Assembly (NCBI GenBank): GCA_003140855.1
Contig: PLLF01000093.1
Location: 1 to 64,000 of the forward strand
Direction: 5' to 3'
Length of the DNA stretch: 64,000 bases
From: Vulcanimicrobiota bacterium
GTDB lineage: Bacteria; Vulcanimicrobiota; Vulcanimicrobiia; Vulcanimicrobiales; Vulcanimicrobiaceae
Positions 1 to 64,000 of the stretch are shown here, piece after piece; positions within the stretch are counted from its first letter, which is position 1; every line of letters begins with the position of its first letter. The notes under the pieces are model-generated. The model searched no databases, had not been told where the DNA came from, and was given only the letters and a program-made list of their open reading frames with translations. A program made the translations under genes and the position numbers.

Positions 1-2132
1 CGGTTGAGAAACTCGGGGCGGAACGTGTGTTTGACTTCCTCCAACACCTTGTTCTTCATCCGCTCGTACGCGCGTAACTCGTCTTCTTCGGTGTTTTTCT
101 GCGTACGGAAGCCGATGTCGGTCGTCGTTTGCATGCCGGTGGCGCCGATATTGGACGTCATTACGATAACGCAATTTTTGAAGTCCACCTGCCGGCCTTG
201 CGAATCGGTCAGGCGCCCATCGTCGAGTACTTGGAGTAAAAGGTTGAAGACGTCGGGATGCGCTTTTTCGATTTCGTCGAGCAGCACGACCGCGTACGGA
301 CGGCGCCGCACGGCTTCGGTCAATTGGCCGCCTTCTTCGTAGCCGACGTATCCGGGCGGAGCTCCGACCAACCGCGACACCGCATACTTCTCCATGTACT
401 CAGACATGTCGATGCGGATCATCGATTCTTGATCGTCGAACAAAAATTCGGCAACGCTGCGCGCGACTTCGGTCTTGCCAACGCCGGTCGGTCCTAAGAA
501 CAGGAAGCAGCCGATGGGGCGATTTGGATTCTTCAGTCCGGCGCGCGAACGGCGAATGGCTCGCGTCACCACTTCGATCGATTCTTCTTGGCCGACGACG
601 CGTTTGTGCAGCGACTCCTTCATGTTGAGGAGCTTCTCTGTTTCGGCCTGCGCGAGACGGCTGACCGGGATCCTCGTCCAGGAAGAGACGATGTGCGCGA
701 TGTCTTCCTCGGTAACTTTGACGACCTTGTCGCTCTGCGCGCGCTTCTCTTGCCATTCTTGTTCGAGGCGCGCTTTCTCCAAGCGCAGCTTCTCTTCGCG
801 ATCGCGCAGCTCGGCGGCTTTGTCGAACTCCTGAGCTTTGACGACGGCTTCCTTTTCGGCCACCATCTTGCGCAGCTGAGCGTCGACGTCGCGAATTTCT
901 TGCGGCGGCATCCCCGCCTGCAGGCGCACGCGCGAAGCGGCTTCGTCCATTAAATCGACCGCTTTGTCGGGCAAGAAGCGATCGGTGATATAGCGATCGC
1001 CCAAACGCGCCGCGGCTGCGAGCGCTTCATCGGTGATCTGCACCTTGTGATGCGCTTCATAGCGGTCGCGCAGGCCCTTGAGGATTTCGATCGTCTCTTC
1101 GACGCTCGGCTCTCCGACCATGACCGGCTGGAAGCGGCGCTCCAGCGCCGAGTCTTTTTCGATGTGCTTGCGGAATTCGTTTAATGTAGTCGCGCCGATG
1201 CATTGCAACTCGCCGCGCGCCAGCGCCGGCTTGATAATGTTGCTCGCATCGATGGCGCCTTCCGCGGCGCCGGCGCCGACCAGCGTATGCAGCTCGTCGA
1301 TAAAGAGAATGATCTCGCCGGCTGCGGCGCGGATCTCGTCCATGACGCGCTTCATGCGTTCTTCGAACTCGCCGCGATATTTCGTTCCGGCAACCAAGCC
1401 TGCGAGATCGAGCGTGATCACGCGTTTGTCGCGAAGCGGCTCGGGAATGTCGCCCTTGATGACGCGTTGCGCCAAGCCTTCGGCGATCGCCGTCTTGCCG
1501 ACGCCGGGTTCACCGATGAGCGCCGGATTGTTCTTCGTGCGGCGCGACAGAATTTGAATGACGCGCTCGATCTCATTGGCTCGCCCGATAACCGGATCGA
1601 GTTTGTTGTCGCGCGCTAGTTGTGTGAGATCGCGGCCGTAGGCGTCGAGCGTGGGCGTCTTGCTCTTGCCTTTGGGGGGAGACGGCTGACCTTCGGCGCC
1701 GAGCAGCGACGTCGTCTGCACGCGAACCTTCGCCGGATCGACGCCGAGATTCGTCAGCACGCGCGCGGCCACACCCTCGCCTTCGCGGATTAAACCAAGG
1801 AGCAGATGCTCCGTACCGATGTAGTTATGATTGAGCTGCCGCGCCTCTTCAAACGCGAGCTCGATGACGCGTTTGGCGCGCGGAGTGAAGACCATCTCTT
1901 GCTGGACCGTCTGGCCGCCGCGGCCGACGATCGCTTCGACTTCCTGGCGTACCTTGGCAAGATTGACGCCCAGCGTCTCGAGCACTTTGGCCGCCAGGCT
2001 CTCGCCCTCGGAGATGATGCCGAGCAGAATGTGCTCGGTGCCGATGTAGTTGTTGCCGAGCCGCTGGGCCTCTTCCTGAGCCAGCACAATGCTGCGCCGC
2101 GCGCGCTCGGTGAACGGTTCCCACATTGACAT
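1..2132 (-). CDS. clpC: ATP-dependent Clp protease ATP-binding subunit ClpC (C-terminus outside window)
   Basis: Hsp100 unfoldase that feeds substrates to ClpP in the cytoplasm. About 710 codons are visible and the C-terminal end runs off the left edge. Order seen: two Clp_N repeats (residues 1-145, each with an NYIGTEHxLLG motif), first AAA+ module with Walker A GEPGVGKT near residue 207 and [12 protein letters not shown], a UVR-like charged linker ([10 protein letters not shown]), and a second AAA+ module with Walker A GPTGVGKT near residue 545 and [14 protein letters not shown]. The linker and paired Clp_N repeats mark it as ClpC rather than ClpA or ClpB. Start ATG at 2132 is chosen over ATG 2126 because AGGAG lies 8 nt upstream of 2132. 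No McsA/McsB/CtsR genes are visible on this side. Confidence 0.96.
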
Positions 2133-2224
2133 ATTCTGTCTCTCCTACTGCCCTATACACGTCCGGGTTCCTAGAGGTTGAACTACTAACACGGCTCCGG
2201 CGTTACAAGCTGCGCTCACTCTAC

Positions 2225-2674
2225 TCAGAAGCTGAAGCGCAGGCCCACAAAGCCGGCCGTGGCCCCCGTGTCTTTCGTCTGCCGGTCCACCCGGAGCTCG
2301 ATCGACGTGAACGGGGCGATCGACTTCCCGGCAAATACCGTAAAGACCGGGCCGGTGGTGCGATCGCCCGACAGGTTGGCTATCCCGGCCCCCGCGCCCA
2401 CGTAGGCGCCGCCGAAACCGCCACCAGTAAAGCCGCGGATTTCCCCGGTCAAAGCATATCCGCCACCGCCGCTGATCGCCGTAAGCAAGGAAGCCTGAAC
2501 CTCCAAAGGCACCGCCGGAATGGAAGCCCCGCTGCTGAGTATTATCGCCCCTCCGGTGGACGAGGGCGCATTTTGCGTGTAGCCGCCGGCGGCTATGGAA
2601 ACTGAAGCCAAGGCGTGGATCGGCAACGCTGTAAGCGCCGCGAGGGTTGCAACGATTAACAGTGTTGGACGCAT
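2225..2674 (-). CDS. Secreted glycine-rich protein, possible small outer-membrane beta-barrel
   Basis: 149 residues. The N-terminus is a clear Sec signal peptide (RPTLLIVATLAALTALPIHALA). The mature part is rich in Gly, Ala and Ser with alternating hydrophobic residues, and it ends in GLRFSF; a terminal aromatic is typical of outer-membrane beta-barrels. The motif order (FGGAYVGAGAGIANLSG, SIELRVDRQ, GFVGLRFSF) resembles OmpA/opacity-like eight-strand barrels. No named family is recognised. It lies downstream of the divergent DUF59 gene and is followed 92 bp later by the clpC start on the same strand. The barrel idea is inference from composition. Confidence 0.7.
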   Translation of the reverse strand: MRPTLLIVATLAALTALPIHALASVSIAAGGYTQNAPSSTGGAIILSSGASIPAVPLEVQASLLTAISGGGGYALTGEIRGFTGGGFGGAYVGAGAGIANLSGDRTTGPVFTVFAGKSIAPFTSIELRVDRQTKDTGATAGFVGLRFSF

Positions 2675-2734
2675 GGGCGAATGTTTTTGCCACGCGCAGG
2701 CGATGGCCTCGCAGGAGCCGCAAGAAAGGGTACG

Positions 2735-3046
2735 ATGCCAACGGTCGATCAGGTTCGTGAAGCGCTAGCCGAAGTCAAGGATCCCGAGCTTCAACTCGGG
2801 ATTATGGAGCTCGGTTTGGTGTACGACGTCGCCGTCGAAGGCGAGGGTGGCGAGCACGTCGTCGTCACGATGACGCTAACCTCGCCGATGTGTCCGGTCG
2901 GTCCGATGTTCAAGCAATCGGTTGAAGATCGCGTCAAGGCGGTCGAAGGCGTGAAAGACGTCGTCGTGGACATCACGTTCACGCCACCTTGGGATCCCAA
3001 AGAAATGGCGAGCGACGACGTCAAGGCGCTGCTCGGAATTTGGTAG
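2735..3046 (+). CDS. DUF59/MIP18-family metal-sulfur cluster biosynthetic protein (SufT/PaaD-like)
   Basis: 103 residues, a complete stand-alone DUF59 domain: VREALAEVKDPEL at the N-terminus, IMELGLVYDV, and the conserved SPMCPVGP loop whose Cys is the family's key residue. Family members help mature Fe-S proteins (SufT) or assist phenylacetyl-CoA oxygenase (PaaD); without suf or paa neighbours SufT-like is the safer reading. A longer in-frame extension from 2681 exists, but the start at 2735 has AGAAAGGG immediately upstream and matches the usual family N-terminus. The 3' end is 4 bp from the convergent neighbour. Confidence 0.88.
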   Translation: MPTVDQVREALAEVKDPELQLGIMELGLVYDVAVEGEGGEHVVVTMTLTSPMCPVGPMFKQSVEDRVKAVEGVKDVVVDITFTPPWDPKEMASDDVKALLGIW

Positions 3047-3050
3047 CTCG

Positions 3051-3410
3051 CTAGACGCGGGGAAAGATCTCGGCTGCGTCGATGTCGTTGTGCAGCAGCA
3101 ATTTGCCGACGCGCTGGGTGACTGAGAAAAAACCGCGCACCGACACACGCTCTCCCTCATACATGGGCGTGTGCTCGCGCATGAACACCTGCACGCACTT
3201 GCCGTTGCAGAGATAGAACGTTTCAGCCGGCGTGCCGAACGAAGCGCCGCGCAGCTGACGCAGCCGCTCGACGTTGCCCGTGGCGATCACCGGATGCCCC
3301 GAATAATAGACGGGATTGAGTGCGAGCGCGTTGGGCGTCACCGCATAGTCGATAAACGGCGAACATCCGCCAAAAAGTGGCCACAGCAGGCACGTGATCG
3401 CGTGTATCAT
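3051..3410 (-). CDS. Small hypothetical protein, possible OB-fold
   Basis: 119 residues starting MIHAITCLLWPLFGG. The start ATG overlaps the GGDEF stop as ATGA (3407-3410), so the two are translationally coupled; the longer in-frame extension into the GGDEF gene is an unlikely Arg/Ala-rich shadow. The N-terminal 15 residues are hydrophobic. The rest (VIATGNVERLRQL, FYLCNGKCVQVFMREH, ERVSVRGFFSV, LLLHNDIDAAEIFPRV) has the strand pattern of an OB-fold of the tRNA-anti/BOF kind: a short beta-barrel with a G-F turn and a terminal I-x-A-x-x-I strand. No family is recognised with certainty; the fold is an inference. Confidence 0.6.
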   Translation of the reverse strand: MIHAITCLLWPLFGGCSPFIDYAVTPNALALNPVYYSGHPVIATGNVERLRQLRGASFGTPAETFYLCNGKCVQVFMREHTPMYEGERVSVRGFFSVTQRVGKLLLHNDIDAAEIFPRV

Positions 3411-4594
3411 GTTGGGAATTTCACGGCGCTGCCGAGCAGGCGCTTCTGCGCGTAGAGCTGCGCGTCGGCCTGGCGCAGCGAACCGTCGACGTCGAGCGGA
3501 TTGAACGGCGCGATTCCCCACGAGACCGTCAAGGGCACGGGATCGTGCGCCTCCATCACCTCGAGCGCTTGCGGAGGCTGCATGCGCGTGATGCGATCGC
3601 GCGCTTGTTCCGCAGTCAGCCCGAAAATCAGCAGCACGAATTCGTCGCCGCCCCAGCGGAACACGTAGTCTTGGGCGCGCGCGAGCGCACGCAGGCACTG
3701 CGCCACGCTCAAGAGCGCGCGGTCGCCGTTATGGTGGCCGTACGTGTCGTTGATGCGTTTGAGATTATCCAGATCGAGAATCGCGACATTTCCCTGATCG
3801 GCGCGATGGCGCAGGCCGTCGGTGAGCGTGTAAAATGCATAACGGTTATGCAGGCCCGTCAACGCGTCAACTTTCGCGGCCACTTCCAAGCTGCTCAGCG
3901 CGCGGGTGAGCGCGGCGTTTCCATTTTCGACTTCGATGCGCAATTCATCGAGCAGCGTGATGAGCTGGCCCATCGCAAGCATCGTTGCCAAGATGCCGCC
4001 GACGACGACTTCCGCCGACCAGTAGAGCGCGTTGAGTTCCGCATGCTGAAATCCCAAATATGCGGACGCCAGCAACGTACGTCCCATCATCAGTGCGAGC
4101 AGCGCGGCGGAGATAAAAATTGGCCGGACTCCGCTGAGGCGCCGCTCGCGAATGAATGGTAAGACCGCAACGCAGACGACCACCATCGCAACGAATAGCG
4201 TAATTTCAGGCCCGATGAGATCGGCGGTGAGATCCGTGCGCGAAGTGACGAAGAGACTGATCGCGGCGCCAGCAACGATGAGTACATTAGCCCATAGCGG
4301 CACGCCTTTGGCTTTTGCGAATTCGTAAGAGCCGGCGACGGCCCCGTACCCCGCCGCGATGCACAGCAGCGTGCCGACATAAGCCATCGCGCTCTCGATG
4401 CCCGCGTTGTGCTGACCGATAGCTTCGGCCGCGAGCGCAAATGCGAACAGCGTCCAGCCGCGAAACCACCAGCGTCCGCATTCGTCTTTGGTGGCGCTCA
4501 TCAGCAGCAGGAAAAATCCCGCAATGATGGCCATAGCAACGCTCTCGATGGTGAGGATTAACTGCAGGAGACTCTGCGCGCCGAGCGCGATCAT
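3407..4594 (-). CDS. Membrane GGDEF diguanylate cyclase
   Basis: 395 residues. The first ~220 residues hold about seven hydrophobic segments (for example VAMAIIAGFFLLLMS, ISLFVTS, FVAMVVVCVAVLPF), a 7TM-like sensor. A short coil (LRIEVENGNAALTRALSSLE) leads to a GGDEF domain that makes c-di-GMP from two GTP. DALTGLHNRYAFY, DLDNLKRINDTYGH and the active site RWGGDEF near residue 315 are intact. RAQD, five residues before GGDEF, is the RxxD inhibitory I-site, so product feedback is expected. No EAL domain. It has its own promoter (4609-4637) and is coupled to the small gene downstream. Confidence 0.93.
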   Translation of the reverse strand: MIALGAQSLLQLILTIESVAMAIIAGFFLLLMSATKDECGRWWFRGWTLFAFALAAEAIGQHNAGIESAMAYVGTLLCIAAGYGAVAGSYEFAKAKGVPLWANVLIVAGAAISLFVTSRTDLTADLIGPEITLFVAMVVVCVAVLPFIRERRLSGVRPIFISAALLALMMGRTLLASAYLGFQHAELNALYWSAEVVVGGILATMLAMGQLITLLDELRIEVENGNAALTRALSSLEVAAKVDALTGLHNRYAFYTLTDGLRHRADQGNVAILDLDNLKRINDTYGHHNGDRALLSVAQCLRALARAQDYVFRWGGDEFVLLIFGLTAEQARDRITRMQPPQALEVMEAHDPVPLTVSWGIAPFNPLDVDGSLRQADAQLYAQKRLLGSAVKFPT

Positions 4595-4608
4595 CTTCGG
4601 CCCGCGGC

Positions 4609-4637
4609 CTTATAGGAGAAAACGCCCATCCGTTCAA
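4609..4637 (-). promoter_or_regulatory. Sigma70-type promoter of the GGDEF gene
   Basis: On the minus strand TTGAAC (-35, 4632-4637) and TATAAG (-10, 4609-4614) are separated by exactly 17 bp. Transcription would begin near 4602, leaving only about 8 nt of leader before the ATG at 4594 and no Shine-Dalgarno sequence. The element sits between divergent genes; the carboxylase start is only 11 bp from the -35 hexamer. Confidence 0.6.
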
Positions 4638-4648
4638 GCCCAGAAACG

Positions 4649-6202
4649 GTGAAGAACAACCAGGCTAAGTACGCTGAGCTGCAGCGCAAACGCGAGCTTG
4701 CGGCCGCGCCGGCCGGCGCCGAAGCAGTCGAAAAGCAGCACCGCCGCGGCAAGCGCACTGCCCGCGAACGTATTGAGGCTTTGGTTGATGCGAAGTCGTT
4801 CATCGAACTCGATCAGTTTGCAGTACACCGCACGACTGCATTCGGGCTAGGAGAGCGTGAATTCTTAGGCGACGGCGTTGTAACGGGCCGCGCGACGATA
4901 GACGGCCGCCAAATCTTCCTCTTCTCACAGGATTTTACTGTTCTCGGCGGTTCCCTGGGTGAGGTTTTCGCCGAAAAGATTTGCAAGGTCATGGATCTGG
5001 CGATGCGCACGGGTTCGCCCATCATCGGAATCAATGATTCCGGCGGCGCGCGCATCCAGGAAGGCGTCGTCAGTTTGGGCGGTTACGCGGAAATTTTCTG
5101 GCGCAACGTACAAGCCAGCGGCGTGATCCCGCAAATCAGCCTCGTCGCCGGGCCCTGCGCCGGCGGCGCGGTCTACTCGCCGGCGATAACCGATTTCATC
5201 ATCATGACCGAAGGTATCGGCCAGATGTTCATCACGGGCCCCGAAATCATCAAGACGGTCACCGGTGAAGAAGTGACCTTCGAAGAGCTCGGCGGCGCCG
5301 TCACGCACGCAACCAAGAGCGGGGTCGCGCACTTAGTAGCTTCCGACGAAGACGAGATGACCGAGTTTGCCAAGACGCTGCTCTCGTATCTGCCTCAAAA
5401 CAACCTCGACGATCCGCCGCGCTTCAGTTGTGATGACGACCCCGAACGTCTCGTCACCGAGCTCGACGGTATCATTCCGGACTCTCCCAACAAACCATAC
5501 GACATGCATGCGGTCATCAGGCCGGTGCTCGATGACGGCGATTTCTTCGAAATACAGCCGCTCTTCGCGCAAAACATTATCACGGGTTTTGGCAGAGTGA
5601 ACGGGCAGACCGTTGGCCTAGTGGCCAATCAGCCCAACGTCCTGGCGGGCGTCCTGGACATCAAAAGTTCGATCAAAGCGGCGCGCTTCGTCCGCTTTTG
5701 CGACGCTTTCAACATTCCGCTGGTCACGTTCGTCGACGTTCCCGGGTTCTTGCCCGGAACCGATCAAGAGTACGGCGGCATCATCACGCACGGCGCAAAG
5801 TTGTTGTACGCCTTCGCCGAAGCGACGGTTCCAAAGATCACCGTCATTACGCGAAAGGCATACGGCGGAGCCTACGACGTGATGGCGAGCAAACACATCC
5901 GCGCCGACATCAATGTGGCCTGGCCGACCGCCGAGATTGCGGTGATGGGCGCCGAGAGCGCCGTCAAAACGATCTTCAAGCGCGAACTGGCGGCCGCCAA
6001 AGACAAAGACGCCAAAATGCAAGAACTGGTCGAAAGTTATCGCGAGCGGTTCGACAACCCGTTCATCGCCGCCGAGCGCGGGTACGTGGACGACGTCGTC
6101 GAGGCACGCATGACCCGTCGCGTCATCGCCAAATCGCTCGACATGCTGGCCAATAAGCGCGTCGAGCGCCCCAAACGCAAGCACGGCAATATCCCGCTTT
6201 GA
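4649..6202 (+). CDS. pccB: Acyl-CoA (propionyl-CoA) carboxylase beta subunit, carboxyltransferase
   Basis: 517 residues, full length for the AccD5/PccB family. It transfers CO2 from carboxybiotin to an acyl-CoA (propionyl-CoA and possibly acetyl-CoA). N-terminal crotonase half: [13 protein letters not shown] and [12 protein letters not shown] (first oxyanion loop). C-terminal half: [10 protein letters not shown] and [11 protein letters not shown] (second oxyanion loop). The GTG at 4649 is the usual-looking start ([15 protein letters not shown]), but no Shine-Dalgarno precedes it. AGGAG at 4614-4618 lies too far upstream and would better fit an ATC codon at 4628, so the start is uncertain. It opens a run with fabI, a small ORF, the biotinylated alpha subunit, methylmalonyl-CoA mutase and epimerase, which favours propionyl-CoA as substrate. 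Confidence 0.94.
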
Positions 6203-6216
6203 ACTAAGGAGAGAGA

Positions 6217-6996
6217 TTGAGCCTATTAAAAGGAAAGCGCGCACTCGTCACCGGCGTGGCCAACCGCTGGTCGATCGCGACCGGCATCGCGCGGCAGATG
6301 CACGAGCACGGCGCCGCGCTGGCTTTTACTTATCAGGGCGAACGCGTCAAGGACGAAGTCGAAAAACTCGCAGCTGAATTGGGCGGCGGTCCCGTCATCG
6401 AGTGTGACGTCGCCTCCGAGGATTCGCTCGCGCGGCTGGCCCCCGCGCTTGCGCAATTTGGGAAGCTCGACGCGCTCGTACATTCGATCGCCTTTGCGAA
6501 CAAGGACGATCTGGCCGGCAAATGCTACGGCACTTCGCGCGGCAGCTTCGGCTTGGCGCTGGATATTTCGGCCTATTCGTTGATCGCGCTGGTACAGGCG
6601 CTCCACGAGCAGCTCGCGGACGGCTCATCAATCATGGCGCTCACGTACTTGGGCGCGACGGCGATTGTCCCGAACTACAACGTTATGGGGATCGCCAAAG
6701 CAGCGCTGGAGGCGTCGGTACGTTATCTGGCGTTCGATTTAGGCGACCGCGGCATCCGCGTCAACGCGATCTCCGCCGGCCCGATCAAAACGGCCAGCGC
6801 GCGCCAAGTCGCCGGGCTCTCGAAGATGCTCGACGTCGTCGCGGCGACTGCACCGCTGCGCCGCAACGTCACGCCCGACGACATCGGAAAAATGGCCGTT
6901 TTTCTCGCCTCCGATCTTTCGGCTGCAGTCACCGCCGACGTGCACTTCGTCGACGGCGGTTTTCATGCCATGGGAATGTACCCGCCGCCGCAATGA
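6217..6996 (+). CDS. fabI: Enoyl-[acyl-carrier-protein] reductase (NADH) FabI
   Basis: 259 residues, short-chain dehydrogenase fold; last reductive step of each fatty-acid elongation cycle. The divergent FabI glycine motif GVANRWSIATGIA is at residues 13-25. Catalytic Tyr144, Tyr154 and Lys161 match the E. coli Y146/Y156/K163 set (LTYLGATAIVPNYNVMGIAK). The start is TTG at 6217, fixed by AAGGAGAGAGA directly upstream. Its stop overlaps the next ORF start (ATGA). Lying between the two carboxylase subunit genes suggests the carboxylase may also supply malonyl-CoA to fatty-acid synthesis. Confidence 0.96.
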   Translation: MSLLKGKRALVTGVANRWSIATGIARQMHEHGAALAFTYQGERVKDEVEKLAAELGGGPVIECDVASEDSLARLAPALAQFGKLDALVHSIAFANKDDLAGKCYGTSRGSFGLALDISAYSLIALVQALHEQLADGSSIMALTYLGATAIVPNYNVMGIAKAALEASVRYLAFDLGDRGIRVNAISAGPIKTASARQVAGLSKMLDVVAATAPLRRNVTPDDIGKMAVFLASDLSAAVTADVHFVDGGFHAMGMYPPPQ

Positions 6997-7235
6997 GCGA
7001 CGCCGACGACATCCTCGCGATCGTCGCCGCGCTGGAGTTTCTCAATTCGCGCCCTTCGACAGGCTCAGGGCAAGCTGCGTCCGATTCACAGTCGCACTGG
7101 AAAGAATCCGGGCGGGATTTCTATTGTCATGGTGACCCTTCGACTCGCTCCGCTCGCTCAGGACTGCGCTTCGCGCAGGCGGCGACGTGTGAAGCGTCCC
7201 AGACGAGGGGACGCACTGCTTGGAAAAACTCTTAG
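6993..7235 (+). CDS. Small protein, possible acyl-CoA carboxylase accessory subunit interrupted by repeats
   Basis: 80 codons, ATGA-coupled to fabI and overlapping the start of the biotin carboxylase gene by 16 bp. The first 18 residues (SDADDILAIVAALEFLN) form a short helix of the kind found in small acyl-CoA carboxylase epsilon subunits; a later SHWKESGRDFY could be a remnant of a W-x-x-x-x-R motif. Between and after these, the reading frame runs through two REP-like repeats (7052-7071 and 7126-7168) that encode Ser/Thr/Arg-rich sequence. I infer a small third subunit gene altered by repeat insertion; the protein may no longer work. Little else can be claimed. Confidence 0.4.
   Translation: MSDADDILAIVAALEFLNSRPSTGSGQAASDSQSHWKESGRDFYCHGDPSTRSARSGLRFAQAATCEASQTRGRTAWKNS
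7052..7071. repeat. REP-like repeat, copy 1
   Basis: CCCTTCGACAGGCTCAGGGC, with CCCT/AGGG ends. The same core occurs, in either orientation, at 7126, 8552, 31314, 34793 and 51117 in this window. Confidence 0.7.
7126..7168. repeat. REP-like repeat, copy 2
   Basis: A longer copy: GTCATGGTGA, then CCCTTCGACTCGCTCCGCTC and GCTCAGGACTGCG. The inner GAC/TCGCTCCGCTCGCTC part is repetitive. It lies 54 bp after copy 1, just before the biotin carboxylase start. Confidence 0.7.
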
Positions 7236-8959
7236 TCGCCAACCGCGGCGAAATCGCCGTGCGCGTCATTCGTACGGCGCGCGAGATGGGTTTGCAAACC
7301 GTCGCCGTGTATTCGGAAATCGACCGGGACGCGATGCACGTGCGGCTGGCTGATGAGGCGTATCTGCTCGGACCCGCGAGCCCCGCGCAAAGTTATCTCA
7401 ACGCCGAACGCATTTTAGGAATCGCGCGGCGTTCGGGCGCGCAGGCGGTTCATCCGGGATACGGCTTTCTGGCCGAAAACGCCGAGTTCGCACGCGCAGT
7501 CGCGGCGGCGGGCCTTACATGGATCGGCCCGCATCCCGACGCGATCGATGCGATGGGCGATAAGATGCGCGCGCGCCAAGCCATGATCGCCGCCGGCGTT
7601 CCGGTGGTTCCCGGCGGCACCGAGCAGATCGCCGATGTCACAGCCGCGATCGCAGCTGCCGAAGAATATGGCCTGCCGCTGGCGCTCAAAGCTTCGGGCG
7701 GCGGCGGCGGCAAGGGCTTGAAGGTTGCCTATACGATCGACGAAATCGGCACGGCTCTCTCTACCGCAAAACGCGAAGCCGAGGCATATTTCAAAAACGG
7801 CGCCATCTACGCCGAACGGTATCTGGAGAATCCAAAGCACATCGAGCTGCAAATCTTAGCCGACAAACACGGAACGGTTTTGCACGTTGGCGAACGCGAT
7901 TGTTCGCTGCAGCGCCGCCACCAAAAGCTCTGGGAAGAAACGCCGCCCGGCGTTTCGAAACGCGTTCGCGAAGGCATTCGCGAAGCCGGCCTTCGTGCCG
8001 CCAAGGCGATCCGTTATGACAGCGCCGGCACCATCGAGTGGCTGGTCAGCGGCGAAGAGTTTTATTTTCTCGAAATGAACACGCGCATCCAAGTCGAGCA
8101 CACCGTTACCGAAATGGTCAGCGGCCTCGATTTAGTCCGCGAGCAGATTCGCGTGGCCGCCGGCGAATCTTTAGGATACGGCCAGGACGCGATCGTTTTC
8201 AGCGGCCACTCGATCGAAGGCCGCATCAACGCCGAAGATCCGGCGAACGGTTTTCGTCCTGCTCCGGGGATGGTGACGACCTATCGCGAGCCCGGCGGCT
8301 TGGGCGTGCGCATCGATTCAGCCGCGTTCCCCGGTTTTACTATCGGTTCCGATTATGATTCGCTGATCGCAAAGCTCGTCGTATGGGCGCCGTCGCGCGA
8401 CCACGCGCTCGCCCGTTTCCGCCGCGCTCTCGATGAATACGTCATCGAAGGCGTTCCAACGACGCTTTCCCTTCTTCGCCAACTGTGCGATCATCCGCCG
8501 GTCATGGATGGCACGTACACGACGTCAACGCTAGAAACGTTCGCCGCCAGTGTCATGGTGAGCTTGTCGAACCACCCTGAGCAGCGCGCTACCGGCGCGC
8601 CAGTCGAAGGGCGTTCCTCCGAAGAAATCTCCGTCGAAGTCAACGACAAGCTCTACCACGTTCGCGTATTCGATCGGCCAAACAAAGCCGCGGCCGCGCG
8701 CAAACCCCGCCGCTCGGCGCGCAAAGATCGAACCGCAACGGCAAGCGGAAATGACGTCGTATCTCCGATGCACGGAGTCGTGGTGGAAGTACCGGTGAAC
8801 GAAGGCGACGCGGTTATCGAAGGCCAGGTCGTCGCAGTTGTCGAGGCGATGAAGATGATGAATGAAATCCGAGCCCACAAAGCGGGTGCCGTAACGAGGA
8901 TCCACGCGAAAGCTGGCGAGACGGTCGAATCAAACTCTCCACTCGTGTCGATCGGATAA
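7220..8959 (+). CDS. pccA: Acyl-CoA (propionyl-CoA) carboxylase alpha subunit: biotin carboxylase + biotin carboxyl carrier
   Basis: 579 residues. Biotin carboxylase (residues 1-445): KLLVANRGEIAVRVIRTARE, the ATP-grasp glycine loop ASGGGGGKGLK, the HIELQILAD strand, and the catalytic region EMNTRIQVEHTVTEM. Biotinyl domain at the end with EAMKM, biotin on Lys545. It carboxylates biotin with ATP and bicarbonate, working with the beta subunit encoded at 4649-6202. The linker between the domains (about residues 445-465, VMVSLSNHPEQ...) is encoded by an inserted REP-like repeat. Start TTG 7220; the upstream region is repeat-rich and gives no strong Shine-Dalgarno. The protein is shorter than mammalian PccA (about 700 residues), like actinobacterial AccA. 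Confidence 0.94.
   Translation: MEKLLVANRGEIAVRVIRTAREMGLQTVAVYSEIDRDAMHVRLADEAYLLGPASPAQSYLNAERILGIARRSGAQAVHPGYGFLAENAEFARAVAAAGLTWIGPHPDAIDAMGDKMRARQAMIAAGVPVVPGGTEQIADVTAAIAAAEEYGLPLALKASGGGGGKGLKVAYTIDEIGTALSTAKREAEAYFKNGAIYAERYLENPKHIELQILADKHGTVLHVGERDCSLQRRHQKLWEETPPGVSKRVREGIREAGLRAAKAIRYDSAGTIEWLVSGEEFYFLEMNTRIQVEHTVTEMVSGLDLVREQIRVAAGESLGYGQDAIVFSGHSIEGRINAEDPANGFRPAPGMVTTYREPGGLGVRIDSAAFPGFTIGSDYDSLIAKLVVWAPSRDHALARFRRALDEYVIEGVPTTLSLLRQLCDHPPVMDGTYTTSTLETFAASVMVSLSNHPEQRATGAPVEGRSSEEISVEVNDKLYHVRVFDRPNKAAAARKPRRSARKDRTATASGNDVVSPMHGVVVEVPVNEGDAVIEGQVVAVVEAMKMMNEIRAHKAGAVTRIHAKAGETVESNSPLVSIG
8552..8612. repeat. REP-like repeat, copy 3, inside pccA
   Basis: Starts GTCATGGTGAGCTTGTCGAA and ends CAGTCGAAGGGC; on the other strand this is the CCCTTCGAC...GCTCAGGG...TTCGACAAGCTCACCATGAC form. 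An internal GCGCGC-TACC-GGCGCGC hairpin is present. It is translated in frame as the interdomain linker. Confidence 0.75.
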
Positions 8960-9020
8960 AGCCCTGAAGCGCTTCGGGACGTTCGGCGGGTTCGAGCAGC
9001 CGAGATAGAATACCGCCAGC

Positions 9021-10598
9021 ATGTCTCGCGCGGAAAACGGCAGCGGAATCCCGTTGAAGCCAGTCTACCACGCTGTTGAGGGGCCTGCGCATGAGCTCGG
9101 CGAGCCCGGTGAGTTTCCGTTCGCGCGCGGAGTGCGCAAAGATATGTATCGCGGGCGCCTGTGGACCATGCGCCAGTACGCGGGGTTCGGCAGCGCGGCG
9201 GAATCGAATGCGCGCTACCGCTATCTGCTCGCACACGGCACGACCGGGCTTTCCGTCGCGTTCGATCTTCCGACGCAACTCGGATACGACTCGGATGCTC
9301 CGCAAGCGCGCGGCGAAGTCGGCAAGGTGGGCGTCGCGATCGACAGCATCGCCGATATTGAAACGCTGCTCGACGCCATTCCGCTCGATCGCGTAACGAT
9401 CTCGATGACGATCAATGCGCCCGCCTCGATCATCTTAGCGATGCTGTTGGCAGTCGCGCGGCGGCGCGGCGTGCCGTTCGACAAACTCGGCGGCACCGTG
9501 CAAAACGACGTACTCAAAGAGTACGTGGCACGCGGTACGTATATTTATCCACCTAAGCATTCGATGCGGCTGGTGACCGACGTGATGGCCTACTGCGAAC
9601 AGCACGTCCCCGAATGGAATACGATCTCGGTATCCGGCTACCATATCCGCGAAGCCGGATCGACCGCGCTGGAAGAAATCGCGTTCACGCTCGCAAACGG
9701 CAAGGCATACTTGCAGGCGGCGCGCGTATCGGGACTGGACCTCGACAAGATCGCGCCGCGCATCTCGTTTTTCTGGAACGCGCACAACGACCTATTCGAA
9801 GAAGTCGCCAAGTTTCGCGCGGCCCGCTACCTGTGGGCGCATATCACCCGCGACGAATTCGACTGCAAGGACCCGCGTTCGCAGATGTTGCGCTTTCATA
9901 CGCAAACCGGCGGCTCGACGCTGACCGCGCAAGAGCCCGACAACAACGTCGTTCGTGTGACGCTGCAGGCGCTCGCCGCCGTTTTAGGCGGGACGCAGTC
10001 ACTGCACACCAACGGCAAAGACGAAGCGCTGGCACTGCCGACCGAAGAGTCCGCCAAAGTTGCCCTGCGCACGCAGCAAATCATCGCTTACGAAAGCGGC
10101 GTTCCCAACGTCGTCGATCCGCTGGCCGGCTCGTATTACGTCGAATCACTTACCAACGAACTGATCGAGCGCGCTGCCGCGCTCATCGCCGAAGTGGACG
10201 CGCTGGGCGGAAGCATTGAGGCCATCGAGAGCGGCTGGATGCAGGCGCGGATCGCCGACTCGGCATATCGCGCGCAGCAGGCCATTGAAAAAGACGAACA
10301 GATCGTCGTGGGCGTCAACAAATTCGGCGAAGACGCGGCGCAAACGGCGATGCCTTTGCAGCAGCTCGATCCGCACATCGAGCGCGGGCAAGCGCAGCGT
10401 CTGAAGGACCTACGTGAAAAGCGCGACGCCGCAGCGGTTGAAAAGCACTTGGATGCCGTGCGAAAAACGGCGCAGGGAACCGGCAACCTCATGCCGGCGT
10501 TCATCGAGGCGGTCGATGCGGGCGCGACGCTCGGCGAGATCTGCAACGTCTTACGCGACGTCTTCGGAGTGTACCGCGCGCGCGAAGTGGTCGCCTAG
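9021..10598 (+). CDS. Methylmalonyl-CoA mutase, catalytic (large) subunit without B12 domain
   Basis: 525 residues, the substrate-binding TIM barrel of B12-dependent acyl-CoA mutases: [58 protein letters not shown]. The Tyr in RQYAGF is the residue expected for methylmalonyl-CoA; isobutyryl-CoA mutases carry Phe there. No cobalamin-binding domain follows, so this is the two-subunit type and the DxHxxG small subunit must be encoded elsewhere. The stop overlaps the epimerase start by 1 bp. A weak TAGAAT -10 box at 9006-9011 sits 9 nt before the ATG, with no Shine-Dalgarno. Isobutyryl- or 2-hydroxyisobutyryl-CoA mutase large chain is the alternative. Confidence 0.9.
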
Positions 10599-11008
10599 TG
10601 GAGATCGACCACATCGCTATCGTCGTGAGCGATCTGCCCAAAGCGCTCGCGCTTTACACCAAAACATTAGGCTTCAAAGAAATCTATCGCGAGACGCTGG
10701 CGGTTCAAGGCGTCGAAGCCGTCGGCTTGCAGGCCGGCGCTTCGGTCATCGAGCTTTTGCGGCCGCTGAGCGCGGATTCGCCGATCGCGCGCTATCGCGG
10801 TTATGCGGAAACGAAGCTGCATCATACGGCCTATCGCGTCGCGGATCTACGCGCAGAGCTGGCTCGGCTGAAGGCTGCGGGCGTGCGCCTTATCGATGAA
10901 GAGCCGCGCCGCGGCGCGCACGGAAACCTGATCGCCTTCCTTCATCCAAAGAGCACGGCGGGCGTTCTTATCGAGCTGTGCGAATCTAGTAGGGAGGAGC
11001 ACCCTTAG
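10598..11008 (+). CDS. mce: Methylmalonyl-CoA epimerase
   Basis: 136 residues, VOC-superfamily paired betaalphabetabetabeta modules. It interconverts (S)- and (R)-methylmalonyl-CoA between carboxylase and mutase. Likely metal ligands visible are His5 (EIDHIAIVV), His75/76 (LHHTAYRV) and Glu126 (VLIELCE). The GTG start at 10598 overlaps the last base of the mutase stop codon. The 3' end overlaps the convergent FMN reductase by 23 bp. Confidence 0.93.
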   Translation: MEIDHIAIVVSDLPKALALYTKTLGFKEIYRETLAVQGVEAVGLQAGASVIELLRPLSADSPIARYRGYAETKLHHTAYRVADLRAELARLKAAGVRLIDEEPRRGAHGNLIAFLHPKSTAGVLIELCESSREEHP

Positions 11009-11567
11009 CGCGCTGCGCGCGCAGCGCTTCCATGTACCAAACGAACTCCTTGAAGAAATCTTCGCTGCGCGAACGGAATTTCGGATCGGAGGGTTCGCCG
11101 GCGTCGTCGAATGCCGAGCCGACGTCCGGAACCGGTAATACCGAAGAGATCGCCGGCATTCCAAGCTCCCCGAGAATTTCGCGGACCTGAACGGCGGCGC
11201 GGGCTCCGCCGAAATAGCCTCCCGAGTATGAAATAATCGCCGACGGCCGCCAATAATATTCTTCCAAGAAATAATCTAGCAGATTTTTCAATCCGGGCTG
11301 CACGCCGTGATTGTATTCGCCCGTTACGATCGCGAATCCATCAGCTGCGCGGTAGAGTTTTGCGAGTTCCTCTAGGCGCACAGGAGCTTTACCCGTTTCA
11401 TATTCTTTGTACATTTTGTCCAGCAGCGGCAAATCGTACTCCTTTGCGTCCACAAGGACTGGCTCGCACCCATATTTCTTCAATTCGTTGACCACGAAAC
11501 GCGCAGCTTTGATGCCTTGACGTTCCGTTCGCACCGATCCGAACAGCACCGGGACTTGAAGCGACAT
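10986..11567 (-). CDS. NAD(P)H-dependent FMN reductase (flavodoxin-like fold)
   Basis: 193 residues. Family hallmarks: LFGSVRTERQG flavin phosphate loop at residues 8-18, DLPLLD, and TGEYNHGVQPGLKNLLDYF (the FMN-binding segment with the Lys-Asn-Asp signature). Cytosolic enzymes of this kind supply reduced FMN or reduce quinones and azo dyes; the true substrate cannot be told from sequence. Monocistronic, divergent from the YibQ-like gene (30 bp between starts). Its GC looks somewhat lower than that of the surrounding genes. Confidence 0.88.
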   Translation of the reverse strand: MSLQVPVLFGSVRTERQGIKAARFVVNELKKYGCEPVLVDAKEYDLPLLDKMYKEYETGKAPVRLEELAKLYRAADGFAIVTGEYNHGVQPGLKNLLDYFLEEYYWRPSAIISYSGGYFGGARAAVQVREILGELGMPAISSVLPVPDVGSAFDDAGEPSDPKFRSRSEDFFKEFVWYMEALRAQRAKGAPPY

Positions 11568-11597
11568 GGCCTCAGGTATCCGACATTCGCTTGAAGA

Positions 11598-12470
11598 ATG
11601 CCCGCCGCAATGGGACGCAGGCTTCTCTTACTTGCAACAGCGTTTCTGTTGTCGCTCTTCGTTGCGTGGGCGCTTTTCGCTCAACCTCACCGCACGCGCT
11701 TTCGCCCGCCGATCGTCGCGCAGAAACCGCCCGCCGAAGTATCACCAGTCGAAACTGCTGCACCACAAGGAATCGCGACGCCCACGCCCCAGCCAAGTCC
11801 GCAGACGAGCGGAACAGTAACCGTTGCGATCATCATCGATGATTGCGGACAGTGGCTTTCAATGGAGCGCGCATTCTTGGCGCTACCGATTCCTTTGACG
11901 CTCTCGGTTTTGCCGCACGTCCGTTACACGGCGCAAATAGCGCAAGATGCCGCAGACGCGGGCAAAGGCGTCATGCTCCATCTGCCGATGGAGCCGTTAT
12001 CGCGGGACACCGCCGGCCGTGGCGAGATCACAACCGCGATGACCGATGCGCAAGTCGCCGCGCAAACCGAAGACGACATCGCGCAAGTCCCGCTCGCCAA
12101 AGGGTTGAACAATCACGAAGGCAGCAAAGCGAGCGCGGATGCGCGCATTATGGGCGACGTGATCGCCGTCGTCAAAGCGCACGACCTCTACTTCATCGAC
12201 TCGCGGACCAATCCAAAGACGGTGGCGGCGGAAACTGCGCGGCAAGCCAGCGTGCCGGAAGCATCGCGCAACGTTTTTCTCGACGATCGCGCGGACGAAT
12301 CGTATACGGAGCAGATGTTGGAACGGACCGTCGAGATCGCCAAGCGCAACGGATCCGCGATCGCGATCGGCCATCCAAAACCGACGACGCTCGAGGCGTT
12401 GCAAGCGCTCTATCCGAAAATGCAGGCCGAAGGCGTCCGGTTCGTGCTCGTCTCGGAGCTAACGCGTTAG
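11598..12470 (+). CDS. Divergent polysaccharide deacetylase (YibQ/DUF610 family)
   Basis: 290 residues: a signal anchor (RRLLLLATAFLLSLFVAWALF), a Pro/Thr-rich linker (residues 30-70), then a divergent NodB-like barrel with VAIIIDDCGQ (the conserved Asp pair), SVLPHVRY, GVMLHLPMEP, GLNNHEGS and YFIDSRT. In the family these are the motif positions of a metal-dependent hydrolase, but the activity of YibQ proteins is not settled. The protein is periplasmic or membrane-tethered. Two ATGs (11598, 11610) are possible. It ends 1 bp before the convergent neighbour. Confidence 0.88.
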   Translation: MPAAMGRRLLLLATAFLLSLFVAWALFAQPHRTRFRPPIVAQKPPAEVSPVETAAPQGIATPTPQPSPQTSGTVTVAIIIDDCGQWLSMERAFLALPIPLTLSVLPHVRYTAQIAQDAADAGKGVMLHLPMEPLSRDTAGRGEITTAMTDAQVAAQTEDDIAQVPLAKGLNNHEGSKASADARIMGDVIAVVKAHDLYFIDSRTNPKTVAAETARQASVPEASRNVFLDDRADESYTEQMLERTVEIAKRNGSAIAIGHPKPTTLEALQALYPKMQAEGVRFVLVSELTR

Positions 12471-12471
12471 T

Positions 12472-13185
12472 TTAGGCGCTCGAGCCGGCCGTGCGCACCA
12501 TCGTGAACGTGCAGTCGTCGCCGCCGAGGTGGTGCGCTTTGCCGGCAATCTTCGAACCGCTCAGCTCGCCGGTCAGCTGAAGGTTGTCGGCCCAGTCAGC
12601 GGGGCGCAACGTCAGCGTCATCGTCGTGCCGGTGAATTGTCCGCCGACCACTACCGGCGTTAGCGGATCGTTTCGAACCATGCCGGTCAGCGCGCCGCCG
12701 GCGGCTTGCGTCAGATCGAGCGTGCTTTGCCAGCCGCTGCCGACGAACTTGCAATTGGACGTCAGTTGCCAGCTGCCGCCGGCACCGGTGGCATCCGAGC
12801 CGCCGCCGGCGCCGTTGGAATCCGCTCCCCAGAACGCCGCGTTGATCGCGTTTCCGACGCTGAGCGCACTCTTGGTGCCGTCGTCACTCATGACGACCAG
12901 CACCATGTAAAAGCCCTTCGGCTGGCCGACGCAAAACGCCGTGACCGAAACCAACCCGCTCGTCGCATCGATATAAGCCGGGTTCGTCCCGGCGACGTGC
13001 GGGGTAAAACCCTGCGCCGTCATCGCCGCGGGCGCGCGCCTGACGCATTCGGTAAACGGCAATGGCTTTGCCTCATTTGAAGTTGACCAGAACCAACGGC
13101 CGTAATCGACGGCTAGTGCGGGCGCCGTGGCAAAGATCGCCAGCGCGGCCGAAGCCACAACCATGCGGCGCAAGAATACCATCAT
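12472..13185 (-). CDS. Secreted hypothetical protein
   Basis: 237 residues with a signal peptide (VVASAALAIFATAPALA). The mature part has an N-terminal domain of about 90 residues (YGRWFWSTSNEAKPLPFTEC, FCVGQPKGFYMVLVVMSDDG), a Gly/Ser/Ala-rich middle (GADSNGAGGGSDATGAGGSW) and a C-terminal beta-rich lipocalin/META-like stretch (MTLTLRPADWADNLQLTGEL, DDCTFTMVR). No family recognised. AGGAG 9 nt before the ATG supports the start at 13185. It stands alone between a convergent gene and the recycling operon. Confidence 0.65.
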   Translation of the reverse strand: MMVFLRRMVVASAALAIFATAPALAVDYGRWFWSTSNEAKPLPFTECVRRAPAAMTAQGFTPHVAGTNPAYIDATSGLVSVTAFCVGQPKGFYMVLVVMSDDGTKSALSVGNAINAAFWGADSNGAGGGSDATGAGGSWQLTSNCKFVGSGWQSTLDLTQAAGGALTGMVRNDPLTPVVVGGQFTGTTMTLTLRPADWADNLQLTGELSGSKIAGKAHHLGGDDCTFTMVRTAGSSA

Positions 13186-13260
13186 GAGACCGTCTCCTAA
13201 GTGAGATGAATCAGGTAGCGACGGAGTTGGCCGGGGAGGGGTTGCGTTCCCGCCTCTTAT

Positions 13261-14778
13261 TTACAGATTCGGAGCCAGCGCTACTTCGATTCCCGTTTCG
13301 AACGTGCGATTCCACGGCAGGGTGATCTGGATCGCGGCGATGTGATACGCCGGGTAGAGCTGTTTGAGAATCGCAGCAGCCCGGTTCCACAGCGCCGCGC
13401 GGTTGAGATCGGCGATCGGCGCGGCTTGTTCCGATAGCAAGAACGTGTGATCTGCGATCCCTTGCGCGGTGAGCGCAGCATTTATTTGCGGCCGGACGTA
13501 ATCGTGAAACGCGTAATCGTCAACGATCCGATCGAACGTAAACTCGGCGTGGGCGAGCGCGCTGTATGTACCGGCGCGGCGGCCGGCTCCGGCGGCAACG
13601 GCTTCGGCTACGGCAGTTCCAACCGTGTTTGCGTTCGTGTTCCAAGATGCATACGAATCGAGTTTGCTCGCAACTCCGCTTGCGAGCAGACGTTCGGCAA
13701 AACGCGCCTGATCCGAGAAGCCGTTCTCTAAGAACGACAGATCGGCAAAAGCCACCGAGCGGCCCGCCCGTTCTTCTTCCTTTAGATCTGCGAGCAAGGC
13801 GTCGTCGTGCTGCGCGTCGGTATTGGGAACGCGCACGTAGAGGACGATGTCGGGCGAGGCATCGTCCCGCACGGCTCCGCAAAGCCCGATCAGTCCGTTG
13901 ATGGCGGTTTCGATGGGCGCGTATTCGAGCGGATCGTTGGCGGCAGCTCCGCCGGGCATCGAGTAGCGGACCGCGACGCGCGGAGTCCAGCCGGTGCTGC
14001 GCGCGATCGCGCTCGAAACCATCGCCATGCCCAGCTCGTCGGCGCCCGGTTCTATCGCGACGCGATCCTCGAGATGAGCTTGCGCCACCGAAGCCCGCAG
14101 AGCCCGCACGTCCTTGACGTGGAGACCCACGGCGCCGGCGTCGTCTTGGCCGATCGCCAAACGATCGATCGTGCCGCTTGCCGTCACGCGCACCAGCAAA
14201 TCGTCAACCGCATAATCCCGGTAGCGCGCATCCAAGTATCCTTGAAACGTTGGCTCGCCGATCAGCGAGCGCAGTTGCGCGGCGCGAGCTTGTTCTTTGG
14301 GCAGCAGCGGTTCGTGCAAGTTCGCATATTCGGCAATATACGACCAAATAGGATAAGGCGCGAAGAAGGTTTGAGCGCGCCCGACCGCTGGAATTCCCGT
14401 CGGAGCGAGCCGCATGATCGTCCCGAATGCGCCAATCCATGCGGCGGGGTGCTGCCGGCGCAGACTTTGCAGCGAGCGCAGGCGAAAGTACGCATCGGCA
14501 TACGGCGTTTGCGGAACGCGCGACGCAATCAGGCCGCCGTACGCGAGCATATCGGAGCTGATCACGAAATGGCTCGCGCGCTTGGCCGGTTCGCCGTTCA
14601 GCCACGCGATGATCGCGTCGGGTTTTCCGAAATCCAAGTAGTTGCCGAGCAGCGCGATGGGCGGCTCGACCACGGGCGTGCCGGCGATGCGCCCCAGCAG
14701 CTGCGGCAGCTGCCGGGTTACCGGGCGATCGTCCAGCGGCACGAACGCAATGGTAGAAAACAGCAGGGCCGCGATCAT
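13261..14778 (-). CDS. DUF4127 family protein at the end of the cell-wall recycling operon
   Basis: 505 residues, full-length DUF4127: FVPLDDRPVTRQLPQLLG at the N-terminus, SSDMLAYGGLIASR, and a long alpha/beta body. The fold and reaction are unknown to me; the DDRP and DML-YGGL motifs look like active-site loops of a hydrolase. The start overlaps the murQ stop by 4 bp (ATGA), so it belongs to the operon. In Bacillus subtilis the comparable cluster ends with the exo-MurNAc hydrolase NamZ (DUF1343), which is missing here; DUF4127 could fill a similar role, but that is only context. The hydrophobic N-terminus (IAALLFSTIAF) is too short to call a signal peptide. Confidence 0.8.
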   Translation of the reverse strand: MIAALLFSTIAFVPLDDRPVTRQLPQLLGRIAGTPVVEPPIALLGNYLDFGKPDAIIAWLNGEPAKRASHFVISSDMLAYGGLIASRVPQTPYADAYFRLRSLQSLRRQHPAAWIGAFGTIMRLAPTGIPAVGRAQTFFAPYPIWSYIAEYANLHEPLLPKEQARAAQLRSLIGEPTFQGYLDARYRDYAVDDLLVRVTASGTIDRLAIGQDDAGAVGLHVKDVRALRASVAQAHLEDRVAIEPGADELGMAMVSSAIARSTGWTPRVAVRYSMPGGAAANDPLEYAPIETAINGLIGLCGAVRDDASPDIVLYVRVPNTDAQHDDALLADLKEEERAGRSVAFADLSFLENGFSDQARFAERLLASGVASKLDSYASWNTNANTVGTAVAEAVAAGAGRRAGTYSALAHAEFTFDRIVDDYAFHDYVRPQINAALTAQGIADHTFLLSEQAAPIADLNRAALWNRAAAILKQLYPAYHIAAIQITLPWNRTFETGIEVALAPNL

Positions 14779-15659
14779 TCCAGCGCACGCCTTAACGAGC
14801 CGCCGTGCAATTCCAGCAGCGCGCGCGCTTCTTGGGCGCTTACATCGCGACGTCCCATCACAACGGCGGTTTTTACACTTCCGCTCGCGGACTGTAGCAG
14901 ACTCGCAGCCTTCTCCGCGTCCGCCGGAACCAATTGCATCACCAGCCGGAGCGCACGTTTGCGAAGCTTGTTGTTCGTCGCCACCACGTCGACCATGAGA
15001 TTGTCGTACACTTTCCCCAACCGCACCATCGTCGCGGTCGAAAGCGTATTCAGCAAGACTTTTTGCGCGGTCCCGGCCTTCAAACGCGTCGATCCAGTCA
15101 GCGGCTCCGGCCCTGTTTGCAGCACGATCGCCAGATCGGCTGCAGACGCAAGCGGCGATTCCGGATTATTGGCAACGCCGAGCGTCCAGGCGCCGATTTC
15201 GCGCGCGGTTTCAATCGCCCTGACGACGAACGCGGCGGCGCCGCTCGCACTCAATCCAACGACTGCGTCGCCGGGTTTGATGTGATCGCGCATCTCGCGC
15301 TCGCCCGCATCGCCGTCGTCTTCCGCGCCTTCGATCGCGCGCGTCAGCGCATCGCGCCCGCCCGCGATGTGCCCGCAAACCAGCGAGGGCTCAGTTCCAA
15401 ACGTTGGCGGCATTTCCGAGGCGTCCAAAAATCCGAGCCGCCCGCTGCTTCCGGCGCCGACGTAATGCAGCACGCCACCGGACCGCAGGCGCATCGAAAT
15501 TTCATCGACAGCGGCGGCCAGTTTGCCGCTGACTGCAACGACCGCAGCGACCGCTTCGCTCTGTTCGCGCGCGAGCAGCTCGACGAGTTCCGGCGTTGCA
15601 AGCCGGTCGAGCGCATTCGTTTTCGGATTGCGCAACTCGGTTTGCGGAACGTCGTTCAC
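14775..15659 (-). CDS. murQ: N-acetylmuramic acid 6-phosphate etherase MurQ
   Basis: 294 residues (E. coli MurQ 298). It cleaves the lactyl ether of MurNAc-6-P to give GlcNAc-6-P and D-lactate in the cytoplasm. Visible: ELRNPKTNALD near the N-terminus, the SIS-domain motif GAGSSGRLGFLDASEMPPTFG with the catalytic Glu, and GLSASGAAAFV. The GTG at 15659 overlaps the kinase stop (GTGA); a longer upstream frame is rejected because it runs into the kinase gene. It takes AnmK's product in the same operon. Confidence 0.95.
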   Translation of the reverse strand: MNDVPQTELRNPKTNALDRLATPELVELLAREQSEAVAAVVAVSGKLAAAVDEISMRLRSGGVLHYVGAGSSGRLGFLDASEMPPTFGTEPSLVCGHIAGGRDALTRAIEGAEDDGDAGEREMRDHIKPGDAVVGLSASGAAAFVVRAIETAREIGAWTLGVANNPESPLASAADLAIVLQTGPEPLTGSTRLKAGTAQKVLLNTLSTATMVRLGKVYDNLMVDVVATNNKLRKRALRLVMQLVPADAEKAASLLQSASGSVKTAVVMGRRDVSAQEARALLELHGGSLRRALE

Positions 15660-16555
15660 AGTAGGCGCTCCGCCGCGCAGAGTGCGCCCGCGCACGGTTC
15701 GGGATTGTCTTTGAGAATCGGCATGGTGGGGAAATCGTTGAGCAAGCGCGTTTCCACCAAGTACGTCAGCAAACTGCTGGCGCCGAGCAGCCCTCCCAAG
15801 AACGCGATCGGTGCATCGGAACCGGCCAAGCCGGCCGATTTGATAGCAGCCTTCAAGAGGTCGGTCAATTCGGCAGCGGCCTGCTGAATGATTTTGGCCG
15901 CCGTCCGATCTCCGCGACCCGCGAGATCCAGCACCACCGGCGCGACCGCGGCGACGGCGCGGGCCGGGGACGGATCGCTATACACTTTCTGCAGCGCGCC
16001 GGAAAGCGAGTTCACCGCGAGCGCGGTTTCGAGTTCCTCTGCGAATACATCCCGGGGAGCGCGGCCGTCATAGGTGCGCAGCAGCCAATCGATCGCGGCG
16101 GCGCCGATTCCAAATCCAGATCCGCTATCGCCGAACAAGTACCCGTAGCCGCCGCTGCGAAATCCTGCGCCGTTTTTTTCGGCGTATGCGATCGCGCCCG
16201 TGCCCGCGATGAGCACCACGCCGTCCCCCTCGGGAACCGCCGCGCGCAGCGCGATGTATGCGTCGTCGCGAATCTCGACACGAGCTCCGCCAAAACGCGA
16301 TGCGAGTGCATCGCGCAACATTCCGGCCACGCTATCGCGGCCGGCGCCGGCTGCACCGACAAAAATCGCATTCGGTAAAGCTCCCTGCAGCGCGAGCTCG
16401 ATCGTCGCGGCAATCGTGTCGCTCGCGCTTTCGGCGCCCCGCACCGTCGCATTCGCGGAATCCCCGTACCACACGCCTTTACACCGGCCGTCCAGTGAAT
16501 ACGTGACGGCGGTTTTCGATCCACCGGCGTCGACGCCGACGGCTATGCGCGACAT
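15656..16555 (-). CDS. BadF/BadG-type N-acetylglucosamine (or MurNAc) kinase
   Basis: 299 residues, ASKHA-fold kinase. Phosphate-1 motif GVDAGGSKTAV (residues 7-17), phosphate-2 AGTGAIAYAEKN, and YLFGDSGSGFGIG, typical of NAGK/MurK. It would phosphorylate GlcNAc freed by NagZ, or MurNAc as in clostridial MurK; the two cannot be separated by eye. It overlaps anmK by 13 bp upstream and murQ by 4 bp downstream. Confidence 0.9.
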   Translation of the reverse strand: MSRIAVGVDAGGSKTAVTYSLDGRCKGVWYGDSANATVRGAESASDTIAATIELALQGALPNAIFVGAAGAGRDSVAGMLRDALASRFGGARVEIRDDAYIALRAAVPEGDGVVLIAGTGAIAYAEKNGAGFRSGGYGYLFGDSGSGFGIGAAAIDWLLRTYDGRAPRDVFAEELETALAVNSLSGALQKVYSDPSPARAVAAVAPVVLDLAGRGDRTAAKIIQQAAAELTDLLKAAIKSAGLAGSDAPIAFLGGLLGASSLLTYLVETRLLNDFPTMPILKDNPEPCAGALCAAERLL

Positions 16556-17688
16556 TCCAACCGCACTTTTTCAAGCAAGCCGGCCAAATCGTGCGGCGCG
16601 ATCGCACCGAGTACGACCGACGCAGCCGCTCCCGTGGTGCGCGGAACGTTTGCAGCGCGTCCGCGCAGCGTTTCATAGCCCAGAACCGCGAATGCGACGG
16701 CCTCCTTTGAATCGGCCGGAACGTTCATTGCGTCCGAACGTTCGATGCGGTGCTCGGGCAGCCGTTCCCGCAGCTCGCGCAAAATCGCCGGATTGCCGGC
16801 GCCGCCGCCGCTCACGAGAATACGCGCGCGCGGAGCGGACGAAGAATTCACGGCCGCCGCCAGTGACTCGGCAGTTAACGCCGTCAGCGTTGCGGCGCCG
16901 TCTTCGAGTGAAAGCGCATCGAGCTCCGCGTGCTCGTCCAAGAATTGCGCGCCGAAACGTTCGCGGCCCGTCGACTTCGGCGGGGAGATCGCAAAATAGG
17001 GATCGGCCAACATCGTCTGCAGGAGCGGCGTATCCACCGACCCCGCCAGCGCGAGTTTTCCGTCGCGGTCGAACGCCTGGCGGCCCTCCGTGCGGCGCTG
17101 CACGAATGCATCGATCAACATATTTCCCGGACCACAATCGAATGCGGCAACATCTTGCGGCGCGCAGCGGCGCGGAATAATCGTCAGGTTTGCAATTCCG
17201 CCGATGTTGACCGCTATGCGATCTTCCGAGTCGCTGGCGAATAACAGCGCATCGACGTAGGGTACGAGCGGCGCTCCCTGTCCGCCGGCAGCGCAATCGG
17301 CGCTGCGGAAATCGTAGCACACCGTCCGCTGCACGGCTTCGCGAATGACGAATGGATCGCCGATCTGCAGCGTCGTACGCGCATCCCCGTCATGGTAGAT
17401 CGTTTGCCCGTGCGATGCTACGAAATCAACCTCCGCCTTGCCGGCGACGCGCAGAGCTGCTTGCGCGAAAGCAATACCGAGTGCTCGATGCAGCTCCGCA
17501 ACGGCACGAGTCGATCCCGTGTTCGGCGGCAAAACCGCCTGCAGCGCATTTCGCTCGGCCTCTTCAAAGGGTGACGTTTGAAAATCCAGCAAATCCACTT
17601 CGTACGATCGTCCTCGCGGCACGAGCCGCAAGAGCGCAGCGTCAACGCCGTCGAGCGACGTGCCGCTCATCAGTCCGACCGCAATCAT
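16543..17688 (-). CDS. anmK: Anhydro-N-acetylmuramic acid kinase AnmK
   Basis: 381 residues. It opens and phosphorylates 1,6-anhydro-MurNAc to MurNAc-6-P, the substrate of MurQ. Motifs: GLMSGTSLDGVDAALL at residues 5-20, ASHGQTIYHDG, FDCGPGNMLIDAF, ARILVSGGGAGNP. The ATG at 17688 overlaps the upstream hydrolase stop as ATGA; the 72-residue in-frame extension upstream is a shadow of that gene. AnmK implies that lytic transglycosylase products reach the cytoplasm. Confidence 0.96.
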   Translation of the reverse strand: MIAVGLMSGTSLDGVDAALLRLVPRGRSYEVDLLDFQTSPFEEAERNALQAVLPPNTGSTRAVAELHRALGIAFAQAALRVAGKAEVDFVASHGQTIYHDGDARTTLQIGDPFVIREAVQRTVCYDFRSADCAAGGQGAPLVPYVDALLFASDSEDRIAVNIGGIANLTIIPRRCAPQDVAAFDCGPGNMLIDAFVQRRTEGRQAFDRDGKLALAGSVDTPLLQTMLADPYFAISPPKSTGRERFGAQFLDEHAELDALSLEDGAATLTALTAESLAAAVNSSSAPRARILVSGGGAGNPAILRELRERLPEHRIERSDAMNVPADSKEAVAFAVLGYETLRGRAANVPRTTGAAASVVLGAIAPHDLAGLLEKVRLECRA

Positions 17689-18722
17689 CGTATCCCCAAA
17701 TCTTGCACCAGAGCTTCGTAAAATGATGCGCGCAGATCGCGCGTGTCGTTTCTGCCGAAATACACTGCATTCGTGAGCAGCACGCCGCTGCAGTCGCGCA
17801 CGGGATCGGCCCACACACAGGTTCCGACGAAACCCGTATGACCGAACGTCTCTTGCGAAAGCAACCGCCCGCATGAATTCTCGTCGCTTGTCTTCAGCGC
17901 CCAACCCAAGCCTCTACGCAAAACGGGGTCGAAGGCTTGTTCGGAGATCGCCTCTTTAGCGAGCTCGGGCGGAAGCGTTCCGCTGCCGCGCCCGTGCTGC
18001 ACGCCCAAGTATTGCTCGGCCAGCCATGCGACGTCGGCCGCAGTTCCAAAGAGTCCGGCGTGACCTGCAACGCCCCCCATCAGATAGGCCTTCTCATCGT
18101 GCACGAATCCTTGCACGCGGCCCCGCCAGCTGTCGTCCTCGGTTGCCGGGATCGTATCGCGCACGGGCGCCGGCGGCGTATACATAGCCCGGCGCGCCTG
18201 TGCGCGCAGGCTGCGGCCCTCCAGGCGCTCCAAAAGTTCCCCGACCGCGATGAACCCGAGATCGCTATAAATGACGCGCTCGCTGGGCGGCGCTGCGAGC
18301 TCGCGTTCTAATGAAAAGCGTACGACGTTGTGATCGAGCAGTTCGCGATAGTCGGCGCCCGAATTCATTCCGGAGCTATGCGCGAGCAGCATGCGCAGCG
18401 TAATCGCTTCTTGCGGCTTTCCACGCCACTCGGGAAAACTGCCGGCCAGCGAGCCATCCAGTTCGACGCTCCCCCGAGCAACGGCCCGCAGCGCCAGCGT
18501 CGAAACGAACGGCTTGGTGATCGAAGCGAGATCGAACAGTGTATCGACCGCAACGGCGCGCGCACGTGCGTCGTCGCGCGTCAGCCCGTAGGCGCGTTCG
18601 AAGCGAACCTTCCCGCCTTGCTCGATGCGCGCAACCGCGCCCGTGAACTGCTTACCGCAGGCGTCGCGCAGAATGCTCTCGACGCGCGCGAACGTGCGAT
18701 CAACCGCGAGCAACCGGCGCAC
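17685..18722 (-). CDS. Serine hydrolase of the beta-lactamase/AmiE family
   Basis: 345 residues. Active-site motifs are complete: S67-I-T-K70 (SxxK), Y152-S-D (YxN equivalent) and a C-terminal HTG triad (GHTGFVG). No signal peptide, so cytosolic. In Bacillus subtilis the nagZ neighbour amiE (ybbE) encodes a protein of this fold that removes the peptide from MurNAc-peptides after NagZ action; the same position here suggests an N-acetylmuramoyl-L-alanine amidase role, not antibiotic resistance. Start GTG 18722 lies 23 bp inside nagZ; TTG 18713 is an alternative. Confidence 0.85.
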   Translation of the reverse strand: MRRLLAVDRTFARVESILRDACGKQFTGAVARIEQGGKVRFERAYGLTRDDARARAVAVDTLFDLASITKPFVSTLALRAVARGSVELDGSLAGSFPEWRGKPQEAITLRMLLAHSSGMNSGADYRELLDHNVVRFSLERELAAPPSERVIYSDLGFIAVGELLERLEGRSLRAQARRAMYTPPAPVRDTIPATEDDSWRGRVQGFVHDEKAYLMGGVAGHAGLFGTAADVAWLAEQYLGVQHGRGSGTLPPELAKEAISEQAFDPVLRRGLGWALKTSDENSCGRLLSQETFGHTGFVGTCVWADPVRDCSGVLLTNAVYFGRNDTRDLRASFYEALVQDLGIR

Positions 18723-20217
18723 CCGTCAGTGGAAACGTGCCCTGGGCTGGTTTTCTGTCGAATAGTACCGCTGCCAGTCCGGCGATGCTCGGCGCGTCAT
18801 CGCCGTAGGTGCACAGAACGTTGCGCGCTTGCGGAAAATCGAATGCATCGAACGGCTCGCGCGTCGAAACGAGCAGCGCATCGGAATGAGCGGCAAGAAT
18901 ACGCTCGATCGCGCGCTTCTGCTGTGGATAAATGTGCGCGCGGCGCATCAACACGACCGGCCGGTCGTTGCCGAGGCGCGCTATCGCCGCGTCAATATCC
19001 TCGGCTCGCGGTTCGAGCGACAGGCGGATCTCTTTCACCCTTGCGAATTCGGACAGCGCCGCATGCCGTTCGTGCGCGCCTTGCGCGCCCTCGAGCGTCG
19101 GGCTCTCGAAACTCACGACGGCCGCCGAACTGCCGGCATGCGCTTCTCCGCGGATTAACGTAACCGCCTGCAATCCGATGTACTCGCCGATCCTCGGGAA
19201 AGGCGGCCGCGCATCCAAGGGAAGCGTCGCCTGTAAAGTGCCGCGCAGTTTCAAAACGCGCGCGTGTGCTTCTTCGAGCCTCGCCCGCGAGAGTTTGCCT
19301 TCTTCCACCGCACGCGCGATCGTTTCGACGGTGCGAGCCGTCAGTTCGAGATCGTGGCTCAACAGCACGCAATCGGCGCCGGCGGCCAGCGCTTCGACCG
19401 CGCCCCGCTCGCTGCCCACCCGTTTTGCAATCGCATCCATTTGCAGACAGTCCGTAAAACAAACACCGGTGAAATGCAGTTCTTCGCGCAGCACCTTGGT
19501 AAGTATGCGGCGCGACATCGTTGCGGGGCGGTCGCCGTCAAATGCGGGCGCGACTATGTGAGCCGTCATGACGGCTTGAGCTCCGGGCAAGAGTTTCACA
19601 AAAGGAATCAGATCGCGCGAGCGCAGCGTCGCCTCATCCACGTCGATGACCGGCAGATCGACATGCGAGTCGACGGCCGTCGAGCCATGTCCAGGAAAAT
19701 GTTTGAAGGTCGCAACGACGCCGCCGCGTTCGAGCGCCGCCGCGAATGCACCAGCAAGTTTAGCGACACGCTGCGGATCGTCACCGAACGAGCGCGTCCC
19801 GATGACGGTGTTCATTCGCGCCAGCGCCAAGTCGAGGACGGGCGCGAAATCGACATTGACGCCTGCACGCCGAAGATCGAAGGCGACTTGTGCGCCGGCC
19901 CGCTGCGCCGGCTCGTCGCTTTGCTCCGAAGCGCAAGCGGCGGCGATCGCAAGCGCGGATGGAATCTCTTCGACGCCGTCGCGGATGCGCGCGACCCGGC
20001 CGCCTTCCTGATCGATTGCAACGATCGGCGAGAAGAGCGCGGCCCGCAGGCTATCCGTAAGCGCGCGCAACTGCACGAGCGATTCGACGTTGCGGCCGAA
20101 CAGCGTCACGCCCGCCAAAGGCACATCGCGCAAGAATTTCTCGAGATCGCCATCTAGTTGCGTTCCGTCGAAGCCGGCGCAGACGACGCCCCCGGCCATG
20201 CGCCGGAGATCGCTCAT
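18700..20217 (-). CDS. nagZ: Beta-N-acetylhexosaminidase NagZ (GH3)
   Basis: 505 residues. Removes terminal GlcNAc from muropeptides. GH3 barrel with AIDQEGGRVARI, KHFPGHGST (172-180), the D183-S-H185 His/Asp dyad that NagZ enzymes use as acid/base, and FTD256 as nucleophile. Longer than E. coli NagZ (341) because of a C-terminal alpha/beta domain (residues 340-505), as in the two-domain Bacillus enzyme. No signal peptide, so cytosolic. The start overlaps the ABC ATPase stop (ATGA). Confidence 0.95.
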   Translation of the reverse strand: MSDLRRMAGGVVCAGFDGTQLDGDLEKFLRDVPLAGVTLFGRNVESLVQLRALTDSLRAALFSPIVAIDQEGGRVARIRDGVEEIPSALAIAAACASEQSDEPAQRAGAQVAFDLRRAGVNVDFAPVLDLALARMNTVIGTRSFGDDPQRVAKLAGAFAAALERGGVVATFKHFPGHGSTAVDSHVDLPVIDVDEATLRSRDLIPFVKLLPGAQAVMTAHIVAPAFDGDRPATMSRRILTKVLREELHFTGVCFTDCLQMDAIAKRVGSERGAVEALAAGADCVLLSHDLELTARTVETIARAVEEGKLSRARLEEAHARVLKLRGTLQATLPLDARPPFPRIGEYIGLQAVTLIRGEAHAGSSAAVVSFESPTLEGAQGAHERHAALSEFARVKEIRLSLEPRAEDIDAAIARLGNDRPVVLMRRAHIYPQQKRAIERILAAHSDALLVSTREPFDAFDFPQARNVLCTYGDDAPSIAGLAAVLFDRKPAQGTFPLTGAPVARG

Positions 20218-21179
20218 CGCCGCAGCGCCCCGATCGCGCGGTCGAAGCGGCGGACGTGCGCTTCGGGAAGCGTCGCGGCAACTTCGGCGCCGACTTCCGG
20301 AGCCGTCGCAACGGCGACGCGGGCGATCAGCTCGCCCCTGGGCGTTTGCAGATGCACGAAAGCGTCGGCTCCAGTCGATTCGACCAAAACGACACGGCCG
20401 CGCAGCGCGCCGCCGTTCTCCAAATGCACGTGTTCGGGTCGAATGCCGAGCGTCTCCATGCCGTCATCGATCAGATTCATCGGCGGCGTCCCGAAAAACC
20501 TCGCCACGCTCGTCGTGGCCGGATAGTCGTACACGGTTTGGGGCGAATCGCACTGCAAGATTTTGCCGCCGATCATGATGGCCAAACGATCGCCTGCAGT
20601 CAACCCTTCGGCGTGGTCGTGCGTAACATAGATAACCGCTCCTCCGAAAGAGCCGGAGAAATCCAAGAAACTTCGCCGCACTTGCGCGCGCAGTAAGGGT
20701 TCGAGGTGCGCGAGCGGTTCGTCGAGCAAGAGCACGCGCGGATCGCTAAGCACCGCGCGTGCCAGCGCGACGCGCTGCCGCTCGCCCGCCGAAAGAGCGC
20801 CGGGCCGCTTCGCCATGTGCGGGCCGATTTCAAAACTTTGCGCAGCGCTTGCGATCCGGTCGCGGCTCGCGTGCGCAAATCCAAGATTTTGCGCGACGGT
20901 CAAATGCGGGAAGAGGCCATCCCGATCGAAGACGATCGCCACGCGCCGGTCTTCGGCCAAGAGATTGGTCGCGTCGCGATCGTCGATGAAGATCGACCCG
21001 GCGTCGGGACGTTCTAAGCCCGCAATGATTCGCAGGAGCGTCGTCTTACCCGCGCCGCTTGGTCCGAGGATGACCAATCGCTCGCGATCGCGCACAGCAA
21101 AAGAGACGCCGTCGAGCGCCGCGCCTCGCGTTCCGTGGAGAGGGAAGAATTTCTTGAGATCGCGCCCGGCAACGGCCAC
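20214..21179 (-). CDS. Orphan sugar-type ABC transporter ATP-binding protein (MalK/UgpC-like)
   Basis: 321 residues. Walker A GPSGAGKTT near residue 39, a signature loop LSAGERQRVALARA in place of LSGGQ, Walker B VLLLDEP, H-loop VTHDH, then a C-terminal TOBE-like domain (LGIRPEHVHLENG) as in carbohydrate importers. No permease or binding protein is in the operon, so it may energise a transporter encoded elsewhere, plausibly for muropeptides or amino sugars. Q-loop region VAIVFDRDGLFPH has Asp where Gln is normal, an odd point. Start GTG 21179; overlaps nagZ downstream. Confidence 0.85.
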   Translation of the reverse strand: MAVAGRDLKKFFPLHGTRGAALDGVSFAVRDRERLVILGPSGAGKTTLLRIIAGLERPDAGSIFIDDRDATNLLAEDRRVAIVFDRDGLFPHLTVAQNLGFAHASRDRIASAAQSFEIGPHMAKRPGALSAGERQRVALARAVLSDPRVLLLDEPLAHLEPLLRAQVRRSFLDFSGSFGGAVIYVTHDHAEGLTAGDRLAIMIGGKILQCDSPQTVYDYPATTSVARFFGTPPMNLIDDGMETLGIRPEHVHLENGGALRGRVVLVESTGADAFVHLQTPRGELIARVAVATAPEVGAEVAATLPEAHVRRFDRAIGALRR

Positions 21180-21195
21180 GGCGCGTTAACGATTC

Positions 21196-21552
21196 CTAGC
21201 GAATGCGAATGATTTGCGCGACGAGCCGGCCCGCGATTTCGCTGACGTCGACATCGACGCGCGATCCGCGTCCGAGTTCGGCAAACGATGCGAACTCCTC
21301 ACCGCGGAAAATGCTCGTGCTTGGCGTGACCGCAATCGGCACGCGGCCATGTGAGGTTTCGACCAAAATGCTGGCGGTGGCAAAATCGATGCCGACGATA
21401 CGGCCGGAAACGACGGCGTGCGATCGCGCGAATCCGTCAGCAAGTGGTACGGCATGCGCCCACGGCGGCGGGTCGGCAACGGCAAAACCGGTGCCGGCGG
21501 CTCCGAGAACCGCTGCCAGGGTCGCCGATGCAAAAATATGCAGCCAAGCCAT
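21196..21552 (-). CDS. Secreted DUF5666-like small protein
   Basis: 118 residues with a signal peptide ending near AVA-DPPP. The mature part is one small beta-barrel (VSGRIVGIDFATASILVET, ITPSTSIF-like VTPSTSIFRG, GRGSRVDVDVSEIAGRLVAQ), the pattern of DUF5666 domains. Function unknown. It sits 9 bp after the gene at 21562-21906 and 16 bp before the ABC ATPase, so it is part of the recycling operon. Confidence 0.65.
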   Translation of the reverse strand: MAWLHIFASATLAAVLGAAGTGFAVADPPPWAHAVPLADGFARSHAVVSGRIVGIDFATASILVETSHGRVPIAVTPSTSIFRGEEFASFAELGRGSRVDVDVSEIAGRLVAQIIRIR

Positions 21553-21561
21553 GTCGTTATC

Positions 21562-21906
21562 TCAACGCGAAAGCCCAAGTCGGCGTTCCCCTTCGACGCT
21601 CCGGCTCAGCTCTTCCTTATAGGAAGCGAGCGCTTCCGGAGCGTCGTCACTGCTTTTTCGCACGCGTTCGACTATGGCTCGAAGCCGCTTGACCGCGCCG
21701 TCGTCGGCCTTCTTTCCCGCCAGCACCAGCCGGAGCGCCATCAGGGAGAGATCCGGCGTCCGCGCCCCGAGGATTTTCAGACCTTCGTAAAATGGAGCGG
21801 CTCCGGGAACGTCCGGACGCTCGCGCAGAAGCGCCGCAACGACTTCCTCCTTCGGAGGTTTGCCTTCGAGAAGGTAGCGGTCGAGCAAGGGGAAGTCCAC
21901 ATCCAT
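21562..21906 (-). CDS. Small helical hypothetical protein, first gene of the recycling operon
   Basis: 114 residues from ATG 21906, predicted mostly alpha-helical (PLLDRYLLEGKPPKEEVVAA, LMALRLVLAGKKADDGAVK, VKRLRAIVERVRKS). No family recognised. The start codon overlaps the start codon of the divergent gene (CATG, 21904-21907); an upstream in-frame ATG at 21951 would put 45 bp of it inside that gene. The C-terminal codons (SRSVEGERRLGLS) cross a weak REP-like sequence (about 21588-21610). Confidence 0.55.
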   Translation of the reverse strand: MDVDFPLLDRYLLEGKPPKEEVVAALLRERPDVPGAAPFYEGLKILGARTPDLSLMALRLVLAGKKADDGAVKRLRAIVERVRKSSDDAPEALASYKEELSRSVEGERRLGLSR

Positions 21907-23314
21907 GAAGTTCGCCGCGGCGCTTGCGCTCTTCTCTGTACTGGCGCACATGCGTCAGGTCAACGGCAACGTCTATGCGATGCACATTGCAAGCACCGCC
22001 GCGGTAACCGTTGACGGACAGGCCGCAACGCAGCAAACGGACACTCAAGGGCTCCGTTTCTTGCTGCGGCAGTGCAGCGGTGCGGTTTGCCCTGGAACCT
22101 ACTTCGACGGACTACGGCTGTACGGCGTCACGATCAATAGTACGGCGCTGCCGCGGTCGGAACCATCGGACGCATATATGCGCGCGCTGCGCATCGTAGG
22201 AGCGCTCGATTTTATCGCGCCGGATTTTGCGCAACGCGGCGGCCGCGTTCTCGACGGCGGCACGGTCGCGCTCGCCGGTTGCACATGCCGTCGGCTTTTC
22301 GTATCCGGCACGGATGCAGCGCCGATGGAAGTCTACGTCGATCCGCGGACGTGGCTGGTTTCGGGAGCGCGCAGCATCGGCGGCGGCACGGCTTACGCGA
22401 TGCGAGATTACCGGCGAGTCGGTGCATACGTGCTGCCTTTCCGCATAGACCGTAACGGAGAAGCGATCGAACAATACACCACGCGCAACGTCGTGGAGAC
22501 GCCGCTGCAGCCTCCGCAAGGGCTGATCCTTCAATTCGCATCCAAGCCGTCGACGGTCGCGCTGGATCCCGCCAGCACGACGCCGGACGCGATGTGTACG
22601 CTCGGCGGCGTCAGCGTGCGCTGCCTGTTCGACACCGGCAATTCGGGGCTGGCGATGAGCTTGGAATTAGCCGAGCAGTTGAATCTCAATCCGGTGGGCG
22701 TTTTCAACGTCCGCGGATTGGGATCGTATGCAACCGAAGTGGTGCGCGCCGGGCCTCTGCAGATCGGCGGCGTCCGTTTCGGCGACGCGGAGTACGTCGT
22801 ACTCAGCGATATTCATCGCTACGGGTACGACTTGGTGCTCGGAGCCGACGTCTTTGCAGCCGCCCCGATGACCATCGACTACGCGCATCATTCGATTGCG
22901 TTCGGCGTCGACCGGCCGGCAGATCCGGCGCAATCGATCGCGCTCACATTCGATAATTTCGTGCCGGTCGTCGATGTCTCGCTCGCCGGCCAGCCCGCGC
23001 AGCTCGCGGTCGACACAGGCGATCAATCGACCGTGAACCTCGCCGACGATTTTTACTCGCACCACTCGACGCTGTTTAAGGCGACGCACGTGCAGAGTGT
23101 GGGCGGCATCGGCGGCGACAGCGTGGAGCTGATGGGGACTATCCCGTCGATGCAGATCGGGTCCCTGGTGACCGGGCCCCAGAACATCGGCACTACAAAA
23201 ACGCTCAAGGGCACGGCCAACGGTCACCTGGGTGCCGGCTTTCTTTCGAATTTTTCCGTCCTGCTGGACTACGCGCGCGAGCGCATGGAGCTGCTGCCCA
23301 CTAAGAAAACATGA
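21905..23314 (+). CDS. Secreted retropepsin-like aspartic protease, two protease-fold repeats
   Basis: 469 residues. Short signal-like N-terminus (KFAAALALFSVLA). An N-terminal ~210-residue domain of unknown fold, then two aspartyl-protease-like halves: LFDTGNSGLAM with D243 and AVDTGDQSTVN with D370, each followed by a hydrophobic-GA/GAD motif (LVLGADVF, HLGAGFLSNF). Retropepsins need two DTG loops; here both are on one chain, so it could fold as a pseudo-dimer. Substrate unknown. It is coupled (ATGA) to the pterin dehydratase gene. Confidence 0.8.
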   Translation: MKFAAALALFSVLAHMRQVNGNVYAMHIASTAAVTVDGQAATQQTDTQGLRFLLRQCSGAVCPGTYFDGLRLYGVTINSTALPRSEPSDAYMRALRIVGALDFIAPDFAQRGGRVLDGGTVALAGCTCRRLFVSGTDAAPMEVYVDPRTWLVSGARSIGGGTAYAMRDYRRVGAYVLPFRIDRNGEAIEQYTTRNVVETPLQPPQGLILQFASKPSTVALDPASTTPDAMCTLGGVSVRCLFDTGNSGLAMSLELAEQLNLNPVGVFNVRGLGSYATEVVRAGPLQIGGVRFGDAEYVVLSDIHRYGYDLVLGADVFAAAPMTIDYAHHSIAFGVDRPADPAQSIALTFDNFVPVVDVSLAGQPAQLAVDTGDQSTVNLADDFYSHHSTLFKATHVQSVGGIGGDSVELMGTIPSMQIGSLVTGPQNIGTTKTLKGTANGHLGAGFLSNFSVLLDYARERMELLPTKKT

Positions 23315-23652
23315 TGAGCGACCTTGCACAGCGCACCTGCGTTCCGTGCCGCGGCGGCGTCCCGCCGATGCCGCGCGCCGATGCCGAAAAACTTCTGGAG
23401 CAACTTGGCGGGGATTGGGAATTGGCGGAGGTTTCGCAAGCGATCACCGGATTGCGAAAGACCTACCGATTCAAAGATTTCTCCGAAGCGCTCGGTTTCG
23501 TCAACCGCCTAGGCGCGTTAGCCGAAGAGCAGGGTCATCACCCGGACATAGCGCTATCGTGGAGGCGGGTCACCCTGGACATGTGGACGCACAAAATCAA
23601 GGGGCTGACCGAGAGCGATTTCATCTTTGCCGCCAAATGCGACGAAGTCTAG
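23311..23652 (+). CDS. 4a-hydroxytetrahydrobiopterin (pterin-4a-carbinolamine) dehydratase
   Basis: 113 residues, PhhB/PCD family. Active-site signature EEQGHHPDIALSWRRVTLDMWTH: the HHPD pair and the later TH are catalytic or pterin-binding. Recycles pterin cofactor or acts in molybdopterin-like side roles; no aromatic amino-acid hydroxylase is nearby. The N-terminal 20 residues (CVPCRGGVPPM) are the usual Cys-containing extension of many bacterial members. Start overlaps the upstream stop (ATGA). Confidence 0.93.
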   Translation: MMSDLAQRTCVPCRGGVPPMPRADAEKLLEQLGGDWELAEVSQAITGLRKTYRFKDFSEALGFVNRLGALAEEQGHHPDIALSWRRVTLDMWTHKIKGLTESDFIFAAKCDEV

Positions 23653-23679
23653 CCGACTTTTTGCGGCCGGGCGTGACGA

Positions 23680-23685
23680 TATACT
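23680..23685 (+). promoter_or_regulatory. -10 box for a probably leaderless TonB-receptor mRNA
   Basis: TATACT ends 6 bp before the ATG at 23692, so transcription would start at or next to the start codon. No Shine-Dalgarno with usable spacing exists. The -35 region (CTTTTT around 23657) is poor. Confidence 0.4.
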
Positions 23686-23691
23686 TAAAGG

Positions 23692-26493
23692 ATGCTGCGT
23701 TACCTAGGCATGCGCTCGATTAGAACGGTGACCCTATTGGCGGTCCTCGCCGGCGTATTTCCGGCGTTCGCCCTGGCCGCGACCGGTTCGATTTCAGGCT
23801 CGGTCCGGGATGTAGCTGGGGAGCCACTTGCGTCCGCGCGAGTCGTCCTCAGCGGCCGACAGCATGCCGCTACGCAGACTGACCCGGCCGGCACATTCCG
23901 TTTTGACGGATTATCTCCAGGGACATATACCGTTACGGCGAGCGAGGGCGGTTACCGGGCCGGCGGCATCGACGGAATCGCCGTCAATGAGAACGCGCAA
24001 CGCGTTGAGCTCTTCCTGGAAGCTGCAACGTTCTCGACGCTCAGGCAAATCGCTGAAGTGCGCAGCGTCGCCGGAACTTTTAACGACAGCCCTTCAGCCG
24101 TAAGCGTCCTCACTCAGCAACGTTTCGCTGAAATCGGCCAGGTGCAGATCGGACACGTGCTCGACCAGATTCCGGGCGTCATATCGGCTCGCCCGGCGAG
24201 CGCCGACGCTGCTGTTCCCGGTTCGATCACGTCACCGAACTTGCGCGGCGCGCTCGACTATGAGAAAGCAACACTGCTCGACGGCCGCCCGCTGATCAAT
24301 GGAAGAAACGGCGATTACCCCACGATGCTCGTAAATTCGCTGCTCTTCGACAGCATCGAAATCGTCGAAGGACCGACCGCATACGCACCGCAGATCAATT
24401 ACGGCATTGGCGGAACGCTGAATTTTCGGACCGGCGATCCAACGCTGCACCGCTCGACGCGGTTCGTCTACGGCGTTGACAACATGTCGGGATCGTTCGC
24501 ACAGCTGCGGCTCTCGGACACGATCGCCAAGGGACGTCTAGGGTACCTCTTCACCTTCGCAAGCGACGGTTCGCAAGGTCCGCTGAATAACTACCCAAGC
24601 TATTTCGCACTGCCCGCCGGCACGAAGATAAATGGCAGCAGCGTCTCCGGTTCGACCACCAGCGGTCAGCCGGTCAACGGCCAGCGCGGCATCTATCCAA
24701 TCGCCGGCGCGCTCGGCAATCCGGCTAACGCCTACATCACGCTCTTCGGGTGCTGCCAATCCGTGACTTCGAATTTCCTCAATCGCGGAGAGCTTGCCAA
24801 ACTGCAGTACCGCTTCTCAAGCGCGACGCAGCTCACACTGGCCTACGTCGGCATTCAGTCGCAGTATGACGGACCCTCCGCGGGCTTTACGCAAATCGGT
24901 TCGGTCTTTGCGCCCACGGCAGCGTATTCAGGCTCGGCTTTCGCACCGGGTCAAACGATATTGTTGAACAACCGCACGACGCTGCCCGGTTCGCGCCTGT
25001 ACGATAACGAACCGATGTTCGAGGCAGAACTGCGCACGGCGCTTCACCAGGACACGCTGCTCGCGCGCTTCTACAGCGCCATTCTTGCGCGCCAGACGAC
25101 ATCCGATCTCGATTCGCCGTCGGCGAACTTCGTCACCGGCGCGATCGCACTCTACGGAAGTGCGACCGTCGGCGGAGTGGCCACGGCCTTCAACGGAAGC
25201 ACGGCCAGCCTCACGATTCCGACGCCGTACTCCAATACGGTAGAACACGACGCGCTGCGCGGCATCTCGTTTGAATACGATCACCCGGCCGGGCCGAACG
25301 TATACACGTTCGCATTCGATCGCAACTCGTCGTTGACGAACGCTTACACGGTCACGGGCAGCGCCACCAATCCCCAGGGTAACCTATCCACGACGATCGC
25401 GGCCGGAACGCGCCAAGATTTTACGACCTACTTACTGCGCGGACAGTTTGCACTAAACGACAAGCTGCAGCTGACGCTGGCCAACTATTACAACACGTAT
25501 CGCAATACGTATACGCCGCAGGTTACAGGCGGAAATTTTGTTTTTGCCACGAGCATGTCCACCCATGACGATCCTCGCCTGGCGCTAACATACCGCGCAA
25601 ACCCTAATCTCTCGCTGCGCTTGTCGGCCGGATCGGCGATAGCGCCGCCCTATCCCGCGCTGATCGACAATCTGACGCAGACGCCGGCGCAAGTGTACAC
25701 GACCGGCGCGCAGACCGTGACGGTCGGCAATAACTCGGGCGGATTGCTTCCGGAGACTTCCTTTGGATACGATCTCGGCGGTGATTGGCGCACGCCTTCG
25801 GGCGACGTACTTTCCGTCGACGCGTACTTGACGAATCTTCGCAATCAATTTGTCGCCGTGATTTATCCCAGCGGAACGACCTATAACCCGCCCGGAACGA
25901 CGGCGCAAATCCCGCTGTACATCAGCACCAATCAAAATCTCGCTCAGAGCCGCTTCGAAGGCGTCGACGCGACCTGGCGCCGCGATCCGGCGCGCGGTGT
26001 AGGCTACACGTTTTCGATTGCGCTGCAGCGCGCGTACGCGTACAACTTGCCGGCCTCGTTCTACTCGAGCGCGGCGGGCCCGTTCACGGCCAATCTCGGA
26101 GTCGTCAACGGCTCCAATTTCTTCGCTTTCAACTCGCCGTTCTTCAACGGCATATCGAACAAGAACGAAGCATACTCACAAGGCTATGCCGGCATTCACT
26201 CGCGTGGCAGCTACGGACAATATGCGGAGTTTGGATTCACGCTGTACGGATCGAACAACACGTTCAACATCCCGGCCTTCATGGTGGCCAGCGCTTCGTA
26301 CCGGCAACCGATCTTCGGCCCATCGCTCGCACTGCAAGTCTCCGCGGACAACCTATTCAACAGCGATTCAGCGCCGTACGTTACCTACGGCGCCGGAATA
26401 GGCGCGCCGCTTGCCAACGGTCAATTTGGAATTCGCAGCGCCATCCCGTATGGCCCCGCCTCGGTGCGCGTCATGCTCGTGCGGAGTCTGTAA
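23692..26493 (+). CDS. TonB-dependent outer-membrane receptor with carboxypeptidase-regulatory-like N-terminal domain
   Basis: 933 residues. Signal peptide (VTLLAVLAGVFPAFALAA), then a CarboxypepD_reg/Ig-like domain (residues 30-110: GSISGSVRDVAGEPLASARV, GTFRFDGLSPGTYTVTAS), a plug domain (120-250: RFAEIGQVQIGHVLDQIPGV, LLDGRPLING, SIEIVEGP) and a 22-strand-type barrel to the end. Imports an unknown substrate across the outer membrane; such receptors with an Ig-like N-domain often take polymers or siderophores. The final residues are MLVRSL, without a terminal Phe. ATG 23692 or 23710 are possible starts. No ExbBD/TonB gene is near. Confidence 0.9.
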   Translation: MLRYLGMRSIRTVTLLAVLAGVFPAFALAATGSISGSVRDVAGEPLASARVVLSGRQHAATQTDPAGTFRFDGLSPGTYTVTASEGGYRAGGIDGIAVNENAQRVELFLEAATFSTLRQIAEVRSVAGTFNDSPSAVSVLTQQRFAEIGQVQIGHVLDQIPGVISARPASADAAVPGSITSPNLRGALDYEKATLLDGRPLINGRNGDYPTMLVNSLLFDSIEIVEGPTAYAPQINYGIGGTLNFRTGDPTLHRSTRFVYGVDNMSGSFAQLRLSDTIAKGRLGYLFTFASDGSQGPLNNYPSYFALPAGTKINGSSVSGSTTSGQPVNGQRGIYPIAGALGNPANAYITLFGCCQSVTSNFLNRGELAKLQYRFSSATQLTLAYVGIQSQYDGPSAGFTQIGSVFAPTAAYSGSAFAPGQTILLNNRTTLPGSRLYDNEPMFEAELRTALHQDTLLARFYSAILARQTTSDLDSPSANFVTGAIALYGSATVGGVATAFNGSTASLTIPTPYSNTVEHDALRGISFEYDHPAGPNVYTFAFDRNSSLTNAYTVTGSATNPQGNLSTTIAAGTRQDFTTYLLRGQFALNDKLQLTLANYYNTYRNTYTPQVTGGNFVFATSMSTHDDPRLALTYRANPNLSLRLSAGSAIAPPYPALIDNLTQTPAQVYTTGAQTVTVGNNSGGLLPETSFGYDLGGDWRTPSGDVLSVDAYLTNLRNQFVAVIYPSGTTYNPPGTTAQIPLYISTNQNLAQSRFEGVDATWRRDPARGVGYTFSIALQRAYAYNLPASFYSSAAGPFTANLGVVNGSNFFAFNSPFFNGISNKNEAYSQGYAGIHSRGSYGQYAEFGFTLYGSNNTFNIPAFMVASASYRQPIFGPSLALQVSADNLFNSDSAPYVTYGAGIGAPLANGQFGIRSAIPYGPASVRVMLVRSL

Positions 26494-26499
26494 AAGGCG

Positions 26500-26811
26500 C
26501 TACTTGGTCTGCTCGTCCAGTTTTTCGTAGGCCTCTTGCATCGTCCGCATGATCTGCGAAAAGGTCGTGGCCATCGCGATCGAGCCGCGCGCGAACTGCG
26601 CCACCGACTCGCGGAGTTTTCCCCCGAGCTCCTCGGAAAGCGGCGCGTCGGCCAAACTTACGAGCTCCTGATATTGACTGCTGGCAGCTGATGCGGCCTC
26701 GGTTACCCGTTCGACGGTGGCCAAATAGTCGATGATCGCCGAGCCAAGATCCGCTACGGTGTTGCGGCCTTCCAGAATTCGCTTGCGGATATCGCCGTTT
26801 TGATCGGACAT
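26500..26811 (-). CDS. Small helical hypothetical protein
   Basis: 103 residues, almost wholly alpha-helical with heptad-like spacing (VERVTEAASAASSQYQELV, AMATTFSQIMRTMQEAYEK). No membrane segment or signal peptide. Not recognised. Monocistronic, 6 bp from the convergent TonB receptor and 79 bp from the divergent histone-like gene. Confidence 0.6.
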   Translation of the reverse strand: MSDQNGDIRKRILEGRNTVADLGSAIIDYLATVERVTEAASAASSQYQELVSLADAPLSEELGGKLRESVAQFARGSIAMATTFSQIMRTMQEAYEKLDEQTK

Positions 26812-26890
26812 GGCCCCGGCGTTCGCTCCGACGCAAGGTTAGCCTTCGTGCGAAATGGGGAAGCTTGTTTCGAAAAGGAGCATTACTTGA

Positions 26891-27154
26891 ATGCCAGCTC
26901 GTAAACGCAAATCGAAGAAAACAACGGCGCCTAAGGCGGCCCGCAAGACCGTACGGCGCGCGAAGAAGGCGGTCAAACGCGCGAAACCGGCAGCTAAGAA
27001 AGCTGCCAAGAGAGCCGCTAAGACGGCCCACGCCGTTGCGACGACCCTGAAAGTCGCGGGCGCGCTGCTCGAAGAGGGTGCCAACGTAACGGACTCGGTG
27101 GTCGAAGGCCGCGCCGGACGGCGATCCTCCGGCCGAAAACGCCGCAAGCGCTAA
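26891..27154 (+). CDS. Histone H1-like lysine/alanine-rich basic protein
   Basis: 87 residues. The first 50 are Lys/Arg/Ala repeats (KAARKTVRRAKKAVKRAKPA, AKKAAKRAAKTA) like histone H1 tails or bacterial HU/AlgP extensions; a short hydrophobic helix follows (VATTLKVAGALLEEGANVTD) and a basic end (GRKRRKR). It likely binds nucleic acid without sequence preference. AGGAG 10 nt before the ATG. Its TAA and the convergent GH20 gene's TAG share 4 bp (27151-27154). Confidence 0.75.
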   Translation: MPARKRKSKKTTAPKAARKTVRRAKKAVKRAKPAAKKAAKRAAKTAHAVATTLKVAGALLEEGANVTDSVVEGRAGRRSSGRKRRKR

Positions 27155-28755
27155 GGAGAAACGAGCGCGCTAAACGAGCGTGCCGTACCAACTCGAGGGA
27201 GTGCCGCTTCACCGACACGGTGGATGCGGCACTCCGTTATAGCGCCCGCGCGTCCGCGATAAAACGTCGCTGCACGCACGACGACAGAGGGGCCGCGCGA
27301 AAGATTCAGACTCAGCGGTTTGACAAATGCCCGCGAGCTTTGCGCCGGCGCTTTTCCGTCGAGCGTATAGCGCACGGTGCCGCCGATCGGCGCGGTTAAA
27401 GCGATTCGCACGCGTGCGGCGCTTGTCCAAGCGTTGACGCTCTGCACTTGGCCCGGAATCGCCTTAAAGACAATGGGTCCGCCCGTCACGTCGATCGCCG
27501 CATTGGGAATCCGAAAAGCGTACCCTTGCGAGTCGAGCCACGCGAATTGCGCCGGCAGCCGCTGTAGAAACCCCGTCCAATTCTTGCTCGCCCGCGGCGT
27601 CCAAAGGATCTCCGCCAGCGCGAGCTCGCGCGGAAGCAGCATGTAAAACAGGTGCTGCGGCGTTCGGATGCGCTCGGTCCACAAGGTCGCCTCGCCGCCC
27701 AGAACGCGTGATTGCTGCGCGGCGGACAACCCGGGCGGCATAACGTCCCACGAATACACTTCCGCGAGCGTGCTCATATGCGGGGTCGCGCGCGGCTCTT
27801 GCGCGGCGTCTCCTTGCGCGGCGTCAAAATACAATGGCCATCCGGTCACGACGGTATCGTTTCCGCGTCTTGCCGCTTCGGCCGCGCGCCGCACCGAATT
27901 CCAGGCCATGACGATCGCGTTGGTGGAAAGGTATGGACTCAGAATCTCGTTCCACCCCACGATCCGGCGATCGTGCGCGCGCACGAAATCTTCGATGTGA
28001 GACACGAACGCGGGCTCGTCGTACCGGGCGGGCACTTCATCGCCGCCGACGTGAACGGCGGGCGCGGAAAACAGCCTGAAGACTTGATTCAGCGCATTCT
28101 GTAAGAATCCAAACGTCGCGGAAGTCGCACAAAATACACCGCTGCGCCCGCAGCCGAATTGCGGGTAGGCGGCAATCGCCGCGGATGAGTGCGCGGGCAT
28201 CTCGATCTCCGGCAGCACCATGACGTACCGCTTAGCCGCGTACGCCACTACTTCACGAATTTGCGATTCGCTGTAGGAATATCCGCGAGCGGTTAACGCG
28301 GGATACCCGGGCACGGGCAACCGCCAGGCTTGATCGTCGGTGAGATGCCAGTGAAAGACGTTCAACCTGTAATGCGCGGCCACATCGATGTACCGCTCCA
28401 CCGTGCGGACGTCGAAGAAATGCCGCGCCGTATCGAGATGCACGCCCCGCCAGCGGTAAACAGGCCAATCGCGAATCGCGATCGGGTGAACCAACGAGCC
28501 GCCGGAAGGATTCAACTGTCCAAAGGTTTGCATGGCGTAAAAAAGCCCGGCGGGCGTGTTGGCGCGCGCGCTCACGCCCTGCGGGCCGATCGAGAGCAAG
28601 TAGCCTTCATCGCCTAAAGCGGCGTCTCGATGAGCCAAGATTCGCGCCGTTACGCGCGGCGGCTGCGTCAAGCGGTAAACGGAATTCCCGGTCTGCACCA
28701 TCCGCGGCCACGGTACGATCGACGGGATCGCCGCGAATAACAGCGGAGCGATCAT
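27151..28755 (-). CDS. Beta-N-acetylhexosaminidase, glycoside hydrolase family 20
   Basis: 534 residues. GH20 barrel: RWRGVHLDTARHFF, NVFHWHLTDDQAWRLP, VLPEIEMPAHS, and HVGGDE with Asp239/Glu240, the assisting Asp and acid/base Glu of substrate-assisted catalysis. Cleaves terminal GlcNAc or GalNAc from chitin or glycans. The N-terminus (IAPLLFAAIPSIV) may be a short signal peptide. A ~110-residue C-terminal domain (from about 400) contains a chitobiase-type element, YTLDGKAPAQSS. Eight bp after the S9 peptidase, so co-transcribed. Confidence 0.93.
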   Translation of the reverse strand: MIAPLLFAAIPSIVPWPRMVQTGNSVYRLTQPPRVTARILAHRDAALGDEGYLLSIGPQGVSARANTPAGLFYAMQTFGQLNPSGGSLVHPIAIRDWPVYRWRGVHLDTARHFFDVRTVERYIDVAAHYRLNVFHWHLTDDQAWRLPVPGYPALTARGYSYSESQIREVVAYAAKRYVMVLPEIEMPAHSSAAIAAYPQFGCGRSGVFCATSATFGFLQNALNQVFRLFSAPAVHVGGDEVPARYDEPAFVSHIEDFVRAHDRRIVGWNEILSPYLSTNAIVMAWNSVRRAAEAARRGNDTVVTGWPLYFDAAQGDAAQEPRATPHMSTLAEVYSWDVMPPGLSAAQQSRVLGGEATLWTERIRTPQHLFYMLLPRELALAEILWTPRASKNWTGFLQRLPAQFAWLDSQGYAFRIPNAAIDVTGGPIVFKAIPGQVQSVNAWTSAARVRIALTAPIGGTVRYTLDGKAPAQSSRAFVKPLSLNLSRGPSVVVRAATFYRGRAGAITECRIHRVGEAALPRVGTARSFSALVSP

Positions 28756-28762
28756 GCGCGCT

Positions 28763-30886
28763 TTACGGCGCGCCTAGTTTTTGCAACAGCCAGTTTGCGG
28801 ACGTGTCGTACAGTTGCAGGACGTCCGCGAATCGCAGATTCTCGTGCGTTTCGTTAGGGAAAACCATCTCGACGACCTCGACGCCTTTGCCCCGTAAACG
28901 CGTAGCCAGATCGACGCCTTGTGAAAACTCGACGTTACGATCGTCGTCGCCTTGACTCATAAAGACCGGCGAGCGCCACGTTTCGACCGCCGATATAGGT
29001 GAGGAACCCTCGGCGATCTTCCGTTCGGCGGGCGTGCCGACGCCGCGGCCATAATCCGCGTCGAGCGTCGTCGCCCAGTTGTGCACGCCCGCCATGTCGA
29101 CGCCGGCTTTAAAGATATCGGAATTGCGCGCCAACCCCAGCGCGGTCAGGTATCCGCCATACGAGAGGCCGTAAATGCCGATCCGCGCCGGATCGACGTC
29201 GGGCCGGCTTTGCAAGTAGGCGACGCCCGCGAGCACGTCCTGGTACTCGCTCCCGCCTTTCGCGCCATAATTTTTCGCTTCGCGAAAATCGTGGCCGTAC
29301 ATGATTCCGCTGCGGTAGTTTATGGACAGCACGACGCATCCGTGGTTGGCGTAGTACTGGTTCGATTCGTAGAGATCGGTATAGAACTCCAGATAGTGGA
29401 AGCCGGGCAGCATCTGCCGGCGCGAACCGCCGTGATCGAAGATGATCGCGCAGTGTTTTGCAAGCCCGTCTTGCGGCACGAACACTTGCGAGTGAATAAG
29501 CAGGCCGTCCGGCGCCTGAAACGTGACGAGCTGCGGTTCGACAAGATCGCTTGCGGGAAATTCCGGCGGGGCGTCCGGGCCGCCCACCGGTGTTGAACCA
29601 TGAACGTCGCTGTTTAAGACAAAGACTGCGGGCGGATGATTGTAGTCGGCGTCAATGTACCCAACCAAATTGTCCCTAAGCCCAACAGGGCTCCACTGGC
29701 TATGCGGACCGTTTGTTTCTTCGGCTGCGGCGGCGCCAGCGACGCTTGCGCTCCAAATGTGGCGGCGATCGATATCACCTTGATTACTCGAGAAAATGAG
29801 GCGGGAACGATCGACAGAAACAGACGCGCTTTCTACTTCGAACTTACCGGGAGTGAGCAGCGAAGCCGGGCCGCCGTTCGCCTGCACCGAATAGAGATGC
29901 CGCCAGCCGTCCTTCTCCCATGGAAAGGCGATGCGACCGTTGTTCGACCAAAAAAGTTGCGCGGGACTGTCGAGTCCATAGAACTCGCTGCCCATGCCGG
30001 GATCGGCTTGCCATATCTTATGCCCGCCGCCGCCGTCCGCGCCGGCGACCCAAATCGACCACGGCTCCTTTACGTAATCTACATAAGGGTCTTCATTCTC
30101 GAGCGTACCCGGCGCACGAATGAACGCAATCTGTTTTCCGTCCGCCGACCAAGCCGACGCGACGTCGTGCGCAAAGAATGGCGCCGCGTACGCGATGCGG
30201 TTCGCCCGGAGATCGTAGATCGCAATGAAACCGTGGTCGCCGCGCGAGTTTGTAAATGCTATATGTGAACCGTCCGGTGAAAAGACCGGATCGGCGAGCG
30301 ACCCGCGGATAGCAAAGAGCCGCGCCGGTTTTCCTACGCGCGGACGGTTCCCTCTCGTGTTGAGCGCAGCCGAATAGGGTTGGCCGCGTAAGAGCCAAAC
30401 CGCGCGATCGCCTCGCGGCGAGATCACCGGAGAATAGCCTTCACCGACGCGCACCGGCACAGGCGATTGACCCGGCATCCCAACGATCCAAATCGTTTGT
30501 TTCGGCGGAATCGGAAGCGACAGCGGATTTGGGTATTCACTCCGCCGGTTGGTCCCTTCACCCCGCACGTACACGATGGCCAAATTGTCCGGCGTAATCG
30601 CAAGCGAACCGATGACTTGTCCGTCATCGCTCGTGTACGCGGTACGGCGAGAAGGTCGCGGGGGGCCGGCGAGGATTAGCGCATACACGTTGTGCGCTCC
30701 GCGCTCGCTGGCCGTGAACGCGACCGCGTTCCCATTGGGCGACGAAGTCAGATCATCGACAAACGGAGCCGACAGCACTTGCGCCATGGTGAAGCGTGCA
30801 GCGGCGGAGACGGCTGCGGAGCTCGATGCGAGAAGCGCGAGCCCGGCTACAATGCAAACGGAGGCGCGAAACATCGTGCGCATCAT
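28763..30886 (-). CDS. Secreted S9-family prolyl oligopeptidase
   Basis: 707 residues with a signal peptide (IVAGLALLASSSAAVSAAA). Residues 35-440 form a beta-propeller of WD40/TolB-like repeats (FSPDGSHIAFTN, WSADGKQIAFIR). The C-terminal alpha/beta hydrolase has the nucleophile Ser575 in GLSYGG, Asp of QGDDDRNV (about 648) and His681 in NETHEN. It would cut short peptides in the periplasm or outside. Together with the GH20 enzyme it suggests use of peptide/amino-sugar polymers. Exact S9 subfamily (DPP-IV-like S9B or acylaminoacyl S9C) is unclear. Confidence 0.9.
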   Translation of the reverse strand: MMRTMFRASVCIVAGLALLASSSAAVSAAARFTMAQVLSAPFVDDLTSSPNGNAVAFTASERGAHNVYALILAGPPRPSRRTAYTSDDGQVIGSLAITPDNLAIVYVRGEGTNRRSEYPNPLSLPIPPKQTIWIVGMPGQSPVPVRVGEGYSPVISPRGDRAVWLLRGQPYSAALNTRGNRPRVGKPARLFAIRGSLADPVFSPDGSHIAFTNSRGDHGFIAIYDLRANRIAYAAPFFAHDVASAWSADGKQIAFIRAPGTLENEDPYVDYVKEPWSIWVAGADGGGGHKIWQADPGMGSEFYGLDSPAQLFWSNNGRIAFPWEKDGWRHLYSVQANGGPASLLTPGKFEVESASVSVDRSRLIFSSNQGDIDRRHIWSASVAGAAAAEETNGPHSQWSPVGLRDNLVGYIDADYNHPPAVFVLNSDVHGSTPVGGPDAPPEFPASDLVEPQLVTFQAPDGLLIHSQVFVPQDGLAKHCAIIFDHGGSRRQMLPGFHYLEFYTDLYESNQYYANHGCVVLSINYRSGIMYGHDFREAKNYGAKGGSEYQDVLAGVAYLQSRPDVDPARIGIYGLSYGGYLTALGLARNSDIFKAGVDMAGVHNWATTLDADYGRGVGTPAERKIAEGSSPISAVETWRSPVFMSQGDDDRNVEFSQGVDLATRLRGKGVEVVEMVFPNETHENLRFADVLQLYDTSANWLLQKLGAP

Positions 30887-30915
30887 TCGCGCGTAGCCGG
30901 GGGCGCCCTTCGGCT

Positions 30916-31101
30916 CTAGTTCCAGGCCCCCGGAATTTTCACGTGCAGCTGGTACCTCAGTATCGCTTGGCCGGCATGCACATTCCGAACGGTAGCGCTC
31001 GCCGTTCCGTTGACGACGGGAATCGACATGTGCGTCGCGCCGTTGGCAAAAACAGAGCCGCCGCCGATGTCCAACTTGAGTGTCGCGGCGTGGCCTGCCG
31101 G
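30916..31101 (-). pseudogene. C-terminal remnant of a secreted Ig-like/beta-sandwich protein
   Basis: About 60 credible codons: LPAGHAATLKLDIGG, FANGATHMSIPVVNG, TASATVRNVHAGQAILRY, ending IPGAWN. This reads as the last beta-sandwich domain of a larger secreted protein. Upstream of about 31101 the frame turns into Arg/Pro-rich shadow sequence, and a credible reading frame on the plus strand begins instead. No start or signal peptide belongs to it, so I take it as a truncated gene left by a rearrangement. Confidence 0.45.
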
Positions 31102-31343
31102 CAAACCGACCCTGGAGATTGCTTGGCGCCTACGGCGCGGCGGTGATCGCGGGGCTGCTGTTTTGGTACGCGTTCGAACACGCGTGGACGTACGGCGCGG
31201 TGAAGGCGCGCGCCATTGCCTCATTGAGCCCGCGCGTAGCGGCGCTTTTCAGAACGCTGGGGATCGGCCAGGTGATGCGATTTGCATCACCCAGCTATGG
31301 CACACTCGCGCCGCACCCTTCGACTTCGCTCAGGGCAGGCTAA
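31080..31343 (+). CDS. Short hypothetical membrane protein, possibly truncated
   Basis: Up to 87 codons from GTG 31080; the credible part begins near PWRLLGAYGAAVIAGLLFWY (one transmembrane helix) and continues AFEHAWTYGAVKARAIASLS. The 3' end (HPSTSLRAG and the stop) is made by a REP-like repeat at 31314-31340. The beginning overlaps the remnant on the other strand. Start, extent and function are all uncertain. Confidence 0.35.
   Translation: MSRRGLPANRPWRLLGAYGAAVIAGLLFWYAFEHAWTYGAVKARAIASLSPRVAALFRTLGIGQVMRFASPSYGTLAPHPSTSLRAG
31314..31340. repeat. REP-like repeat, copy 4
   Basis: CACCCTTCGACTTCGCTCAG followed by GGCAGG. It supplies the last codons and sits immediately before the stop codon of the short plus-strand ORF. 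Confidence 0.65.
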
Positions 31344-31344
31344 G

Positions 31345-31815
31345 CTAGGGCTGCATGGCCGCACGCAGCGCGTCCGGCGAAGCTGCAACTTGCAGTAGAG
31401 TGCGGCCCGCGTCGGGCGGACGGCGCTGCCCCTGCCCGCCGGCTCCCGGTGGACGGCCCTCTCGCCCCGGCGGCGGCGAACCGCCGTTTGCATCGGCAAA
31501 AGCTTTACGCATAGCATCGCGAAGCGCTTGTCCCTGCGCGATGACCGCTGTTGACTCGTCTGGAGTAAGCACCGCGTCGATTTGCGTGACCGCGTCGGCC
31601 ATAGCAAGCGAGCCGTTGCCGAACTGCGTGATGATGGCTTGCACTTTGATGCGGTGATCCGCGCTCAGCGCATTAAAACTATTGGTCTTAGCGGTGTCCC
31701 GAAGCGTTTGCATTTGGGCTTGCAGCTCGGGCGTCATGTCCGGGAAACCCTGAGCCGCGGCCGCAACCGGAGCTGCGCAAAGCGCTAGTGTAATGGCGAA
31801 AAGAAAAGTACGCAT
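31345..31815 (-). CDS. Secreted hypothetical protein with Gly/Pro-rich tail
   Basis: 156 residues: signal peptide (TFLFAITLALCAAPVAAAA), a helical middle (MTPELQAQMQTLRDTAKTNS, AVLTPDESTAVIAQGQALRD) and a Gly/Pro/Arg-rich stretch (SPPPGREGRPPGAGGQGQRR) before the C-terminus. The helical part, with its LTPDE turn, resembles Spy/CpxP-type periplasmic helical proteins, but this is only suggestive. Monocistronic; 45 bp after the oligopeptide ATPase gene's end on the same strand it lies downstream of. Confidence 0.55.
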   Translation of the reverse strand: MRTFLFAITLALCAAPVAAAAQGFPDMTPELQAQMQTLRDTAKTNSFNALSADHRIKVQAIITQFGNGSLAMADAVTQIDAVLTPDESTAVIAQGQALRDAMRKAFADANGGSPPPGREGRPPGAGGQGQRRPPDAGRTLLQVAASPDALRAAMQP

Positions 31816-31860
31816 GCCCTGACGCTACAGGCGCCGCCTGAGAAATCCCTTGGGGCGCCG

Positions 31861-32975
31861 CTAGCTCGGCGGAATAGCGTCCGTTAACGAGCCCGGCGCA
31901 ACGACAACGGAACCACCCGCGGACTCTTTCGCCGCAAGTGCGGCGGTAATGTTCGGCTGTGCCCCGCCGTGCTCTTCGACCCAGTGACATGCCGCGAAAT
32001 GGCCCGGCCGGTATTCGGTGAACGGCGGCACCTCGACTTTGCACCGCTCGAAAGCGATCGGGCAGCGCGTGTGAAAGCGGCAGCCCGACGGCGGATTAAC
32101 GGGCGACGGAATGTCGCCCGTGAGGACGATGCGCTTGCGGCGCTGTTCGACGTGCGGATCGGGAATCGGAATCGCCGAGAGCAGCGAGATCGTGTACGGG
32201 TGCAGCGGCTCTTCATACAGATCGTCGCGCCGCGCCATTTCCATGAGCTTGCCCACGTACATGACCGCGACGCGCGTCGATATATGACGCACGACCGAAA
32301 GATCGTGCGCGATGAATAAATACGTCAATCCCAACTGCGCCTGCAAATCTTCGAGCAGGTTAATGACTTGCGCTTGGATCGAGACGTCGAGCGCCGAGAC
32401 GGGTTCGTCGCAGACGATGAATTTCGGATCGACGGCGAGCGCGCGCGCGATGCCGATGCGCTGGCGTTGGCCGCCGGAGAATTCGTGCGGATAACGGTTT
32501 GAATGATAGGGCTGCAGTCCCACGAGACGCAGCAACTCCTGAACGCGCTCGTCGATCGCTTTCCCTTGCGCCAAATGGTGAATCTTCAAAGGTTCGGCGA
32601 CGATGTCGCCCACGGTCATGCGCGGATTCAGCGAGGCAAACGGATCTTGGAAGATGATTTGCATCTCGCGGCGCAGCCGGCGGATCTCGCCGCGCGAGAG
32701 ATCGAGGATCGGCTTGCCGTCGAAACAGATCTCACCTTGGCTGGCCGGTAACAAGCGTAAGATGACGCGCCCGACGGTTGTCTTTCCCGAGCCCGACTCG
32801 CCGACGAGCCCCAGCGTTTCGCCGCGCGCGATCGTAAAATCAACACCGTCGACCGCTTTGACGTCACCGATGTGGCGCGACATCAAACCCGCGTGGATCG
32901 GAAAATACTTATACAGTCCCGTTACTTCGAGGAGATCGTCGGTCGCTGGCTCGGTGGCGATCTGCTGCGCTGCGC

Positions 32976-32979
<4 letters not shown>
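31861..32979 (-). CDS. Oligopeptide/dipeptide ABC transporter ATP-binding protein (DppF/OppF type)
   Basis: 372 residues. Walker [11 protein letters not shown]-loop [17 protein letters not shown], signature [15 protein letters not shown], Walker [14 protein letters not shown]-loop IAHDLSVV, then the oligopeptide-type C-terminal region with a Cys cluster ([22 protein letters not shown]) that in this family often binds an Fe-S cluster. It pairs with the DppD-type ATPase directly upstream (ATGA overlap, 32976-32979). No permeases or binding protein are in the operon. Confidence 0.93.
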
Positions 32980-34016
<1,037 letters not shown>

Positions 34017-34019
34017 GAG

Positions 34020-34388
34020 CTAGATACCGGTCAGCGACAAGATCGTGCCGATGACGACGAACATCACAGCAAATACTCCCGTTATGCGCTTCAGCTGTTC
34101 TTCTGCGCCCAAGCGGCTGTATGCGGACTCGACGCGGCCGCCGAGCGTTCCCGACAGCCCTTCCTGTTTAGTGGTTTGAATCGCCAGCATGATGATCAGG
34201 CCGAGCGCAACGATGAGGAACAGGCCGGCGAGACCGTGCGTCAGCCAACTCGCGTGCAGCTGAAACCACGTCTGTGGGGCCGGCGCGTTGAAATTGACGG
34301 CCTGCTGAGGAACTGGTTGTGGAACTTGTATCGGCGGCGGATTTGCCAAAATCGGTTTTGCCGTCGCGACGCCAATGAGCCAGGTCAT
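34020..34388 (-). CDS. secG: Preprotein translocase subunit SecG
   Basis: 122 residues. Two transmembrane helices (GLAGLFLIVALGLIIMLAIQ and ITGVFAVMFVVIGTILSL) flank the conserved cytoplasmic loop (GLSGTLGGRVESAYSRLGAE). Helps SecYE/SecA protein export. Unusual 48-residue Pro/Gln-rich N-terminal extension (PPPIQVPQPVPQQAV) absent from the typical ~75-110 residue SecG. Its start overlaps the dxs stop (ATGA), so it depends on the dxs transcript. Confidence 0.88.
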   Translation of the reverse strand: MTWLIGVATAKPILANPPPIQVPQPVPQQAVNFNAPAPQTWFQLHASWLTHGLAGLFLIVALGLIIMLAIQTTKQEGLSGTLGGRVESAYSRLGAEEQLKRITGVFAVMFVVIGTILSLTGI

Positions 34389-36322
34389 ACCGGTTCCTCC
34401 ACCAGTTCTAAAGCGCCGGCGCCGTCGGAAACCGGTAGAAGAGCATTTTCAACGCGCGCGGCGACGTCTTCGCCGGTTAGGCCAAACAGCGCGCGTTGTT
34501 TGGGCTGCGAATCGTGTTGTACCAGCACGCTCGGAACGCCGACCCGTTCGACCCTGACGTTCAAGCCGCGATCTGAAACAAACTCGGCGACGGCCGAACC
34601 GAATCCGCCCGCCAGCGAGTGCTCTTCGAGCGTAATGAAGTGCGAGTGGTTTGCCGCGAGCTCCACCAGAAGTGCTTCGTCGATCGGCTTCGCGAAGCGC
34701 ATGTTGACGACGGTCACATCACCGTTCACCAGAGCGTGAGCATCCAGCGCCACGTCCACCGTATTGCCGTAAGCCAGGATCGCAACGCGCATGTCATCCT
34801 GAGTTTGTCGAAGGGCGCGGCGCAGCACCTCGCCGCGTCCATGCACGATCGGCGCAACGGGATCGCGATATTTTCCGCTGGTCGAACCGCGCGGATAGCG
34901 AATCGCCGCCGGGCCATCCAGCGAGAGCGCGTGCTCGAGCATCGGATACAGCTCTTCCTCGTTGCGCGGCGCCATGCACGTCATGTTCGGCAGCGTGCGC
35001 ATATACGCGATATCGTAAAGGCCCATATGCGTGGGACCGTCATCGCCGACCATGCCCGCGCGATCCATGCAAAAGACGACCGGTAAATTTTGTACGCAGA
35101 CGTCGTGTACGACCTGATCGTACGCCCGCTGCAGGAACGTCGAGTAAATCGCGCAGACCGGCCTGAGTCCGTTCGTCGCCGCGCCCGCGGCAAAACACAC
35201 GGCGTGCGCTTCGGCTATGCCGACGTCGAAATAGCGCTCGGGAAAGCGTTTGGCAAACTTCGAAAGCCCGGTGCCGTCGGGCATTGCGGCCGTGATGCCG
35301 ATCACGCGCGGATCCTTTTCGGCCAGCGCGATCATCGCATCGGCGAACACGTCCTGAAACTTTGGCGCCGCGGGCGCAGCGGCTTTTTTGCTGCCGTCGC
35401 GCGGCTCGAACGCGTTGGCGCCGATGCCGTGGAAGGTTCGCGAGTCGCGCTCCGCCGGCTCGTAGCCTTTGCCTTTCACGGTACGAATATGTAAGAGCAC
35501 CGCGCGCGGAATTGCCTTCGCGGTCTCGAGAGCGTCGACCAGCGTATCGTAGTTGTGGCCGTCGATGGCTCCGATGTAGCGGAAACCGAGCTCTTCGAAA
35601 ATGACGGCGGCTTTTTCCGAAGGCGCTATGAACCGCATCGCTCCGAGCTCGGCCGACTCGAACGCTTTCTTCGCCATGCCTCCCAGCGGCAGATGATCGA
35701 GCACGTGCTTTCCGGTCGCGCGCACTTGATTGGCAAACGGCTTGCTGCGAAGAACCGAGAGGTACGACGCGATCGATCCGACGTTGGGCGCTATCGACAT
35801 TTCGTTGTCGTTGAGAATCACGATGAAATTGCTGCGCATCTGCCCGGCATTGTTGAGCGCTTCGTAAGCCAGGCCGCCGGTCAGCGCGCCGTCGCCGATC
35901 ACCGCCACGATCGTTTCGTTGCCGCCGGTCAGGTCGCGCGCCCGCGCCATGCCGAGCGCGGCCGAAACGCCGGTGCTTGCGTGGCCGGCCCCAAAGCAAT
36001 CGTATTCGGATTCGGTGCGCATCGCAAAGCCCGAGATTCCGCCGCCTTTTCGCAGCGTAGCAAAACGATCGCGCCGGCCCGTCAAGAGTTTGTGCACGTA
36101 CGTTTGGTGGCTGACGTCCCAGACGATCCGATCGTTGGGCAGATCGAGCGTGCGGTGAAGCGCGAGCGTCAGCTCGACCACGCCGAGGTTGGGAGCCAAA
36201 TGCCCCCCGTTTTGCACGCAGACTTCAACCAGCAGCTCGCGAATTTCGCAAGCCAGCAGATCGATCTCCGGGCGGGAAAGGGCTTTGACGTCGGCGGGAG
36301 AGTCGATGCGTTCGATTACCAT
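34385..36322 (-). CDS. dxs: 1-deoxy-D-xylulose-5-phosphate synthase
   Basis: 645 residues. Condenses pyruvate and glyceraldehyde-3-P with thiamine diphosphate, first step of the MEP isoprenoid pathway. Visible: GGHLAPNLGVVELTLALH, HQTYVHKLLTGR, the ThDP motif GDGALTGGLAYEALNNAG, and DVGIAEAHAVCFAAG with the catalytic Glu. A transketolase C-terminal domain ends the chain. Residues about 503-510 (RQTQDDM) are encoded by a REP-like repeat, extending a surface loop after GEVLRRAL. First gene of dxs-secG-dppD-dppF. Confidence 0.96.
   Translation of the reverse strand: MVIERIDSPADVKALSRPEIDLLACEIRELLVEVCVQNGGHLAPNLGVVELTLALHRTLDLPNDRIVWDVSHQTYVHKLLTGRRDRFATLRKGGGISGFAMRTESEYDCFGAGHASTGVSAALGMARARDLTGGNETIVAVIGDGALTGGLAYEALNNAGQMRSNFIVILNDNEMSIAPNVGSIASYLSVLRSKPFANQVRATGKHVLDHLPLGGMAKKAFESAELGAMRFIAPSEKAAVIFEELGFRYIGAIDGHNYDTLVDALETAKAIPRAVLLHIRTVKGKGYEPAERDSRTFHGIGANAFEPRDGSKKAAAPAAPKFQDVFADAMIALAEKDPRVIGITAAMPDGTGLSKFAKRFPERYFDVGIAEAHAVCFAAGAATNGLRPVCAIYSTFLQRAYDQVVHDVCVQNLPVVFCMDRAGMVGDDGPTHMGLYDIAYMRTLPNMTCMAPRNEEELYPMLEHALSLDGPAAIRYPRGSTSGKYRDPVAPIVHGRGEVLRRALRQTQDDMRVAILAYGNTVDVALDAHALVNGDVTVVNMRFAKPIDEALLVELAANHSHFITLEEHSLAGGFGSAVAEFVSDRGLNVRVERVGVPSVLVQHDSQPKQRALFGLTGEDVAARVENALLPVSDGAGALELVEEPV
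34793..34820. repeat. REP-like repeat, copy 5, inside dxs
   Basis: GTCATCCTGAGTTTGTCGAA then GGGCGCGG: the reverse form of CCCTTCGACAAACTCAGGATGAC. Translated in frame without a stop. Confidence 0.75.
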
Positions 36323-36422
36323 GGGCGGACCCCACCCTTCGACAGACCCGGAACCCGCGTCCCCCGCACGAGGGAGAGAGGGCTCGCAGGAACCGCCGCG
36401 GGCACGGGTTTAGTAGCCTTCA
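36323..36422. other. Divergent intergenic region with a partial repeat
   Basis: 100 bp between dxs and the PAP2-like gene; holds both promoters, none of them obvious. A partial REP-like core (CACCCTTCGACAGACCCGGA, 36334-36353) is present, with the right half diverged. Confidence 0.4.
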
Positions 36423-37061
36423 GTGCTAGAACATCCGGCCGTGACGCCGCTTCCCGTACGGAACCGGCGCGTTTGGCGCGATTTGGCGCGAATTCTCTCC
36501 ACCATCTTCAATCCGTTCCTCACCGCGCTCGCCCTGTTCGTCATCTTGTCGCACGTGCGCGCGCGCAGCACGGACGAGTTTTGGTGGCTGCTCTTCTTGA
36601 GCACGTTCTTCACATCGCTCGGTCCGATGCTCTTCATCTTCTGGCTCTACGCGACCGATCGCATATCGGATCTCGACATGTCGATCCGGCAAGAGCGCGA
36701 GAAAGTTTTTTTCGTCTTCGTCATCTTCTATCTGGTGGGCACGGCTACGTTATGGCTGACCCACGCGCCCAAACTGCTGGTCGCCTCGATGGCGGGCTAC
36801 ACGTTGGCTACCGCGGTCGTGCAGTACATCACGCGCTACTGGAAGATCAGCACGCACGCGGTCGGGATCACGGCGCCGCTCGTAGCGTTGAGCTTGCTCT
36901 ACGGTCGCCAGCCGCTGCCGTTCTTGGTGCTCATCCCGATGGTGTGCTGGGCGCGCGTGTATTTGCGCGCGCACACGGTCGGCCAAGTCGTGGCCGGCGC
37001 AATGCTCGCGACGTTCAGCGTGGGCCTGTTCTTCTGGGCATTCCACATCGTCGCGCTCTAG
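36423..37061 (+). CDS. PAP2-superfamily membrane protein (degenerate active site)
   Basis: 212 residues with about six hydrophobic segments (FLTALALFVILSHV, FVFVIFYLVGTATLWL). The C-terminal pair of motifs recalls the lipid phosphatase/PAP2 core: ISTHAVG for PSGH and RVYLRAHTVGQVVAG for SRx5HxxxD, but the last Asp is Gln, so phosphatase activity is doubtful. Related non-catalytic members are common beside isoprenoid genes; dxs is divergent here. Start GTG 36423. It ends 1 bp before the convergent gene. Confidence 0.75.
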   Translation: MLEHPAVTPLPVRNRRVWRDLARILSTIFNPFLTALALFVILSHVRARSTDEFWWLLFLSTFFTSLGPMLFIFWLYATDRISDLDMSIRQEREKVFFVFVIFYLVGTATLWLTHAPKLLVASMAGYTLATAVVQYITRYWKISTHAVGITAPLVALSLLYGRQPLPFLVLIPMVCWARVYLRAHTVGQVVAGAMLATFSVGLFFWAFHIVAL

Positions 37062-37062
37062 T

Positions 37063-37551
37063 TCAATCGTAGCGTAAGTTAAAGCGGCGCGGCTCATAGA
37101 GTTCCGGAGGGCCGGCCCGCAGCGAATCGATAATCGGCAGAATGCCGAGCGTATCGTCAAAGACGAGCGCCGGCTGCTCGACAGCAGTTGGAAGCAGAAA
37201 CGTCAAGTGCTCCGTGTCGGTCGCGCCGAGGATCTTGTGAGCTGCGGTGCCTGCGCTCGCATAGTATGTGCGTCCGTCATTATCGAAGACGTGGGCGCTG
37301 CGCGGCGTCCAATGGTACCGCTCGCCGTAAGGACAGAACACGCGCGCGGTCACTTCATAAGCAGTCATTCCCGCCGAAGCGCTATGCCGCGCGACGCGCG
37401 TTACGGTAAATCCGGTTTCATAATCCCACAGCACGGTGCCGAGCGGCAGCGGCATCGGCGGGCGGCCGTATATCGAGGCCAAATACGCGCACACCACAAG
37501 CACGCCCAGGCCGACAATTGACGCTCCCACGATGGCGAGTAACTTTGTCAT
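37063..37551 (-). CDS. Membrane-anchored hypothetical protein
   Basis: 162 residues: one N-terminal transmembrane helix (LLAIVGASIVGLGVLVVCAYLAS), then a beta-rich extracytoplasmic domain (GTVLWDYETGFTVTRVARHS, YEVTARVFCPYGERYHWTPR, HLTFLLPTAVEQPALVFDD). The layout resembles DUF4352-like Ig domains with a conserved D-x-G-R-x-Y turn, but I cannot assign a family. Single gene, 38 bp downstream of the FAD monooxygenase end. Confidence 0.6.
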   Translation of the reverse strand: MTKLLAIVGASIVGLGVLVVCAYLASIYGRPPMPLPLGTVLWDYETGFTVTRVARHSASAGMTAYEVTARVFCPYGERYHWTPRSAHVFDNDGRTYYASAGTAAHKILGATDTEHLTFLLPTAVEQPALVFDDTLGILPIIDSLRAGPPELYEPRRFNLRYD

Positions 37552-37589
37552 GCAAAGTTATTCTAACACGACTAGGGGGCTTCGTCCAG

Positions 37590-38807
37590 CTAAAGCTTCG
37601 CCGCTTCCGGAGTGTGAATATGCTCCGGGCGAAAGCCGACTCCTATTAAGCGCGCCGGGATGCGCCGCAACAACGGAAAGTGCTTGAACGCGCGCAGCAG
37701 CAACGGCCCTCTCCCGGTTTTTTTCGCCGCAGCGGGCTGCAAGAATTTCGAGATCACCGCCTTTTGTATGAACAACTGCAAGCCTTGGGTCATGACTGTC
37801 GGAAATGTGCGGCGCCGCTGCACGGCCGCCAAGTCCGGCGCGCGATTCGCAGCGAGATCCGGATACAGAATATTTGCGGCCGCGACCGCGTCCTGAATTG
37901 CAAGATTGATCCCGACGCCCCCAATCGGCGACATGGCGTGCGCCGCGTCGCCGATGAAGAGTAGCCCGTCTTCGTACCATTTTTCCAGGCGGTCGACCTG
38001 AACCAGCAGCAGCTTGACGTCGTCCCAGCTCCGCAGCGCGGCGACACGATCGCGCACGAACGGCGCCTGCTCGGCAATGCCGGCACGAAACTCTTCCAGG
38101 CCGCGCGCCTTGAGCGTCTTGAACGACCCCTTCGTGATGATATACGCGCACTGCCAGTACGTATCGCGCAAAAGCATGACGAAGATCTTTCCGTTCTTGA
38201 TGTACCCGAAGACTTGGCCGGGATCTTCCGGCTCGCGCGGCAAGCGCAGCCACAAGGCGTCCATCGGCGCGCCAAAATCCTTGACGGGCATCCGGGCGGC
38301 CTCGCGCAGCGTCGAGTTGCGGCCGTCGGCGCCGACCGTCAAGTCCGCGCGAATGTCGATCTCACCCTGCGGCGTTGATGCGCGCACGCCGGCGACTCGC
38401 CCGCCGTCTTTCAGCATGCTCGTCGCTTCGGTTTGCATAAGCAGATGAAACGCGGGATAACGCCGCGCGTGTTCCGCCAAGAAGTTCAGGAAATCCCACT
38501 GCGGCATGAACGCCAAGAATTTACAATGCGTCGGAACGTGCCGGAGGTCGACGAACGGATATTCGACATCGTCCACGACTCCCGAGAACTGCGTGATTTC
38601 GCTGTGCGGACGCGCCAGGAATGCCTCGAGCAGTCCCAGTTCCCACATGAGGTCGAGCGTCGACGGATGAATCGTGTCGCCGCGAAAATCCCGCAGAAAA
38701 TCCGCGTGCTTCTCAAGCACCGCGACTTCTACTCCAGCGCGGGCGAGCAAGAATCCCAGCATCATGCCGGCGGGCCCGCCGCCGGCGACCGCGACCTTAA
38801 CGTTCAA
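37590..38807 (-). CDS. FAD-dependent monooxygenase (PHBH/UbiH fold)
   Basis: 405 residues. FAD-binding GxGxxG near the start (VAGGGPAGMMLGFLLARAG), the DG motif TVGADGRNSTLR, and GDAAHAMSPIGGVGINLAIQD for the flavin ribityl/pyrophosphate. Such enzymes hydroxylate or epoxidise aromatic or polyketide-type compounds. Its substrate is unknown and no catabolic genes are near. It overlaps murI by 11 bp, so is transcribed with the cell-wall genes. Length (405) suits the aromatic-hydroxylase clan rather than the longer phenol hydroxylases. Confidence 0.88.
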   Translation of the reverse strand: MNVKVAVAGGGPAGMMLGFLLARAGVEVAVLEKHADFLRDFRGDTIHPSTLDLMWELGLLEAFLARPHSEITQFSGVVDDVEYPFVDLRHVPTHCKFLAFMPQWDFLNFLAEHARRYPAFHLLMQTEATSMLKDGGRVAGVRASTPQGEIDIRADLTVGADGRNSTLREAARMPVKDFGAPMDALWLRLPREPEDPGQVFGYIKNGKIFVMLLRDTYWQCAYIITKGSFKTLKARGLEEFRAGIAEQAPFVRDRVAALRSWDDVKLLLVQVDRLEKWYEDGLLFIGDAAHAMSPIGGVGINLAIQDAVAAANILYPDLAANRAPDLAAVQRRRTFPTVMTQGLQLFIQKAVISKFLQPAAAKKTGRGPLLLRAFKHFPLLRRIPARLIGVGFRPEHIHTPEAAKL

Positions 38808-39561
38808 AAGAGATCTCCGGCAATTCGCCCAGCGTCGCAGTTACGGCGCTGCGGAAACGATCCGGATCGCCGCTCGTGATGCAGACGATCGATCCGGTTC
38901 CGGGCCCGAAACCTTCGTTGGCGGCGATCGCCGCCGCGCATTCGGCTTGCTCGAGAGCGGGATCGATGCGTGCTATACCGTCGCCGAGCACCGCCGCGAA
39001 GTGCGCATCCAGCAGCGGATAGTGCGTGCACGCCAAAATGACTGCGTCGAGTTCGCGCGGCAACTGCGCGCACGCGGCCGCAACCGCGGCACGGGGCTCA
39101 GGGCCTTCCAGCTTTCCGGCCTCCACGAGCGGCACCAGCGCCGGAGCCGCGACTTCCGTGACACGGGCGCCAGGAACGCGCGCCGCGATCTTCTTCGTAT
39201 AAGCTCCAGTCGCCATAGTTGCCGAAGTCGCGATGACGCCTACACGCTCGTAACCTGCACTTTCAACGGCGATCGCTGCCGACTCGATCAGGTCCACGAT
39301 CGCAGCGCGCGATCGCGGCCAGCCTTGCTGCGAAGCGGTCGCGCACGACGTGTTGCATGCCATAACGATTGCATCCGCACCGCGTTCGTCCAAGAACGCG
39401 ACGTTCGCGCGCAGCAGCTGGACCAACTCATCCGTGCTGCGGTCGCCGTAAGGCACGTGCAATTGGTCTGCAAAAAACACGATGTCGTGCCGCGGTAACT
39501 TCTCGTGCAGCCGCCGCAGCACTGTCAGCCCGCCGAGCCCCGAATCGAATAAACCTAGAAT
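38797..39561 (-). CDS. murI: Glutamate racemase MurI, apparent ATT start
   Basis: 254 residues from ATT 39561. Makes D-glutamate for peptidoglycan. Both catalytic cysteines are present (ACNTS and ACTHYPLL), and so is the N-terminal FDSGLGGLTVLRRLHEKLP with the essential Asp. The first conventional start codon (GTG 39522) falls inside that motif and would delete the Asp. Upstream in frame, only CTA AGC ATT CTA GGT TTA TTC lie between a TAA (39568-39570) and the motif, so ATT is the best candidate. It begins 2 nt after the amiC stop, with GGAG 11 nt upstream: re-initiation after amiC is likely. Confidence 0.85.
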   Translation of the reverse strand: MLGLFDSGLGGLTVLRRLHEKLPRHDIVFFADQLHVPYGDRSTDELVQLLRANVAFLDERGADAIVMACNTSCATASQQGWPRSRAAIVDLIESAAIAVESAGYERVGVIATSATMATGAYTKKIAARVPGARVTEVAAPALVPLVEAGKLEGPEPRAAVAAACAQLPRELDAVILACTHYPLLDAHFAAVLGDGIARIDPALEQAECAAAIAANEGFGPGTGSIVCITSGDPDRFRSAVTATLGELPEISFER

Positions 39562-39563
39562 GC

Positions 39564-41072
39564 TTAGTTATTCTCCGTATAATCTACTATGCCGTCGGCG
39601 ATCGCTTGCGCCATCTTCTGCCGCCAGCTTGCCGACTGCAAGAGGGCGAGGTCGTCGGGGTTAGAAATGAAGGCCGTTTCGACCAGCGCAGCCGGCATGT
39701 TGGCATGGTTGACGACGTAGAGTTTGTCTTTGATGACGCCGTTATTCTTGAGCCCGAGTTCCGACGTTATGCGCCGGTTGACGGCTTGGGCCAGCGCGAG
39801 GTCGCTCGCCTTATAGTAAAACGTCGTCACGCCGTGCGGCCCCGAATTCACATAGCTGTTGACATGGATGCTAACCAGCAGCCGCGCGCCTCTTGAATTG
39901 GCGACGTCGTCGCGCGCCTGCAGCTCGTCGTGGGCAGAATCGTTGGGCGCAAAGACGTCGCGATCGTCATTACGCGTCATGATCACTTGCCAGCCGCGCG
40001 CGACCAAGATATCGCGAACGTGCCTAGCCATGTCGAGCGCCAAACCTTTCTCTTGCGTATCGCCGCGAACCGTGCCGGGATCGCTGCCGCCGTGACCTGG
40101 ATCGATAACGATCAATCTCGGGTTCGTGGGCACGTATTGCACGGAGGGGGAAGCCGCGGGCGTTGCAACCGCGGTTGCGTTGGAACCGAACGTGCCGAGC
40201 CCGCCGCGCGGAGCGTCCGCTAGAATCCGGGCCGAAGCGACAACGGTTATACCGTCGGCGCCGGGCGTTACGTCGACTTGGTTGGCGGCCGAAAGCGAGA
40301 GCGCCATGCGAACGGTGTCGCCGTTTTGCTGACGCACGCGTACGGATGAAACGATGTCCCCGGCATTTTGATCGATCGGCGCCGTTGTCAAACGCGCATT
40401 GTGAACGTCAATCCACCAGCGGTTATCCGGCGCGCGCAAACGGTGCCATTCGTACGATCCATCTCCAACGATGCCGATGCGAACGGTGACGCTGCCCGGT
40501 TGCGATTGCACGTCGACACCCGTAACTTGTGCCGGTTGCGGCGAGGGCTGCGGCGTCGCAAACGGCGGCGGCGTCGGCGGCGCCGAGATATCGGAGGTAG
40601 ATTCAGGCAACGGCACAGGCGTCTTCGCTGCCGGCGAAGCGGCCGGCAGCGAAGCCGCGGAGAGCGGCGGAAGCTTGAGCGCGCGCAAGACATCCTCTAT
40701 TGGAACGTAGGCATGCGCGTCGTGCATGAACGGCGCGAAAGAAGCCGGCCGCGAGACCGACCCTACCAAGTAATGCGCGTCGCCGATTGCGAAACTGATG
40801 ATGCTCGGTCCCGGAAACGTTATGAGGACGTATTGGTTATCGGGATCCCACGACAGCGACGCGCCGGCCGCCTTGATGAGTTCGTGGAAACCGGGATCGT
40901 CCGCCGACACCGCCGGTCCGCCGGTGTGCTGCAGCAACGTCGTAAAGACGATCCGCTTGCCGTTATAGATATAGGTTGTGTTCTCAGCAGCGTTCGAACG
41001 CGCCAGGCCGCAGAGCTGAAAGCTCAGTGCGAGTGCGAGAACGCTACCAATCCGAACGGCGTAACGGTTCAT
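39564..41072 (-). CDS. N-acetylmuramoyl-L-alanine amidase (AmiC-like, Amidase_3) with N-terminal AMIN-type domain
   Basis: 502 residues from ATG 41072. Signal peptide (VLALALSFQLCGLARSNAA), a copper-amine-oxidase-N/phosphodiester-like beta domain (residues 30-140), a Pro-rich linker (PESTSDISAPPTPPPFATPQ), an AMIN-like domain (VTVRIGIVGDGSYEWHRL) and a zinc amidase with IDPGHGGSDPG, EKGLALD, SIHVNS and VETAFISN (the two His and two Glu needed). It splits the peptide stem from MurNAc in the periplasm, for cell separation or turnover. GGAGG lies 14 nt upstream of 41072; the 16-residue longer form is less likely. It overlaps the GerMN gene by 29 bp. Confidence 0.92.
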   Translation of the reverse strand: MNRYAVRIGSVLALALSFQLCGLARSNAAENTTYIYNGKRIVFTTLLQHTGGPAVSADDPGFHELIKAAGASLSWDPDNQYVLITFPGPSIISFAIGDAHYLVGSVSRPASFAPFMHDAHAYVPIEDVLRALKLPPLSAASLPAASPAAKTPVPLPESTSDISAPPTPPPFATPQPSPQPAQVTGVDVQSQPGSVTVRIGIVGDGSYEWHRLRAPDNRWWIDVHNARLTTAPIDQNAGDIVSSVRVRQQNGDTVRMALSLSAANQVDVTPGADGITVVASARILADAPRGGLGTFGSNATAVATPAASPSVQYVPTNPRLIVIDPGHGGSDPGTVRGDTQEKGLALDMARHVRDILVARGWQVIMTRNDDRDVFAPNDSAHDELQARDDVANSRGARLLVSIHVNSYVNSGPHGVTTFYYKASDLALAQAVNRRITSELGLKNNGVIKDKLYVVNHANMPAALVETAFISNPDDLALLQSASWRQKMAQAIADGIVDYTENN

Positions 41073-41559
41073 CGATTTCGAAACTTCCTCCGGGCAGCGT
41101 GGCCACTTTTTTGCCCGCAATTCGCACGGCCACGCGATCGATTCCGGGCAGCGCGGTGAGTGTCCACACCAGCGACTTGAACTCGCCGCTCTCGTTCAAC
41201 GCGCCGGCGCGCCCGTCGTTGACTTCAGCGGAAAGATCGACGACTGCCGTCGTACCGTCAACGGCCGCGGAGAGCACGCGGGTTCCCGCCGGAAACCGAA
41301 TGGCCGAAAGATTGGCGGGCGGCCCTGCAACGGCCTGAGACGCCGCGTAAAGGACGAAGTACTGGAGCCGATCTGCGCCGCTCTCGCCCGGCTGCTGCGG
41401 GCGCACCGAGATGGTCCACGGTACTTCGGATTGGCCATCGACCTTCGTGTAATAGACGGTCACTTCGCCGGCCGAAGTACGATGCGACGTAAAGTACCAT
41501 GCGATCGCTGCCGCCGCAACCAGAAGCGCCAGCAGAAAAAAAACCCGCGAGTTTCTCAC
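41044..41559 (-). CDS. GerMN-domain membrane-anchored protein
   Basis: 171 residues: signal anchor (VFFLLALLVAAAAIAWYF) and a GerMN domain (VTVYYTKVDGQ, PAGTRVLSAAVDGTTAVVDL, LVWTLTALPGIDRVAVRIAG), the fold named after Bacillus GerM and found in many cell-envelope proteins next to murI or amidases. Likely helps cell-wall hydrolases; no evidence for sporulation here. Start GTG 41559 is the only one that keeps the anchor, yet it lies inside the stem of an intrinsic terminator (41536-41562), and codons 6-8 are GTT TTT TTT. Confidence 0.82.
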   Translation of the reverse strand: MRNSRVFFLLALLVAAAAIAWYFTSHRTSAGEVTVYYTKVDGQSEVPWTISVRPQQPGESGADRLQYFVLYAASQAVAGPPANLSAIRFPAGTRVLSAAVDGTTAVVDLSAEVNDGRAGALNESGEFKSLVWTLTALPGIDRVAVRIAGKKVATLPGGSFEIDEPLRRSDW

Positions 41560-41562
41560 GGG
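41536..41562 (-). terminator. Intrinsic terminator overlapping the GerMN start
   Basis: Minus strand: CCCGTGAG-AAA-CTCGCGGG followed by eight T. The 8-bp stem (one G-U wobble) has a 3-nt loop, a textbook rho-independent terminator. It lies 52 bp after the upstream phosphatase gene and contains the GerMN GTG (41557-41559). Confidence 0.75.
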
Positions 41563-41576
41563 CGAGATTCTTCGTC

Positions 41577-41600
41577 GAAAGGGGCCTTTCGGCCCCTTTC
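41577..41600. other. Stable hairpin between phosphatase and GerMN genes
   Basis: Perfect 10-bp stem GAAAGGGGCC/GGCCCCTTTC. On the minus-strand transcript the loop is GAAA, a GNRA tetraloop. No U-run follows directly on that strand (GTTCTTT follows on the plus strand), so it may stabilise the mRNA 3' end or compete with the next hairpin. Confidence 0.6.
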
Positions 41601-41613
41601 GTTCTTTACCGAG

Positions 41614-43515
41614 CTAAGAAATATGTATCGCCAGCACCACGGCAACGCTATTCCCGCTTCCGTTATTTTTGAATTCGATGGAACGCGCCAGGCTCCGGAT
41701 CAGATGCAGTCCGCGGCCGCTTAGCGACATCGGGTCGGGGCTCGGCCCGCCGTTGCTTGCAAACGGCTTGCCTGTATCGCGGACGCGCAAAACAGCTTGC
41801 CCGTCGCGGAATTCCATACTGATTTCAGCATCGCCGGGGGTATGCTGCGCAACATTGGAAAGCAACTCGCCCAAAATCAGCTCGACGGCGGCCAAATCCG
41901 ATCCCGGCTTCGCGCGGGTAGCCAGATTCCACAACACCGCGCGGCGTACGCGATAGGCGGCGCCGCGTTCGCGCACGTTCACCTTCCACGTCTGTTCTTG
42001 CGGCGAACCGTTCATGCCGAGATTCGTGATGCCCACGAAAAGAACCGCCGAATCATCGGCGGGCTCCGCGTTAGCAAGGATCCGGTCCTTTATGTGCTCC
42101 GCAATATTTTCTGAAGGCATACTGCCGTATTCGCTCTTGACGGTCTCGATCAAATTCTCCATGCCTTTGAGATAATCGCGTTCGATTTCGATCAAGCCGT
42201 CGGTGAAACCGACTATGCCTTCGCCGATCCGCAAGTCTCTTTCAAACGTTCGAAAACTCGCGTGCGCGTCGACGCCCAGAATGAGTCCCTCTCCCGTCAG
42301 CTGTTCGACTTGCGTGCCGGAATGGACGATCAGCGGCAAGGGGTGGCCTGCAACCGCGTAGCGAGTCTTGCCGTTGCGCATGTCGATCGTCGCGAAGAAC
42401 GCCGTGACGATAACGTCTGCTTCGTCCGCGCAGAGTGCGCGGTTCGCGCGATCCAGAACGGTGGCCGGTTCGCTATGCACTCTGGCAGCGCTGCGGATAG
42501 CCTGCCGCACGGATCCCATGATCGCCGCGGCCCGCAATCCATGGCCGGCGACGTCGCCGACGCTGATCCCAACCAGCCCTTCGTCCAACTTGAAGACGTC
42601 GTACCAATCGCCGCCGATCTCGGCGGCGTGCGCCGCAGCCGCATAAGCCGTGTCGATGCGCAAACCCGGGACGCGCGGCATCTCTTGCGGCAGCAGCGCG
42701 CGCTGCAGCGTCGAGGCGATGTAGTGTTCGCGCCGGTAGGCTGAAAGCGTATCGTGGATGCGCTGAGCCATTTCGTGATAGATACGATCGAGATCGGCGA
42801 TCTCGTCGTCGCCATGCACGGGCGCAGTGGTTTGGCCGGAGCCCAAACGGTCCGCGTTCTCGGCGAGCAGCCGCAAACGCTTTGCAATATTGATGCCAAA
42901 ACGGCCGGTCGTGAATAACGTCAGAATGATTCCGGCGAAAGTCAGAATGAGCAGTATGAAACCATACGTCCGGATTTGATCGCGCAGCGCGCGAAAGCTC
43001 GAACTCGTCAGCTGACGCTCAGCTCGATCGAAACTCGCTTTCGCAAGTTGAAAGTTTGCGGTGAACGCACGCGTGGCCGGCGATGAAACCAACGCCCGGG
43101 CGCGAGCCGCATGCCCCGATTGCAGCTCGGAGAGATAGGTGTCCAGCACGCCAAAGACACGATCGACAGCCCGCATGTAGGCGGCGGCACGGACTCTTTG
43201 TGCTGGATCCTGGACCATGCGAACGAGTTCGTGCGCCTGCGCGCGCGCGCCAGCTGCTCTCACACGGTACGTTTTCAATAGAGCTTGGCTGGGGCGGGCG
43301 GTATAATCCGCGACCGCTCGATTTGCGTCTCCGAGCGTCTTGAGAATCGTGTCAGACTGATCGAGCATGCGCGAGGCCTGCTGCGTCCAAATCGTCATTT
43401 CGGCGGTGCGATCGACGAGCATCGCAACCACTGCGAGAAAGACCAGCAAAAACGCCAGCGGGACGATGCTTAAAAGAATCGCCTGCGATTGGATCTTCGA
43501 GCGTACGAGCCGCAA
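41614..43515 (-). CDS. Membrane sensor SpoIIE/RsbU-type PP2C phosphatase with C-terminal anti-sigma kinase-like domain
   Basis: 633 residues. TM1 (ILLSIVPLAFLLVFLAVVAM), a helical CHASE3-like periplasmic region (40-185), TM2 (FILLILTFAGIILTLFT), HAMP (IAKRLRLLAENADRLGSGQT), coil, then a PP2C/SpoIIE domain with the metal residues AEIGGDWYDVF, VGDVAGHG, FTDGLIE and DDSAVLFVG, and an HATPase_c_2 domain (LILGELLSNVAQHTPGDAEI, SGRGLHLIRSL). It would dephosphorylate an anti-anti-sigma factor and may also act as an anti-sigma kinase, coupling an envelope signal to partner switching. No STAS partner is nearby. Confidence 0.93.
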   Translation of the reverse strand: MRLVRSKIQSQAILLSIVPLAFLLVFLAVVAMLVDRTAEMTIWTQQASRMLDQSDTILKTLGDANRAVADYTARPSQALLKTYRVRAAGARAQAHELVRMVQDPAQRVRAAAYMRAVDRVFGVLDTYLSELQSGHAARARALVSSPATRAFTANFQLAKASFDRAERQLTSSSFRALRDQIRTYGFILLILTFAGIILTLFTTGRFGINIAKRLRLLAENADRLGSGQTTAPVHGDDEIADLDRIYHEMAQRIHDTLSAYRREHYIASTLQRALLPQEMPRVPGLRIDTAYAAAAHAAEIGGDWYDVFKLDEGLVGISVGDVAGHGLRAAAIMGSVRQAIRSAARVHSEPATVLDRANRALCADEADVIVTAFFATIDMRNGKTRYAVAGHPLPLIVHSGTQVEQLTGEGLILGVDAHASFRTFERDLRIGEGIVGFTDGLIEIERDYLKGMENLIETVKSEYGSMPSENIAEHIKDRILANAEPADDSAVLFVGITNLGMNGSPQEQTWKVNVRERGAAYRVRRAVLWNLATRAKPGSDLAAVELILGELLSNVAQHTPGDAEISMEFRDGQAVLRVRDTGKPFASNGGPSPDPMSLSGRGLHLIRSLARSIEFKNNGSGNSVAVVLAIHIS

Positions 43516-43557
43516 GGGCGAATGCTTCGCCGCGGGCCGGCTTTTGGCCCTAGCGCG

Positions 43558-44472
43558 CTAGCGGAGAAAGCGGGCGATCTCGGCGCCCAGGCCGGCGTTG
43601 TTCTTCACCAGCGCTATATTTGCGGCAAGGCTGCGGCCGGCCGTGAGCTGGCCGATACGCTCGAGCAGCCATGGCGTCACGGCCTTGCCGCTGATTGCCG
43701 CCGCTTCTGCTTCACGAACCGCCGTTTCGATGAAGCCCTCCATTTCCGCGCGCGGAATCTCGTCAGCGGAAGCGATTGGATTGGCGATAAGTGCCCCGCC
43801 GCTCAGCTGCAGCGCGCGCTGCGTTCGTACGAATTGCGCGATGTCTTTCGGAGAATCACAGCGCAGCGGAGCTCTCAGCCCGCTTGCGCGGCTCCAAAAC
43901 GCCGGAAACTCGTCGCTTCGATAGGCAATGACGGGAACGCCCAGCGTCTCCAGCGCTTCGAGCGTTTTCGGCAGATCGAGCAGCGCTTTGGCGCCGGAAC
44001 AAACGACCGTCACCGGCGTGTGCGCAAGTTCGTACAGGTCCGCGGAAATATCGAGCGTTCTTTCGGCGCCGCGATGCACGCCGCCGATGCCTCCGGTTGC
44101 GAAAACTTTAATTCCGGCGAGATGCGCGAGCAGCGTGGTGGCCGCCACCGTCGTCGCGCCGTCGCGGCCTGCGGCAATGGCGAACGGAAGATCGGCCCGG
44201 CTGAGCTTCAGCACGTCGGCGGCGCGGCTCATTCGCTCGAGGGCCGAGTCATCCAAACCGATTTTGACACGGCCGCCGATCACGGCGATGGTGGCAGGCG
44301 TTGCGCCGGCTTCGCGCACGGTGCGTTCGACTGCGAGCGCCGTTTCGAAGTTTTCCGGGTAGGGCATGCCGTGCGACACGATCGTACTTTCAAGCGCCAC
44401 GACGGGCGTCCCATTAGTAAGTGCGCCGGCGACCGCGTCCGCAACGTCAAAAAAATCGGCCCACGCGTTCAT
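43558..44472 (-). CDS. psuG: Pseudouridine-5'-phosphate glycosidase PsuG
   Basis: 304 residues from ATG 44472. Reversibly splits pseudouridine 5'-phosphate to uracil and ribose-5-P. Motifs: ALESTIVSHGMPYPEN (residues ~26-41), AVIGGRVKIGL, DGATTVAATTLLAHLAGI, VFATGGIGGVHRG, VVCSGAKALLDLP. The start overlaps the kinase stop (ATGA); the 48-residue upstream extension is a shadow of psuK. Works on the product of the neighbouring kinase to salvage pseudouridine from RNA. Confidence 0.95.
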   Translation of the reverse strand: MNAWADFFDVADAVAGALTNGTPVVALESTIVSHGMPYPENFETALAVERTVREAGATPATIAVIGGRVKIGLDDSALERMSRAADVLKLSRADLPFAIAAGRDGATTVAATTLLAHLAGIKVFATGGIGGVHRGAERTLDISADLYELAHTPVTVVCSGAKALLDLPKTLEALETLGVPVIAYRSDEFPAFWSRASGLRAPLRCDSPKDIAQFVRTQRALQLSGGALIANPIASADEIPRAEMEGFIETAVREAEAAAISGKAVTPWLLERIGQLTAGRSLAANIALVKNNAGLGAEIARFLR

Positions 44473-45386
44473 CGCGAGCGCGCCGCCAAACGTGCGTCCA
44501 ATAGCGCCGGAGAAAGATCCGCCCGCACGCTTCGTTCCGATTCCAAAGTAAGCGCCGCGAGTTCTCCACCGGTCGTCGCGGCATCCCGTAAATCGTCGCC
44601 TGCGATGAGCCGCCATAACGTGCCGGCGATGAGCGCGTCACCCGCGCCGGTTGCCGAAGCCCGTTTTGCGGGTGAAGCGGCAATGGCCGTTACCGATGCG
44701 CGGTCGCCACACATCATGCCGCGCTCGCCGCTTGTCAGCACCACCGATTGCGCGCCGCGCATCAGCAGCGCCGCAACCAGCTCCTCACCGCAGACGTCCG
44801 ATGAGGTGCCGAGGTAAGACTGCGCTTCGCCTTCATTAATAAAGAGCACGTCCACGGCTTCCAGCCGGGGAGGCAGTTTTTGCGCCTTCGGCTCGCTCAC
44901 CGCATCGATCGCCAGTTTGTAGCGCGCGATCGACCGGCGATCGGCGCAGGCTTCCAAAATTGCGGCGGAGACGTTGCAATCGACGAATAGCCACGCGGAT
45001 CCCGCGATCGACTCCCACCGCCGATCCAGATCGGCCACTGTAAGAGTTTCGATCGCGTGCATGTCGGCGGCGCCCAGCGCCAACTCGCCGCGTTCGAGGA
45101 GGGCGACGTATTCGTCGGAAACCCCTTCAATGGTTTTCACGAGGTCGACGTTCACGCCGGACTCGCGAAGTTCGTCCAGCATCACGGCGCCCGCAACGTC
45201 GTTGCCCGTTACCGTAACGAGCGCCGTTTCGATCCGCAGCCGCGCCAAATTTTCGGAAACGTTTCGCGCGACGCCGCCGAAAAGCGGCTGCGCGCGCGCT
45301 GCCGGATTCGAAGAGCCGAAAACGATGTTGCCCTCCACGCGATAACTGCGATCGACGCATGCGCCGCCGACGCACATAACCTGCAT
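44469..45386 (-). CDS. psuK: PfkB-family carbohydrate kinase, pseudouridine kinase PsuK
   Basis: 305 residues. CVGGACVDRSYRVEG at the N-terminus, GGVARNVSENLARL (PfkB substrate loop), and ASATGAGDALIAGTL with the catalytic Asp and the anion hole. Sugar specificity is inferred from fusion-like coupling to psuG. Starts ATG 45386 or 45377. It is divergent from selD with a gap of only 36 bp, which must hold both 5' control regions. Confidence 0.9.
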   Translation of the reverse strand: MQVMCVGGACVDRSYRVEGNIVFGSSNPAARAQPLFGGVARNVSENLARLRIETALVTVTGNDVAGAVMLDELRESGVNVDLVKTIEGVSDEYVALLERGELALGAADMHAIETLTVADLDRRWESIAGSAWLFVDCNVSAAILEACADRRSIARYKLAIDAVSEPKAQKLPPRLEAVDVLFINEGEAQSYLGTSSDVCGEELVAALLMRGAQSVVLTSGERGMMCGDRASVTAIAASPAKRASATGAGDALIAGTLWRLIAGDDLRDAATTGGELAALTLESERSVRADLSPALLDARLAARSR

Positions 45387-45422
45387 GCGAGGCGCTTCGC
45401 CCGGCGGCGCGAAGAGCCATGC

Positions 45423-46466
45423 ATGACGAAGGCCGACATCTTCAGGCTAACGCATCTTTCCAGCTGCGCCGGTTGAGCGTCTAAAATGGACGCTGCCGTC
45501 CTCGCGCAGGTCCTGCGCGAGCTGCCTCAGATCGCCGATCCGAATGTGCTGGTCGGCACCGCAACCGCCGACGATGCCGGAGTCTACCGGCTCACCGACG
45601 AGATCGCGCTCGTACAAACGGTCGATTTCTTCACACCAATTGTCGACGATCCGCGCGACTACGGACGGATTGCAGCCGCCAACGCGCTTTCGGATATTTA
45701 CGCTATGGGCGCGCGCCCGATCGCCGCACTGGCGATCGGCGCGTTTCCCGAAACGATGGATGCGCACGTCATCGCAAGTATTCTCGGGGGCGGCGCCGAG
45801 AAGGCGCGTGAAGCCGGAATCGAGATCATCGGTGGCCACACGATCAAAGACGATGAGCCGAAGTACGGGCTTGCGGTAACGGGCGTCGTGCATCCCGATC
45901 GCATCTGGCGCAACAACACCGGGAAACCCGGCGACGCTCTCGTGCTGACCAAACCGGTCGGCACCGGCATTCTTACGACCGCGCGCCGCAACGACGTGAT
46001 CGACGACGAGGCCTTGCGGCCCGCAATCGATTCGATGTTGGCGCTTAACCGCGATGCCGCGGAAATCGCGGCGCGCTTTGACGTGCACGCGGCGACCGAC
46101 GTGACCGGTTTCGGATTGATCGGTCACCTCGCCGAGATGACCTCGGGAGGAACAGGCGCGGAAATCTCCTCGCATGCCGTCGCGCAATTCGACGAAGTCG
46201 AGCGGCTCGCGCAAGCTGATGTCATTCCCAGTGGAACGCGCGCGAATTATCGTTTTGCCCTGGAGCGCGGCGTGCAGTTTTCCGAAAGCGTCGGCCTCGC
46301 ACGCCGAATGATCTTATGCGACGCTCAAACGTCGGGCGGATTGCTGCTCGCCGTGCCGCCGGATCGCTCGACCGAGCTCGTGCATGCGCTAAAAAATGCC
46401 GGGCTCGACGGCGCAAGCGAAATTGGCACGCTTACGCCCGAGCCCGTGATCCTTGTTGTCGATTAA
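45423..46466 (+). CDS. selD: Selenide, water dikinase SelD, selenocysteine-containing
   Basis: 347 residues when UGA 45474-45476 is read as selenocysteine. Makes selenophosphate from selenide and ATP for Sec and 2-selenouridine. From ATG 45423 the frame reads RLTHLSSCAG-Sec-ASK: Sec18 aligns with catalytic Cys17 and Lys21 with Lys20 of E. coli SelD (RLTQYSHGAGCGCK). The rest is canonical: DPNVLVG, TVDFFTPIVDDP, IAAANALSDIYAMG, GGHTIKDDEPKYGLAVTG, TDVTGFGLIGHL, CDAQTSGGLL. A start at ATG 45486 would remove the whole catalytic loop. A bSECIS-like hairpin follows. E. coli SelD is also 347 residues. Weak GAAGAG precedes the ATG; the two membrane-sensor genes follow after 16 bp. Confidence 0.93.
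45501..45521 (+). promoter_or_regulatory. Bacterial SECIS-like hairpin of selD
   Basis: CTCGCGCAG-GTC-CTGCGCGAG, a perfect 9-bp stem. Its tip GCAGGTCCTGC resembles the SelB-binding tip of the E. coli fdhF SECIS (GCAGGTCTGC), about 33 nt after the UGA, within the 16-37 nt usually allowed. A second small stem, AGCGTC/GACGCT (45476-45481 with 45489-45494), starts in the UGA itself. Confidence 0.7.
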
Positions 46467-46482
46467 CTAACGGGAGGGACCT

Positions 46483-48198
46483 ATGAAAAGTTCGCATCCG
46501 GCGCTTCGCATTGTTACAGTAGTGGCGCTCTCGCTGTTTTTCTGCCTTTGGTGCTTGCCCGATCTCGTTAGAGTGGCGGGCCATCCCAACGGAGAGCTCG
46601 GCTTACGAACCGACGGCCATACAGCGGAAACGGTTGTACCGGATACCCCGGCGCAACACGCCGGCATTCGCCCGGGACAACGCCTCGATCTCTCCAGATT
46701 GCCGGCGGACCGGCGCTCCTCAATCATCGGCGGATATGTGACGGCTCCGGGCGTTACCGTCACCATCGGAGTGTGGCGAGCAGGCAAATTCGCTCCCGTG
46801 ACGCTGCGTTCGATTCCCGAACAGACGGCGCCGGCATTCATCGTGATCCGCGAGATTGTCTTTCTCGTACCATTGCTAATCGGGATATTCTTGGTTCTCT
46901 TACGCCCCAGTCCGATTACGTGGGGATTCTTTCTGTTCTCCTTGGCTGCCGGCGGTGTTCCGCCGACGTCCGTCTTCTCTTCGCGCGTCATCTCGAAGTG
47001 GGATTGGTATGTCATCTGGAGCAGCATAGACGTCCTCCTCATTTCAATGCTGCCGAAAACGGGGCTCGTGTTGTTTGCGTTCAGTCTCGCTCGCCGGCCG
47101 CTCGGTCTTTGGCCGCGCGTTGCAATCGCGACCACCGCGATCGTCGGCGTGATCGAGGCAGTGCCTGCGTTCCTGTTTCCGGACACTGCCTTAAATGGCT
47201 GGCCCACGCTCAACGTCGCGGGCGACCTGCTTGCCGCCGCGATCGCGCTGGGCGGACTCCTTTACGCTTACGCGCACGTCGCGATCCGTTTGCGCCAGCG
47301 GCTGCACTGGATCGCTGCCGGTTTTGTTTTCTGGATCGTCATCGACGTGGCCGACGCGCTCCTTTGGCCCGGTTACGAGCCCTACTGGGTGCACACTGCG
47401 ATGGATGCCTCGCAAGTGATCTTCCCGCTTACCGTCGCCTATGCGATCTTCCGCGAGCGCGTCGTCGATATTAACTTCGTCGTGAGCCGCACGGTGGCGT
47501 ACGGATTGCTGACGACCATCATCGTCGGCGTCTTCGCGCTCATCGACCTGTTCTTGTCGCGCACGATGGAAGCCCGGTTCAGTCTTCCTGTCGATATCGT
47601 GGTCGCGCTGGTTCTCGGTTTCTTCTTCCATGGGATGCGCCGCCGCATCGACGACGGAGTGGATCGCGTGATCTTTCGGAAACGGCACTTCGCCGAGATG
47701 CGCCTTGCAAAAGCTGCAAGAGCCGTCGTGCACGTGGACGACTCGAGCGCGATTGCCGATTACCTCACGCGGTTGCCGGCCGAAGTTTTGGACCTTACGG
47801 GAGCTGCGCTCTACATGCGCCGCGGCGGCGGGTTCGCGCTGGAACGCTGCGCGGGCTGGAAACACGAGCCCACCGCGGTGCTCGCTACGTCGGATCCGCT
47901 GGTTGCGTTCATCAGCGCCGAATTAGGTTGCGTCCGCGTAGGCGACGTGCCGATGCGCGAAGCACCGCCCGATCGTCACGATGCCGCCGTCCTTGCAATT
48001 CCACTCGTCTTCCGCCGGGAACTTGCGGGCTTCGCGCTCTATGGAGCTCACGAGGACGGCGCCGACTTGGACGCCGACGACGAGCGGGCGCTCTTGCCGC
48101 TCGTCAATAACGCGGCGGTGACGTACGACCACATCGAAGCGCAAGCTCTGCGCGAGGAGAATCGCCAGTTAAGGTCCTTACAGGTGGTGGTTTCATGA
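46483..48198 (+). CDS. PDZ-7TM-GAF membrane sensor without output domain, copy 1
   Basis: 571 residues. TM1 ([20 protein letters not shown]), a PDZ-like domain outside the membrane (ETVVPDTPAQHAGIRPGQRL, residues ~50-110), about seven further TM helices (120-400: [39 protein letters not shown]) with the conserved [19 protein letters not shown] segment typical of 7TM histidine kinases, then a GAF domain (ALYMRRGGGFALERCAGW, AVLAIPLVFRRELAGFALYG) and a final short coil ([16 protein letters not shown]). No HisKA, HATPase or GGDEF follows. GGGAGGG precedes the ATG; 16 bp after selD. Its near-copy follows directly. Confidence 0.8.
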   Translation: MKSSHPALRIVTVVALSLFFCLWCLPDLVRVAGHPNGELGLRTDGHTAETVVPDTPAQHAGIRPGQRLDLSRLPADRRSSIIGGYVTAPGVTVTIGVWRAGKFAPVTLRSIPEQTAPAFIVIREIVFLVPLLIGIFLVLLRPSPITWGFFLFSLAAGGVPPTSVFSSRVISKWDWYVIWSSIDVLLISMLPKTGLVLFAFSLARRPLGLWPRVAIATTAIVGVIEAVPAFLFPDTALNGWPTLNVAGDLLAAAIALGGLLYAYAHVAIRLRQRLHWIAAGFVFWIVIDVADALLWPGYEPYWVHTAMDASQVIFPLTVAYAIFRERVVDINFVVSRTVAYGLLTTIIVGVFALIDLFLSRTMEARFSLPVDIVVALVLGFFFHGMRRRIDDGVDRVIFRKRHFAEMRLAKAARAVVHVDDSSAIADYLTRLPAEVLDLTGAALYMRRGGGFALERCAGWKHEPTAVLATSDPLVAFISAELGCVRVGDVPMREAPPDRHDAAVLAIPLVFRRELAGFALYGAHEDGADLDADDERALLPLVNNAAVTYDHIEAQALREENRQLRSLQVVVS

Positions 48199-49897
48199 AA
48201 GCGTCGCATCCCGCGCTTCGTATCATTACGGTCGTCGCGCTCTCGCTGTTCTTCTGCCTGACGTATTTCCCGGATCTGCTTCGAGTGCTGGGCCAGCCGA
48301 ACGGCGATTGGGGATTTCGGACGAACGGAACCACCGTTACGGTCGTAGAGCCGGCCTCCCCGGCGCAGCGTGCCGGAATGCGTCCCGGCGATCGCATCGA
48401 TCTTTCGAATCTTCCGGACAGAGTTCGTTACGCAACACTCGGCGGCTTGGCGCGCGCGCCCGGTGACGTTTGGACCTTCAAAGTTTGGAAGCACGGACAA
48501 TTTGTGCCGGTAACCTTTCGCGCCGCGACGGAGCGTACGCTCCCGGCGTTCATCATCATCCGTGAATTTGCGTTTGCCGTGCCGCTCATCATCGGCATAT
48601 TTCTCGTCCTGCTGCGGCCGAGCCCGATAACCTGGGGGTTTTTCCTTTTCTCGCTGGCTGCGGGAGGCGCGGCGCCGAACTCCGTCTTGGCGGTGAGATA
48701 CCTGCCCTGGGAAGCGTCCACTCTGTGGTTTCGTACGTATCTCATTTTATTGAACGTGCTCCCGAAGACCGGACTCGTACTTTTTGCTTTCAGTTTAGCG
48801 CGCCGGCCGCTGGGCACTTGGCGCATCACTGCAATCTCGATCGTTGCGGCACTCGGCATTGTTGCAGCAATTCCGTACTTCATCGAAAACGACAACTACG
48901 GCTGGCCGCAACTCACCGCTTGGTGCGACGTCGTTGCGTCCGCGATTGCGCTCCTGGGTTTATTCGATGCGTACTCGCACGTGACCATGCGCTTGCGCCA
49001 GCGGCTCCATTGGATCGCCGCGGGTTTCCTGTTCTGGGTCGTCGTCGATGTCATCGATTCTCTGCTCTGGCCGGCCTACGAGCCGTATTGGGTTCACACG
49101 ACCATCGACGCATCGCAAGTCATCTTTCCGCTCGCCGTCGCCTATGCAATATTCCGCGAGCGCGTCGTCGACATCAATTTCGTCATGAGCCGTACGCTGG
49201 TTTACGGCCTGCTTACGGCCGTTATCGTCGGAATCTTCGCCCTTATCGATCTGTTCTTGTCGCGCACTATGGAGTCTCGACTCAGCCTGCCGGTCGATAT
49301 CGTCGCCGCGCTGATCCTCGGCTTCTTTTTTCATAGCATGCATAACCGGATCGATGCGGGCGTCGATCGCGTGATCTTCCGTAGGCGTTACATCGCTGAA
49401 GGCCGGCTGGCAAGAGCCGCCAAGGCGATCGTGCACGTCGAGGAGCCGGGCGCGGTTGCGAATTACCTCACGCGTCTGCCGGTCGAGGTGCTCGCTCTCA
49501 CCGGCGCCGCTTTGTACACGCGTCAGGGCGGTAGTTTTGTGCTTGAGCGCTGCGTCGGCTGGAAACACGAACCCGCAGCGGTCTTAACGACTTCGGATCC
49601 GCTGGTGGCCTTTATCAGCTCGGAGCTGGCCTGCGTTCGCGTGGGCGATGTGCCGATGCGCGAGGCGCCGCCGGATCGCCACGACACGGCGGTGTTGGCG
49701 ATCCCGCTGCTCTATCGCCGGGAGCTCGGCGGTTTTGTGCTTTATGGCGCGCATGAGGACGGCGCGGACGTCGATGCCGACGAAGAGCGCGCGCTCGAGC
49801 CGCTCGTCGAAAATGCCGCGGTGACGTACGACCACATCGAAGCGCAAGCTCTTCGCGAAGAGGTCCGTGCACTACGTTCGTTGCAGCCGGCGACCTC

Positions 49898-49901
<4 letters not shown>
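48195..49901 (+). CDS. PDZ-7TM-GAF membrane sensor without output domain, copy 2
   Basis: 568 residues, paralogue of the preceding gene in the same architecture and coupled to it by ATGA. The two share nearly identical openings ([18 protein letters not shown]), [14 protein letters not shown], and GAF cores ([17 protein letters not shown]); by eye the GAF part is most similar and the PDZ-like loop least ([20 protein letters not shown] here). It also ends after the coil ([16 protein letters not shown]). A tandem duplication with divergence in the extracytoplasmic part suggests a heterodimeric receptor. Its TAG shares 4 bp with the convergent fadA stop. Confidence 0.8.
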
Positions 49902-51071
<1,170 letters not shown>

Positions 51072-51079
<8 letters not shown>

Positions 51080-53045
51080 AGGTCAACCCGCCCGCTGGAG
51101 GCGCGACAGCGCCGGAATCCTGAGCCTGTCGAAGGAGCCACATCGGGCCGCCTTTGTGCGGCGGAAAGCCGTATCCGTAGATCCATACGATGTCGATGTC
51201 GCCCGGGCGCAGCGCGACGCCGTCGCGCAATATTTCTTCGCCGGATTTTATAAGCGCGCCCACGATCCGCTGCGCGATCTCGTCGTCGCTCACGTCGGAA
51301 TGTTGCGCGACACCCTCTTCTTTCGCCAGCTGCGCGAACAGTTTCTCGATTTCTTCGTCGCGAATCGCTTCGCGGCTGCCCTCGGCATATTTGTAAAAGC
51401 CCTTACCGGTCTTTTGTCCGAGCCGCTTTTGTTCGTAGAGCCGGTCGAGAATCGGCGTGCGCGCGAGATTGAGATCCGGACGGCCTTGCGCGACGTGCCA
51501 AAAGACGTCGATGCCGGAGAGATCGAAGGTGGCGAACGGTCCCATAGCCATGCCGAATTTTTTCATCGCGGCGTCGATGCGCGCGGGCGGCACGCCCTCC
51601 TCGGCCAGTGCGACCGCTTCGCGCGTGTATTCGAAAAACATGCGGTTGCCGATAAAGCCGAATGCGTTGGCGGAAAGAACGGCAACTTTGCGCAGCTGCT
51701 TGGCAAGTTTAAACGCCGTGGCCAGCGTTTGCGCCGATGTTGCCTTGCCGCGCACGATTTCGAGCAACTTCATGATGTTGGCAGGCGCAAAGAAATGCAG
51801 GCCGAGGAACTGCTCCGGGCGTTTGGTGACCGACGCTATCTCATCAATGTCCAGCGTCGAGGTGTTCGAGGCGAGAATTGCACCGGGTTTCACCACGCCA
51901 TCGAGTTTCGCGAAGACTTCTTTTTTCACGGCCATGTTCTCGAAGACGGCTTCGATGACCAGATCGCAATTCGCCAGCGCGGCGTAATCGTCGCTGAACT
52001 CAATCGACTGCCCGCGTTTCCATGCTTCCTCTTGCGTGAGGCGCCCGCGTTTCACTTGATGCATGAACATGCCAAAAATCGTCTGGCGCGCTTTGGCGAC
52101 CTGCTCGGCGCTCGGCTCGACGACCGTAACCGGGATCCCGGCGTTGGCAAACGTGATTGCGATGCCCGTACCCATAGTTCCGCCGCCGACGACGCCGGCG
52201 GACTTTATGTCGAGCGGATCCGCGGGCGGTAAGTTAGGTATCTTTGAAAGCTCGCGCTCCGCAAAAAACAGGTGACGTAACGCCAGCGACGGAGCGGAGC
52301 CAACAAGTTCGTCGAAGAGCCGGTACTCGCGCGCGATGCCGCGCGGAAAAGGCAGCTCAAATGCGGCCTGCACCGCGTCGATCAGCTTGTGCGCCGCAAG
52401 CCCGCCGCTCTCTTCGGGCGGCACCGTCTTGTGCGCTTGCGCGATAATATAAGGAAGCGCGAAGGCTTGCGCGGTGGCCGGCAGCTGAACTTTCAATTCC
52501 GAGAGTCGGCGTTTTTTGAGCGCACCATCCGTTGCCGTCGCGCCCGCGTCAACAATCTCGTCGATCAGCCCAAGTTCGAGCGCGCGCTCGGCGGTGACCG
52601 TCTCGCCTTTGAGCATCATCTGCAGCGCTTCTTGCGCGCCGATCAGACGCGGCAGGCGCTGCGTTCCGCCCGCGCCCGGAATGAGACCGAGCTTGATTTC
52701 CGGCAGGCCGAGCTTGGAGCGCGGTGTTGCGACACGCCGATCGCACGCCAAAGCGAGTTCGAGGGCGCCGCCGAGCGCGACTCCGTCGATCGCGGCAATA
52801 TACACTTTCTGGCTGCGCTCGATCGCCTCGATGATATCGCGCACGGTCGTGCCGCTCGGATCCCACTCTTTAGCGAAGTCGTTGACGTCCACGCCCGCGC
52901 TGAAGTATCCGTTCGCGCCGGTTATCGTGACGCTCGTTACCGACGGGTCTTTTTCGGCGGCCTCGATCTCTTTGAGAATTTTTTCCGAGTAAGCAAACGA
53001 CAGGGCGTTTACCGGCGGATTGTCGAGCGTAATAACTTTATTCAT
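51072..53045 (-). CDS. fadJ: Bifunctional enoyl-CoA hydratase / 3-hydroxyacyl-CoA dehydrogenase (FadJ/FadB type)
   Basis: 657 residues. Crotonase domain first (residues 1-190): [32 protein letters not shown] (oxyanion loop), [19 protein letters not shown]. Then NAD-dependent dehydrogenase (from about 290): [50 protein letters not shown], and the C-terminal dimer domains. Performs hydration and oxidation of enoyl-CoA. Residues ~634-642 (LRQAQDSGA) near the C-terminus come from a REP-like repeat. Shorter N-terminus than E. coli FadB (729), starting directly at [14 protein letters not shown]. Confidence 0.94.
51117..51138. repeat. REP-like repeat, copy 6, inside fadJ
   Basis: ATCCTGAGCCTGTCGAAGGA then GC, the reverse of CCTTCGACAGGCTCAGGAT. 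It encodes RQAQDS near the C-terminus. Confidence 0.75.
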
Positions 53046-54829
53046 GCGGTCGCTGCTTTGCGGTCCAGCTCGAACTGCGACTCGGTAAGCGTCATGACGT
53101 CGGCCGAGCCGTCGATGACTTCGCGCGCCAGCGCCGGCGCCTGCGCCAGGATATGGGTCGCGTAAAATCTTGCAGTCGCGAGCTTGGCTTTGTAAAACTC
53201 GATCTCCGCGTCACCCGCGGCGATCTTTCCCTCCGCGATTCTTGCGGCACGCGCCATCTGCCAGCCGCCGGCGGTGATTCCCCAGAGTTTGAGATAGGGA
53301 ACGCTGCAGGCCACGGCAACGCGCAGATCGCCCATCGCGGTCATGCCGATCCAATCCGATGCTTCGGATAACGATGCCAATGCTTTAGCCAGCGATGCGC
53401 CGATCGGACCCTCGGCATCCTTGCGCATCTGAGAAATGACGGCCTTCGCAGTCGCGCCCATGTCTTGTGCGATTTTCCGTCCGACCAGATCCAGCGCCTG
53501 AATTCCCGTCGTGCCCTCATAAATCGTCGTAATGCGCACATCCCGGTACTGCTGCGCGATTCCCGTTTCTTCGACGTAGCCGATACCGCCGAAAACTTGC
53601 AGCGCGGTCGAACAGACCTCGACGGCGGTCTCCGTGCACCAGCCTTTGACGATCGGAATCATCAGTTCCAAGAATGCGCGCTGCGCCTGTCTGATTTTTG
53701 GATCGGGATGCTTCGCGGAAAGATCGAGCGAGGCAGCGGTTACATAGGCGAGCGCGCGCATCGCCTCGATCTGCGCTTTCATCCACATCAGCATCCTGCG
53801 CACGTCAGGATGTTCGATGATGCGCCGCGGCTCGGGGCTGCGCGAAGCGATATCGCGCGATTGGAGACGTTCCTTCGCGTAACGCAACGCGCTTTGATAG
53901 GCGCGGTCGGCAATCGCGAGACCCTGCACGCCGACGCTGAAACGCGCGGCATTCATCATGATGAACATGTTCTTGAGCCCCTCGTTGGGCTTGCCGATCA
54001 GATAGCCGACGGCGCCGCCGTGTTCTCCATAATTCAATGTGCAGGTCGGATTGGCGTTGAGCCCGAGTTTATGCTCGATTCCCGCGCACTGCACGTCGTT
54101 GCGCTCGCCCAGCGACCCGTCCGGGCCGATCAAAACTTTCGGCACGATGAACATCGAAATGCCTTTCGTGCCTTCGGGTGCGTCGGGCAACCGCGCCAGC
54201 ACCAAGTGAATGATGTTGGCCGCCATATCGTGCTCGCCGAACGTTATAAAAATCTTTTGGCCGCTGATGCGGTAGTGACCGCCGTCGGGGAGGGCTTTGG
54301 TGCGCACTTGCGCCAAATCCGAGCCGGCCTGCGGCTCGGTAAGGCACATCGTGCCGGTCCACTCACCTGAGACCAGTTTCGGAATATACTGCTTCTTCTG
54401 GTCGTCCGAGCCGATCAGTTCGATGGCTTCGATCGCACCTTGATTGAGCAGCGGACCGTTTGCGAAGCCGACGTTGGCCGCATTCCACATCTCGAGCGTC
54501 GCGCCGGAAAGCACTGCGGGCAATCCCTGGCCGCCGTGTTCGGGTGGGACCGCAAGTCCGATCCAGCCGCCGCGCGCGAACTGCGCGTAGGCTTCCTTGA
54601 ATCCTTTGGGTGTCGTCACCACGCCGTCGCGCCAGGTGCAGCCTTCGCGGTCGCCGCTTTGATTGATCGGATCGAGCACGCCGGCCGCAAATGAGGCGGC
54701 TTCTTCGAGAACCGGATCGGCTACGCCGGCGGCTTCTTCGAATCCGGGAAGTTTCGAGATCTCATCGAGCGCGGCAAGTTCCCGCAGGACGAATTGCATA
54801 TCCCGCAGCGGGGCCTGGTAGGGTGCCAT
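53042..54829 (-). CDS. fadE: Acyl-CoA dehydrogenase (long FadE/DmdC-like type)
   Basis: 595 residues. Flavoenzyme for the first oxidation of beta-oxidation. Substrate/FAD motifs MCLTEPQAGSDLAQVRTKA and ISGQKIFIT, RFSVGVQGLAIADRAY, and FGGIGYVEETGIAQQYRDVR; the catalytic Glu is in TTIYEGTTGIQALDLVGRK. The extra C-terminal ~130 residues place it with the ~600-residue AcdA/DmdC class rather than the 380-residue medium-chain type. First gene of the operon; stop and fadJ start overlap by 4 bp (ATGA). Confidence 0.94.
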   Translation of the reverse strand: MAPYQAPLRDMQFVLRELAALDEISKLPGFEEAAGVADPVLEEAASFAAGVLDPINQSGDREGCTWRDGVVTTPKGFKEAYAQFARGGWIGLAVPPEHGGQGLPAVLSGATLEMWNAANVGFANGPLLNQGAIEAIELIGSDDQKKQYIPKLVSGEWTGTMCLTEPQAGSDLAQVRTKALPDGGHYRISGQKIFITFGEHDMAANIIHLVLARLPDAPEGTKGISMFIVPKVLIGPDGSLGERNDVQCAGIEHKLGLNANPTCTLNYGEHGGAVGYLIGKPNEGLKNMFIMMNAARFSVGVQGLAIADRAYQSALRYAKERLQSRDIASRSPEPRRIIEHPDVRRMLMWMKAQIEAMRALAYVTAASLDLSAKHPDPKIRQAQRAFLELMIPIVKGWCTETAVEVCSTALQVFGGIGYVEETGIAQQYRDVRITTIYEGTTGIQALDLVGRKIAQDMGATAKAVISQMRKDAEGPIGASLAKALASLSEASDWIGMTAMGDLRVAVACSVPYLKLWGITAGGWQMARAARIAEGKIAAGDAEIEFYKAKLATARFYATHILAQAPALAREVIDGSADVMTLTESQFELDRKAATA

Positions 54830-54835
54830 GTGATA

Positions 54836-54841
54836 ATTTTA
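54836..54841 (-). promoter_or_regulatory. -10 box of the fadE-fadJ-fadA operon
   Basis: TAAAAT on the minus strand, 6 nt before the ATG at 54829, in an AT-rich patch with TATATATT just upstream. As at the TonB receptor this fits leaderless or near-leaderless transcription; no Shine-Dalgarno is seen. The TATATT further out is an alternative -10. No FadR-type operator recognised. Confidence 0.4.
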
Positions 54842-54875
54842 ATATATACCGCGCTGCGGCGCTCCCCCTTCGCCC

Positions 54876-55037
54876 CTATAGGTCGACCTCGTCCTTCTCC
54901 AATTTGTCCAGGACGAAGCGCGCGTACCACGCCGGCCAATCGGCGTCGGCGTGTCCCAGCTGTTTCTCGTACTCGGCGTGCGCGCTTTCGGCTTTTCGCA
55001 AGAGCCCGGCGAGTTCGTCGACCGTGACTTCGTACAT
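54876..55037 (-). CDS. Small conserved-looking protein (53 aa)
   Basis: 53 residues, MYEVTVDELAGLLRKAESAH followed by ADADWPAWYARFVLDKLEKD. A strong GGAGG lies 6 nt before ATG 55037, so the 35-residue upstream extension is not needed. The helix-W-P-x-W-Y pattern recurs in short bacterial proteins of unknown role, so I take it as real. It is divergent from fur (76 bp between starts) and 46 bp upstream of fadE on the same strand; it may be the first gene of that transcript. Confidence 0.65.
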   Translation of the reverse strand: MYEVTVDELAGLLRKAESAHAEYEKQLGHADADWPAWYARFVLDKLEKDEVDL

Positions 55038-55095
55038 CGAATACCTCCGGCTGGCGCATTCGCGATGCTGAGCAAAGCAGCCTAGCCGCCACATA

Positions 55096-55104
55096 TGGTA
55101 CAAT
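55096..55104 (+). promoter_or_regulatory. Extended -10 promoter of the Fur-family gene
   Basis: TGGTACAAT, an extended -10 (TGn plus TACAAT), ends 9 nt before the ATG at 55114. No good -35 is present, as is common with extended -10 elements, and no Shine-Dalgarno, so the leader is very short. Confidence 0.5.
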
Positions 55105-55113
55105 TTCGGGCGC

Positions 55114-55536
55114 ATGTCTGTGTCTTCCGAATCCGGGCTCACGAAAAATTACCGCTTGGTGCACGAGATCGTGCGCGAGCAGGCTCGCGGCACCCACTTG
55201 GCGCCCGCAGACGTTTTTGCGCTGGCGAAAGCGAAGCAAAAGGGCATCGGTGTCACCACCGTTTATCGAGCGCTTGCGCGCTTGCGTGAATTGGGATTGG
55301 TTTCCGAAATTTCATTACCCGGCGCCGAGAGCGCCTACTACGAGCCGGCCGGCGCGGCGCACGCGCACTTTCGCTGCGATGCGTGCGGAGCGATCGCAGA
55401 TATCGACTACGCGTTAGATTCCGATGTGGTTCGCGATCTCGCCCGGCGGCATGCGATCGCCGTGCACGACGTTTCGCTCAGCCTACACGGGACGTGCCGG
55501 CGCTGTACAGATCGCGTCGCGTCGCCGGCAGGTTAA
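55114..55536 (+). CDS. Fur-family metal/peroxide-responsive repressor
   Basis: 140 residues. Winged helix with LAPADVFALAKAKQKGIGVTT and VYRALARLRELGLVSEI, then the dimer/metal domain: AHAHFRCDACGAIADID with CxxC (structural zinc) and a second CxxC (GTCRRC) near the C-terminus. The regulatory-metal His residues are at HAHF and in the C-terminal HxV. Fur, PerR and Zur cannot be separated by eye. The last 59 bp overlap the convergent cyclopropane synthase gene; its second CxxC is coded inside the overlap, so both ends are constrained. Confidence 0.88.
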   Translation: MSVSSESGLTKNYRLVHEIVREQARGTHLAPADVFALAKAKQKGIGVTTVYRALARLRELGLVSEISLPGAESAYYEPAGAAHAHFRCDACGAIADIDYALDSDVVRDLARRHAIAVHDVSLSLHGTCRRCTDRVASPAG

Positions 55537-56794
55537 CCGCACCGTTCTCCGCGGGCTTTGCAAGCAAGGCCTGATAGACGCCGACTCTGCTCGTCTTAAA
55601 ACCTTGCGCGCTTCCCGCCATGTAGAGCCGCCATGCGCGATAGGATTGCTCGCCGGCGGCCGCAACCGCTTGTGCGCGATTCGTCTCGAGATTTTTTACC
55701 CAGTGGCGCAACGTAAGCAGGTAGTGTTCGCGGAGATTCTCGACGTCGCGCACTTCGAACCCCGCGCGTTCGGCAAACTGTAAGCTATCCGAAACCAACA
55801 CGAGCTCGCCGTCGGGAAAGATGAAGCGGCCCATGAAGCCCGACACTTTGCCGCCACGCGCGTTGCGCTCGTGGATCGCAATGCCGTGATTGAGAAAGAG
55901 GCCGCCCGGTTTCAGCAAGCGGTATGCGGTTTCGAAATACTCGGCAAGTCTGTCGCGACCCACGTGTTCGAACATGCCGATGCTGACGATCTTATCGAAC
56001 AGCCCTGTATCGGATGGCATCTGCCGGTAATCTAGCAGCTCGACGCGTGCGCGATGGTTTAGGCCTGCTTGCGCGATGCGCCGCGCAGCTTCTCGTGTCT
56101 GGCGCTCGCTGAGCGTTACTCCCAAAACCTGCGCGCCGTACTCTTGCGCAGCGCGCACGGCCAGCGCGCCCCAGCCGCACCCGATGTCCAGCAATCGCTC
56201 TCCGGAACGCAGGCGCAGCTTGCGCAGCGCGTGGTCGATCTTCGCGCGCTGCGCCGCATTCAAGTCCGTTACACCTTCGTCGAAATACGCGCACGAGTAG
56301 ACGAGATCGCGATCGAGGAAAGCGGCATAAAACTCGACCGGCTGATCGTAGTGAAAGCCGATGGCGGCACGATCGCGCGCCAGGGAGTGACGTTTTCCGC
56401 GTAAGCGTGCCTCGCGCAACGGCGGCAACTGCGGGCGCGGTAGGCGGCGCAACAACAGGATCAGCTGCGCGAGCTTGCCCGCCGAGGGACGTTGCGCCAG
56501 ATCGTAGAGCTCGTCGACGGCCGCTTCGATGTCGCCGTCGACGTCGAGCAGCCCGGCGGCAAACGTTCTGCCCGCATTCAAATCGATCGGCGGAGTAAAC
56601 GCGCTTCGCAGCGCCGCGGGCGAATTGACGCGCAGCGTGAAACGCGGTTCGCGCGTTGCGGCAACGTACGTGCCTTCCCATAGCGCAATGTTGAAATCGC
56701 GCGCGTATCTCTCACCAAAAACCGCTCGCAGGACGGCCGCGGCGATGCGCGCGTGGGGGTCTGCGCTGGCGAAGCGTTCGGCTGCGGCCGGCAT
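55478..56794 (-). CDS. cfa: Cyclopropane-fatty-acyl-phospholipid synthase
   Basis: 438 residues from ATG 56794. SAM-dependent methylene transfer to unsaturated phospholipid acyl chains at the membrane. N-terminal domain (FNIALWEGTYVAATR, LLDVDGDIEAAVDELYDL), then GFHYDQPVEFYAAFLDRDL, VYSCAYFDEG, the SAM motif LLDIGCGWGALAVRAA and IVSIGMFEHVG. The 96-residue extension upstream of 56794 is a shadow. The last ~25 residues (LPATRRDLYSAGTSRV) are coded in the overlap with the Fur gene and look non-conserved. Confidence 0.93.
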   Translation of the reverse strand: MPAAAERFASADPHARIAAAVLRAVFGERYARDFNIALWEGTYVAATREPRFTLRVNSPAALRSAFTPPIDLNAGRTFAAGLLDVDGDIEAAVDELYDLAQRPSAGKLAQLILLLRRLPRPQLPPLREARLRGKRHSLARDRAAIGFHYDQPVEFYAAFLDRDLVYSCAYFDEGVTDLNAAQRAKIDHALRKLRLRSGERLLDIGCGWGALAVRAAQEYGAQVLGVTLSERQTREAARRIAQAGLNHRARVELLDYRQMPSDTGLFDKIVSIGMFEHVGRDRLAEYFETAYRLLKPGGLFLNHGIAIHERNARGGKVSGFMGRFIFPDGELVLVSDSLQFAERAGFEVRDVENLREHYLLTLRHWVKNLETNRAQAVAAAGEQSYRAWRLYMAGSAQGFKTSRVGVYQALLAKPAENGAVNLPATRRDLYSAGTSRVG

Positions 56795-56827
56795 GCCGGT
56801 TCGTGTTCGGTGTCGAAGAAAACCCTC

Positions 56828-57580
56828 ATGCACTTTCTCGCGCTGCTGCTCGGAGTTACCGTCGCCGCAACGCCCGCGGCGAGCCCCGCGCCCGCGCCGC
56901 CGCCCCCGCTCAAGGTCATCGGCAATTTTCGATCCACGCCCTTCTGCACGGCGCTGCGTGAAACGATCGGTCCTGCGATTGCAAGCGTGCTTTCGAATGA
57001 CGAGCTGATCGCGTCGAGCAAACCCGCCTTCGTGACCCTTTACCGCGACGATATCCTGGCGGGCTCCGAAGCGCGCGCGCATTTGGATATGAACCGCTTA
57101 GAAGGCCTGATAACGCCGATCGTTGCCAACGTCAAACGGATCGACTCTTTATTGGCGGGCAAGCCGAACGATCCCAAACTGGACGCGATGCGCGAAACAC
57201 TGCTGGCTGTCGCGGGACAGCAGAAAGAATCGCTCAACGTCATCAGCGGTTTTATCGCAACCGAACAGCTCGGCGAGATACAAGGCGCAAGCACGCCTGC
57301 GAACTGGGAAAGCTCTTTTTTATTGGGCAACGCGCAATCGTCGAGGCCGGCGCCCAGCACGAATCTGTCCCCGGCAGCCGGCAACCTTTTTAAGGCGGGC
57401 GTGCAAAACCGTAATCCCGGTCCGCGCGAACCGCGCTACGACACCAAGAACGTCGGCCCCACCTACGATCCGTTCGCTCCGTTCGTCGCGCAGATCGATC
57501 AACAGCGCGCAACGGCGCAAACCGCCGAAAGCGATGCTGCGAAGCTGGTTACCGATGCGCTGTACCAGTGCTCACCCTAG
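56828..57580 (+). CDS. Secreted hypothetical protein
   Basis: 250 residues from ATG 56828. Signal peptide (HFLALLLGVTVAATPAAS) and a Pro/Ala stretch (PAPAPPPPL), then a mostly helical domain (FCTALRETIGPAIASVLSND, MNRLEGLITPIVANVKRIDS, AMRETLLAVAGQQKESLNVI) and a low-complexity C-terminus. No family recognised. It is divergent from cfa (33 bp). The 3' end overlaps the convergent DUF5996 gene by 32 bp; the end (AAKLVTDALYQCSP) is still credible. Confidence 0.6.
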   Translation: MHFLALLLGVTVAATPAASPAPAPPPPLKVIGNFRSTPFCTALRETIGPAIASVLSNDELIASSKPAFVTLYRDDILAGSEARAHLDMNRLEGLITPIVANVKRIDSLLAGKPNDPKLDAMRETLLAVAGQQKESLNVISGFIATEQLGEIQGASTPANWESSFLLGNAQSSRPAPSTNLSPAAGNLFKAGVQNRNPGPREPRYDTKNVGPTYDPFAPFVAQIDQQRATAQTAESDAAKLVTDALYQCSP

Positions 57581-58448
57581 CCGCCGCCTCTACCGCTGCA
57601 TCGTAGCTGCTGTTCAGAAACTCTAAGATCGCGGCGCGCGGCGACGCCGAGGCGCGAACGTCGTCGTAACGCATGATGAATTCACCGATATCTTTATTCC
57701 AGCCGGCCGGCGCCGGACGAATCGTGGCGCGTTCGAGCCCATCGGGCTTGGGAAATACGTAACTATAAAAGGCCGGTTCGGCCAGTCGCTCGTCACCAAA
57801 CCAGAAGCCCGCGCATATCACTTCCGCATCTGCACCTTCGCGCATGATGAGGTTGGCGCCGGGTGGCGGGCTGGCCGGACGCCCTGTGAACCGGAAGTAC
57901 GCAAGGTCGAACGTCCCCCAGAAAAATTGCACGAGCGAATGGCAGCCGCGAAACGGCGCGCGATACTCTCGAAACACTGTGTCTATGTGCGAGAGAATCG
58001 TCCAGAAGCGCCCAACGTGCGCCTCGTCGTAACCGTCGTGCGTCGTATCTTCGTTCAGCGGAATAGGGTTGGCGACTTCCTGCGGCTTCGGATTGATCGT
58101 TACGTCGATCTCCAGCTGGCGAAGCGAGGCCATGACTTCGGTATAGAAGTCCGCGACGGTCCGGGGCTCTAAAGGTATTGACGCCGTTGGTCCCCAGCTC
58201 GTCGAAATTTCGACGTAATGCTCCAAAAAATTGAATTCGAATTCGAAGGTGCGTTCGCGGTACGGTATGGGGCCCGTCGTGAGGCCGCGCGAGTTCACGT
58301 AGAGCGCCGTGTGCTGCCATTCCGGTTCCCGCGGACAGAGCTCGAGCCGGAGCTTTCCCGGAATCTGCGAGTACATGTGAATCGTGTCGCACGTCTCTTT
58401 CCACACGTGCAACGGCAGCTCGGGCCAGGACGTTTTGACTGGTGTCAT
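57549..58448 (-). CDS. DUF5996 family protein
   Basis: 299 residues. Matches the layout of DUF5996: WPELPLHVWKETCDTIHMYS, IPGKLRLELCPREPEWQHTA, LYVNSRGLTTGPIPY, VADFYTEVMASLRQLEIDV and the later FWGTFDLAYFRFTGR. Function of the family is unknown to me. Its stop region overlaps the convergent gene by 32 bp and its start overlaps the GNAT gene stop (ATGA), so the two are co-expressed. Confidence 0.8.
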   Translation of the reverse strand: MTPVKTSWPELPLHVWKETCDTIHMYSQIPGKLRLELCPREPEWQHTALYVNSRGLTTGPIPYRERTFEFEFNFLEHYVEISTSWGPTASIPLEPRTVADFYTEVMASLRQLEIDVTINPKPQEVANPIPLNEDTTHDGYDEAHVGRFWTILSHIDTVFREYRAPFRGCHSLVQFFWGTFDLAYFRFTGRPASPPPGANLIMREGADAEVICAGFWFGDERLAEPAFYSYVFPKPDGLERATIRPAPAGWNKDIGEFIMRYDDVRASASPRAAILEFLNSSYDAAVEAAARVSTGTAHR

Positions 58449-58954
58449 TCGCGACGCTTCGACAGCAAATGAATATATTGCTGCTGCAATTCGCCTTCAT
58501 CATTGACTTTGGTTTCGCTGGTAGGCGTAAACCCGAGGCTAAGGTAAAGCTTCACTGCTCGCTCGTTGACAGTCTCCACCCAAAGTTGAGCCGCTTGGTA
58601 GTCACTGCGCGATAACTCATCCAGAATGCGCTGCATGAGCTGCCTGCCGATTCCTCGCCCCCAGTATGCCGGTTTCACCGCGACAAGACTTATGTGCGCG
58701 CGTGCTTTTATAATGTTACCCGTATTGGGCGGTTTACGAGCTGGAAAAACCGTAGCGGTTCCGATAACGCTTGCGCTCTCAGCCTCAACTATGAAGAGTA
58801 ACGCCCCCTTCTCCTGCAGCCGACTTAAAAGCAGACCTGGCAAGGCCTCATCAGTCTGCGCTTTCCCAAGTCGAGCACCTTTTGCTTCAATCCAAAGTTG
58901 AGCGGAAGCACCAATATCTTCGGCGGTTCCGCGCCGTATCGAAATCATCCCCAT
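58445..58954 (-). CDS. GNAT-family N-acetyltransferase
   Basis: 169 residues. SIRRGTAEDIGASAQLWIEA at the start, ISLVAVKPAYWGRGIGRQLM (acetyl-CoA pyrophosphate loop, here GRGIGR) and AQLWVETVNERAVKLYLSLG, then FTPTSE. Transfers acetyl to an unknown amine. Base composition is clearly less GC-rich than its neighbours and its codons end more often in A/T, which hints at recent transfer. Co-transcribed with the DUF5996 gene. Confidence 0.9.
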   Translation of the reverse strand: MGMISIRRGTAEDIGASAQLWIEAKGARLGKAQTDEALPGLLLSRLQEKGALLFIVEAESASVIGTATVFPARKPPNTGNIIKARAHISLVAVKPAYWGRGIGRQLMQRILDELSRSDYQAAQLWVETVNERAVKLYLSLGFTPTSETKVNDEGELQQQYIHLLSKRRE

Positions 58955-59014
58955 TCATTTCATGGCAACACCTTCGCAATCCTGAGTTCACACCGCTCGG
59001 GCATCGTCGTGGGG

Positions 59015-59593
59015 ATGCTTCAATCAACTCGCGAGGCCGCACTCGCGCTTCTCGACGGCGGCGCGCACGAACACGCCTGCGTGGTGCGCACGCTCCTGAA
59101 ATTCGGCCCCGACTCGCTGCGGTTCGCGCGGCGCCACGCAATTCGCGTCGTGGCGCTGCGAAGACACGATTCGTACAGTGCGCGATCGCCGGCGCTGCGC
59201 CGGCTGGCGATCGACGTCGATGCATGGCCCGCTCCGCCGGCGGGCCTTTTTGTGGTTGAGAAACGCACGGTGTACCTGCGCTCACGCAGCGCCATGACCG
59301 TGGCGCACGAATTCGGGCACGCTTTGGACTGCGCGCTCGGCGGCGGCGTCTATCGCTCGGGCGTCGATCCAGTCCTGCGGCGGCTCTTCAGCGAAGCGCG
59401 CGCATTCATCACGCCGTATGCCGCAACGGGAGCCGACGAATACTTCGCCGAGTGCATGCGCGCGTACGTGGGGGCCAACGACGCACACTCGTTTTGGCCG
59501 CGCGCGACGCGCGCGCGCTTGGCGCGCATCGATCCGCAAATGCATGCATATGTCGCGCGCTTATTTGCGAGCGACTTTTTGTGCGCTGCCTAA
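59015..59593 (+). CDS. Zincin-type metalloprotease (HEFGH), lethal-factor-like
   Basis: 192 residues from ATG 59015. Zinc motif VAHEFGHALD (HExxH) and a later DEYFAECMRAYVG that supplies the third ligand Glu in ATLF/lethal-factor-type proteases. N-terminal half (ALLDGGAHEHACVVRTLLKF, IRVVALRRHDSY, DAWPAPPAGLFVVEKRTVYL) is consistent with that fold. No signal peptide, so it may act inside the cell. The longer in-frame start at 58898 overlaps the GNAT gene and is rejected. Shares its stop with the convergent cytochrome gene (4-bp overlap). Confidence 0.8.
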   Translation: MLQSTREAALALLDGGAHEHACVVRTLLKFGPDSLRFARRHAIRVVALRRHDSYSARSPALRRLAIDVDAWPAPPAGLFVVEKRTVYLRSRSAMTVAHEFGHALDCALGGGVYRSGVDPVLRRLFSEARAFITPYAATGADEYFAECMRAYVGANDAHSFWPRATRARLARIDPQMHAYVARLFASDFLCAA

Positions 59594-60018
59594 GGAGTGG
59601 AGCTTACCTGGGCCGAGGTCACGGCGCTTGCCTTATTGCCCCACGAGGATCGAATGTACGTGATAACGCCGGCGAGGTCGGCGTTGCTCAGTATTCCTTT
59701 CCAGGCCGGCATCGTACCGTTGTAGTTCTTGCCGTTGACTTGCACCGCGCCCGTCAAGCCGTCTTTCACGATATGAATGACCTTTTGCGGATCGCCGGTG
59801 ACGAGCGCATTGCCTGCCAGCGGCGGAGCGATACCGCCCTTGCCGTCGCTTGAATGGCAGGTCGAGCAGTTCGTACTAAAAACGGCGGCGCCGTTCGAAC
59901 TGGCCATGACCTTCGTGGTCTTCGTCGCGGTGTTGCTGCTCGCGTTTCCGCTGGAACACGCCGCCGTCGAAGTTATGAGGAGCGCCGCACTAACGAGAAT
60001 GCCGAGGCGTGGGTGCAT
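59590..60018 (-). CDS. Lipoprotein cytochrome c (class I)
   Basis: 142 residues. Lipobox with Cys21 (ITSTAAC), then a heme site C51-STC54-H55 and the distal Met in GTMPAWKG, with GKGGIAPPLAGN before it. A membrane-tethered single-heme electron carrier facing the periplasm. A low-complexity Ser/Thr linker (ASSNTATKTTKV) lies between anchor and heme. No oxidase genes adjoin. Confidence 0.92.
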   Translation of the reverse strand: MHPRLGILVSAALLITSTAACSSGNASSNTATKTTKVMASSNGAAVFSTNCSTCHSSDGKGGIAPPLAGNALVTGDPQKVIHIVKDGLTGAVQVNGKNYNGTMPAWKGILSNADLAGVITYIRSSWGNKASAVTSAQVSSTP

Positions 60019-60039
60019 GCATCTTCCTTTCCGCCGGAG

Positions 60040-60165
60040 TCAACTCGAAGTGCTAGTACTACTCTCCGGTGCGGGGGCCTGCGCGCCGCCTTGCTTGGCG
60101 TGGTACGTGCGGTGATCGGCAGCCTCCATCAGCGCGTCGGCTTCCTCGCCGTCGCGCGGGAGGTC
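60040..60165 (-). pseudogene. C-terminal fragment of a GGDEF domain
   Basis: 42 codons in one frame: DLPRDGEEADALMEAADHRT then YHAKQGG, ending with a Ser/Thr tail and TGA. This is the end of a diguanylate cyclase (P-x-DG...L...AD...Y-x-AK-x-G). The rest of the domain, including GGDEF, is missing; upstream the frame breaks near 60165-60180. Confidence 0.6.
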
Positions 60166-60515
60166 CGACCGCGCCGTTTTGCATGCGCAGCGGCACGCGA
60201 ATCCAAACGCTCGAAAGCGCCGGCGATCGCACCGGGTTGTTTGAGGAAAACGTCGCGCCGCCCGAAAGGACGTTAGCCACCGGAACCGTTCCCGGAGCGA
60301 AGCCGAGCTGGGGCGTCAGCTCGCGAGTTTGCGAACCGTCATTCAGAAACCCGGCCGCCAGCGAAGCCGCGGCGTGGGCCGCAGGAGGCACAGCAGCCAA
60401 AGGACCGCGCAAAGCGCCGGTACTGCATGCGATTGCGCCGTAACGACGGCATAGCCCCGCTTCTTCAGGCTGGCTTGCGCAGCAGGCCTGCCATGCAAAC
60501 ACAAGCGTAACAAAA
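60166..60515. other. Non-coding or decayed region between the GGDEF remnant and ftsW
   Basis: 350 bp with no gene I can defend. A minus-strand frame (60502 down) gives a fairly natural stretch (ELTPQLGFAPGTVPVANVLS, SSNNPVRSPALSSVWIRV) and a plus-strand frame overlaps it; neither matches a family. In the actinobacterial version of this cluster pbpA follows ftsW, so this could be a trace of a lost gene. Confidence 0.4.
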
Positions 60516-61718
60516 CTATACTCGACGGGAGCTCATCGACCAGGCCAAGCCTACTAACAAGAAGTTGGCTACGAGTGAGCTGCCGCCATATGAGATGAAA
60601 GGCAGCGTGATCCCGGTCAGCGGGAAGAGCCCGATCACGCCGCCCACGATGATGAATACTTGAAAGGCCATGGTTGCCGCCAAGCCGATCGCCAGCAATT
60701 TGGTGTAGAGATCGGGCTGCGATTCCGCGATGGCCAAGATGCGCAGAACGAGCAGCAGAAAAAGTCCGAGCACGATGAGCGCACCGATAAGGCCGAACTC
60801 TTCGCTAATCGCGGCATACACATAGTCGGTTGCCGCCGCCGGAATAAAGCCGGGATGGCCGAGGCGATAGCCCGTGCCGAACAGCCCGCCCGCGGCCAAC
60901 GAATAGTAGCCCTGCGACGCCTGATAGCCCGCGCCCAGCGGATCCGCAAACGGATTGCGCCATACCGCAATGCGCGTGCCGACGTAACTGTAATGGTGCA
61001 TCGCCCAAAATGCGACCCCGACGAAAAGGACGAAACTGCCGGCGAGTAAATCGATGCGCCGCGTTCCGGCGTAAAGCAGAACGGCGAATGTTGCAAGCAG
61101 CAGCGCCGCCATCCCAATATCGCGCTGCAATACCAGGATCGCCATCGAGAGGCCCCAGCCCAAAATCAACGGCCCCAAGTATTTGAGATTGGCGCGTATC
61201 GACCAAGGACGCGCGTGTGCGATGACGTCCGCGGTCTCGGCGAGGTACGCGGCTAGAAAAAATACGATGAAGAGCTTGATCAGTTCGACCGGTTCGTATT
61301 GAATCGCGCCGATCCGGATCCACAAGCGCGCGCCGTTGACTTCCTGCCCGAACTTAAGCAGCAGCGCAAACAGCACGAGCGAGAGCAGCACCCACAGATA
61401 CTTGATGGCGGCTAGGCGCCGGAAATTGGTGAGCGCCGGACCCAATCCGACGGCGAGCAGCAGCGAGATGAGCAGCCAATATTGCTGACGGTGCGCAAGC
61501 TCCGGCGAGATGCGCGCCACCACAAGCAATCCAAACGCGGAAAGGACGATCGCAAACGCAGGCAGCGCGTCGTCGCGCATCGTTGCACGCGGCTGAGCGG
61601 CGACCCAAATGATGCTAAGAAGTGCGAGCACTGCCAGCAGCCACGGCGGGCCGATCGTCTTGGGCGGAGCGAACGAGAGCGCGAGCGCTGCAATTGCCAG
61701 CGCCATCGCGACCGGCAA
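60516..61718 (-). CDS. ftsW: SEDS-family peptidoglycan polymerase FtsW/RodA
   Basis: 400 residues, about ten transmembrane helices. Family motifs: FGQEVNGARLWIRIGAIQYEPVELIKL (extracellular loop and TM), LQRDIGMAALLL with the essential Asp region, GYQASQGYYSLAAGGLFGTG and TGITLPFISYGGSSLVANFL. Polymerises lipid II glycan strands with a class-B PBP. Start TTG 61718 or ATG 61706; no clear Shine-Dalgarno. It follows the FHA and PP2C-like genes as in Actinobacteria, but no pbpA is next to it. Confidence 0.93.
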   Translation of the reverse strand: MPVAMALAIAALALSFAPPKTIGPPWLLAVLALLSIIWVAAQPRATMRDDALPAFAIVLSAFGLLVVARISPELAHRQQYWLLISLLLAVGLGPALTNFRRLAAIKYLWVLLSLVLFALLLKFGQEVNGARLWIRIGAIQYEPVELIKLFIVFFLAAYLAETADVIAHARPWSIRANLKYLGPLILGWGLSMAILVLQRDIGMAALLLATFAVLLYAGTRRIDLLAGSFVLFVGVAFWAMHHYSYVGTRIAVWRNPFADPLGAGYQASQGYYSLAAGGLFGTGYRLGHPGFIPAAATDYVYAAISEEFGLIGALIVLGLFLLLVLRILAIAESQPDLYTKLLAIGLAATMAFQVFIIVGGVIGLFPLTGITLPFISYGGSSLVANFLLVGLAWSMSSRRV

Positions 61719-61738
61719 AAGCCTGCGTAGGACGATCG

Positions 61739-62383
61739 CTATCTGATGGCGAGCATCGCGTAAAAAAGAACGGTCGCCAGCACTGCGGTCAATATCGATG
61801 GTGCGGTGTGCGCCTTGGCGGGTGCCGGAACCTGCGATACCTCGACGCCGCTGAACCTGATGACGAGCCGCTCGGCGGAGGCCGGTAGCGGCCGTTCGGC
61901 CAGCACGAGCGCATCGCCCGGCACAAGCGCAAAAGCGGAGATAGCGAGATCGAGCGTGCGCGTGAGACCGAGCGCGCGCATCAGCACCGGCAAGCCGGGC
62001 TCGCCGTCAAAAGCCTCGTTCTTTGTCAGCGCGACGACCGACCCGCCGCGCACCAAATAGCCTGCGGTCGATCCGATGTGTGCGAGATATGCGCGCTCGC
62101 GAATCAACAGGACGGCGGTCATCGATGCGCCCGCGGTAACGTAATCTTCGTGCGATGCGCTGCGCGCATGCAACTCGTCGTTCACGCGCGTCACCGCGCG
62201 CTTCAACGCGTGTCCGCTTCGCGCGCGCCGTTCGAATTCGCGACGCAACCTTCCGAGCGCGAGCGGCGCCGCCGCCTCTCCGTCGATCCGGCCGAAACCG
62301 GTTGCAACGGCGAAAAGGTAACTGTCAGCCGCCAATTGCTGCGAGAGACAGCACCCGCGATCGCCGCTTACAGCTACGGTCAC
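61739..62383 (-). CDS. PP2C-fold protein lacking metal-binding residues (pseudophosphatase) with C-terminal TM
   Basis: 214 residues. Fold-level PP2C signs: SYLFAVATGFGRIDGEAAA for the usual VADGMGG...GE, and AHIGSTAGYLVRGG for vGDSRaYL. In both, the metal-binding Asp is gone (VATGFG, GSTAG), so ordinary Ser/Thr phosphatase activity is unlikely. A single TM helix ends the chain (ILTAVLATVLFYAMLAI), as in PstP. It overlaps the FHA gene (4 bp) and precedes ftsW by 20 bp, so it may be a scaffold or sensor for the same pathway. Confidence 0.75.
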   Translation of the reverse strand: MTVAVSGDRGCCLSQQLAADSYLFAVATGFGRIDGEAAAPLALGRLRREFERRARSGHALKRAVTRVNDELHARSASHEDYVTAGASMTAVLLIRERAYLAHIGSTAGYLVRGGSVVALTKNEAFDGEPGLPVLMRALGLTRTLDLAISAFALVPGDALVLAERPLPASAERLVIRFSGVEVSQVPAPAKAHTAPSILTAVLATVLFYAMLAIR

Positions 62384-62802
62384 GGCAGGGCCTGAGCTTC
62401 ACTTACTTCGATGCGGGTGTTTCCCACGTCGATATGATCCCCACTTTTTACCTCGATGCCCTCTACGGAAAGGCGTTTTCCGTTAAGAAATGTGCCGTTC
62501 CGGCTTCCCAAGTCCGTAAGGAAGAGCGAGCCTCCCGCAGCCTGCAGCGCTGCATGCCTACGGCTGGCTTCCGGATCGGCCAGCGGTATATCCGCATCTG
62601 AAGAACGCCCGATGATGCGTCCCGCTTGGCCTTCGGAGATCGTGAGCTCCGCTGGTCGATCGTTCACGGCGAGCACCAGCCGGATGTCCTGCGGCACGCG
62701 CGGCGCGGGCGTGAAGCGCCGGCGCCCGACGATCGCGCCGAAGACGGCGAGCGCGCCGAGAATCTCGAGCGATTCGATGCGCATCTCCGCGGGAAACGTC
62801 AC
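62380..62802 (-). CDS. FHA-domain protein (FhaB/FipA-like)
   Basis: 140 residues: an N-terminal TM helix (ILGALAVFGAIVGRRR) and one FHA domain with GRSSDADIPLADPEASRRHA and LGSRNGTFLNG, the phosphothreonine-binding loops. In Actinobacteria the counterpart FhaB links Ser/Thr kinase signalling to cell-wall synthesis. No Ser/Thr kinase is in the window. It overlaps the upstream FHA gene and the downstream PP2C-like gene by 4 bp each. Confidence 0.9.
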   Translation of the reverse strand: MTFPAEMRIESLEILGALAVFGAIVGRRRFTPAPRVPQDIRLVLAVNDRPAELTISEGQAGRIIGRSSDADIPLADPEASRRHAALQAAGGSLFLTDLGSRNGTFLNGKRLSVEGIEVKSGDHIDVGNTRIEVSEAQALP

Positions 62803-63467
62803 GATTTCTCCACGCGCAGCTCGGCCTTGCCGAAAGCGACGATGTCGCCGGGCTTTAGCACGGCCGTGTCGATGCGTTCTCGATTGACGTAGGTACCATT
62901 GGTAGAACCGGCGTCGTGCACGACGAGCGCGCCATTTTGCACGTCGAACAGCGCATGAATTCGTGAAACGCTCGGATCGGGCAAGTGCACGTCGCTATCT
63001 GGGCTGCGGCCGACGCGGGCGGCTCCATTGATGCGAAACTCGGGTTCTGCCGCAATCCCGCCGAGCACGCGCAGCAGATAGGCTCTGCGCACGCACGTGG
63101 TTTCATCTTCCTCCGTTGCAATTTCAACCGCGCCGGCCACCATATCGGTGCCTTCGCGCAGCTCGATGCGCAGCGGCCGCTCGAAACGAATCCCGACGCG
63201 CTCGCCCACGTCCGTCAGCAGCGCGACCCATTCGCCTTCGAGATACGCTCGATGCGGCGAGAGCCGTTCGAAATCGTCGGCATGGACGTAGACGGCGTAG
63301 TGCGCCGGCGCAACGGCGCCGTCTTGCGTCTGGCGCGTCCTCGCTTCCATCGTCGCGACGAGTTTGCGCGCGATCTGGGCCGGTTCGAGATCGCTTGGAA
63401 ACATATTCGCGAAAGCACGCTCGACGAATGCGGCGCACGCTTCCTCGACGCGCCCAAAAAAACTCAC
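62799..63467 (-). CDS. DUF3662 + FHA domain protein (FhaA-like)
   Basis: 222 residues from GTG 63467. N-terminal DUF3662 (FFGRVEEACAAFVERAFANM, LEPAQIARKLVATMEAR), a short linker, then an FHA domain (INGAARVGRSPDSDVHLPDP, SVSRIHALF, AGSTNGTYVN). In Mycobacterium FhaA binds MviN and other cell-wall proteins. Start GTGA-overlaps the rsmB stop; the longer upstream frame is an rsmB shadow. The first codons contain a T7 run (GTG AGT TTT TTT). Confidence 0.92.
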   Translation of the reverse strand: MSFFGRVEEACAAFVERAFANMFPSDLEPAQIARKLVATMEARTRQTQDGAVAPAHYAVYVHADDFERLSPHRAYLEGEWVALLTDVGERVGIRFERPLRIELREGTDMVAGAVEIATEEDETTCVRRAYLLRVLGGIAAEPEFRINGAARVGRSPDSDVHLPDPSVSRIHALFDVQNGALVVHDAGSTNGTYVNRERIDTAVLKPGDIVAFGKAELRVEKS

Positions 63468-64000
63468 CGGCGCTCCAAACGTGCGACGTAAAATCCATCG
63501 CGTCCGTGCAATCCGGGCGGCACGAGGACGTCGCTTTGCCCGCGCTGCACGTTGTGGGCGCGCAAGCACCACTCGATCACCTCGGTCGTTTCGCGTGGAT
63601 CGGTCGAGCAGACGGCATAGACGATCGCACCTCCCTCGAAGAGTTGCGGCGCCAGCGCTTCGAGCAGCGCGCGCTGCGTGAGCGCCAAGCGTTCGCCGTC
63701 ATCGGGACGCTTCCGCCAGCGTGCCTCGGGATGGCGTCCGAGAACGCCCAACCCGGAACACGGCGCATCGATCAGCACGCGATCCACGCGCTGCGGCAAG
63801 ATCGGCGCGGTCGCGTCGCCGGCGATCGCAGTTATCTTCAATCCTGCAATCTGTGCGCGCCGCTCGAGCGTCTCGATCTTCCGGCGGTCGCGATCGATGC
63901 AGATCGGCGGCCGCTCGCCGCTCAGCCGCGCCGCGATCTGCAAAGCCTTATTTCCGCGCCCGCTGCATGCGTCGACCGCGATCTCGTCACCGTGCGGATT
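63464..64000 (-). CDS. rsmB: 16S rRNA m5C967 methyltransferase RsmB (N-terminus outside window)
   Basis: The C-terminal 178 codons are visible; the frame runs off the right edge. SAM motif AVDACSGRGNKALQIAA in place of DACAAPGGKT, LIDAPCSGLGVLGRHPE (the PC motif used for product release), and VCSTDPRET (nucleophile Cys). An Arg/Lys-rich loop follows. It is coupled to the FHA gene (GTGA). Confidence 0.88.
   Translation of the reverse strand, partial: NPHGDEIAVDACSGRGNKALQIAARLSGERPPICIDRDRRKIETLERRAQIAGLKITAIAGDATAPILPQRVDRVLIDAPCSGLGVLGRHPEARWRKRPDDGERLALTQRALLEALAPQLFEGGAIVYAVCSTDPRETTEVIEWCLRAHNVQRGQSDVLVPPGLHGRDGFYVARLERR

Follow-up and report, generated by a model that had tools for sequence, protein, structure and literature searches.

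We found that the GTG start codon of gerMN, which precedes amiC and murI in the 64,000-nucleotide stretch of DNA analyzed here (the window), is buried in the stem of a GC-rich RNA hairpin (H2) directly followed by a run of eight T residues (T8; U8 in the transcript). The site is real and conserved, and it probably serves as a working terminator. Our favored reading, which we hold at somewhat better than even confidence, is that H2 and U8 constitute a working intrinsic terminator for transcripts arriving from upstream, built into the first eight codons of gerMN. In all likelihood, the arrangement departs only modestly from ordinary transcription termination.

Table 1. Features at and around the gerMN start in the window.
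Feature	Coordinates	Strand	Remarks
SpoIIE-type phosphatase gene	41614..43515	-	HAMP and HATPase domains; stop TAG 41616-41614, 51 nt before H2
CGGT microhomology	41608..41611	-	Junction of the peptidase loss in the window lineage, by comparison with G003
Hairpin H1	41576..41601	-	11 bp, GAAA (GNRA) loop; no sense-side U-tract
Hairpin H2 (putative terminator stem)	41544..41562	-	AAA loop; 8-bp stem, or 9 bp counting an outer G-U
GTG start codon of GerMN	41557..41559	-	First in-frame start; N-terminus aligned family-wide
U-tract, exactly T8	41536..41543	-	Codons 6-8 of gerMN (GTT TTT TTT)
gerMN	41044..41559	-	Membrane-anchored Germane (GerM/GerN-type) domain protein, 171 aa; Pfam PF10646
amiC	39564..41120	-	AMIN and N-acetylmuramoyl-L-alanine amidase; start ATG 41072 or TTG 41120
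murI	38797..39522	-	Glutamate racemase (Asp/Glu racemase family); Pfam PF01177

The Germane domain of GerMN was recognized with an E-value of 2.9e-14 (54.1 bits vs a cut-off of 23), and the gene order gerMN-amiC-murI is conserved in all 12 relatives with a mapped neighborhood. The 3' end of gerMN (41044-41120) shares sequence with the amiC reading frame. In the congeners examined, the GTG is the earliest possible in-frame start. Family-wide, the N-terminus aligns as M-R/K-x-S/T-R and then hydrophobic residues. No alternative start lies in frame upstream, and the next in-frame GTG, codon 33, would delete the membrane anchor. The first-pass annotation had named a GerMN start elsewhere as fatal to its proposal; the alignment of homologues supports the GTG at 41559.

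Past the phosphatase stop codon, the minus strand reads CTCGGTAAAGAA-(CGAAAGGGGCC GAAA GGCCCCTTTCG)-ACGAAGAATCTCG-(CCC GTGAG AAA CTCGCGGG)-TTTTTTTT-CTG. On direct reading, the first hairpin (H1) is CGAAAGGGGCC-GAAA-GGCCCCTTTCG, so the GNRA-capped hairpin annotated earlier is present but comprises 11 bp instead of 10. The second, H2, is CCCGTGAG-AAA-CTCGCGGG, with eight base pairs including one G-U (six G-C), and its 5' arm, CCCGUGAG, contains the GerMN start codon. H2 alone folds at -14.0 kcal/mol. The T8 run begins without a gap after the H2 stem and consists of codon 6 positions 2-3 and codons 7 and 8. The earlier description of a perfect terminator (8-bp stem, T8) with the GTG in its stem and a U-run in codons 6-8 was thus borne out. 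The 93-nt stretch of this region folds at -45.1 kcal/mol, compared with -27.6 (sd 3.5) for shuffled sequences (z = -4.97; 0/200 as good). The GC-rich stem directly abutting a U-tract is the form of an intrinsic (Rho-independent) terminator, and, judged from the sequence, transcripts from upstream would have to pass it to reach gerMN-amiC-murI, as had been proposed. The antisense side of H2 lacks a T-run, and a bidirectional terminator was rejected; H1 has an antisense T-rich tail in the window genome and in G003, not in G006. Programmed slippage on U8 is not supported: neither the +1 nor the -1 frame has stop codons at conserved positions, and one T gained or lost would merely truncate GerMN.

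Sites of this kind are rare. We scanned the 64-kb window and a 972-kb contig (C6) of the congener G006 for stems of at least 8 bp with at least five G-C pairs, followed by at least seven T. The gerMN site was the sole match in the window, and the reversed control gave none. The G006 contig contained seven matches, against one in the reversed control and 0, 0, and 0 in three Markov-resampled sequences. Among these seven, only the gerMN site overlaps the start of an open reading frame of at least 100 aa; for the other six, no ATG, GTG, or TTG opening such a frame was found within -40 to +60 of the hairpin. The other strong terminator-like sites in the genus are all intergenic. A chance origin of the hairpin and T8 at gerMN is unlikely. 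A further hairpin with a T-rich tail, AAGGGCCGC-TTCGT-GCGGTCCTT TATCTTA, was observed in locus L073 (G006:C6:302232-302255, minus strand), where it covers what looks like the GTG start of an 881-aa protein predicted to be secreted or membrane-bound.

For the comparison within the genus (g1), we used seven genomes: G000 (window), G003, G006, G001, G004, G005, and G002; the named close relatives are Candidatus Eremiobacterota MAGs. H1, H2, and exactly T8 are kept in all of them except G002, down to 77% GerMN identity with the window protein. Pairing in H1 is kept in 65/66 cells, and three pairs have changed on both sides, including compensatory A-U to G-C exchanges at two pairs between sublineages; an outer pair also varies. 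The H1 core is present in one copy per genome in five congeners, the window genome among them, and G003 has a GGAA loop variant; a dispersed repeat was dismissed because the core is single-copy. In H2, the pair -3:+16 changed from C-G to U-A in G005 and in G086, a genome outside the genus, in G005 together with codon 6 (GTT to ATT). The pair +5:+9 changed from G-C to A-U in G079. The check on stem and T-run in relatives called for by the first-pass annotation therefore gave pairing-preserving changes and retention in six of the seven congeners, with T8 absent outside the genus. The scan counts (7 vs 1 and 0), this retention, and the compensatory changes mark H2-T8, a putative terminator, as non-random and kept by selection by sequence criteria.

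Codon usage bears on the same question. All nine representatives have CGG as codon 5, although CGG makes up 18% of Arg codons, whereas the three other invariant Arg columns that lie clear of both the stem and the amiC overlap vary in codon choice. The TTT TTT of codons 7 and 8 is never swapped for TTC in the six T8 genomes, although TTC accounts for 67% of Phe codons. A single codon is used throughout in only 5 of 52 degenerate invariant gerMN columns; three of these five sit in the 3' stretch shared with the amiC frame. Taken alone, synonymous conservation of the first codons is weak (5/8 vs 34/103 columns). Since both T8 and the 3' arm of the stem belong to the coding sequence, with amino acids that are conserved in the genus, codon choice for M-R-N-S-R-V-F-F beside a CCC might by coincidence mimic a terminator of no effect, kept by protein conservation. 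We consider this improbable, because the non-coding position -3 covaries with codon 6, CGG is invariant, T8 and H1 are retained together in six genomes, and such sites are rare.

The exception within the genus, G002, counts against a fixed terminator: it lacks H1 and its T8 is broken, yet it keeps CCCGTGA-GATCT-TCACGGG. Its Shine-Dalgarno sequence (AAGGAG) is better as well, and the stop codon of the preceding gene starts only 26 nt ahead of the GTG. The nearest other genera are also without T8, G079 having a partial T-rich tail, TCTCTTTTT, after the stem. Nevertheless, the start codon pairs with codons 4-5 in G081, G079, G086, G082-G084, and G010, in differing upstream contexts. Across 12 relatives, 91.7% of H2 cells are paired, compared with 21-47% for slid controls. 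The covariation score of these 12 sequences is 0.259 against 0.206 ± 0.018 in shuffles (1/500 as high), and at two pairs both sides have changed; relatedness can inflate these figures, and two of the five measures fall within the shuffle range. On the GerMN tree, the stem-bearing genomes require two state changes, and a single origin is also compatible. Judging from these sequences, the start-codon stem seems to predate the terminator; a gain of the U-tract in genus g1, or its loss in G002, is probable. Because the stem is conserved in related genera lacking the U-tract, termination cannot be its sole role.

Such a stem could instead act as a brake on gerMN translation that upstream ribosomes, temperature, or a bound factor would release, with U8 of genus g1 a later addition or a by-product of Phe codons. 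The stems without T8 in G002 and the other genera, beside differing upstream genes, speak for this explanation, as does the covariation score. However, related sequences can beat shuffles without any structure, and two of the five measures are not clearly above them; moreover, in 19/473 well-scored G006 genes (4%), the start codon is likewise fully paired at -14 kcal/mol or below, so concealment of a start is by itself no rarity in this GC-rich genome. A brake alone would leave H1 and the exact T8 unexplained; we regard it as unlikely. Also given a low probability is a combined scenario in which the start-codon hairpin is kept for its own sake across a clade of Eremiobacterota and throttles translation of the cell-wall operon, while in one genus a U8 of Phe codons made it a terminator. 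One hairpin would then set both mRNA supply and translation, possibly via a factor or a leaderless start inside the stem.

The inverted repeat CCCGTGA-N5-TCACGGG might also be a DNA operator for a dimeric regulator, given its constant length and the near-perfect palindromes in G002, G006, and G001. In several genomes, however, only RNA-type G-U pairs remain (U-G in 5/12 at the start-codon U and in 3/12 at -2), and these break a palindrome in DNA; T8 would also be unexplained. We consider an operator very improbable. Two observations were made separately on the gerMN upstream regions of relatives. In genus g33, four loci (L107, L110, L114, and L117) carry, at a distance of about 16-27 nt from gerMN on its upstream side, the palindrome CCTTCGCGAAGG or a close variant; it adjoins an apparently divergent gene and is possibly a regulator site. 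The upstream regions of gerMN in G010 and G032 (L008 and L010, respectively) are identical though the two genomes are placed in different families of the class, which suggests that one MAG is contaminated or that a recent transfer occurred.

The gene preceding the hairpins differs between the window genome and its congeners. The target of the terminator had been proposed to be a stress-type phosphatase transcript, a view that is not supported, since in the six other congeners a gene for a secreted sedolisin-like peptidase of about 450 aa sits between the phosphatase gene and gerMN, immediately upstream of the latter. A Pfam search of this peptidase returned no family; a comparison with PDB sequences matched kumamolisin/sedolisin (E 8.8e-17). 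The gene of about 1.4 kb is missing in the window genome, which retains only a 56%-identical paralogue on another contig, and CGGT is common to both deletion ends in G003 (L046, about 9527-10900). Therefore, the adjacency of phosphatase and gerMN is secondary and recent, the hairpins having stayed with gerMN, and we rejected the phosphatase as a specific partner of the terminator, this adjacency being peculiar to the window genome among the congeners. There is a slight chance that the absence of the peptidase gene reflects an assembly error in the window MAG; the conclusion is unaffected either way.

Under the preferred reading of a fixed terminator, ancestral transcripts would arrive from the peptidase gene and, in the window genome, from the SpoIIE-type phosphatase gene. 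RNA polymerase would make H1 and then H2, which would fold over the GUG; upon synthesis of U8, most transcripts would stop inside codons 6-8 of gerMN. Any read-through mRNA would carry its GUG within the -14 kcal/mol hairpin and would be poorly translated. The predicted outcome is a fixed, low, and insulated supply of gerMN-amiC-murI mRNA without a ligand switch. In E. coli, terminators are efficient even when placed in the first 100 bp of a coding region; their efficiency is maximal, with ribosome shielding gone, at stop-to-hairpin distances above about 27 nt (PMC4824070). From the upstream stop codon to H2, the six T8 genomes have about 44-53 nt, compared with about 19 nt in G002, the genome lacking T8. 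H1 may be a structured spacer: together with its flanks, it would place H2 beyond the reach of the last ribosome and leave the terminator unshielded.

MurI is often essential, and strong termination would therefore need a second promoter or substantial read-through. No second promoter was identified for gerMN-amiC-murI; the other transcription of the operon could come from read-through, from a promoter further downstream, or from a leaderless start in the spacer. The last option leads to another explanation, in which gerMN has its own promoter between H1 and H2, giving a (near-)leaderless transcript without the CCC of the 5' arm, and the terminator halts upstream transcripts alone, as an insulator chosen by the transcription start site. 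A transcript starting at the GTG retains just five inner stem pairs, and that of G000 prefers another fold, so that, in these models, a leaderless start would weaken the terminator for that transcript alone. Shine-Dalgarno use is weak in the genus (26% of genes vs 15% at a control position), and relatives in g33 as well as G015 and G076 have gerMN some 45-80 nt from an apparently divergent gene, where a near-start promoter is likely. Against these points, the spacer shows no recognizable promoter, and we give this explanation a low probability.

The first-pass annotation also read the site as attenuation, which, as a regulated switch, found no support. Within the genus, every fold that opens H2 is worse by at least 13 kcal/mol: the penalty for freeing its 5' arm is 13-16 kcal/mol for the six T8 genomes and 19 for G002. 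A switch between H1 and H2 was rejected, as H1 does not compete with H2 pairing. An Rfam search of the leader gave no family (best match 15.5 bits vs a gathering threshold of 229), which disposed of a known riboswitch or RNA family there. A conditional switch at the gerMN start is thus not supported by these fold models.

Several reported systems resemble parts of this arrangement. In the tR2 system, a hairpin and U-tract likewise stand at the start of a gene, with an efficiency that varies with the distance from the upstream stop codon (PMC4824070); it is engineered in E. coli, whereas the gerMN site is natural and has the start codon itself inside the stem. In the pT181 repC attenuator, one hairpin is the terminator and also hides the translation-initiation signals of the downstream gene (PMC5435934), and the gerMN hairpin similarly contains such a signal, the GTG in its 5' arm. 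The pT181 hairpin, however, hides a ribosome-binding site in its 3' half, upstream of the coding sequence, whereas the U-tract of gerMN lies in codons. Furthermore, pT181 has an antiterminator and an antisense RNA; neither was found at gerMN, where the antisense side was covered by a simple promoter scan. The RNA switch of M. tuberculosis rpfB, restricted to a subset of species, likewise puts a terminator ahead of a cell-wall gene whose operon includes essential genes (PMC6009663). Unlike gerMN, it has a long leader that takes two conformations, and the start codon follows the terminator. E. coli has transcript 3' ends at and inside the starts of open reading frames, e.g., mdtJI with a 3' end 6 nt into the frame (PMC7815308). 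Both mdtJI and gerMN would end transcripts at or just inside the coding sequence; mdtJI depends on Rho and a uORF, whereas the gerMN site is of the intrinsic type. In the open-access literature, we found partial parallels only and no natural case with a start codon in the 5' arm of an intrinsic terminator and a coding U-tract.

The gerMN site presents a natural, comparatively supported case in which a terminator stem is shared with the start codon of the next gene and the U-tract with its hydrophobic codons. If the site terminates, others like it would mislead gene finders and operon predictors, and the codons of signal anchors would be a ready source of U-tracts for the evolution of terminators. 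For the uncultured soil bacteria that carry it (Eremiobacterota), low and insulated expression of gerMN-amiC-murI is predicted.
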